Below, one piece after another: positions 1 through 34,120 of a stretch of DNA of 34,120 nt. The DNA is from Acidithiobacillus ferrivorans (lineage in GTDB: Bacteria > Pseudomonadota > Gammaproteobacteria > Acidithiobacillales > Acidithiobacillaceae). The stretch is taken from NCBI GenBank assembly GCA_020723125.1, contig DYJM01000001.1:1-34120 (forward strand), read 5' to 3'. The first letter of the stretch is position 1. The number at the start of each line of letters is the position of its first letter. The notes beneath the pieces are model-generated. The model was not told where the DNA came from. It did not search any database and worked only from the letters and a program-made list of their open reading frames with translations. The translations under genes were made by a program, and so were the position numbers.

Positions 1-247
1 CCAGCCTGTTACGGGCAATTGCCATGCAGGCTTTGGCGAAAGAAATCGGAAACTGATTCAAAAACTGGTTTTGCAGAGGGTCGAGGAACCACAGCCCTAT
101 TGGCAGGCCATCAGGTTGCGGATCATCGGCAATCAGGCGCTTTTCATCCAGGGCTTTTTGCGGGCGTGGCCAATGGCGATGGAAGCGCTCCTGGAGTGGC
201 TGCGGATATACTCCCGGCAATAGCTGGCTTTTCGGCGGCGGCCCCAC
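1..247 (-). CDS. Possible partial unknown gene leaving the left edge, overlapping the motB 3' end
   Basis: On the minus strand, in the +1 frame relative to motB, a reading frame stays open from inside the last ~140 bases of motB to the window edge. It encodes a peptide containing QKALDEKRLIADDPQPDG and then GLPIGLWFLDPLQNQF. Codon choice past the motB stop (many CTG, GCC and GAT) looks like that of real genes here. The start is unclear: in-frame GTG codons lie at 283, 268 and 247, a TTG at 220, and the only ATG is at 25; none has a strong Shine-Dalgarno. I do not recognise the family. It could be a gene translationally coupled to motB, or chance openness in a short stretch. The product would be truncated by the window. 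Confidence 0.35.
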   Translation of the reverse strand, partial: MGPPPKSQLLPGVYPQPLQERFHRHWPRPQKALDEKRLIADDPQPDGLPIGLWFLDPLQNQFLNQFPISFAKACMAIARNRL

Positions 248-1157
248 CGATGATTTGTTGAGCAGCACTGGTATTATCCACACTTTCTTCCATTTTCTGA
301 TTATCAACAATCCGCAACGCCGCTTTTTGACTCAATACCACGATGCTTACCCGTCTATTCAAGGGAGAGTCCGGCTCTTTAGGCACGTACAACACCGCCG
401 ATCCCATGCCGACTACTCTCAGTATTTTACTTTCATCCAGACCATTCTGAACCAGCACCTGACGAACAGCGTTGGCACGTCCCGCCGACAGATTGAAATT
501 GCTGTAGCCTTTGCCACCATTCGCATAACGTAAGGCATCCGTATGCCCGGTAATACTGATCTGATTGGGTAATTGATTCAAGGTTGGTGCAATAGCCTTG
601 AATATCGTCCGGGCATAAGGCTCCAGAACAGTACTGCCATTCGGAAACATGGAACGTTTGGCGCTATCCACCACCTGGATTCGCAACCCTTCCGGAGTAA
701 TATTGATCAGTAACTGGTGACGAAAAGCCGCCAGCGCAGGATTGCTGGCAATTTGTGCTTCCAGGGTTTTTTTCAAATGGTCCAGATTCTTGCGATCCAC
801 CTCTTCTACAGCCGCAGTGAGGGTCGGATTACTGGCAAGATTTTGCCGCTTTTCGCCGCGCTGAATTTCGCCAACAGTTTTCGTCAGATTCTTGCCACCG
901 CCGGGCAAAATGGAATTGGAAGATCCACTACCGGGTCCCCCCATCAATGAAACCCTCTCAGGATTTTTAAACCACTGGGCAATCCCTTGTAATTGTGCTT
1001 TGGTAGTGGACCCCAGCAACCACATCAACAAAAAGAAGGCCATCATGGCGGTGATGAAATCCGCATAAGCGATTTTCCAGGCGCCGCCGTGGCCTCCACC
1101 GCCCCCTTTTTTGATGCGTTTTATGACAATAGGCTTATTTTTTCCCTCTTCAGCCAT
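144..1157 (-). CDS. motB: MotB flagellar stator protein
   Basis: MotB is the peptidoglycan-anchored half of the MotA4B2 proton channel that drives flagellar rotation. The 337-residue product has a basic, Gly-rich N-terminus and one membrane segment at about residues 29-49. It carries the proton-carrying aspartate as Asp33 in the motif YADFITAMMAFF. A linker follows, then an OmpA-like peptidoglycan-binding domain at about 165-275 with the signature ITGHTDA and NLSAGRAN. The start lies 6 bases after the motA stop, so the pair is co-translated. The C-terminal ~50 residues are an Ala/Pro/Ser-rich tail beyond the OmpA fold, overlapped by another open frame. The single charged Asp and MotA partner argue for a proton-driven stator, but ion specificity is inferred. 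Confidence 0.97.
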   Translation of the reverse strand: MAEEGKNKPIVIKRIKKGGGGGHGGAWKIAYADFITAMMAFFLLMWLLGSTTKAQLQGIAQWFKNPERVSLMGGPGSGSSNSILPGGGKNLTKTVGEIQRGEKRQNLASNPTLTAAVEEVDRKNLDHLKKTLEAQIASNPALAAFRHQLLINITPEGLRIQVVDSAKRSMFPNGSTVLEPYARTIFKAIAPTLNQLPNQISITGHTDALRYANGGKGYSNFNLSAGRANAVRQVLVQNGLDESKILRVVGMGSAVLYVPKEPDSPLNRRVSIVVLSQKAALRIVDNQKMEESVDNTSAAQQIIGGAAAEKPAIAGSISAATPGALPSPLATPAKSPG

Positions 1158-1163
1158 GATCTG

Positions 1164-2024
1164 TCATTTCCCCTTGAGCTCCCGCAAATGATTGTCCAAC
1201 TCTTGAAAGCTTGGACGTTCTGTCGAATATAAAACCTTACGGCCAAATTCCACAGCCACCTGGGGCGGATAGGCATTCATGGTCGCCAGTAACGCCACTT
1301 TGATACATTCAAAAATTTTACTTCCTTCTGCTGCCCGATCTTCCATGCGCGAAGCCAAGGGCGACAAAACCGCATAACCCAGAAGAATACCCAGAAAAGT
1401 CCCTACCAAGGCTGCAGCAATCAACTCACCCAGCACGGAAGGCGGCTTATCCACGGAACCCATGGTATTTACCACGCCCATTACCGCAGCAACAATACCG
1501 AAGGCAGGCATTCCGTCGGCGGTACGAACCAGGGCATGAATGGGGATTTCCATTTCCCGATGATGGGTATCAATATCCACATCCATGAGATTTTCCATTT
1601 CGAATGCGCCAAGATTTCCGCCAATCATCAGCCGTAAGTAGTCGGTCAAGAACTCCATCACATGATGATCCGCAACAATATGTGGATATTTTTTAAATAA
1701 TTCACTAGCCTTTGGGTCATCAACATCGCCCTCGATAGACATGAGCCCACCCTGGCGAATCTTGATAAAAAGCTCATTAAGCAAACTGAGTAGTTCCATA
1801 TAAACGGCTTTGTTGTACTTTGACCCTTTGAGGGCGAGTGGAAGGGCTTTAATGACGGCCTTGAAGGTTCGGGGAAATGTCGCAGCAAAAAAAGCGCCGA
1901 AAGCACCGCCGCCAATCATGAGCAGTTCATAGGGTTGGATCAGTGCGGTGATGACACCACCTTCCAGCATGAAACCACCAAAAATGGCACCCAGTGCAAG
2001 TACATAGCCGATGATCAGAAACAT
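1164..2024 (-). CDS. motA: MotA flagellar stator protein
   Basis: MotA is the four-helix inner-membrane stator subunit that couples proton flow through MotB to torque on FliG. From the ATG at 2024 the product is 286 residues and starts MFLIIGYVLALGAIFGG, the family's usual N-terminus. An upstream in-frame ATG at 2060 would add 12 residues and overlap fliL by 23 bases, which is less likely. Helices 1-2 lie near the N-terminus, then a large cytoplasmic loop, then helices 3-4 (about 150-215) with the conserved P-x-x-G-I-V-A-A-V-M-G and LGTFLGILLGY-like stretches. It begins 13 bases after the fliL stop and ends 6 bases before motB. Confidence 0.97.
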   Translation of the reverse strand: MFLIIGYVLALGAIFGGFMLEGGVITALIQPYELLMIGGGAFGAFFAATFPRTFKAVIKALPLALKGSKYNKAVYMELLSLLNELFIKIRQGGLMSIEGDVDDPKASELFKKYPHIVADHHVMEFLTDYLRLMIGGNLGAFEMENLMDVDIDTHHREMEIPIHALVRTADGMPAFGIVAAVMGVVNTMGSVDKPPSVLGELIAAALVGTFLGILLGYAVLSPLASRMEDRAAEGSKIFECIKVALLATMNAYPPQVAVEFGRKVLYSTERPSFQELDNHLRELKGK

Positions 2025-2037
2025 GTGCCAAGTCCCA

Positions 2038-2547
2038 CTATTGGACAACAAAACTGGCAAAATACACGGCCGCTATGGGTGGGCTTTTCTCTGGTTTCGG
2101 TTTAGCCAGGACGCCGCCATCTGTTTCCAGCACCTTGTTAACCAACTCTTTGATTTTTTGCAGGAGCTGATCACGCACTGTTGGCTGGCTGACCGTATCG
2201 GCATTCTGGGCACTCAATAACAGCAAAATGCCATTGCGAATTTCCGGCATATACGATTTGACCGAGGCTTCCACCGAAGGGTCATAAGTTTTCAGTTGAA
2301 TCTGAACCTGTATGTAGTGGGTATTGCCATCTGTACTTTGGAGATTGGTTACCAGGGAGCCAAGATCAATGAACTTGGTGTTCTGGAGCTTTTGTTGAGC
2401 CTGTTGTTGAGCGATTTGTGCAGGGGTAGGAGCAGCAGTGGATCGCATCATGAACCACCAGACTGCGGCACCACCAACTATCACCAGCAAAACAATGACT
2501 GCAATCAAGATGATAATGAGTTTATTCTTTCCTGCTTTTCCTGCCAT
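2038..2547 (-). CDS. fliL: FliL, basal-body/stator-associated membrane protein
   Basis: FliL is a single-pass inner-membrane protein that encircles and supports the stator near the basal body. The product is 169 residues from the ATG at 2547, which has an AAGGA sequence 4 bases upstream; the longer frame reaching 2607 would overlap the preceding gene. A Lys-rich N-terminus is followed by one membrane helix (LIIILIAVIVLLVIVGGAAV). A Gln-rich linker then leads to the FliL domain, with TNLQS, HYIQVQIQLK, EIRNGILLLLS and TVRDQLLQKIKELVNKVL. In many relatives fliL lies between fliK and fliM; here that position is empty and fliL sits before motA, which fits its stator role. Confidence 0.93.
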   Translation of the reverse strand: MAGKAGKNKLIIILIAVIVLLVIVGGAAVWWFMMRSTAAPTPAQIAQQQAQQKLQNTKFIDLGSLVTNLQSTDGNTHYIQVQIQLKTYDPSVEASVKSYMPEIRNGILLLLSAQNADTVSQPTVRDQLLQKIKELVNKVLETDGGVLAKPKPEKSPPIAAVYFASFVVQ

Positions 2548-2584
2548 GGCGTCCTTGTCTGTACGATTATTCAAGAATGTCGAT

Positions 2585-3019
2585 TTATCCAGCGAGCATA
2601 TCATCAAAGTCTATCAATCTGGAAAAACGGAGATTTTCATCTCTTCGTTCACCGTGCATAATGGACCACTCCAGTCGCAAATCTGCAATGATTGGCTCAC
2701 AAGCATACACCGCTTCCAGATCATTGAACATATTACAGTGGGCCAATTTGAGCAGCAGGTAGCGATACAAGCGGTCCAGGCGCGCAGTCACGGCCTTCGG
2801 CGTTTCTCCTCCCAAATGTAGAAGCAGATGTTGTACGAGTTGTTCGGCGCGTTCTACCGCCACCCGTTTGGCCACATAATCACGACGCTCGAGGGCGTTC
2901 TGGATGCGCAATAAATAGGCTACAACGCCTTCCAGGCCGAGCTGCACCAGTGAAAAATCGCTTTGCCGAATGGAATCCAGACGCTGGTCACGCGCAGATC
3001 GCTTTGATGTATGGTGCAT
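2585..3019 (-). CDS. FliS-like flagellar chaperone paralogue heading the fliL-motAB unit
   Basis: The 144-residue product aligns along its core with the canonical FliS at 27901-28281: LVQLGLEGVVAYLLR versus LVLLGLEGILEYIRR, then LDRLYRYLLLKLAHCNMFNDLEAVYACEPIIADLR versus LDSLYRFLLNQLAQANIFDDLQALDACQPVLVDLR. FliS proteins are four-helix export chaperones for flagellin. This copy lacks the N-terminal AYKQ tyrosine segment used by FliS to contact flagellin, has a basic N-terminus (MHHTSKRSARDQR) and an extended C-terminal tail, so its client may differ. The ATG at 3019 is supported by a GGGGAGAG Shine-Dalgarno 5 bases upstream and a sigma-28 promoter at 3051-3078. The frame is open further upstream, but that part overlaps the promoter. 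Confidence 0.85.
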   Translation of the reverse strand: MHHTSKRSARDQRLDSIRQSDFSLVQLGLEGVVAYLLRIQNALERRDYVAKRVAVERAEQLVQHLLLHLGGETPKAVTARLDRLYRYLLLKLAHCNMFNDLEAVYACEPIIADLRLEWSIMHGERRDENLRFSRLIDFDDMLAG

Positions 3020-3050
3020 AATGGCTCTCCCCACCCCCGCAATGAACAGG

Positions 3051-3078
3051 ATAACGGCACATCTCGGGGAAAACTTGA
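3051..3078 (-). promoter_or_regulatory. Sigma-28 (FliA) promoter for fliS2-fliL-motA-motB
   Basis: On the minus strand the sequence reads TCAAGTTT, 12 bases, GCCGTTAT. This matches the FliA -35/-10 consensus (about TAAAGTTT, 11-12 bases, GCCGATAA). It is nearly identical to the element before fliC in this window (TCAAGTTT, N12, GTCGTTAT). Transcription would begin near 3044, giving a ~25-base leader carrying the Shine-Dalgarno of the FliS paralogue. Function is inferred. Confidence 0.85.
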
Positions 3079-3121
3079 GGATGTCTCTTCCACAAAGACC
3101 AGAGCTGGAAAACTCGAATAG

Positions 3122-3137
3122 TGGCATGGCTTTTGCT
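3122..3137 (+). promoter_or_regulatory. Sigma-54 (RpoN) promoter for the first diguanylate cyclase
   Basis: TGGCATGGCTTTTGCT has GG and GC separated by exactly 10 bases and fits the -24/-12 consensus TGGCAC-N5-TTGCW with one mismatch. Predicted start is near 3148, just before a GGAGG Shine-Dalgarno (3152-3156) and the ATG at 3163. The activator is likely FleQ or FleR, both encoded here. Confidence 0.75.
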
Positions 3138-3162
3138 TTTAACTCTCCAACGGAGGTGAGTC

Positions 3163-4044
3163 ATGACAGCACAATCACAAAGTGAAACATACGCGCATCA
3201 AAATGAGGCTTCTCAAGTTGACAGCAGCCCCTATCTGGCTGACCTCGTTAATTTTTATGAAGCATGGAAATCATTCTGGCAGCTTTGGCTACGCGAGCAC
3301 CTGCAAGGACGCCCATTACCTCGACAAGCCGAGCAAGACGTACTGCAATCCTTACATACACCGGAAGCGCGGATCCCGGAAGGACGTCGAGTGTTTTGGC
3401 AGGACCTCCAGAAAAGCTACCACAACATTCAGCAAAAACTGCAAGATCTCGATTTCAATGAGGAACCTGCCAATAATTTATTGGCAGTGATGAATGCCGC
3501 CGAGGCTCTTGAGCGCCAATGTTTTGACGAAATCGTGGCATTCAGTAGAAACCTGGGGGAAGTGGATCCACTCACTGGCCTGCTCAATCGTCGCCGTATG
3601 GAGGAAGACCTCTGTCGCGAACAGGCTTTGGTTGACCGTGGTGCTTCTGCATTTATTGCCATGCTGGATGTGGATCATTTCAAGAGCTTCAATGACCGCT
3701 TTGGACATCTGAATGGTGATCTTGTCCTGAAGGAGCTTTCCCGCCGTTTGCACTCTGCTCTGCGCCCTTACGATGGATTGTATCGTTACGGTGGCGAAGA
3801 GTTTTTGACCATATTTCCGCAAATGCATAAAAGCTGCGCCCTGCTTACTGCGCAGAGATTGTGTCAAAAAATCGCCTCCGCTCCCTTTCCGCTGGAACAA
3901 CACCCCCCTGTTCAGGTAACCATTTCCATCGGGATAACTTCCTTGCTGCCCAATGTGCCATCCCATGAGCGGATTGCCATTGCCGATGCCGCACTGTATC
4001 AGGCCAAACATGAAGGGCGAAACCAGGCGCGCCTGCTGCCTTGA
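3163..4044 (+). CDS. GGDEF diguanylate cyclase (first)
   Basis: The 293-residue enzyme is predicted to make cyclic di-GMP from two GTP. The C-terminal GGDEF domain spans about residues 133-290. It has DPLTGLLNRR, the metal-binding DVDHFKSFND (169-178), the active-site loop RYGGEEF (GGEEF 210-214) and ADAALYQAKHEGRN near the end. An RxxD product-inhibition site is present as RPYD (201-204), five residues before GGEEF. The N-terminal ~130 residues are helical, rich in Trp and Gln, have no membrane segment, and match no domain I can name. The ATG has a GGAGG 6 bases upstream and the gene follows a sigma-54 promoter. Both this and the next gene run opposite to the flagellar operons. Confidence 0.93.
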   Translation: MTAQSQSETYAHQNEASQVDSSPYLADLVNFYEAWKSFWQLWLREHLQGRPLPRQAEQDVLQSLHTPEARIPEGRRVFWQDLQKSYHNIQQKLQDLDFNEEPANNLLAVMNAAEALERQCFDEIVAFSRNLGEVDPLTGLLNRRRMEEDLCREQALVDRGASAFIAMLDVDHFKSFNDRFGHLNGDLVLKELSRRLHSALRPYDGLYRYGGEEFLTIFPQMHKSCALLTAQRLCQKIASAPFPLEQHPPVQVTISIGITSLLPNVPSHERIAIADAALYQAKHEGRNQARLLP

Positions 4045-4113
4045 TCTTTCCTTTTTTCTGTTAAGTCATTAGGATAATCGGAGAGCATAGCAAGAATCAT
4101 AGGCACTATCAGC

Positions 4114-5676
4114 ATGACCCACAAAACTCCCACAGAGATTGCACGGGAAGCCCTTAAACGCCTTATGGAGCTTGGTTTATCACCGACCCCTGAAAATTAT
4201 ACGCAGTACTATCATGAAATTTCTGGAACGCATAGCACCTCCGAAATAAATTGGCAGGATCTTATGCGCCGCTTCTGTACGGAATGGGAAAGATCGCAAG
4301 CGGGTTTATCGCATCTTCAAAAAATAATAGCTAAAAATCAGCTTCTGGACGAAAAAAATACCGGCACTTTGGCCATAAAACTGGAACAACTTCTCCAAAA
4401 ATGGGAAAAACTTCCCACACGTCAGGTAAAAACCAGTCGCGAAGAAACCAATCATGGTGCTTCGGAGGAGGTAAATTGTGAAGGCTGGCAGAAATTATTC
4501 AAAATGTTTATCCGCCATTCCTTACGGGAGCAAGACCCGCCTGGCGCACTCCTTCTGGAGCAACTGGATGGGCTTCTCAACGAAAAGGAAATCCAAGCGG
4601 GTGCGCTGTTTCCTTTAGCCAGAGATATATTACAACACCAGCAGGAGCTGGATGAAAAAGAAATAAAAATACGCAAAGGATTACAGGAAGTTTTGCAATT
4701 ACTGCTGAGAAACGTTGCCGACCTGCTTGATAATGACGCATTTATGTCCGGGCAAATGGATGTGGTGCGCCAGGCCGTGCAAATTGCCGATAATCACGAA
4801 GAGCTGGATTTGGCGATCAGTCGGGTAAAAGAAGTCATTTTTCAGCAAGGGAAACTCAAATCTGAACTCAGAGAAGCCCGCGAGGCCATTCGTGATCTCG
4901 TGAATCTGGTGCTGATGTCTGTCGAAAGCATGGCCGGTGAAAACGGACGCAATCACCAGCAACTGGAGAGCCTTGTCAATGAACTGGACAGCACGACAGA
5001 TTGGCAGCAAATACGAAAAATTGTCAGCAAGGTCTTGGACACCAGCAAGAACATCGCCAAGCAATCCATTGAAGCAAGAAACACCCTGATCCAGGCAAAA
5101 AATCGTCTGAGCGCTGCCCAGGAAAAAATTCGCAAGCTGGAAGAAGAAATGGAATCCATCAGCCAGCTCGTCCACGTGGATCCCTTGACGGGAACACTGA
5201 ATCGAAGGGGGCTGAATGCGGCCTTTGTGCGGGAATCCGCTCGAGCCCAACGTCTCAATGAACCACTGGCCGTCGCCATTGTCGATATTGATCACTTCAA
5301 AAAAGTCAATGATCAGCATGGACACGATCTGGGTGATCAGGTGTTGCGGGGAATGGTCAAGGTTTTACGGGACACCTTGCGCGCCAATGACGTCATCGCC
5401 CGTTACGGAGGTGAAGAATTCGTCATTTTGATGCCCGATACGACGCCCGAAAATGCATTGGATATTCTGGAGCGTGTGCAAACCCGACTGGGGCAGCAGC
5501 TATTTCAGACTCAAGACCAGCCACTGAAAATCAGTTTCAGCGGCGGAATCTGTGTCTGGCATAATTCCTGTAGCCAGGAACAAAGCATAGCTGCCGCCGA
5601 CAAGGCCATGTATCGCGCTAAAAAAGATGGGCGTAAGCGTATTTACCTGGCTGATCAGGCAAATTCATCCACTTGA
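4114..5676 (+). CDS. GGDEF diguanylate cyclase with long helical N-terminus (second)
   Basis: This 520-residue protein carries a complete C-terminal GGDEF domain (about 350-515). It has DPLTGTLNRRG, DIDHFKKVND (391-400), RYGGEEF (GGEEF 432-436) and an RxxD inhibitory site RAND (423-426) at the correct 5-residue distance. The first ~350 residues are almost entirely helical and soluble, ending in a coiled coil at about 310-352 (heptad-rich, KLEEEMES). The N-terminal PTPENYTQYYHEISG resembles the opening of a group of coiled-coil diguanylate cyclases, but I cannot assign a Pfam domain. It starts 69 bases after the first cyclase; the Shine-Dalgarno is weak. Its last 22 bases overlap the convergent small ORF. 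Confidence 0.92.
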   Translation: MTHKTPTEIAREALKRLMELGLSPTPENYTQYYHEISGTHSTSEINWQDLMRRFCTEWERSQAGLSHLQKIIAKNQLLDEKNTGTLAIKLEQLLQKWEKLPTRQVKTSREETNHGASEEVNCEGWQKLFKMFIRHSLREQDPPGALLLEQLDGLLNEKEIQAGALFPLARDILQHQQELDEKEIKIRKGLQEVLQLLLRNVADLLDNDAFMSGQMDVVRQAVQIADNHEELDLAISRVKEVIFQQGKLKSELREAREAIRDLVNLVLMSVESMAGENGRNHQQLESLVNELDSTTDWQQIRKIVSKVLDTSKNIAKQSIEARNTLIQAKNRLSAAQEKIRKLEEEMESISQLVHVDPLTGTLNRRGLNAAFVRESARAQRLNEPLAVAIVDIDHFKKVNDQHGHDLGDQVLRGMVKVLRDTLRANDVIARYGGEEFVILMPDTTPENALDILERVQTRLGQQLFQTQDQPLKISFSGGICVWHNSCSQEQSIAAADKAMYRAKKDGRKRIYLADQANSST

Positions 5677-5810
5677 TGCCCAGGCTCGCCATTCTTGCGC
5701 TTCGGGGTTTTGGGCGATTTTGAATTTTGCTTTTGATCCTGACTGACAGGACGCAAAGGCTGGACGGGTTGAGTGCCGGTTTCTACTGGACGAAAAGGAA
5801 TATCAGCCAT
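5655..5810 (-). CDS. Small 51-residue unknown protein after motC
   Basis: The ATG at 5810 is preceded by AGGAG at good spacing (ATGAGGAGCTCCCAG then ATG), placed so that the Shine-Dalgarno lies right at the motC stop codon. The frame runs 51 codons to a TGA at 5655. The peptide is Pro-, Lys- and Gln-rich and probably disordered; it begins MADIPFRPVETGTQPVQP and ends GEPGHQVDEFA. No membrane segment or signal peptide is seen. It occupies the place where motD would be expected after motC. It is convergent with, and overlaps by 22 bases, the second cyclase gene. I do not recognise the family; the strong ribosome-binding site and coupling argue that it is translated. Confidence 0.65.
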   Translation of the reverse strand: MADIPFRPVETGTQPVQPLRPVSQDQKQNSKSPKTPKRKNGEPGHQVDEFA

Positions 5811-5821
5811 CTGGGAGCTCC

Positions 5822-6565
5822 TCATTCCGCATAAAAACTTTGGAGTCGTCCTTCAATGAGTTTCGGGTTTTCTCCTTCCGCAATGCCGACCAGACCTTCA
5901 ATGATCATCTCCCGCAAATAATTCTGCTGGTGAACAATGCCCTTAAGCTTGTTGGAAATGGGAAGAAACAGCAAATTGGCAGAGCCTACCCCATATATCG
6001 TGGCAACGAAGGCGGTGGCAATACCCGCTCCCAACTTTGCCGGATCGGCAAGGTTTTCCATCACGTGTATCAAACCCAGAACCGCACCGAGGATACCTAT
6101 GGTCGGTGAGTAGCCACCCGCTGACTCAAACACCCGCGCCGCCTGACGTTCAATTTCCGAGCGGGAATCCATATCCACTTCGAGGGTAGCACGGATTTTG
6201 GCAGGCTCTGAACCATCTACCAGCATCTGCAGCCCTTTGCGCATGAATGGATCGGTGACGCTTTCCAATAATCCTTCCAAAGCCAGCAGACCATTTTTGC
6301 GCGCCGTATTACTCCATTCCAGAAGCTCTTGAATGATCGGTTGAGGATCTGTTTTGGGGGGCAAAATAATCCACGGCACCATTTTCAAGGAACGTACAAA
6401 AACCGGGAGCCGATACTGCACCATCACCGCCCCCATGGTGCCGCCAATGACTATGATAAAAGCCGTAAGCTGCAAAATGGAACTCAGCTTACCACCTTCC
6501 AGCACTTGCCCTAAAAGTATCCCGCCAAAGGCCACCACCAGCCCTATGATTGTCAAAAAATCCAT
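5822..6565 (-). CDS. motC: MotC, second MotA/PomA-type stator subunit
   Basis: The 247-residue protein belongs to the MotA/PomA/ExbB proton-channel family and matches the usual MotC length. Helix 1 is at 2-24 (DFLTIIGLVVAFGGILLG), helix 2 at about 30-50, a cytoplasmic loop with the ARKNGLLALEGLLE and DPFMRKGLQMLVDG signatures, helix 3 GYSPTIGILGAVLGLIHVM and helix 4 GIATAFVATIYGVGSANLLFLPI. It starts 12 bases after fliA. In Pseudomonas, MotC pairs with MotD, a MotB-like protein encoded next to it. Here no motD follows, so MotC would need MotB (144-1157) or a partner encoded elsewhere. Confidence 0.93.
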   Translation of the reverse strand: MDFLTIIGLVVAFGGILLGQVLEGGKLSSILQLTAFIIVIGGTMGAVMVQYRLPVFVRSLKMVPWIILPPKTDPQPIIQELLEWSNTARKNGLLALEGLLESVTDPFMRKGLQMLVDGSEPAKIRATLEVDMDSRSEIERQAARVFESAGGYSPTIGILGAVLGLIHVMENLADPAKLGAGIATAFVATIYGVGSANLLFLPISNKLKGIVHQQNYLREMIIEGLVGIAEGENPKLIEGRLQSFYAE

Positions 6566-6577
6566 GCGGCACCCATG

Positions 6578-7303
6578 TTACGAAGCGTCATTCCAATCAC
6601 CGAGATTACTGCGCAAACGCAAAATCGCCTGACGCATAATCTGGCTGACCCGGGACTCCGTGACTTCAAGCACGATGCCGATTTCTTTCAGGGTCAACTC
6701 TTCCTGATAGTACAGAGCCAATACCTGCTGCTCCCGCTCGGGGAGGCTTTTTATGCTACTTTGAAGATCTCGAGCGAATTCCGCAGAACCCAATATGGTG
6801 GTCATGTCAGGGGTATTGTCACGCAAATAACGTCCCGCAAAAACATCCTGATCCGCACTTAAATCTTCCAGATAAACGATTTGTCCACCCGTATCCTGCA
6901 AAGCCGATTGGTAGGTTTTGAGATCCCACCCCAACGCAGCGGCAATTTCTTCTTCTTCAGGCGCGCGCCCCAGTTGCTGTTCAAGGCGCGTAATGGCTTT
7001 GCGTATAGATTGCTCCTTGGCCCGCGCACGCCGGGGAAGCCAGTCCTGATTACGCAGCTCATCCATGATGCTGCCCCGAATACGCAAGCTCGCATAAGCT
7101 ACAAAAGCTTCACCTGTAGTATTTTCCTGACCGGAAAGCGCATCCATCAAACCAATCAATCCCGCCTGAATCAAATCTGCCAATTCAACACTGGCCGGCA
7201 ATCGGGCCCATACCCGCTGGGCAATGCGCCGCACCAGTGGCGTGAAACGCGCCACCTCTGCACTCATTGCAACGGATGGTTCCACGGCCCGTCGAGCGCT
7301 CAT
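6578..7303 (-). CDS. fliA: FliA, flagellar sigma factor (sigma-28)
   Basis: FliA directs RNA polymerase to late flagellar genes such as flagellin and stators. The 241-residue protein shows region 2 (LVRRIAQRVWARLPASVELADLIQ, then AYASLRIRGSIMDELR), region 3 (RRARAKEQSIRKAITRLEQQLGR) and region 4 with its helix-turn-helix (TLKEIGIVLEVTESRVSQIMRQAI). Its ATG overlaps the fleN stop as TGATG, implying coupled translation. Two matching sigma-28 promoters are in this window (3051-3078 and 32404-32431). The anti-sigma factor FlgM is not in the window. Confidence 0.97.
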   Translation of the reverse strand: MSARRAVEPSVAMSAEVARFTPLVRRIAQRVWARLPASVELADLIQAGLIGLMDALSGQENTTGEAFVAYASLRIRGSIMDELRNQDWLPRRARAKEQSIRKAITRLEQQLGRAPEEEEIAAALGWDLKTYQSALQDTGGQIVYLEDLSADQDVFAGRYLRDNTPDMTTILGSAEFARDLQSSIKSLPEREQQVLALYYQEELTLKEIGIVLEVTESRVSQIMRQAILRLRSNLGDWNDAS

Positions 7304-8205
7304 CAGATGGATATCTCAGGATGTTTCATCAGCAGACGCTCCATGAAAAAAGCCATATGTCCTGAAGCATTCTGGGCGTGTGGCCAACGTTCAACCGCCA
7401 CAGCCAAATCCTGCAGTGCGCGCGAAACCGGGGCATCCGGGTACATTTCCACCACCGCTTTCTGGGAACGAACCGCCGCGCGCAGGGCAGGATCCAGCGG
7501 AACACTGCCAATTTGTTCCAAGGTCACATCCAGAAATCCGTCGGCCACTTTGGCAATACGCTGGAACAAGGCATCCCCTTCTTTTCGATCCCTGACCATG
7601 TTGGGCAACACCTTGAAACGACGCACTCCGTAATTACGGCTAAGCACCTTGATCAACGCATAGGCATCGGTAATGGAAGCAGGCTCATTGGACAGCACTA
7701 CCAGAACTTCCTGTGCTGCCCGACTGAATGTCAGCACATCGCCGGCGATACCGGCGGGCAGGTCTATCAACAGATAATCCATCTCCAGACTCAGATCACC
7801 AATACCTTGAATCAAATTGGCCTGAGACTGTGTATCCAGATTGGCCATCTGTGCCACGCCACTGGCAGCGGGCAGGATGCGGATATTCCAGGGGCCGGTA
7901 ATCAGCACCTCTTCCATGCTTTTTTCGCCGGAAATCACATGCGACAGGTTATAGCGCGGACTGAGCCCCAACAGCACATCGACATTGCCGAGACCAAGGT
8001 CCGCATCAAAAAGCAGGGGCTTGGCCCCCTGTTGCGCCAGAGCTACCGCCAGATTAACGGCGACATTGGTTTTGCCCACCCCGCCCTTGCCACTGGCAAT
8101 GGCGATTACTTTAATTGGTTTTCTTGCCCGCATTCGGCGTAGCCCTTCTGCCTGATCCATTCTGTTCTCGTCCTGAACCATTACATTTAACCCGGACTCA
8201 TTCAT
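7303..8205 (-). CDS. fleN: FleN/FlhG, MinD-like ATPase controlling flagellar number
   Basis: FlhG/FleN is a MinD/ParA-family ATPase that restrains flagellar number; in polar flagellates it antagonises FleQ and stimulates the FlhF GTPase. The 300-residue product has the deviant Walker A SGKGGVGKT (38-46), switch I DADLGLGNVD, and Walker B LLIDLPAGI. The N-terminal motif DQAEGLRR (17-24) corresponds to the conserved segment by which FlhG activates FlhF. The start overlaps flhF by 4 bases (ATGA). In-frame ATGs at residues 9 and 16 also keep the DQAEGLRR motif. The gene order flhF-fleN-fliA is the standard one in polar flagellates. Confidence 0.96.
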   Translation of the reverse strand: MNESGLNVMVQDENRMDQAEGLRRMRARKPIKVIAIASGKGGVGKTNVAVNLAVALAQQGAKPLLFDADLGLGNVDVLLGLSPRYNLSHVISGEKSMEEVLITGPWNIRILPAASGVAQMANLDTQSQANLIQGIGDLSLEMDYLLIDLPAGIAGDVLTFSRAAQEVLVVLSNEPASITDAYALIKVLSRNYGVRRFKVLPNMVRDRKEGDALFQRIAKVADGFLDVTLEQIGSVPLDPALRAAVRSQKAVVEMYPDAPVSRALQDLAVAVERWPHAQNASGHMAFFMERLLMKHPEISI

Positions 8206-9389
8206 AACTGAGCGCCATGGTAACGGCTCCCCGGATTATCGGCCAGTCTACCCTTATGGAGCGCGCTATTCATTTTGAGCAAGTTCATTATTTGCTCCCA
8301 CGGCGCCTCATGCATGTCTTCCGGGACTTTCTGGCCGTCGCTATACCAGGCAACAGGCAAATGCTGTGCGGCAAGCCATTCCAGCACTGCCGCAAAGGCT
8401 GGAGTTTCATCGATCTTGGAAATGATGGCTCCACTGAGAGGAATATCCGTATAAGGTCGCAGGACAGCAGCCAGATTTCGCCCACTGAGACTGGCAGGAA
8501 TCAGCAAAAATCTTTGCGCATCGGCTCCCAGCGCCGCAAACCACTGGAGTTGTTCATTCAGGCGGGGATCCCTGGGTCCCATGCCGATGGTATCAATGAA
8601 TATCCACGAACGGTCACGATGCTTTTCCAGGGATTTCAACAAATCCTCGGGACCTTTGATCACATCGAGGGGAACACCGAGAATCCGCGCATAGATTTCG
8701 AGCTGTTCAACACCGGCAATCCGGTAAGTATCGGTAGTCAGGAGGGCCACCGAGTGCGGACCATGACGGAGAACCTGAGCAGCAGCCAACTTGGCGATGC
8801 TGGTGGTTTTACCCGAGCCCGTTGGTCCCAACAAAACAAACAAGCCTGGTTTTCCCAGAGTTGTCTGGCTAATCCCGACTTTTTCCTGGAGAGTGTTGAG
8901 CAATTTCTGCTCCCAGTCCCGGCATTCGCCCTGCTCCAGAAACTCCGTAATCCATTCCTCCGAAAAGCCCATCTCCCTCAAGGCTTCCTGAGCGGATTGC
9001 TGCACGGGTTGCGGCCCCCAACGTCTTTCCACCAACTGTTTGAGGGCTTGCAGTTCATCTCGCAATGGTGTGGATGCCAGTGGCTGGGACATGTCACGTG
9101 GCGAGGCATTTGGCGAAGATTGTGACGGTGCTGTTGCAGCCCCTTGCGCCGGTAGCTGGGTTGGCTGGAATGTTTCATTTTTTTCCGGATGGGTACGCAA
9201 AGGCTCCGGCCAGGCCGGAATGGATTGGGTTTCATTCCATTGTTTTTCATCAAAATCAATTGCGGCAACTATTTCTACCGCGCCGTCAGCCTCGCGATTG
9301 GAGAGGATTACGGCTTCAGGTCCCAAAGTGCCCCGAATCTGCTGGAGAACCTCTCGGGTGTTGGCACCACTAAATCGTTTGATTTTCAT
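8202..9389 (-). CDS. flhF: FlhF, SRP-type GTPase for flagellar placement
   Basis: FlhF is the third SRP-family GTPase and sets the polar site of flagellar assembly. The product is 395 residues. It starts with the typical MKIKRFSGANTREVLQQIR B domain, followed by a variable Pro/Gln-rich linker (about 55-110), an N domain (110-175) and the G domain from about 180. G-domain motifs are G1 GPTGSGKTT (188-196), LLTTDTYRIAGVEQL, the G3-like FIDTIGMGPRD, and SKIDET in the guanine-specificity position where TKLDE is usual. An AGGAG lies 10 bases before the ATG. It is 43 bases downstream of flhA and overlaps fleN by 4 bases. Confidence 0.96.
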   Translation of the reverse strand: MKIKRFSGANTREVLQQIRGTLGPEAVILSNREADGAVEIVAAIDFDEKQWNETQSIPAWPEPLRTHPEKNETFQPTQLPAQGAATAPSQSSPNASPRDMSQPLASTPLRDELQALKQLVERRWGPQPVQQSAQEALREMGFSEEWITEFLEQGECRDWEQKLLNTLQEKVGISQTTLGKPGLFVLLGPTGSGKTTSIAKLAAAQVLRHGPHSVALLTTDTYRIAGVEQLEIYARILGVPLDVIKGPEDLLKSLEKHRDRSWIFIDTIGMGPRDPRLNEQLQWFAALGADAQRFLLIPASLSGRNLAAVLRPYTDIPLSGAIISKIDETPAFAAVLEWLAAQHLPVAWYSDGQKVPEDMHEAPWEQIMNLLKMNSALHKGRLADNPGSRYHGAQL

Positions 9390-9432
9390 AAAAACTGACT
9401 CCTGTTAGACGTTCTGGCACCATCCTGAAAAA

Positions 9433-11487
9433 TCAGGCACCCAGGGTAGCCACCACTCTGATTTTTTTACTTTCGGGTATTTCCGCATAAGAAAGAACCC
9501 GCATCCGGGGGGCACTGCGCGCCAGAAAGCGCGCCAAAAACGTGCGCATGGGCGCCATGGCCAACAATACCGGCTGCATCCCCCCTGCCTCCATTTGCTG
9601 CATCAAGTCCCCTGCCTTTTCCAGTACGCGCTGTGCCAAACCCGGCTCCAATGCTTCGCCGTTACTATTGCGCAGACTCTCTTGCAATAAGTGTTCCAAC
9701 TGCCCGTCCAGCACGGCAACAGGTAGTTCTGACTGCCCGGGAAACAGTCCCTGAACAATATAGGGACCCAGAGCGGTGCGCACGGCTGCCGTCAATTCGT
9801 CAACATCCTGGCTTTGCGGTGCATGCTCCGCCAAAATTTCGACGATAGTGCGCATATCGCGAATCGGGACGCCCTCATTCAGGAGGTTCTGCAAGACTTT
9901 TTTCAGTTTGTCCGGGGAAAGCATTTTGGGAATGACATCTTCCACCAGCTTGGGGGAGCGGCTGGCCAGATGGGAAAGCAGGCCTTCCACTTCTTCCCGA
10001 CCCAGCAAGTCCGCGCCATGGCTTTGGAGAATCTGGTGCAACTGGGTGGCAATCACGGTGGCCGGGTCCACCACGGTATAGCCCAAAGCCACGCTTTTAT
10101 CGCGCTCATCCTTGTCAATCCAAACAGCGGGCAATCCAAAAGAGGGATCAGTGGTCGGGGTCCCCGGGATTTTTCCAAGAACATTTCCGGGATCAATCGC
10201 CAGCAGTAAATCCGGAAATACCTCCCCGCCGCCCACCTCCACGCCTTTCACGTTAATGCGATAAGCCGTTGGTCTTAATTCCAGATTATCCCGAACATGG
10301 ACTGCCGGTACCAGAAATCCAAAATCCTGGGCAAATTTTTTGCGAACGCCGCGAATTCGAGCCAGTAATTCACCACCCTGACCTTTGTCCACCAGCGGAA
10401 TCAGACGGTACCCGACTTCAAGTCCCAAAGGATCCAATGGCTCCACACTCGCCCAGGTCACCTCCTCCGGCTCTGTAGCACCAACAGGAGCTTCAACAAC
10501 TTTTTCCGGTGCTTTAGCCTGTTTGCCATACCAGACGATTGCGCCCAGCAAGGCCGCCGCACCCAGGAAAGGTAAATGGGGCATCCCTGGAATCAGACCC
10601 AGAATGGCCAAAATAACCGCCACAATAGTCATCACTTCCCTATTTTGAAATACCTGGCCGATCAACTGCTTGCCCAAATCCTGACCGGTATTGACGGTAC
10701 TGACCACAATACCGGCCGCGATGGAAATGACCAAAGCCGGAATCTGTGCAACCAGGGCATCACCAATACTCAACAAGGTATAATCGTGGGCGGCTGTACT
10801 CAAACTCAGACCATGCTGCCAAATGCCAATAATCAGACCACCAATCAAGTTGATAAACAGAATCAAAATGGCCGCTACCGCATCACCGCGCACAAATTTG
10901 CTGGCACCATCCATCGATCCGAAAAAGTCGGCTTCCTGAGCAATTTCGCTGCGCCGCCGATGGGCCTCTTCCTGGTCGATAATTCCTGCATTTAAATCGG
11001 CATCAATGGCCATTTGTTTGCCGGGCATGGCATCCAGGGTAAAACGGGCACTGACTTCGGCAATACGCCCAGCCCCTTTGGTGATCACCACAAAATTGAT
11101 GATCACCAGAATGGCGAAAACAATAATGCCAACGACGTAATCTCCACCCACCACAAACTGGCCGAAAGATTCAATCACCTGCCCCGCGGCACCCGGACCA
11201 TTCTGTCCATGCAGGAGAATAATTCGCGCAGCAGCCACGTTCAGGGACAAGCGCAGCAGAGTCGTCAGCAACAAGGCCGTAGGAAAGGCTGCAAATTCGA
11301 GGGGCCGCTTCATGTACAGGCTGACCAGCAGAATAATCAGCCCCAGGGTAATATTGAACGTAAACAAAATATCCAGCAGAAAAGTGGGTAGCGGGATAAT
11401 CAGCATGGCCAGCACCATAATCACCAGTATGGGCGCAGCCAAGGTATGCCAGTTGAGTTTTTGCAAGAGACGGCTGATAAAATTCAT
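9433..11487 (-). CDS. flhA: FlhA, flagellar type III export gate
   Basis: FlhA forms the nonameric export-gate ring of the flagellar type III secretion apparatus. The 684-residue protein has eight predicted membrane helices in the first ~330 residues, beginning LAAPILVIMVLAMLIIPLP. The conserved cytoplasmic loop includes FVVITKGAGRIAEVSARFTLDAMPGKQMAIDADL. The C-terminal cytosolic domain (from about 350) binds substrate-chaperone complexes and ends RVLSYAEIPESKKIRVVATLGA, typical of the family. It starts 3 bases after flhB. Length and motifs are all as expected. Confidence 0.98.
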   Translation of the reverse strand: MNFISRLLQKLNWHTLAAPILVIMVLAMLIIPLPTFLLDILFTFNITLGLIILLVSLYMKRPLEFAAFPTALLLTTLLRLSLNVAAARIILLHGQNGPGAAGQVIESFGQFVVGGDYVVGIIVFAILVIINFVVITKGAGRIAEVSARFTLDAMPGKQMAIDADLNAGIIDQEEAHRRRSEIAQEADFFGSMDGASKFVRGDAVAAILILFINLIGGLIIGIWQHGLSLSTAAHDYTLLSIGDALVAQIPALVISIAAGIVVSTVNTGQDLGKQLIGQVFQNREVMTIVAVILAILGLIPGMPHLPFLGAAALLGAIVWYGKQAKAPEKVVEAPVGATEPEEVTWASVEPLDPLGLEVGYRLIPLVDKGQGGELLARIRGVRKKFAQDFGFLVPAVHVRDNLELRPTAYRINVKGVEVGGGEVFPDLLLAIDPGNVLGKIPGTPTTDPSFGLPAVWIDKDERDKSVALGYTVVDPATVIATQLHQILQSHGADLLGREEVEGLLSHLASRSPKLVEDVIPKMLSPDKLKKVLQNLLNEGVPIRDMRTIVEILAEHAPQSQDVDELTAAVRTALGPYIVQGLFPGQSELPVAVLDGQLEHLLQESLRNSNGEALEPGLAQRVLEKAGDLMQQMEAGGMQPVLLAMAPMRTFLARFLARSAPRMRVLSYAEIPESKKIRVVATLGA

Positions 11488-11490
11488 CGA

Positions 11491-12618
11491 TTAATCCCGT
11501 TTATCGAGTTCTGCAGGCACTGACCAGGTATCCGGCAATGGCGGATACTGCTGCGGAGCAGCCACCCGTAATTGATATAAATAGGCGAGAAGTTCTGCCA
11601 CTGCCCGATACAAGCTCACAGGAATTTCCTGCTCCAGTTCGACATGATGAAACAGGGCGCGCGCCAATGGTGGTGCTTCGACAATAGGAATGTGGTGTTC
11701 GGCGGCAATTTCACGAATCTTGGCAGCCACCAGATCGGCACCTTTGGCGATCAACATGGGTGCACGTTGTTCCCCTTCTTTGTATCGCAGGGCAACGGCA
11801 TAGTGGGTTGGGTTGGTCACAATGACATCGGCTTTGGGAATGGCTGCCATCATCCGCCGCCGCGCCATTTCCCGCTGCATGGAGCGTACTTTGGATTTGA
11901 TTTCAGGATTACCATCGGACTCTTTCATTTCATCCTTGATTTCCTGACGGGACATTTTCAACCTCTGATTCTGGGTCCAAATCTGGAAAGGGACGTCAAA
12001 AAGCACGATCAACAGTGTGGTGGCGGAGAGGATCAAAAAAACCAGTCCGCTCATTTGCATCAGATGTAAAAGAGCATGATCGGGGGTTTCCGCTACCAGG
12101 CCGAACAGGGCGTGACGCTGCGCCCAAAGCAAGGTCACCCCGAAGCCACCGATCACCAGGGTTTTCAAAACTGCTTTCACCAGTTCCAGGGCACCATGTT
12201 TCGAGATGATTTTCTGGGCACCACTGATTGGGTCCAGCTTGGTAAAATCCGGTATCAAGGATTGGGTACTGAAAACCCAACCGCCGACCATCAGTCCCGA
12301 CGCAATGACTGCCACCAGCAAAATCAGGAAGTAAGGCAAGGTCATCCAGGTAGCCATCATCAACATGCGTGCAAAATGTCTGAGCAAATCAGCGGAATCC
12401 GTCATCTCGGGAGTGGACAAATGCAGACCGGCATACAAAAAAGCCGCAAGACTCTGATAAATGTGGTCCGCAAACACATAAAACAGGCTGGCAGAAACCA
12501 GTAACAGAGCGCTGGTGGACAGCTCCCGGGAGCGCGCCACCTGACCTTTTTTGCGGGCGTCCTCCTGACGTTTCGGCGTCGCCGCTTCAGTGCGTTCCTG
12601 AGCGTTTTCTTCCGCCAT
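11491..12618 (-). CDS. flhB: FlhB, export gate protein and substrate-specificity switch
   Basis: FlhB is the autocleaving export-gate component that switches secretion from rod/hook to filament proteins together with FliK. The 375-residue product has four membrane helices (about 35-55, 90-115, 145-165, 190-212) and a charged linker. The cleavage motif NPTH is at residues 269-272, the same numbering as in E. coli. The N-terminus (AEENAQERTEAATPKRQEDARKKGQVARSRE) is the family signature. It lies 34 bases after fliR and 3 bases before flhA. Confidence 0.98.
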   Translation of the reverse strand: MAEENAQERTEAATPKRQEDARKKGQVARSRELSTSALLLVSASLFYVFADHIYQSLAAFLYAGLHLSTPEMTDSADLLRHFARMLMMATWMTLPYFLILLVAVIASGLMVGGWVFSTQSLIPDFTKLDPISGAQKIISKHGALELVKAVLKTLVIGGFGVTLLWAQRHALFGLVAETPDHALLHLMQMSGLVFLILSATTLLIVLFDVPFQIWTQNQRLKMSRQEIKDEMKESDGNPEIKSKVRSMQREMARRRMMAAIPKADVIVTNPTHYAVALRYKEGEQRAPMLIAKGADLVAAKIREIAAEHHIPIVEAPPLARALFHHVELEQEIPVSLYRAVAELLAYLYQLRVAAPQQYPPLPDTWSVPAELDKRD

Positions 12619-12652
12619 CAGACGCCCTCTCCAATGAGCTGTGGCTGAATAG

Positions 12653-13444
12653 TCATGGTTGTGCCGCCGTCAACATGGTTTTACCGGCAAAACTCATGGA
12701 CATGCTCAGCAAATGTTCAACCAGCATCTGCATGGCGGGCATGAATATATAAATGGCCAGCAGCCCAAGTCCCAACAAGAGCGGAAAACCAATCACGAAA
12801 ACATTCAGTTGTGGAGCCAGCTTTCCCAATATCCCCAGGGCAATATTGACCAATATCAAAGTACCCAATACCGGCGTGGAAATGGCCAGGCCCAAAGAAA
12901 ATATCACTGCCCCTTCGCTGACCAGCAAATGCCAGGTTGAGGGGTTGAGGCTGAGGCTGGCGCTGACCGGCAACAAGGTAAAGCTGCGCATCAAGGTCGC
13001 CAGTACCAGTAGTTGTCCATTCATCCCCATGAACAGCAGCAGCACCAGCAAATTCAGAAAATTGGACAAGGTCGGGACCTGCACACCGGTAACAGGGTCG
13101 AAAAAGCTGCTGAACCCCAGGCCCATCTGCAAACTGATCACCGAACCCGAAAACTGGATCACGCTGAAAATCAGGGTAATGGCAAACCCCAATGCAAAAC
13201 CGATCAACAATTGCTGAATCAGGAGAACCACCCCTTCGCCACTCAGGAAATGCACAGCGGGCATGGCCGGCAATGCCGGGGCAATTGCCACGCTGATCAG
13301 CAGCGCCAAGCCTACCCGAACCTGCACCGGGACCTGCGTCGCACTGAATACCGGAGCCGTGGACAGCAGCGCCAGCACCCGTACGAAAGGCCAGAAGACC
13401 AGGCCGATCCAATGCTCCAATTGCAGACTGGTAAAGTGAATCAT
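12653..13444 (-). CDS. fliR: FliR, export gate membrane protein
   Basis: FliR, with FliP and FliQ, builds the helical export pore at the base of the flagellar secretion system. The 263-residue product is strongly hydrophobic, with about six membrane segments, and carries family motifs such as PVFSATQVPVQVRVGLAL and FGSVISLQMGLGF-like sequence (FSGSVISLQMGLGFSSFFDP). Its ATG overlaps the fliQ stop by 4 bases (ATGA), so the two are translationally coupled. Confidence 0.96.
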   Translation of the reverse strand: MIHFTSLQLEHWIGLVFWPFVRVLALLSTAPVFSATQVPVQVRVGLALLISVAIAPALPAMPAVHFLSGEGVVLLIQQLLIGFALGFAITLIFSVIQFSGSVISLQMGLGFSSFFDPVTGVQVPTLSNFLNLLVLLLFMGMNGQLLVLATLMRSFTLLPVSASLSLNPSTWHLLVSEGAVIFSLGLAISTPVLGTLILVNIALGILGKLAPQLNVFVIGFPLLLGLGLLAIYIFMPAMQMLVEHLLSMSMSFAGKTMLTAAQP

Positions 13445-13713
13445 TGATCAATGAGATGAGGTATATCATGAAAAAGCTGGATGGTATAATCCATCATCAA
13501 ATGCAACATCCAGGGGCCGAGAATAATCATGACCAAGCCCATGGCAATCACCTTGGGCACAAAACTCAGGGTCATTTCGTTGATTTGCGTAGCCGCCTGG
13601 AAAATGCTGACCAGCACCCCGACCACCAGAGCAATACCCAAGAGCGGAGCAGAAAGCAGGAGCGTCGTCCAGATGGCATGTTGCCCCACATCAATAACAC
13701 CTTCAGGAGTCAT
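13441..13713 (-). CDS. fliQ: FliQ, export gate membrane protein
   Basis: FliQ is the small two-helix subunit of the FliPQR export pore. The 90-residue product has the usual length and the family signatures PLLGIALVVGVLVSIFQAATQINEMTLSFVPK. It has membrane hairpins at about 15-40 and 52-78. The gene begins 12 bases after fliP and overlaps fliR by 4 bases. Confidence 0.97.
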   Translation of the reverse strand: MTPEGVIDVGQHAIWTTLLLSAPLLGIALVVGVLVSIFQAATQINEMTLSFVPKVIAMGLVMIILGPWMLHLMMDYTIQLFHDIPHLIDQ

Positions 13714-13725
13714 AATAGGTTCTCC

Positions 13726-14520
13726 TCAATGCACAAAACTTTGTATCAGCGAACCAATCACCAGATCCCAGCCATTGACCAGCACAAAAAGCATCAGCTT
13801 GAAGGGAAAAGAGATGGTGACGGGTGACAACATCATCATGCCCATGGACATCAGCACCGCTGCCACGACCAGATCGATGATGACGAAAGGAATAAATATC
13901 AGAAAACCGATCTGAAACCCGGTTTTCAGTTCGGAAGTCACAAAAGCTGGAATCAACAAAGTCATGGGCGTATCGGCAGGGGCCTGCAACTGTTTGTGTC
14001 CGGACAATTTGACAAAAAGTGCCAGGTCATCCGGTCTGGTCTGGGAAAGCATAAATGTTCGCAGGGGCCCTTCGGCACGAGACATGGCCTCGGTGAGGTT
14101 GATCTGGTTTTTGCTTAATGGCTGCAGGGCCTGCGTATTGATCTGCTGAAAAACTGGAGCCATCACAAAAAACGTCAAAAACAGGGAAAGCCCGACAATC
14201 ACTTGACTCGGAGGCATCTGGGTAGAACCAAGAGCTTGTTTGAGCAGGGATAACACAATGATGATGCGGGTAAATGCGGTCATCATCAGTAACATGGCTG
14301 GCAGGAAAACCAGCACGGTCATGAAAATCAGGGTTTGAATACTGAGGCTGTACTCGGTAGCGCCTCCAGCCTGTGGCGTTGCGGTCAAGGCCGGGAGTCC
14401 TCCTGCCAGCGCAATCCCCGGCAGGGAAAAAACCATCAGTCCGGTGAAGAATCTCCTGAAGGCGGATGTTGATCGCCGGTTTTTACATTTCCCTTGGGGG
14501 CTGGGGTGTTTGGGCTCCAT
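13726..14520 (-). CDS. fliP: FliP, export gate membrane protein
   Basis: FliP forms the core of the flagellar export pore. The body is unmistakable: [90 protein letters not shown] and [14 protein letters not shown]. The N-terminus holds a cleavable-type signal ending ALAGG. The start is uncertain. The ATG at 14520 (264 residues, AAGGA close upstream) gives a long basic n-region and an 85-base overlap with fliO. An ATG at 14436 overlaps the fliO stop as TGATG but would leave a very short, uncharged signal. I favour 14520. Confidence 0.95.
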
Positions 14521-14963
14521 GTTCCTTGCTTACGCCTCTCCATCGCAGTACGTAACCAGCCGGCAAAAGCCGTTGCTGAATTACTGGTCGTATCCGGCAG
14601 CGCTGTCTCCAGGGTATGCAACAGATGAATGCCTGTTGGTGTTACCCCGAGTAGCAATTGCTGCTCTCCGACCTGTACTAGCAAAAGACGTTCCCGCGTA
14701 CCCAAAGGCAGGGATGTCACTACTTTGAGCCCGGCAACCGGGTTATTCATTGCCCCCGGCTGGAAATGTTTGAGCATCCAGATCACCGCAAAAAATATAG
14801 CCAATACAAACAACAAAGCGGCAAACAACTGCAATATGGACATCCAGGAAAAGGGGCTACCCGTGTCCATCACGGCGGGAGTAGCTGCTTGGGCCAAGGG
14901 ACTGAACCCGGACAATATCCAGAAGATCAGCCAAAATTTTGGCGTTGCAAGAGGACGTTTCAT
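14436..14963 (-). CDS. fliO: FliO, export gate assembly factor
   Basis: FliO is a membrane scaffold that helps FliP assemble into the export pore. The 175-residue product has an N-terminal signal-like segment ending SPLAQA, then a second hydrophobic helix ([22 protein letters not shown]). A cytoplasmic domain follows with the family pattern [36 protein letters not shown]. The C-terminal ~50 residues are Pro/Ser/Lys-rich and overlap the fliP start region. The ATG overlaps the fliN stop by 4 bases. Confidence 0.9.
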
Positions 14964-15484
14964 CGCAATTTTTTGGCGCGCTCTGCAGGGCTGACGATAT
15001 CGGTCAAACGAATGCCAAATTTGTCATTCACCAGCACGACCTCGCCCTGGGCGATCAGATAACCATTGACCAACACATCCATGGGTTCACCGGCAAGCCG
15101 ATCCAACTCGACCACAGAACCTTGGGCAAGCTGCAACAAATTACGAATCTGAATTTTGGTTTTCCCCAATTCCACCGAAAGGGTTACTGGAATATCCAGT
15201 ATCATGTCGAGATTTTGTGCCTGGGTTCCCGTCGATCGGGAAGCTTGCAATTCCGGCATGGGCACTGGTGTTGCTGTTTTTGCAGATGCGGCTGAGGCAG
15301 CAACACCCTGCTCTGCAGTGGCCCCTGCCTCTCCGGAAACAGCTCCGGAAGGGTTCCCGGCCTTTGTTTCTGCAGCCTCCTGTTCGCTCATTGCGGCTGC
15401 CCAATCAGCCATAATATCGTCTGCCTGAGCGTTGTCAGCAGACTCTGTTGCAGACGCCGCCGGGGTATTCTGTTCTTCAGCCAT
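14960..15484 (-). CDS. fliN: FliN, flagellar switch (C-ring) protein
   Basis: FliN forms the base of the C-ring with FliM, takes part in direction switching, and docks FliH during export. The 174-residue protein has an extended Ala/Glu-rich N-terminus (about 1-95, probably disordered). A SpoA domain follows with the classical MILDIPVTLSVELGKTKIQIRNLLQLAQGSVVELDRLAGEPMDVLVNG stretch and GEVVLVNDKFGIRLTDI. It begins 3 bases after fliM and overlaps fliO by 4 bases. Confidence 0.97.
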   Translation of the reverse strand: MAEEQNTPAASATESADNAQADDIMADWAAAMSEQEAAETKAGNPSGAVSGEAGATAEQGVAASAASAKTATPVPMPELQASRSTGTQAQNLDMILDIPVTLSVELGKTKIQIRNLLQLAQGSVVELDRLAGEPMDVLVNGYLIAQGEVVLVNDKFGIRLTDIVSPAERAKKLR

Positions 15485-15487
15485 CTT

Positions 15488-16501
15488 CTAGTTCTCCATA
15501 GCGGCCATAGCTGCCTGTCCGGCAATCATTTCCGGACATAAATGTTTTTCCAACTGCACCGCAATTTTTCCGTTAGAAACCCCATAACGCCCGGAGAAAA
15601 CCGGGATTCCATCCACCTGCGCAAAAACCTCCTCGGGCATTTCTACGGGAATAATGTCTCCATCACGGAGCGCCAATAACTGCCGAAGCGTCAGTTGCGT
15701 TTGCAGAAATTGTACTTTCAGTTCCAGAGAGGCCTCCTGCATTTCGTCCTGCATGGATTGTACCCAGCGTCGGTCAATTTCCGAGCGGTCGGCCGTTGTT
15801 CCTGCGGTCAGTTGATCGCGGACGGGTTCTACCATGCCATAAGGCAGACAGATATCAAACGTACCACTCCCCGACTCCAGTTCCACATTGAATGTACTGA
15901 CAATCACCACTTCCGTGGGTGTGGCAATGCTGACAAATTGCGGGTTCACCTCGGAACGGGTTAGTTCCGGATTCAGTTCAGTCACCGGAGTCCAGGCATT
16001 TTTAAAGTCCTTGAATGCCAGATCCAGCAACCGTTTAATGATTCTTTGTTCCAGAGGCGTGAATTCACGGCCTTCAATACGCGCATGAAAACGTCCATCA
16101 CCGCCGAAATAATTATCTACCACGGCGAAGATCAGGCGCGGATCAAAAACAAACAATGCGGACCCCCGCAAGGGTTTGATTTGCACAATATTGATATTAC
16201 TGGGAACCACCAGTCTGCGTATAAATTCACTATATTTAATCAGGCGCACCGGACCCACGGATATTTCCGCCGTACGGCGGAGAAAATTAAACAGACTGAC
16301 CCGCCATAACCGCGCAAAGCGTTCATTGACCACCTCCAGAGTGGGCATTCGCCCCCGCACAATCCGATCCTGATTCGCCAGATCATAGGGACGAATACCG
16401 TCTGGAGCAGGTTCAGGTTCAGCGCGTATTTCGACATCACCATCTGACATGCCCTTGAATAGGGCATCCACTTCATCCTGAGAAAGAATATCCTGTACCA
16501 T
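15488..16501 (-). CDS. fliM: FliM, flagellar switch protein
   Basis: FliM links FliG to FliN in the C-ring and receives phospho-CheY. The 337-residue product starts MVQDILSQDEVDALFKG, containing the conserved CheY-binding helix (ILSQDEVDALFKG). A middle CheC-like domain follows (KPLRGSALFVFDPRLIFAVVDNYFGGDGR, FTPLEQRIIKRLLDLAFKDFKNAW), then a C-terminal SpoA domain (QTQLTLRQLLALRDGDIIPVEMPEEVFAQVDGIPVFSGRYG). It starts 38 bases after fliK and ends 3 bases before fliN. The intact CheY site implies a chemotaxis system elsewhere in the genome. Confidence 0.98.
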   Translation of the reverse strand: MVQDILSQDEVDALFKGMSDGDVEIRAEPEPAPDGIRPYDLANQDRIVRGRMPTLEVVNERFARLWRVSLFNFLRRTAEISVGPVRLIKYSEFIRRLVVPSNINIVQIKPLRGSALFVFDPRLIFAVVDNYFGGDGRFHARIEGREFTPLEQRIIKRLLDLAFKDFKNAWTPVTELNPELTRSEVNPQFVSIATPTEVVIVSTFNVELESGSGTFDICLPYGMVEPVRDQLTAGTTADRSEIDRRWVQSMQDEMQEASLELKVQFLQTQLTLRQLLALRDGDIIPVEMPEEVFAQVDGIPVFSGRYGVSNGKIAVQLEKHLCPEMIAGQAAMAAMEN

Positions 16502-16539
16502 GGCGTCACCGTATATGGAGTGTCAGGACATTGCAAGAC

Positions 16540-17895
16540 TCATGCAAAAGCATTGATCAGACCCAAATGCACTTTAAGAACAGTGGAAGGCGCCGTACTC
16601 TCCAGCGGCTCTGTCATGGATTTGACAGTGTCCGCCGGGGTTGATCTGTTTTTGGAAAAAAACCGTCCACCGCCATCTGTGCCCACATTGGCTTGACCAA
16701 GACTCATCCCCACAGCGGCAAAGCTTTGTTGTAACTGCGGGATGGCCGTGCTGATAGCCTGGAGAACCTCCGGATGCGGCGATATAAAAGTCGCACTTGC
16801 CTGTCCATTGGCCTGAATATCCAAATGCACTTCCAGTGGGCCTAAATGCGGCGGATTGAGTTGTAATGTTGCCTGCTGAATCCCCTGCCCCAACAGGAAC
16901 TGAACCTGCTGCCCGAGAGCTTCACCCCACTGAGGATTCGCACCGACCGGGGCGGCCACAACCTGCGCAGCAGGCGTAGATGCAGGGGGTGGTAACATGA
17001 TCGTACTGGCAAGTAACGGCGGCGCACCATTGCCTGCAAGGCTGACTCCCGGATCAGAAACGGCCTTTAATAATTGCGTGGAGGGATCAGCCCAGGAAGT
17101 GCTGAAAGCACTTGATGCGACAGATTGCGGGCCGGTATTGGAACTCGCAGCGCATGCCTGGGCGAGATTCTGCAGAAAATGTCCGACCATTTGTGAAGAT
17201 GACCCATCTTTAATGGCAGAATGCACTACTGCAGCAGTCAATTTTCCGTCCGTAGCCGGGTGATCAGCATCTGCTAACCGTAAAAGGCCCGGTTGCGAAG
17301 ACCGGGGCAAAACAGACTTTACTGATACTTGTGCTGACTGATTCCCGCTACCACCCATATGGGTAGCAGCGTCACCCTCTCCAGAAATGTTACCGGACGA
17401 AAGCGTCTGACTGGAATCCGGCGGCATGATGACAGGTAACGGCAGCACTCCACTTGGCAAATTTTCTACCATTGAAGCAGGTAAATTGACTGATTGAACC
17501 TTCGATTTGTTATGGTCATCGTCTTTGGCAACCGGTACATTTTGATCCCTGACATTTAACTGCGACTGTGACTGCGGCAAACTTTTGCCGCTTACGGATT
17601 GCATGAAATCCGCCAAGTCTGCCTGCGCAGTTTTAGCCAAGGGTTGCGAACGCTCATTGTGATCCGAATCCGAATTCAGCTTCAGTTTAGAATTCCGCTT
17701 GGAATTCAGCATCGGATCCTGGTGCTCTGGTGACTTTTGCGGCTGCGGCGTTTCCCGTGATTGCTGTTTTGCCATGACCGCAGCAAATTTTGTACTGTCA
17801 GACTTTTCCTTGCCTGCTGGCGCGCTGCCCTTACCCACGGGGTTTGGGGCAAGACTTGATGAAGACACGGGGTTGACGATACTTACGGCTGCCAT
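16540..17895 (-). CDS. fliK: FliK, hook-length control protein
   Basis: FliK is a secreted molecular ruler that measures the hook and triggers the FlhB specificity switch. The 451-residue protein has a long low-complexity Ser/Gln/Lys-rich N-terminal two-thirds. The compact C-terminal hook-control domain (about 315-405) contains GQQVQFLLGQGIQQATLQLNPPHLGPLEVHLDIQ and ISPHPEVLQAISTAIPQLQQSFAAVGMSLGQANV. The GAGGA Shine-Dalgarno lies about 9 bases before the ATG. A sigma-54 promoter at 17936-17951 precedes it, so fliK probably opens a fliK-M-N-O-P-Q-R-flhB transcript. Confidence 0.95.
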   Translation of the reverse strand: MAAVSIVNPVSSSSLAPNPVGKGSAPAGKEKSDSTKFAAVMAKQQSRETPQPQKSPEHQDPMLNSKRNSKLKLNSDSDHNERSQPLAKTAQADLADFMQSVSGKSLPQSQSQLNVRDQNVPVAKDDDHNKSKVQSVNLPASMVENLPSGVLPLPVIMPPDSSQTLSSGNISGEGDAATHMGGSGNQSAQVSVKSVLPRSSQPGLLRLADADHPATDGKLTAAVVHSAIKDGSSSQMVGHFLQNLAQACAASSNTGPQSVASSAFSTSWADPSTQLLKAVSDPGVSLAGNGAPPLLASTIMLPPPASTPAAQVVAAPVGANPQWGEALGQQVQFLLGQGIQQATLQLNPPHLGPLEVHLDIQANGQASATFISPHPEVLQAISTAIPQLQQSFAAVGMSLGQANVGTDGGGRFFSKNRSTPADTVKSMTEPLESTAPSTVLKVHLGLINAFA

Positions 17896-17935
17896 CCGGA
17901 CAAATCCTCAGCTTAAAATTTTCAGACAGTACCCA

Positions 17936-17951
17936 TGCAAATTCCACACCA
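17936..17951 (-). promoter_or_regulatory. Sigma-54 (RpoN) promoter for fliK and downstream genes
   Basis: The minus strand reads TGGTGTGGAATTTGCA, with GG and GC 10 bases apart and a perfect TTGCA -12 box; the CAC part of the -24 box is degenerate. Predicted start is near 17925, about 30 bases before the fliK ATG. It overlaps the last codons of the preceding fliJ frame region. Confidence 0.65.
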
Positions 17952-17953
17952 GC

Positions 17954-18394
17954 TTATTGACAGCCGGGGCGACGATTCGCCCATTCATCCAGTTCTTTCT
18001 GAATCTTGCGCAACTCCAGCTCGTGTTGTTCCATCTCGATACGCCGTGCCAGGGCGGCAAAGCCTTTTTCCTGGGCACGAGCAGAAGCCCATTCCGACTG
18101 GATTTGCGCCACGCTTTGCTGCTGACGCAGGGCATTTTCCTTCTGAATCTGCAGGACCTGCTCCAGTTGATGAATGAAATTGCGGGTATCCAGAGCCTGC
18201 GCACTGAGGATTCCTGAAGTCTCGGCAGCAATGGCCTGATTTCGATACTGCTGCAGATAATTTTCCAGGAGTTGCAACTTCTGCTGCACTTCATTCAGTA
18301 AACTTCGCTGCTTGCCCAGCCGAACGGCAATTTCTTTCTGTCTTTTATCAGCGTCTTCCCGCAAAAATAACAAGACGTTCTGGCGGCCCATCAT
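17954..18394 (-). CDS. fliJ: FliJ, export ATPase stalk/chaperone-cycling protein
   Basis: FliJ is a coiled-coil protein that sits in the FliI hexamer like the gamma stalk of F1-ATPase and interacts with FlhA. The 146-residue product is almost wholly helical, rich in Gln, Glu and Arg, with no hydrophobic segment, and has two antiparallel coiled-coil halves. The family-type C-terminus includes FAALARRIEMEQHELELRKIQKELDEW. It begins 6 bases after fliI, the standard place for fliJ. Sequence conservation in this family is low, so the assignment relies on both composition and position. Confidence 0.9.
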   Translation of the reverse strand: MMGRQNVLLFLREDADKRQKEIAVRLGKQRSLLNEVQQKLQLLENYLQQYRNQAIAAETSGILSAQALDTRNFIHQLEQVLQIQKENALRQQQSVAQIQSEWASARAQEKGFAALARRIEMEQHELELRKIQKELDEWANRRPGCQ

Positions 18395-18400
18395 CTATAA

Positions 18401-19768
18401 CTAACCCTCTTCCATATATGTTGCCATGATCTGCGCCAATTGCTCCTGACTGCTCTGCAAAGACACGGACTGCTGCTGATTCTGGCGGAGAAATCCCAGA
18501 ATGGCCGGATAAGCACGGACTGCCTGATCCAGCAATGGATCCATGCCCGGCGTATACGCACCCACTGCAATCAGATCCTGATGCTCCCGATAACGACTGT
18601 AGAGACGTTTTAAACGATGCAACTGATTGATCTGAGCAGAAGACACGATGTTGGGCATGACCCGACTGATGGATGCTTCCAGATCGATGGCCGGATAATG
18701 GCCCTGTTCCGCCAGACTGCGCGACAAAACCAGATGTCCGTCAAGAACTGCCCGGGCGTTGTCGGCAATAGGGTCTTGTTGATCATCCCCTTCCATCAAA
18801 ACGGTATAAAAAGCCGTAATGCTCCCGCCGCCCACCGGACCGTTGCCCGCCCGCTCCACCAGTGCCGGCAGCCGCGCAAAAACCGAAGGTGGATAACCGC
18901 GAACCGCCGGAGGCTCCCCCACGGCCAGGGCAATTTCTCTTTGGGCCATGGCATAGCGGGTGAGTGAATCCATGAGCAGCAAAACATGCTTTCCCTGATT
19001 ACGAAAATATTCGGCGATGGCGGTGGCCAGATGGGCCCCACGAATCCGGGTCAAAGCCGGAACGTCGGCAGGCGCCGCGACCACCACAGCCCGACGCAGC
19101 CCCTGGGCACCAAGAATATCTTCTATGAATTCCTTGACTTCACGACCACGTTCACCAATCAGCCCCACCACAATCACGTCGGCATCGGTGTTTCGCGCCA
19201 TCATACCCAACAAAACACTTTTGCCGACACCACTCCCGGCAAAAAGCCCCATGCGCGCGCCGCGACCAATGGTAAACAAGGCATTGATGGCGCGCACCCC
19301 AACATCCAGGGGGCGATTAACCGGGGCACGCTGCATGGGATTGATGCTGACACCCAACAGAGGCACGGGGATGAGTCCTGATACCGGGCCAAGACCATCC
19401 AGAAACTGACCCTGTCCATCCATTACGCGACCCAGAAGACGTTCGCTGACACTCGCCTGTGCTTCCCCGGACAAGGGCTGCACCCGGGCACCGGGCCTGA
19501 CTCCGTGCAAATCACCAGCAGCCATCAACTGCAGTTTTTCGTTGTGAAAACCGACCACTTCGGCATCAATACTGCGTTGATTGCCGGCTTCTACCCGGCA
19601 GCGGGTGCCGACACTCACATCAAACCCTTCGGCTTCCAGAACCAGTCCTACCATGCGCACCAGGCGACCGCTGGGTAACAAAGCGGGGAATGTTTCAGGT
19701 AATCTTTGCGTATAATGATTCAGGGCGTCTCCCCACAATTTTTGCCGATCAGCAAAGCGCAACATCAT
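18401..19768 (-). CDS. fliI: FliI, flagellar export ATPase
   Basis: FliI is the F1-beta-like hexameric ATPase of the flagellar export apparatus. From the ATG at 19768 it has 455 residues. It contains the Walker A/P-loop AGSGVGKS (177-184), VGLIGERGREVKEFIEDILG, Walker B LLLMDSLTRYAMAQREIALAVGEPP, and the arginine/phosphate region GSITAFYTVLMEGDDQQDPIADNARAVLDGHLVLSR. The start codons ATGATG overlap the fliH stop (TGA 19767-19765), so either 19768 or 19765 is used. A longer upstream frame to 19810 is unlikely because it lies deeper inside fliH. Confidence 0.97.
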   Translation of the reverse strand: MMLRFADRQKLWGDALNHYTQRLPETFPALLPSGRLVRMVGLVLEAEGFDVSVGTRCRVEAGNQRSIDAEVVGFHNEKLQLMAAGDLHGVRPGARVQPLSGEAQASVSERLLGRVMDGQGQFLDGLGPVSGLIPVPLLGVSINPMQRAPVNRPLDVGVRAINALFTIGRGARMGLFAGSGVGKSVLLGMMARNTDADVIVVGLIGERGREVKEFIEDILGAQGLRRAVVVAAPADVPALTRIRGAHLATAIAEYFRNQGKHVLLLMDSLTRYAMAQREIALAVGEPPAVRGYPPSVFARLPALVERAGNGPVGGGSITAFYTVLMEGDDQQDPIADNARAVLDGHLVLSRSLAEQGHYPAIDLEASISRVMPNIVSSAQINQLHRLKRLYSRYREHQDLIAVGAYTPGMDPLLDQAVRAYPAILGFLRQNQQQSVSLQSSQEQLAQIMATYMEEG

Positions 19769-20517
19769 ACCGAAAGCTCGCCAAACAAGCGTTCGAGGAC
19801 GGCACGCCAACGATTTTCCAGACGCAAATCAAGCTGAGTAGCGGCATGATCAATATCCCGATCCAGCCAACGGCGGTCGGGTCTGGCCGCATTATCATCC
19901 AGACCCGCAGAAACCAGAACGCCCCCCCTTTCTATTTGAGGATCAGCAAGCAAGCCCACTCCCTGGTCGGCAAGTTCGGGCATGAGACGCTGCAGCATAT
20001 CCACATCATCAGGATGCAAACGAATAACCGGGTTGACACTCCGCAGAGGTACCGCGCGCAACGCTTCCTTCAACAAGGGTAGCAAGATTTCCGGGCGCAG
20101 CCGCAATTCGTGACGAATAACCTGGCGGGCGATTTCCAGAGACAGCGCCAGCAAGGATTGCTCAACACTGGCATCCAGGGCTTGTAAGGGCGAGAAAAAA
20201 CCGGAAAGAATATCCTGCAAAGAACGTCTTTCAGCTTCAGCCCGGGCCAGCCCCTCTTGATAGCCTTCGGCCTGCCCTTCTTTGTAACCCTGCTGATAAC
20301 CCTGTTCATGCCCTTTCTGCTCACTTTCCGCATAAATGGCCTGGAGTTGTTCGGCAGTTGGTAAAGCGAGGGCGGCGGCAGAAAGGGTTTCGCCTTCTTC
20401 CGGGGGAGACCCTGTCCCACCTTGGGAAGCTGTTGAAAAATTTTTGACATCCGGCAATTGCCAGCGCTGGACCTGAGCACTGCTGTCTCTGGAGATGATC
20501 TCCGCACGCTTGTTCAC
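19765..20517 (-). CDS. fliH: FliH, negative regulator and anchor of the export ATPase
   Basis: FliH dimers bind FliI and tether it to FliN at the C-ring. The best start is the GTG at 20517, giving 250 residues beginning with the family-type RAEIISRDSSAQVQRWQLPD. An ATG at 20583 lies 53 bases inside fliG and would add an uncharacteristic segment. The middle carries the diagnostic Gly-repeat helix (EQGYQQGYKEGQAEGYQEG, GxxxG pattern), and the C-terminal half binds FliI (SLEIARQVIRHELRLRPEILLPLLKEALRAVP). It starts 13 bases past the fliG stop and overlaps fliI by up to 4 bases. Confidence 0.93.
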   Translation of the reverse strand: MNKRAEIISRDSSAQVQRWQLPDVKNFSTASQGGTGSPPEEGETLSAAALALPTAEQLQAIYAESEQKGHEQGYQQGYKEGQAEGYQEGLARAEAERRSLQDILSGFFSPLQALDASVEQSLLALSLEIARQVIRHELRLRPEILLPLLKEALRAVPLRSVNPVIRLHPDDVDMLQRLMPELADQGVGLLADPQIERGGVLVSAGLDDNAARPDRRWLDRDIDHAATQLDLRLENRWRAVLERLFGELSV

Positions 20518-20530
20518 AGGGACTGCCCAA

Positions 20531-21541
20531 TCACAACATGGCCTCGCTGCTGCCACCACCCAGGCTGAGCTGACCGGCGGCATCCAGTCGTGTAGCTATC
20601 TGCAAAATCGCCTTCTGACTGCTTTCCACCTCACTGACCCGTACCGGGCCTTTGGCCTCCAGATCATCGCGCAGCATCTCTGCCGCACGTTTGGACATGT
20701 TGGCAAAGAATTTTTCGCGCAAGGCGGCATTGGCACCCTTCAGCGCCGTCACTAAACCATCCGAGGGGATTTCACGCAGTAACACCTGCATGCTGCGGTC
20801 ATCCAGCTTGATCAGGTCGTCAAAGACAAACATTTTCTCCTGGACCTTTTCAGCCAACTCATCGTCGGTCTCACGCATATTGTCGAGAATGCGGGATGAA
20901 AGACTGGTTTCCAGCCGGTTCAGAACGTCAGCCGCCGCCTTTGGTCCGCCCAGGCTGGCAACCTGCAGGCTTTGCGCTTCACCGGAAATTTGTTCCTCCA
21001 GAATTTCATTCAACTCGCGAATGGCCGCAGGTTGCACCGTTTCCAGGCTGGCCAGACGCATCATGGCTTCACTGACCAGGCGATCAGGAAGATGATGAAT
21101 GACCTCTCCCGCCTGCTCCGGCTCCATATAGGCAAAAATCATGGCAACCACCTGGGGATGCTCCAGTTTGATCAAGTCGGCTATGGAACGGGCATCCATC
21201 CATTTCAGATTTTCCAGACCACTGGCATCACCACCATGAAGAATCCGATCAATCAGACTACCCGCTTTATCCTCACCCAGAGCCTTGGTCAACATGGTCC
21301 GAATATACTGGTCACTACCCACTCCCAGAGAAGTCTGGCGCTCCAGACGGGAGCGAAAATCCGAAAGAACCACCTGTACCTGGTCCGTGGAAATGTGCGA
21401 CATCCGGGCCATTGCCGCACCGAGCTTCTGCACTTCTCGCGGTCCCAGGTGGCGCATGACTTCAGCAGCTTCATCCTCACCGAGACTCAACAAAAGAATG
21501 GCACTACGATCCATGCCACTGAGAACTTCACTCGTGCTCAT
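20531..21541 (-). CDS. fliG: FliG, flagellar motor switch/torque ring protein
   Basis: FliG forms the torque-bearing ring of the rotor that meets MotA. From the ATG at 21541 the protein has 336 residues and starts MSTSEVLSGMDRSAILLLSLGEDEAAEVMRHL. The frame remains open upstream to 21715, but that part lies inside fliF. The middle domain contains the EHPQ motif (LEHPQVVAMIFAYM) and a PxxxxxxVxxRL-like segment. The C-terminal torque helix region carries the charged residues of FDDLIKLDDRSMQVLLREIPSDGLVTALKGA. The start overlaps the end of fliF by 14 bases. Confidence 0.97.
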   Translation of the reverse strand: MSTSEVLSGMDRSAILLLSLGEDEAAEVMRHLGPREVQKLGAAMARMSHISTDQVQVVLSDFRSRLERQTSLGVGSDQYIRTMLTKALGEDKAGSLIDRILHGGDASGLENLKWMDARSIADLIKLEHPQVVAMIFAYMEPEQAGEVIHHLPDRLVSEAMMRLASLETVQPAAIRELNEILEEQISGEAQSLQVASLGGPKAAADVLNRLETSLSSRILDNMRETDDELAEKVQEKMFVFDDLIKLDDRSMQVLLREIPSDGLVTALKGANAALREKFFANMSKRAAEMLRDDLEAKGPVRVSEVESSQKAILQIATRLDAAGQLSLGGGSSEAML

Positions 21542-23234
21542 TAGACAACCATTCTTTGACAACCTGGGCTGCTCTGGCCGGGTCTTGCATGACCAGCTGC
21601 CGGGACACATACAAATCGGTTTCCAGGGGATTACCGGGAATGTTGACCTGCTCGCGAATGGCTTCAGCATTAGCCATTGCTGCTGCTGATTCTGGAGAGG
21701 CGGCCTGCGCCTCATTCACGGATTTTTCTCCAGGTTCCATATCCGCACTCTCCATGCCGGGTTCCTGGCGCGCACGACGTTTTAAAAGCGGGCGGACAAC
21801 ACCAAAATAGAGGAGCAAAGCCACAAAAAGGATGACCAGATAACGCAGCCCGCTGTTCAGGAGATTCAGGAACCAGGACTGCTGCCACCAGGGCAAAGCG
21901 CTTGCCGCTGACTGGGTAACGAAAGGCATATTGACGACCTTGACCGTATCGCCCCGCTTGGCATTATAGCCGATGGCATCTTCCACCAGTTGCTGGATTT
22001 GCGCCAGTTGTGCCGTCGATAAAGGCTTTGCCTTGACGACACCCAGAGAATTTTCGGAAACCTGATCATCGACAAGCACTGCAACAGACAGGCGTTTAAC
22101 GGTTCCCACCGGCTGAACCGTGTGCACAATGGTCTTGTCCACATCGTAGTTGGTGGTTGAATCCGCACTACTTTCAGTAGGCGCCAGCATTTTCAGGGTG
22201 GGGGCAAGAGCAATAAGCGCTCCAGGTGACAAATTGGAAGCCACCGGCGCAACCAGGGGCGCTATCGCCACGCCGGGCGGCGTGTTGGAGAGCGCTCCAG
22301 GAACCCCGTAAGGCCCGAAACCACCGGTGCCGGAAGTGCTATGGGTCTGCTGGCTGAGAATCTGACCCTTACCATAACTCACCGAACTGCTTTCACTTTT
22401 GGCGAAATCAATATCTGCCGATACGGCTACGCGCACGCCTTTGGCACCGACAATAGGGGTCAGAATGGCCCGAATACGTTTTTCGTATTGCTGGTCCACG
22501 CTACGCTGGTAAGCCAACTGGGAAGGTTGTAATCCATTATCCGCATTGCCACGGGTGCTCAGTATATTGCCATGCTGATCCACTACCGTAACATTCTTGT
22601 CCATCAGCCCCGGCACGCTGGCAGCAACCAGATGAACAATGCCTGCCACCTGGGCGCCGCTGAGTTCGCGACCGGGATACAAGTTCAACATCACCGAAGC
22701 CGTGGGTTTTTCCTGCTCGCTCAGGAATACCGAGGGCTTGGGCATGGCCAGATGTACTTTGGCACCTTCCACAGAACTGAGGGAGGCAATGGTTCTTTCC
22801 AGAGAACCTTCCAAAGCACGCTGGTAATTGACGTGCTCCACAAAATCACTGGTACCCATGGGTTCATGGTCGAGAATGGCGAAACCCACGCCGGCACCTT
22901 TGGGTAACCCGTCTGCGGCCAATTTCATGCGGGTCGCATAAACCTGATTGGCTGGTACGGAAATCACTGTACCGCCATCACCGATTTGGTAGGGCACATT
23001 CAGCTTTTGTAACTCGGCAATAACCTGCCCACCATCACGATCCGAAAGATTGGTGTAGAGCACCTTGTAGGAAGGGCTTCCATTCATGAAAATCACGGCA
23101 AAAAGAACGGCAAGCACGGCAGCCAGAGCCACCAATACGCCCAGACGGCGATTCGGCGGCAGCTCCTGCCAGCGTCGCTGCACCTGTGCGGCTCCGGCTG
23201 CCAGGTTGAGATTCGTCGCGGCTTCAGTCGCCAT
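21528..23234 (-). CDS. fliF: FliF, MS-ring protein
   Basis: FliF builds the MS-ring in the inner membrane, the base on which rotor and export gate assemble. The 568-residue product has an N-terminal membrane helix (LGVLVALAAVLAVLFAVIFM, about 29-48). Periplasmic ring-building motifs follow (KVLYTNLSDRDGGQVIAELQKLNVPYQ, ALEGSLERTIASLSSVEGAKVHLAMPKPSVFL). A second helix (YLVILFVALLLYFGVV) and a cytoplasmic tail that binds FliG complete it (QLVMQDPARAAQVVKEWLSNE). It starts 36 bases after fliE, as in standard fliEFG operons. Confidence 0.98.
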   Translation of the reverse strand: MATEAATNLNLAAGAAQVQRRWQELPPNRRLGVLVALAAVLAVLFAVIFMNGSPSYKVLYTNLSDRDGGQVIAELQKLNVPYQIGDGGTVISVPANQVYATRMKLAADGLPKGAGVGFAILDHEPMGTSDFVEHVNYQRALEGSLERTIASLSSVEGAKVHLAMPKPSVFLSEQEKPTASVMLNLYPGRELSGAQVAGIVHLVAASVPGLMDKNVTVVDQHGNILSTRGNADNGLQPSQLAYQRSVDQQYEKRIRAILTPIVGAKGVRVAVSADIDFAKSESSSVSYGKGQILSQQTHSTSGTGGFGPYGVPGALSNTPPGVAIAPLVAPVASNLSPGALIALAPTLKMLAPTESSADSTTNYDVDKTIVHTVQPVGTVKRLSVAVLVDDQVSENSLGVVKAKPLSTAQLAQIQQLVEDAIGYNAKRGDTVKVVNMPFVTQSAASALPWWQQSWFLNLLNSGLRYLVILFVALLLYFGVVRPLLKRRARQEPGMESADMEPGEKSVNEAQAASPESAAAMANAEAIREQVNIPGNPLETDLYVSRQLVMQDPARAAQVVKEWLSNEHE

Positions 23235-23270
23235 CAGCAGAATCTACGCAAGTGCCCGAAACGCATGGAA

Positions 23271-23594
23271 TCATGCCTGTATGTTCATGATGTCCTGATA
23301 CGCAGAAACCAGCTTGTTGCGCACCTGAAGCATGGCCTGAAAGGAAAGATCCGCTTTTTGCGAAGCAACCATCACTTGACTGAGACTGACCGACTTGTCG
23401 CCACTGGAAAAATCCGACTGCAGTGCATTCGCCTGACTTTGTTGATTATTGACCGACTCAACCAGGCTTTTCAGGGTGTTGGCGAAGTCGTCGGGACCGG
23501 TGGTGGATTTATCCGGCACTTTGACACCCTGTGCCTGATCAGCCAGAGCACGCAACTGCGTCATTAGGGAATCCAGGGAATCTACACTGCTCAT
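23271..23594 (-). CDS. fliE: FliE, MS-ring/rod junction protein
   Basis: FliE joins the MS-ring to the proximal rod and is the first substrate exported. The 107-residue product has the usual length and the highly conserved C-terminus (DLSFQAMLQVRNKLVSAYQDIMNIQ). Upstream of that, VSLSQVMVASQKA also fits the family. A TAGGTG-type Shine-Dalgarno precedes the ATG, and the sigma-54 promoter at 23631-23646 makes it the probable first gene of the fliEFGHIJ transcript. Confidence 0.97.
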   Translation of the reverse strand: MSSVDSLDSLMTQLRALADQAQGVKVPDKSTTGPDDFANTLKSLVESVNNQQSQANALQSDFSSGDKSVSLSQVMVASQKADLSFQAMLQVRNKLVSAYQDIMNIQA

Positions 23595-23630
23595 GGTCGC
23601 ACCTATCGTTTATTTTTCCTGAAAATTACA

Positions 23631-23646
23631 AGCAATATCCGAGCCA
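23631..23646 (-). promoter_or_regulatory. Sigma-54 (RpoN) promoter for fliE operon
   Basis: The minus strand reads TGGCTCGGATATTGCT: -24 TGGC and -12 TTGCT with GG and GC separated by exactly 10 bases, one mismatch to TGGCAC-N5-TTGCW. Predicted start is near 23620, about 26 bases before the fliE ATG. It lies directly after the fleR stop, so FleR or the FleQ-like protein is the expected activator. Confidence 0.8.
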
Positions 23647-23649
23647 GTT

Positions 23650-25014
23650 TTATCCCAAATCATAACCGGCTTCCCGAAAGCGCTGGATTTTGTGGCGCAA
23701 AGTCCTGGGACTGATGCCCAAACGCTCTGCGGCCTGAGTCTTTGAACCACGACTCTGGCTCAAGGCCAAGGCAATGGCTTCGCGTTCATGGCGGGCACGC
23801 AGATCATCCAGGGCCACAACCGGGTCTGCAGTTTCTACCGCCAATGTAGGACTCTCCCCAGGTAAAGGTATGCTTGCAGACGATCCCTGTAAACCCAGAT
23901 CATCTACTTGAATGTCATTTTCTACCGAGAGAATGAGCGCACGTTGCAGGGCATTTTCCAGTTCGCGCACGTTGCCGGGCCATTCATAAAAGCAGAGCTG
24001 CTGTTTTGCTGCCATACTGAGCCCTTTTACGGGAAGCCCCATCTGCTGACAGTGCCGCCTCAACAAGTGCTCGGAAAGCGGCAAAATATCCGCCTGGCGT
24101 TCGCGCAATGGCGGAATCCGTATGGGAAAAACCTGCAGTCGATAATACAGATCTTCGCGCAGTACGCCTTCTGCCACGGCCTGGCGCAAATCCCGATTAC
24201 TGGTGGCGATCAGCCGAATATCGAGGGTAATGGTCTGCTTGCCGCCGACCCGCTCCAGCTCCCGCTCCTGCAGCACCCGCAGTAATTTGGCCTGCAATTG
24301 AACAGGCATTTCTGTCACTTCATCCAGCAGCAGCGTACCGCCTTGAGCCTGCTCGAACTTTCCAGCGCTACTCTGCGCCGCACCCGTAAATGCCCCCTTT
24401 TCATGCCCGAACAAAGTGGCTTCGAGAAGGGTTTCCGGAATGGCCGCACAATTGACAGCAATAAATGGCCCCGCCTGACGGCGGCTTTGCTGGTGGATAT
24501 AACGGGCCAACACTTCTTTCCCCACACCGCTTTCGCCCATCAGCAATACGGTGGCATCCGTGGAAGCTACCTTTTTCGCCATTTCCAGCGTTGCCAACAT
24601 GGCCGGAGACTGCGCTACAGGTCCCTGGCTATCGGCCGGCAAATGCGGAATAGCAAATTTACGCAGCTTTTCCAGCAGAACATCTACCGTAAAGGGTTTC
24701 ACCACATAATCTACCGCACCATTTTGCAAAGCCTGCACCGCCTCGGAAATCGTACCCCAGGCGGTCATCATCAATACCGGCGGTGCGTCATGTTGTACGC
24801 TCAAGCTTTTCAAAAGGGCATAACCATCCATGGGACGCATCTGCACATCACTGACCACCAGATCAAAAGACTTAGCCGCCAACAGGCGTAATGCCGCCGT
24901 TCCATCTTCGGCCCATTGCACCCGGTAGCCCTGATCCTCCAGCCCCTCCTGCAAGGCTTCGGCCAGATATTCATCATCTTCAACCAGTAAAATGCGTGCC
25001 TGGTATTGCTCCAT
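23650..25014 (-). CDS. fleR: FleR/FlrC-type sigma-54 response regulator
   Basis: This NtrC-family activator is phosphorylated by FleS and turns on mid-class flagellar genes with RpoN. From the ATG at 25014 it has 454 residues. The receiver domain (1-~120) has the acidic pair in LLVEDD, phospho-acceptor Asp56 (VVSDVQM), Thr84 and Lys106. The AAA+ domain (about 135-370) has Walker A GESGVGKE (160-167) and the sigma-54 loop GAFTGA (207-212). A Fis-type helix-turn-helix closes the protein (SKTQAAERLGISPRTLRHKIQRF). The 25014 start is preceded by AGGAGTAGGAAGC and lies 5 bases after fleS; a longer frame reaches 25068 inside fleS. Confidence 0.95.
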   Translation of the reverse strand: MEQYQARILLVEDDEYLAEALQEGLEDQGYRVQWAEDGTAALRLLAAKSFDLVVSDVQMRPMDGYALLKSLSVQHDAPPVLMMTAWGTISEAVQALQNGAVDYVVKPFTVDVLLEKLRKFAIPHLPADSQGPVAQSPAMLATLEMAKKVASTDATVLLMGESGVGKEVLARYIHQQSRRQAGPFIAVNCAAIPETLLEATLFGHEKGAFTGAAQSSAGKFEQAQGGTLLLDEVTEMPVQLQAKLLRVLQERELERVGGKQTITLDIRLIATSNRDLRQAVAEGVLREDLYYRLQVFPIRIPPLRERQADILPLSEHLLRRHCQQMGLPVKGLSMAAKQQLCFYEWPGNVRELENALQRALILSVENDIQVDDLGLQGSSASIPLPGESPTLAVETADPVVALDDLRARHEREAIALALSQSRGSKTQAAERLGISPRTLRHKIQRFREAGYDLG

Positions 25015-25019
25015 GCTTC

Positions 25020-26225
25020 CTACTCCTGACTCATTGAACCGCTGGGCAATGGCTGGGCAACCTGCCATAACGGCAGCAGCAGCACCAGGCAGGTACCGGG
25101 AGATACCTTTTCCAGCTCCATGCTTCCCCCCATGGCCACCACAAAATTACGGGTAATAGCCAAACCCAATCCGGTGCCATCCCGGCGAGTGGTATAAAAT
25201 GGGATGAAAATCTTTTCCTGATCCGCTTCAGCAATACCCGGGCCAAAATCCCGAATGCTCAAGCGCAGGGTGCCTTGAGCAACTTCTTCAAGCCTGATGC
25301 TGACTGACTGTCCAGCGTTGCTGAAAAGCAGCGCATTATGCAGGACATTGGCCAAGACGCTGACCCAGGCAGCCAGGGTCCCCGTCAAAAACCAGTCATC
25401 CCGTGCATCGCCAATTTCCAGAGTGACATTTTTTTGACGAAATTGTGCTTCCCATTCCCGCTGCAAGGCATGAAGAATTTCGGTCAAAGCCACAGAGCCG
25501 CTTTCCTGCTCCGCACCGCGCAAAAAACGCAGCATGGCATCAATGGTCGCATCCAGATGTTGCAACCTTTCCAGCGCGCGCTGCTGTTGCCGTGCAAAAT
25601 GTTCGGGACCACGTTCAAATTGCAGCTGTGAAACAGAAAGCAGCGCCGTGGCCAAAGGTGTGCGCAATTGATGCGCCAGTCCTGCCATCGTTTCTCCCAT
25701 GGCAGCCAGACGTTCCCGGCGCTGGGCAGCCTCCTCACGGGCGCGCGCTGCTGTCACATCCTGCAATAAAATCACCTGTCCACCCTCGCCCGGCAACGCA
25801 TTGACAGCAAGTGTCACCTGTACCGGCTGATCTCTGCCAGGACCACGTAACAGCAACCACTCATTCCCGGGACCCGACATGGGTCTGGGTTGCAAGGCCT
25901 GCCAGTCGGAACCACGCAAATCCGCTCCCAGCAAACGAATTGCTTCCGGATTCATTTCCACAATCAGCGCCTCATGATCCACCACCAATACCGCGCCAGG
26001 GAGCATTTCCAGAAGCAAAGCAAGGCGTTCACGCATTTGTTCCTTGGCTTGCAGTTCGGCGCGAAGACGCACGTTCGCCTCTGCCAGTTCTGCGGAAAGG
26101 CGTTGGACTTCCTGCTGCAGGGCTCCGTAGGCTTCCGTCAGTTCTTGTGAAGTTTGGTTGAAGAGTTTGAACGCTTCGATAAGACTCGAAGCATCCGGCA
26201 AGGGCGGAGAGCCTGCATCGGACAT
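25020..26225 (-). CDS. fleS: FleS/FlrB-type soluble sensor histidine kinase
   Basis: FleS is a cytoplasmic PAS-containing kinase that phosphorylates FleR. From the ATG at 26225 it has 401 residues. An N-terminal coiled coil (about 15-72) leads into a PAS domain (about 70-165). The H-box has the phospho-accepting His185 in LAHQLRTPLATALLSVSQL, and the catalytic ATPase part shows the N-box (LANVLHNALLFSN), G1 (DFGPGIAE) and G2 (GTGLGLAIT). No membrane helices are present, so the signal is intracellular. Its start overlaps the fleQ stop as TGATG, and its stop lies 5 bases before fleR. Confidence 0.94.
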   Translation of the reverse strand: MSDAGSPPLPDASSLIEAFKLFNQTSQELTEAYGALQQEVQRLSAELAEANVRLRAELQAKEQMRERLALLLEMLPGAVLVVDHEALIVEMNPEAIRLLGADLRGSDWQALQPRPMSGPGNEWLLLRGPGRDQPVQVTLAVNALPGEGGQVILLQDVTAARAREEAAQRRERLAAMGETMAGLAHQLRTPLATALLSVSQLQFERGPEHFARQQQRALERLQHLDATIDAMLRFLRGAEQESGSVALTEILHALQREWEAQFRQKNVTLEIGDARDDWFLTGTLAAWVSVLANVLHNALLFSNAGQSVSIRLEEVAQGTLRLSIRDFGPGIAEADQEKIFIPFYTTRRDGTGLGLAITRNFVVAMGGSMELEKVSPGTCLVLLLPLWQVAQPLPSGSMSQE

Positions 26226-27295
26226 CAATGATCCACGTCCCTGATCGTGCTCAGTCCGTATTTTTTCAGTTTCTCGACCATGGTCGTCCGGCGCAGCCCC
26301 AAACGTTCTGCAGCACGGGCAACCACCTGATCGCACATCGCCAGCGCCTGCAGCAGGAATTCCTTTTCGATTTCTTCCAGATGCAATTTGAGATCAAAGG
26401 GCGGCTCCGGCAAGCTCAGCGAAGGCTCTGCCCACACGGCGGCAAGACTTTGCCGTTCATCCTGCAACTCCAAATTTTCCACATTGCGCATGCGGGCAGG
26501 CAGGTCTGCACAGGAAAGCTTTTCGCCGCCATGCAAAATCGCCAGTCGCTCTGCCAGATTGCGCAGCTCCCGGACATTCCCGGGCCAGTGATAGGCATCC
26601 AAAGCCCGCAGGGAATCATCATCAAGGGTAACGGGCAGATGACCTTCAGCGGTCAATTTGTCCATGAAATGGGCGAAGAGCAAGTGGATATCACCCGAGC
26701 GATCGCGCAGGGGCGGCACATGTACCGGAAAAACATTCAGACGGTAGTACAGGTCTTCTCTAAAGCTGCCCTCCCGAATCCGCTCCTCCAGATTACGATG
26801 CGTAGCGGCCAGTATCCGCACATGGCTCTCCATCACCCGCGCACCGCCCACCCGTTCAAATTGTTTTTCCTGCAGTACACGCAGCAGTTTCACCTGCATT
26901 TGCGGACTCATTTCAGCAATTTCATCCAGAAAGAGGGTGCCGCCCTCGGCCAGTTCAAAACGGCCCTTACGCGCGGCCAAAGCCCCCGTAAAAGCGCCTT
27001 TTTCATGACCGAAAAGCTCGCTTTCCATCAATTCTTCGGGAATCGCCCCACAATTCACCGCCACAAAAGGACCCTGACTACGCAAGGAATGCTGATGCAG
27101 ACAGCGGGCTATCACTTCCTTGCCCGTACCCGATTCACCCAGAATCAAGACGGTAGTGTCCGTTTTCGCCACCTTGGCCAGCATCTCTGTCATCCGCTGA
27201 ATAGGCACACTGTTGCCAACCAGTCCGCAACTTTCTTGCGACAGGCTGCGCCTCTCCAGAGTTGATCCGTTTTCCGTGCTGACTTCAGTGTACAT
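26225..27295 (-). CDS. FleQ/FlrA-like sigma-54 activator lacking the N-terminal receiver domain
   Basis: The AAA+ and C-terminal regions closely follow Fle[12 protein letters not shown], Walker A GESGTGKE (53-60), GAFTGA (100-105), LFLDE (121-125), and the [27 protein letters not shown], which is close to FleQ's own. At 356 residues it is about 130 shorter than P. aeruginosa FleQ. The whole N-terminal FleQ domain is missing; only ~25 residues precede the AAA+ core. The LFRS motif that in FleQ precedes LVG and binds c-di-GMP is replaced by ESCG. It sits 12 bases after the PilZ gene and is coupled to fleS. It is probably the master activator, with a control mode unlike FleQ. Confidence 0.9.
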
Positions 27296-27307
27296 AACAA
27301 ACGCCTG

Positions 27308-27850
27308 TCATTCTGCGGACAAACGATGATCCTTTTGCCGCGCTATGGAACGCCGATGATGACGGAATATTAGTCGATCCAGTGATTCTTGCACGCGCGC
27401 GTCTAGCTGAAAGTGCAAATGATAGCGAAATAGCGTTTCTGCGTTGCCCTCCGGCTGAGTCACTGACATCTGGAGGATGCCCGGAAGAAACAGTGGCATG
27501 GCAATCCTGGGGCGCAAAAAAAGGGCCACGCAGACCGGGCCATGCTCAAGGGGAAACTCTGCCGAAGATTCAGTCTCCCAATACAGATCTTCTGCACCCA
27601 GCGCGCAGGGATGAGATGGTGGCAAAGGTTCCAGCCCCTGTATGCCCTTACCCACCAGGAGCAGCAGCAAATCGATTTTGGTTTCCAGGCTACTGATGGC
27701 TTCCCGGTTGTCGTCGTCCATCAGCAAGTGATCATCCATCACCAGGAGCGCCCTGAGAAGCGCCAGATTATCCAGCATCAGACGAGCGCGTCGCGCAGCG
27801 TCTACTTCACCCTTCTCCAGACTCAGGGGAAGCACATCTTCCAGTACCAC
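27308..27850 (-). CDS. Atypical PilZ-domain protein at the fliT/fleP position
   Basis: The product resembles atypical, oligomerising PilZ proteins found in flagellar loci. It has an N-terminal DVLPL segment, a central helix LETKIDLLLLLVGKGIQGLEPLPPSHP, beta-rich sequence (LEHGPVCVALFLRPRIAMPLFLPGILQMSV), and a C-terminal helix VQESLDRLIFRHHRRSIARQ. The c-di-GMP motifs RxxxR and (D/N)xSxxG are not visible: the position of the latter reads HPCALGAED. It probably does not bind c-di-GMP in the classical way. The frame's first standard start is the GTG at 27850, but a strong AAGGAG (27880-27875) lies 24 bases further up, next to in-frame ATT (27868) and CTG (27865). It lies between fliS and the FleQ-like gene. 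Confidence 0.75.
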   Translation of the reverse strand: MVLEDVLPLSLEKGEVDAARRARLMLDNLALLRALLVMDDHLLMDDDNREAISSLETKIDLLLLLVGKGIQGLEPLPPSHPCALGAEDLYWETESSAEFPLEHGPVCVALFLRPRIAMPLFLPGILQMSVTQPEGNAETLFRYHLHFQLDARVQESLDRLIFRHHRRSIARQKDHRLSAE

Positions 27851-27874
27851 GGCATGCTGCTCCAGAATCAGTCA

Positions 27875-27880
27875 CTCCTT
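27875..27880 (-). promoter_or_regulatory. Strong Shine-Dalgarno pointing to a non-standard start of the PilZ gene
   Basis: AAGGAG on the minus strand stands 6 bases before an in-frame ATT (27868) and 9 before an in-frame CTG (27865). The nearest in-frame standard start, GTG at 27850, is 24 bases away, too far for this site. A TGA in frame lies just upstream of these codons, so no ATG can be used. Confidence 0.5.
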
Positions 27881-27900
27881 CAGATGCGGAAAGTTATGCC

Positions 27901-28281
27901 TCAGGAATGACCCAGCAGTCCCCTCCACGCGTCGCGCAGATCTACCAGCACCGGCTGGCAGGCATCCAGCGCCTGCAAATCATCAAAAATATTGGCTTGT
28001 GCCAACTGATTTAACAGGAAACGATAAAGACTGTCGAGATTTTTGGCAATTTCACCGCCCTGCTCGAAGTTCACACTGGCCAAAAGGTGGGCGGTCAACT
28101 GGTAGGCCTTGTCCATGGAATCGGCCTTGGCACTCAGGTCCTTGGCCTGAATTGCCAAACGGGCGCGCCGGATATATTCCAGAATTCCTTCCAGTCCCAG
28201 CAACACCAGACGATCACTGGAAATTCCCTGATTGCCGACTTGCTTATATGCCTGCATGGCCGCCGCTGTGGCTACACTCAT
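27901..28281 (-). CDS. fliS: FliS, flagellin export chaperone
   Basis: FliS binds the disordered C-terminus of flagellin and delivers it to FlhA. The 126-residue four-helix protein has the conserved N-terminal tyrosine segment MQAYKQVGNQGISSDRLVLLGLEG. The conserved core FEQGGEIAKNLDSLYRFLLNQLAQANIFDDLQALDACQPVLVDLRDAW follows. GGGAGG lies about 10 bases before the ATG and overlaps the fliD stop region; the intergenic gap is 15 bases. It clusters with flaG and fliD as usual. A divergent second copy is at 2585-3019. Confidence 0.96.
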   Translation of the reverse strand: MSVATAAAMQAYKQVGNQGISSDRLVLLGLEGILEYIRRARLAIQAKDLSAKADSMDKAYQLTAHLLASVNFEQGGEIAKNLDSLYRFLLNQLAQANIFDDLQALDACQPVLVDLRDAWRGLLGHS

Positions 28282-28296
28282 AGCTTAAAACCTCCC

Positions 28297-30237
28297 TTAA
28301 CCACTGGAGCTCGAACTGGACGAGCTGGAACTGTTGGAAGAATAAAATGCATTCAGATACTGACTGGTAGATTGCAGAGAAGACAGTTGTGACTGCATGG
28401 CAGCAAACTGCTGGGTAAGCAAAGCGGTCTGATTGGCGGCCGACTGCTGCAAGGTTGTAATCTGCGCCCCCAGGCCATTAATGGAAGAAGTAATACCATT
28501 CTGGGCGGCGCTCACAAAACCACTTTGGGTATTCAGCGCCGAGCTCAGAAGCGCACTCATCTGTTGATACAAACCCTGACTGAGGGTTACCGAACCAAGA
28601 TTGCCGGTGCTGTTTCCGGTAATGCTGACCTGCAAGCCCGAAGCATTCCCCGGACCAGTGACGGTCATGGTTTGACCGGAACCGCTGGTACTTTGACCAT
28701 TAATCGTCCCCGCCACATTGGTTCCGGTAGCCGTGAGCAAGCTGGTACCAATGCCTGTACCGCCAGAACCTGCCGCCACGTTGGATTTTACGGTGAAAGA
28801 CTGGGCGCTCCCATAGGCATTGGACTGCAATTCCAGATAACCATTATTGGCGCTGGCGGTAATGCCCGTCATGCCCGACTGCTGCAATGTATCGTTGATG
28901 GTATTCACAATATCATTGAGGGTGCTGCCCGAACTCAAGGGCACCACTACCGAACTGGCCCCCGACCCAAAAGTCAGGCTTTCGCTCTGATGAATACCGC
29001 CGGAAGGTATGGCAGCACTCCCCGAAGTGCTGGCCTGGGTCGCGGCATGGCTCACATTGATGGCATAAGTCCCGGCCTGCGTAGCGCTGGTCGCGCTGAG
29101 ATACTGGACATTGGCGTTGCTGGTACTGCCCGCCTGCCCGAACAGGCCCGCCACCGTATTGAAATCAGCAGAGAGCGCTGTAGTCAAAGTGCCGGTATTC
29201 AGACTGATCGTACCACTGCTGGTGAGTCCCAAACCCACACTGCCCAGGGAGTTATACGCGCTACCCGAAGAAATTCCGATACCCTGTCCGGAGATCATAT
29301 CCAGCAATTGGGTCCGCAAACTCTGCACCGAAGCATCACCCAACAGAGGACCACCGGAACCAGTCTGAGCATTATAGGCGGTCAACTGGTTGATGGTGCC
29401 CATGGTCTTATTGAAAGCACTCACAAAGCTCTGCACACCCGTCACAAAACCACTATTACTGCTGCTAACCTGCAGGGTTGCACTACCGCTGGCCTGCAGC
29501 AAATTGAGTGTCACCCCGGGAATGGCACCGGAAATCGTATTGGTCGCACTGGTAACCGGCAAACCGTTAATGCTGACACCAGCATTTTGAGCCTGTTGGC
29601 TCAAGGTCATGGAACCTGATGCACCACTGCTGTAGCTGAGCGAAGATAAGCTGCCGGTTGCACCACTGGTACTCACCGAGAAAGCACTATTCACCCCTGT
29701 ACCCTTTCCGGTCAAAGTCAGGCGGTAGCCGGTGCCATCATAGACAACGGCGGCATTCACTCCGGTGTTGGCCTGATTGATGGCACTGGCAATGCCATCC
29801 AGACTGTCATTGGAAGCGTCGATGGTCACATTCTGGACAGCACCACTACCCACCCGAATTTGCAGGGTACCGGTACCCACTGAATTGGTGGCGCTGGTAA
29901 AATTGCCGGAATAAATACTCTGGGACTGGGCCAGGACCATATTACTCAGACTGTAACTGCCCAACGGCGCATTGGCAGAGACCGTAGCCGAAGCCGCATT
30001 GTCATTGGAAAGGGTAACGCTGCGATTATTGGTATTGCCCAGATTCTGCAAGCTGCTCATGGCGGACTGCAAACCGGAAAGACTGTTTTGCAGGGTACCC
30101 CAGGCACTTAAAGTCGTTTGATAGGATTGTTGCTGATTTCGCAGGATAGTAATAGGGGCCTGATAAGCCGCACTTAAATTCGTAATAAGTGACTGGACAT
30201 CAATGCCACTGACCAAACCAGATAGCGAAGCGGTCAT
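28297..30237 (-). CDS. fliD: FliD, filament cap protein
   Basis: FliD is the hook-associated cap that folds flagellin subunits at the growing filament tip. From the ATG at 30237 (AGGAG 10 bases upstream) the product has 646 residues and starts MTASLSGLVSGIDVQSLITNL, the family N-terminus. The hook-IN motifs and the middle Ser/Thr/Gly-rich domains D2-D3 follow. The C-terminal coiled coil contains LNGLGAQ-like and ALLTQQFAAMQSQLSSLQSTSQYLNAFY. The end is unusual: about ten consecutive serines. It is longer than many FliD proteins (about 450-480). It starts 36 bases after flaG. Confidence 0.96.
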   Translation of the reverse strand: MTASLSGLVSGIDVQSLITNLSAAYQAPITILRNQQQSYQTTLSAWGTLQNSLSGLQSAMSSLQNLGNTNNRSVTLSNDNAASATVSANAPLGSYSLSNMVLAQSQSIYSGNFTSATNSVGTGTLQIRVGSGAVQNVTIDASNDSLDGIASAINQANTGVNAAVVYDGTGYRLTLTGKGTGVNSAFSVSTSGATGSLSSLSYSSGASGSMTLSQQAQNAGVSINGLPVTSATNTISGAIPGVTLNLLQASGSATLQVSSSNSGFVTGVQSFVSAFNKTMGTINQLTAYNAQTGSGGPLLGDASVQSLRTQLLDMISGQGIGISSGSAYNSLGSVGLGLTSSGTISLNTGTLTTALSADFNTVAGLFGQAGSTSNANVQYLSATSATQAGTYAINVSHAATQASTSGSAAIPSGGIHQSESLTFGSGASSVVVPLSSGSTLNDIVNTINDTLQQSGMTGITASANNGYLELQSNAYGSAQSFTVKSNVAAGSGGTGIGTSLLTATGTNVAGTINGQSTSGSGQTMTVTGPGNASGLQVSITGNSTGNLGSVTLSQGLYQQMSALLSSALNTQSGFVSAAQNGITSSINGLGAQITTLQQSAANQTALLTQQFAAMQSQLSSLQSTSQYLNAFYSSNSSSSSSSSSSG

Positions 30238-30273
30238 AAATCTTTTACTCCTGCACAATAAATTTCAAAAAAA

Positions 30274-30681
30274 TCAGGCCTTGGTATTCATCAGGCTGCC
30301 GGGTTGCAATGCGTCTCCGGTTTCAGCACTTTTCACGACCTGTTCGGCCGGTATGTAATATTCAAAAAATGTTTGTTTGGTGCCTTTATCAATGAGTTTC
30401 ACCAGAACCTGTCCGGGATGCGTCCCGTCCGGGTCCAGACCAGCCTCTAAGGTAACAGAAGCACTTGCCGGTAAATTATTTTGTAATTTCTGAATGGCCT
30501 GCTGCACTTTTTCAGGATGCAATGTTTTGTTTCTGGGTGCTGTTGAAGTTATATCCAAGGTATTTTGCTGCGCTGTTGACGGTCGCGTCGGCGGAACATT
30601 CGCCTCACTCCCTTGCTGCGTCTCAGAAACTGCGCCTCCGGGTATAGATAGCAAACTCCTTGCCATAGAGAGAGCATCCAT
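30274..30681 (-). CDS. flaG: FlaG-family protein
   Basis: FlaG proteins are small factors encoded beside flagellin and cap genes that influence filament length. The product is 135 residues from the ATG at 30681. The C-terminal family domain (about 65-125) contains KVQQAIQKLQNNLPASASVTLEAGL, followed by VLVKLIDKGTKQTFFEYYIPAEQVVK, matching FlaG's L-x-F-x-x-D-x-x-x-x-x-x-x-V-x-V-x-D pattern in spacing. GGAG lies 7 bases before 30681, favouring it over the ATG at 30687. It is preceded by the fliC terminator hairpin. Confidence 0.9.
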   Translation of the reverse strand: MDALSMARSLLSIPGGAVSETQQGSEANVPPTRPSTAQQNTLDITSTAPRNKTLHPEKVQQAIQKLQNNLPASASVTLEAGLDPDGTHPGQVLVKLIDKGTKQTFFEYYIPAEQVVKSAETGDALQPGSLMNTKA

Positions 30682-30698
30682 GTTCATTCTCCACTGAT

Positions 30699-30729
30699 AA
30701 AACTCTCCCACCCTGCAGAAGTGGGAGAG
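30699..30729 (-). terminator. Intrinsic terminator after fliC
   Basis: On the minus strand a perfect 9-bp stem (CTCTCCCAC / GTGGGAGAG, arms at 30721-30729 and 30703-30711) closes a 9-base loop and is followed by TTTT (30702-30699). It lies 24 bases after the flagellin stop and just before the flaG Shine-Dalgarno, so flaG and later genes are reached by read-through or from a promoter not recognised here. Confidence 0.8.
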
Positions 30730-30752
30730 AAACTGGTTAAAGCATCATTACC

Positions 30753-32336
30753 TTAGGGCAGAAGCTTGAGGTAGCTCTGCTGCAAGGCGTTTTCCTGCGC
30801 CAGGGTAGAAATACCTGCCTGTTGCAGAATCTGATACTTGGTCAACTGCGAAGTCGCCTGCGCGATATTCGCATCCTGAACCACCGACTGCGCAGACTGC
30901 AGGTTGGTAGCCGTAGTCTGATCATTGGAGACCGAAGCCTGAATCCGGTTCTGGACGGCACCCAGACTACCGTTTTGCTGGTTCAGATAGTTGATGGCCT
31001 GATCGACAATACCGATGGCCTGCTGGGCACCGGCGGCGGTGCTGACGTTGATATCAGATACCGCTGAGCCATTCAGGCTGGCTGCCTGGGTACTGAAACC
31101 AATATTTCCCCCATTGCCAATGGCGTAAGAACTGGCAGACTCAAATTGCACCGCCCCCTGAATCAGGGCGTTTGCAGAACCACTGGTGATGGCTGCCCCC
31201 ACACTCGAAACACCGCTGCCACTGACCGCCTGGAGGGAACCTGTGGAACCAGCAGCGAGACCCCCGCTACTCAAAGCCCCGGTAGATGTGATACCAGCCG
31301 AAATGTTGATGTTGTCACCGTTCGCATTGGTCAGCACTAATTCCGTAGTGCCATTGACAGTCTGCGTACCCGCCGATATACCTGTAACAGCCGCCTGATT
31401 ATTGATGGCCGTGACCAGCGAACTAATATTGGCCTGACCGTTGGAACCCTTAGTGACATCAGCAGAAATATTAACTGCATTGGTTGGGGCACCACTACTA
31501 CCATTACTGAGAGTAAAGGTGTATGTACCTGTGGCAACCGTAAATGCAACACTGGTGTAAGCCCGAGCAGTAACACCAGTCTGTGCAGAAACACCGTTCA
31601 CCGCAGCGGCAAGATTGGCGGCAGACTCAGTATTGGAATTCACATTCACTGTGGCGTTACCGGCGCTCCCCTGAATGGTCAAACCACTTGCCCCTGAACC
31701 GGCAGTAAAATTACCCGCACCACTGGCACTGATCGTAAATGCACCACCAGCAGCATAACCACCCATCTGAAAAGATCCGCTGCTTGTGTATGCCCCTCCT
31801 GATACAGTCGTAGAATAGTTACCCATTGAAGAGGTAGTTGTATCTGCAACCGCCACATTGATAATCTGGTTGGAGTTGGCACCTACCTGGAAAGCGGCAC
31901 CCGCAAAAGTACCATCCAGCAGATTTTTGCCATTGAACTGGGTCTGGGTGGCAATGGTTTGCACCTGCGCCAACAATTGACTGACAACGCCTTGCAGAGC
32001 CTGCCGGTCTGAAGTGGTGTTGGAAGCGTTAGCTGCCTGCACCGCTGTAGTCCGAATCTGCTGCAACAGGCTGGTCTGGTTCTGAATGGCACCTGTAGCC
32101 GTCTGCACCAGAGAAACACCCTGGTTACCGTTGGAAACCGCCTGATTCAGTCCGTCAATCTGGGTCTGAAAACGTTGGGCGATGGCATAACCCGCAGGGT
32201 TATCCGCCGGACCGTTGATGCTCTTGCCCGTGGACAACTGCTGAAGGTATGTATTGAGACTTCCTTGCGTACCATTTAAAGCGTTCAGCGTACTCAATGC
32301 TGAGGTGTTGGTATTGATAATTCCTGAAATTGCCAT
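30753..32336 (-). CDS. fliC: Flagellin
   Basis: This is a complete 527-residue flagellin. The N-terminal D0/D1 is classical: MAISGIINTNTSALSTLNALNGTQ, then LSTGKSINGPADNPAGYAIAQRF and QTATGAIQNQTSLLQQIRTTAVQAAN. A Gly/Ser/Thr-rich variable middle (about 160-430) includes repeated flagellin-IN-like units. The C-terminal D1/D0 closes with VSNDQTTATNLQSAQSVVQDANIAQATSQLTKYQILQQAGISTLAQENALQQSYLKLLP. AAGGAG sits 7 bases before the ATG, the sigma-28 promoter is at 32404-32431 and an intrinsic terminator follows, so it is monocistronic in the main. Its 3' third closely matches the neighbouring flagellin. Confidence 0.97.
   Translation of the reverse strand: MAISGIINTNTSALSTLNALNGTQGSLNTYLQQLSTGKSINGPADNPAGYAIAQRFQTQIDGLNQAVSNGNQGVSLVQTATGAIQNQTSLLQQIRTTAVQAANASNTTSDRQALQGVVSQLLAQVQTIATQTQFNGKNLLDGTFAGAAFQVGANSNQIINVAVADTTTSSMGNYSTTVSGGAYTSSGSFQMGGYAAGGAFTISASGAGNFTAGSGASGLTIQGSAGNATVNVNSNTESAANLAAAVNGVSAQTGVTARAYTSVAFTVATGTYTFTLSNGSSGAPTNAVNISADVTKGSNGQANISSLVTAINNQAAVTGISAGTQTVNGTTELVLTNANGDNINISAGITSTGALSSGGLAAGSTGSLQAVSGSGVSSVGAAITSGSANALIQGAVQFESASSYAIGNGGNIGFSTQAASLNGSAVSDINVSTAAGAQQAIGIVDQAINYLNQQNGSLGAVQNRIQASVSNDQTTATNLQSAQSVVQDANIAQATSQLTKYQILQQAGISTLAQENALQQSYLKLLP
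30757..31070. repeat. Direct repeat, copy 1 (flagellin 3' region)
   Basis: This stretch aligns without gaps to 32490-32803 (constant offset 1733 bases). Runs such as GGCAGAAGCTTGAG and CTGCCTGTTG are identical. It encodes the conserved C-terminal D0/D1 region of both flagellins, so the similarity reflects gene duplication. Confidence 0.75.
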
Positions 32337-32403
32337 GATCGTGCTCCTTTCTTAGGGTTGAAATGGCATCCTTGCCAAGATGTACTTACCTCGTACATTC
32401 CCT

Positions 32404-32431
32404 ATAACGACACTCCAGCGAAAAAACTTGA
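32404..32431 (-). promoter_or_regulatory. Sigma-28 (FliA) promoter of fliC
   Basis: The minus strand reads TCAAGTTT, 12 bases, GTCGTTAT, one base in the -10 box different from the promoter at 3051-3078. Predicted transcription start is near 32397, giving a ~60-base leader that ends in AAGGAG and the fliC ATG. Confidence 0.85.
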
Positions 32432-32457
32432 ATCGACTCAGTTAGCGGTGAAGCAAT

Positions 32458-32479
32458 GATGTTCATCGCTTTGAACATC
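32458..32479 (-). terminator. Stem-loop immediately after the second flagellin
   Basis: A perfect 8-bp inverted repeat (GATGTTCA / TGAACATC, 6-base loop) begins directly after the TGA of the upstream flagellin. There is no T-run after it, so it may be a weak or Rho-assisted terminator or a 3'-end stabiliser. Confidence 0.4.
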
Positions 32480-34120
32480 TCAGCCTGCAGGCAGAAGCTT
32501 GAGATAGGCCTGCTGAAGCGCGTTTTCCTGAGCCAGGGTCGAGATGCCTGCCTGTTGTAAAATCTGGTATTTGGTCAACTGTGCGGTTGTTCGGGCGACA
32601 TTGGCATCCTGAACAGTCGATTGGGCCGACTGCATATTGGTGGCCGAGCTCTGGTCATTGGCTACTGAAACCTGAATCCGGGTTTGGGTGGCACCCAGCT
32701 CACTGGCTTGCTGGTTCAAATAGTTCAAGGCCTGATCCACAATAGCAATGGTCCGTTGCGCCCCCTCCTGAGTGCTCACATCAATATCGGCCAGAGCCGA
32801 ACCACTCTGCAGTCTGCTGACCTGGCTGCTGAATCCGATCATGTCGCCATTATTGATCCGATAGGCGCTGGCTGAAGCAAATTGCACCGCCCCCTGAATT
32901 AACGCAGTATGGGATCCACTGTTGATGGGATAACCGATAAGGGCCTGAGTGCTGCCACTGACGGCTTGCAAACTGCCAGTGGAGCCAGCGGCAAGGGCCG
33001 TGGATGCCAACTGACCATTGACTAACCCAGCTGAAATGTTGATATTGCTGCCATTGGCATTGGTGAGAATCAGCTCGGGTTTACCATTGATTACCCGGCT
33101 ACTGGCAGCAATGCCGGTTACTGCCGTCTGCTGGTTGATGGCCGTCAACAAGGCATTCAAATTGGGCTGGCCGTCGGCAGCATTGTTCACACTGGCAGAA
33201 ATGTTCACGGCATTCATGGGTAAACCGCTACTCCCATTACTGAGGGTAAAGGTATAGCTTCCCGTAGCCACCAGAAAAGAGGCACTGGTATAGGCCTTGG
33301 CCGTGACTCCTGTCTGCTGGGATACGGCATTGACGGCCGCAGCAATGCTTGCTGCCGATTCGGTTTCGGTATTGACATCCACTTGCGCGCTACCGAATGG
33401 GCCTTGGATGTTCAGTCCGCTACTCCCCGTTCCGGAACTGAAGGAGCCGTAATAGGTATTGGGGGGGATAATCGCCTCTGAGGCAGGCGTATTACTGGTG
33501 ATCAGTGTTCCTCTGGAACTGAAGGCATCATTCTCTATGTGAACCTCCTGAAACATTCCGGTTGAGTCTGGAGCCATAGCCGACCCGCCATTATTCTGGG
33601 TGTATGTGATACTACCGCTGCTACTATTTACAGTTGGCGGGTTCTGGGTAATGTTAGAATCTGCTATGAAAACATCTCCTTGCCCACTGGCAGGATATGT
33701 CAGCTGGGTAGATGAACCGGTTCTAGTTACGGAAACCACATTTTGGTTCACAGCGCTGAGCAGTGAATTCAGATGCGGCGCGCTATCAGGCAATGTTACG
33801 GTGATTTCATTTGTTTGACTGTTATAATCATAGCTTCCACTGGTTACATAGGGTGGACCGCTAAAGGAAATGTCCTTGTCGTTGGCAGGATAGGTCAATT
33901 TCAGTACAGGTGTGCCATTAACCAATTGTGTTGTGCCAGATATTTTGATTCCTGCGCTACTAATGGCTGCAGCCATTTTATTCAGTTCCTGCCTATCCGG
34001 CGGGTTCCCCGTTAATGTCACTTTAATTTTGCTACCAATTTCTCCCCCATTCTGCTGACCGCGAAATATATAGAAATCATAAGTTCCACCGCTGAAGACA
34101 AAGTAAGCACTGGTCTGGGC
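32480..34120 (-). CDS. Second flagellin, 5' end outside the window
   Basis: The frame is open from the window edge to a TGA at 32480, about 546 residues. The GTG at 34021 is only an internal codon; 33 further codons upstream are open. The last ~340 residues parallel FliC, including the flagellin-IN-like unit SGLNIQGPFGSAQVDVNTETES, NISAGL and the C-terminal LTKYQILQQAGISTLAQENALQQAYLKLLPAG. The visible N-terminal ~200 residues are not in FliC. They contain two or more repeats of about 70-80 residues ending LKLTYPANDKDISFS and TQLTYPASGQGDVFIA. The N-terminal D0/D1 part lies beyond the edge, so completeness cannot be judged. Confidence 0.92.
   Translation of the reverse strand, partial: AQTSAYFVFSGGTYDFYIFRGQQNGGEIGSKIKVTLTGNPPDRQELNKMAAAISSAGIKISGTTQLVNGTPVLKLTYPANDKDISFSGPPYVTSGSYDYNSQTNEITVTLPDSAPHLNSLLSAVNQNVVSVTRTGSSTQLTYPASGQGDVFIADSNITQNPPTVNSSSGSITYTQNNGGSAMAPDSTGMFQEVHIENDAFSSRGTLITSNTPASEAIIPPNTYYGSFSSGTGSSGLNIQGPFGSAQVDVNTETESAASIAAAVNAVSQQTGVTAKAYTSASFLVATGSYTFTLSNGSSGLPMNAVNISASVNNAADGQPNLNALLTAINQQTAVTGIAASSRVINGKPELILTNANGSNINISAGLVNGQLASTALAAGSTGSLQAVSGSTQALIGYPINSGSHTALIQGAVQFASASAYRINNGDMIGFSSQVSRLQSGSALADIDVSTQEGAQRTIAIVDQALNYLNQQASELGATQTRIQVSVANDQSSATNMQSAQSTVQDANVARTTAQLTKYQILQQAGISTLAQENALQQAYLKLLPAG
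32490..32803. repeat. Direct repeat, copy 2 (second flagellin 3' region)
   Basis: This is the counterpart of 30757-31070. The two copies are in the same orientation, about 1.7 kb apart, and span the C-terminal coding part of two tandem flagellin genes, a natural substrate for homologous exchange. Confidence 0.75.

Follow-up and report, generated by a model that had tools for sequence, protein, structure and literature searches.

The gene between fliS and a fleQ-like gene in the window, a stretch of 34,120 nucleotides from Acidithiobacillus ferrivorans, encodes a clear member of an already known family, tPilZ (PF16823), and is itself ordinary. The best explanation of the locus is that tPilZ would be a flagellar accessory gene of the FlgZ/XC_2249 type standing in its ancestral slot just before fleQ. 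The fliT gene, whose usual position is between fliS and tPilZ, would have been lost in this lineage, where both the REC domain and the c-di-GMP site would also have disappeared from fleQ. As a whole, this explanation has a probability of about 0.8.

The open frame of tPilZ (27308-27868, minus strand; identified by Pfam, by its match to the folds 3PH1 and 3RQA, and by its relatives) has 186 codons if read from ATT at 27868 and 180 if read from GTG at 27850. The co-orientation and tight spacing reported by the earlier note are exact: fliS (27901-28281) ends 32 bp upstream, the fleQ-like gene (26225-27295) begins 12 bp downstream, and all are on the minus strand. When aligned with its relatives, the gene shows ATT (27866-27868) exactly where its four nearest relatives (L022, L023, L024, and L030) have ATG behind a GGAG. 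This may be a rare ATT start, the in-frame GTG (27848-27850) may be used instead, or the draft assembly of 306 contigs may be in error. The substitution of ATT for the ATG of four near relatives could also be the mark of a gene decaying in this strain, but this is very improbable. The rest of the frame is intact, the GTG lies only 18 nt downstream and has its own GGAG at 9 nt (spacing taken from the sequence), the ATT may be a draft-assembly error, and dN/dS relative to its relatives is 0.21-0.37. Such values correspond to purifying selection and argue for a working gene. The faster evolution of tPilZ, compared with fliS and fleQ, counts against the best explanation. All 20 of the sampled Acidithiobacillaceae that carry tPilZ (the genome of the window being counted) have it at this position, and this conservation, together with purifying selection, indicates that the arrangement is more than chance. 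Scans for promoters gave 30 sigma-54 sites where 29.4 are expected, which is uninformative, and no match to the sigma-28 pattern.

Among Pfam families, only tPilZ matches the protein (E 6e-9, 36.6 bits for a cut-off of 25). PF07238, the canonical c-di-GMP-binding PilZ, and FliT (PF05400) are not matched in Pfam, and no family is assigned by NCBIfam. The sole meaningful match in a sequence search of the PDB is the tetrameric PilZ protein XCC6012 of Xanthomonas. With 68 homologues as input, AlphaFold gave a model (pLDDT 83, pTM 0.78) that in structural comparison, Foldseek included, aligns along its whole length with 3RQA and 3PH1 (154-155 residues, Z 14.8), whereas canonical PilZ domains come next with Z of 9.1 or less. 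In the model, a strand (3-13) is followed by two helices (18-40 and 48-70, of 180 residues) and then by further strands, i.e., the helices interrupt the PilZ barrel after strand 1. The earlier note was right about the PilZ type and the oligomerisation helix, but not in placing the latter strictly at the N-terminus. The heptad positions of helix α3 are I52, L55, I59, L62, and V66, with the e/g pair E56/K58. Among the 68 homologues, the a/d positions are hydrophobic in 76-99%, the e position is acidic (with Q in three), and the g position is basic in all. These charges match the D75/K77 pair of the tetramerising α3 heptads of XCC6012 (PMC3131395). The heptads are kept, and the protein is very probably a tetramer assembled through α3.

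The motifs for c-di-GMP binding tell a similar story to that of the earlier note. The D/NxSxxG motif is absent, as it had stated. Its claim that RxxxR is also absent holds in substance, as none is found at the canonical place before strand 1, but not to the letter, as three overlapping strings (RLIFR, RHHRR, and RSIAR) occur, all in the C-terminal helix. The protein itself probably lacks useful c-di-GMP binding. The same helix contains the invariant basic stretch IFRxHRRxxA, which could, as a weaker guess, be a candidate contact surface.

Among 40 close relatives, 25 carry tPilZ; across the class, 66 of the 274 sampled genomes do. Gene order was read in 60 stretches beyond those of the close relatives, and in 80 further loci from named genomes. 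The usual order in Gammaproteobacteria is fliC-fliD-fliS-fliT-tPilZ-fleQ-fleS-fleR, and Pfam confirmed the identity of FliT for five of the genes that separate fliS from tPilZ. In Acidithiobacillaceae, the gap between fliS and tPilZ never exceeds 44 bp, and a search of their genomes for FliT found none that is convincing, in agreement with the absence of fliT noticed earlier in the window. Among tPilZ loci with both fliS and FleQ in view (some genomes being counted twice), 66 have fliT and a full-length FleQ, and 45, from Acidithiobacillaceae and Thiomonas-like betaproteobacterial clusters, have no fliT and a receiver-less FleQ. Eight, mostly from Halieaceae, have a receiver-less FleQ and have kept fliT, and four (e.g., L041) have a full-length FleQ and no detected fliT. 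As all four combinations exist, the loss of fliT, the loss of REC, and the presence of tPilZ are uncoupled.

This gene order rules out that the PilZ protein replaced FliT, as the earlier note had proposed. Relatives carry fliS-fliT-tPilZ-fleQ, and fliT is simply missing here; having been lost from between two old neighbours, it leaves tPilZ only apparently in its slot. The arrangement that the note itself had named as contrary to its reading, the same PilZ beside FliT and a full-length FleQ, is largely what is observed (the 66 loci above). One may still suppose that, once fliT had gone, the functions of FliT as FliD chaperone and controller of FleQ passed to tPilZ: fliD is kept while fliT is missing from the block and gives no convincing match elsewhere in Acidithiobacillaceae, and tPilZ now adjoins fliS. 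This is highly unlikely. FliT and tPilZ are separate proteins that occur together in most lineages and in X. oryzae (PMC5550985), which means that the role of tPilZ predates the loss of fliT. Moreover, tPilZ contains no FliT-like sequence according to Pfam, and rearranged loci keep it with fleQ, not with fliS. We found no evidence for a takeover of the chaperone role.

The other genes of the block are also on the minus strand. Upstream are fliD, the filament cap (28297-30258, with FliD_N and FliD_C in Pfam), a flaG-like gene (30274-30711, recognised by its position in the block and by a match to FlaG below the cut-off, E 0.004), and the flagellin gene fliC (30753-32336, from its sequence and a homologue in the same place in relatives). 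The fliS product, the flagellin export chaperone, matches PF02561 with E 3e-29. Downstream, Pfam identifies a fleS-like sensor kinase (PAS-HisKA-HATPase, 25020-26225) and a fleR-like response regulator (REC-AAA+-HTH, 23650-25068). The likely start of the former is the ATG at 26225, which overlaps the fleQ stop; the listed frame begins upstream, at GTG 26336. A second, divergent FliS-like gene (2585-3127, minus strand; Pfam FliS E 4e-14) is found in the same flagellar cluster, and in most flagellated Acidithiobacillus relatives. Two proteins with GGDEF domains carrying GGEEF (3163-4044 and 4114-5676, plus strand) are encoded beside motA (5822-6565). In the whole genome, profiles match only three GGDEF proteins and one PF07238 PilZ protein (YcgR-like, on the same flagellar contig), which suggests that the c-di-GMP network is very small and built around flagella. 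A. ferrianus MG has a second fleQ-fleS-fleR set, preceded by another tPilZ copy that is truncated (100 amino acids; L045 5733-6035 / L154).

The fleQ-like gene encodes a sigma-54 activator, as shown by Pfam, alignment, and PDB matches that are best with FleQ and FlrA. Its GAFTGA, Walker A, and Fis-type HTH are intact. With about 23 residues preceding its AAA+ domain, the protein has no REC domain; PF06490, the N-terminal REC of FleQ, has no match in the genome or in the genus. The receiver-less FleQ described by the earlier note is thus confirmed. The c-di-GMP motif of FleQ is defined by LFRS, RN, and ExxxR (PMC10333796; residues in PMC10723142), and these are degenerate here, reading ESCG, RC, and HFMDK, respectively. 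Among the FleQ proteins read, none of 55 receiver-less ones keeps any of the three motifs, and 78 of 117 full-length ones keep them all, although in both sets several genomes are counted twice and relatives are not independent.

Receiver-less FleQ proteins probably arose at least twice. In the FleQ tree, those of Acidithiobacillaceae and of the Thiomonas-like clusters may form one group, with weak support, and joining Halieaceae to this group is rejected (p-AU 0.024). The loss of REC in Halieaceae is thus probably separate from the one in Acidithiobacillaceae. In this test, L034 and L144 were counted with the receiver-less group, as they are labelled full-length only through early-starting frames (68 and 100 residues before AAA+). 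In Halieaceae and related genomes (L176, L178, L191, L192, L199, and L201), the receiver-less FleQ has ~370-382 amino acids and no c-di-GMP motifs, and both fliT and tPilZ are kept. Thiomonas and other betaproteobacteria (L139, L142-L153, and L155) have fliS-tPilZ-fleQ without fliT and a receiver-less FleQ like that of Acidithiobacillus; a transfer of the flagellar cluster between these groups is possible.

The survey of loci leads us to reject a special pairing of tPilZ with receiver-less FleQ. The earlier note had seen in the two a candidate regulatory pair, and one can extend this idea by supposing that tPilZ makes up for the REC domain or the c-di-GMP input that was lost. The consistent loss of the motifs with REC, on at least two occasions, goes in this direction, as does the presence of tPilZ next to nearly all receiver-less FleQ genes seen, although these were mostly collected through tPilZ. 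Such a specific pair is nevertheless unlikely. Most tPilZ genes adjoin fliT and a full-length, c-di-GMP-competent FleQ, and 93 loci, most with the c-di-GMP motifs, show that a full-length FleQ is just as usual a neighbour for tPilZ. In 40 genomes with FliS and without tPilZ, the FleQ adjacent to fliS is nearly always full length, yet one is receiver-less (G216/L242), so that the co-occurrence of the two is not specific. Finally, tPilZ has no c-di-GMP motifs of its own. It is also unlikely that, where FleQ has lost REC and the c-di-GMP site, tPilZ would be an allosteric subunit in its own right, acting on FleQ in place of the control of oligomerisation by REC.

What an ordinary tPilZ would do is best approached through Xanthomonas, where deletion of XC_2249 lowers motility, the orthologue favours both motility and virulence, and no reliable binding of c-di-GMP is seen for XCC6012 (PMC3131395, PMC6637768). 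By analogy, tPilZ would most likely be a tetrameric accessory factor that promotes motility and is insensitive to c-di-GMP. This motility role is borrowed from a genus in which several PilZ proteins overlap, and with an identity to XCC6012 of ~20% the function may have shifted. By the same analogy, tPilZ rather likely acts by protein-protein contact, supporting flagellar motility or the expression of flagellar genes. Gene order points to FleQ as the best single candidate partner, if tentatively, because tPilZ stays with fleQ in rearranged blocks: it accompanies fleQ but not fliS in 12 loci, and fliS but not fleQ in two. That tPilZ persists next to FleQ variants differing so widely speaks against a contact specific for the REC domain or the c-di-GMP site. 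An equally tentative alternative is that tPilZ is in the block for co-expression only and acts on another target, such as the motor, chemotaxis proteins, or a GGDEF/EAL partner bound to c-di-GMP. There are known cases of degenerate PilZ proteins working via a c-di-GMP-binding partner, namely FimX-PilZ and Filp-PilZX3 (PMC6637768), and the flagellar contig has the two GGDEF genes; that broken blocks repeatedly leave tPilZ linked specifically to fleQ speaks against it.

Although its 2011 description made it an orphan of xanthomonads, tPilZ turns out to be common in a fliS-fliT-tPilZ-fleQ block, in about a quarter of the sampled genomes of the class. FleQ has repeatedly lost its REC domain along with the c-di-GMP site, and these receiver-less proteins provide a natural set of c-di-GMP-blind FleQs with which to ask what tPilZ does.

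The closest known system is XCC6012/XC_2249 of Xanthomonas campestris (PDB 3PH1, 3RQA), which has the same Pfam family, whole-length fold, two inserted helices, and heptads as tPilZ in the window. Its gene too lies in a flagellar block, preceded by fliC-fliD-fliS and followed by rpoN/fleQ (PMC3131395). Xanthomonas differs in having a fliT-like gene in between, other regulator genes separating tPilZ from fleQ, and a FleQ with a longer N-terminus (L044 and L066). FlgZ of Xanthomonas oryzae (PXO_06169) is likewise an atypical PilZ gene co-transcribed with fliS (PMC5550985), but its operon, fliS-fliTX-flgZ, includes a fliT-type gene and is followed by a response regulator and rpoN2. As for the neighbour, its AAA+ and HTH domains align end to end with those of FleQ of Pseudomonas aeruginosa, from which it differs in having no REC and in the change of LFRS, RN, and ExxxR alike. 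Acidithiobacillus FleQ proteins without the FleQ domain have been noted before, and most of their c-di-GMP residues were said to be kept (PMC6416229); the protein in the window is receiver-less like them, whereas in our alignment all three motifs are degenerate in it and in its relatives.
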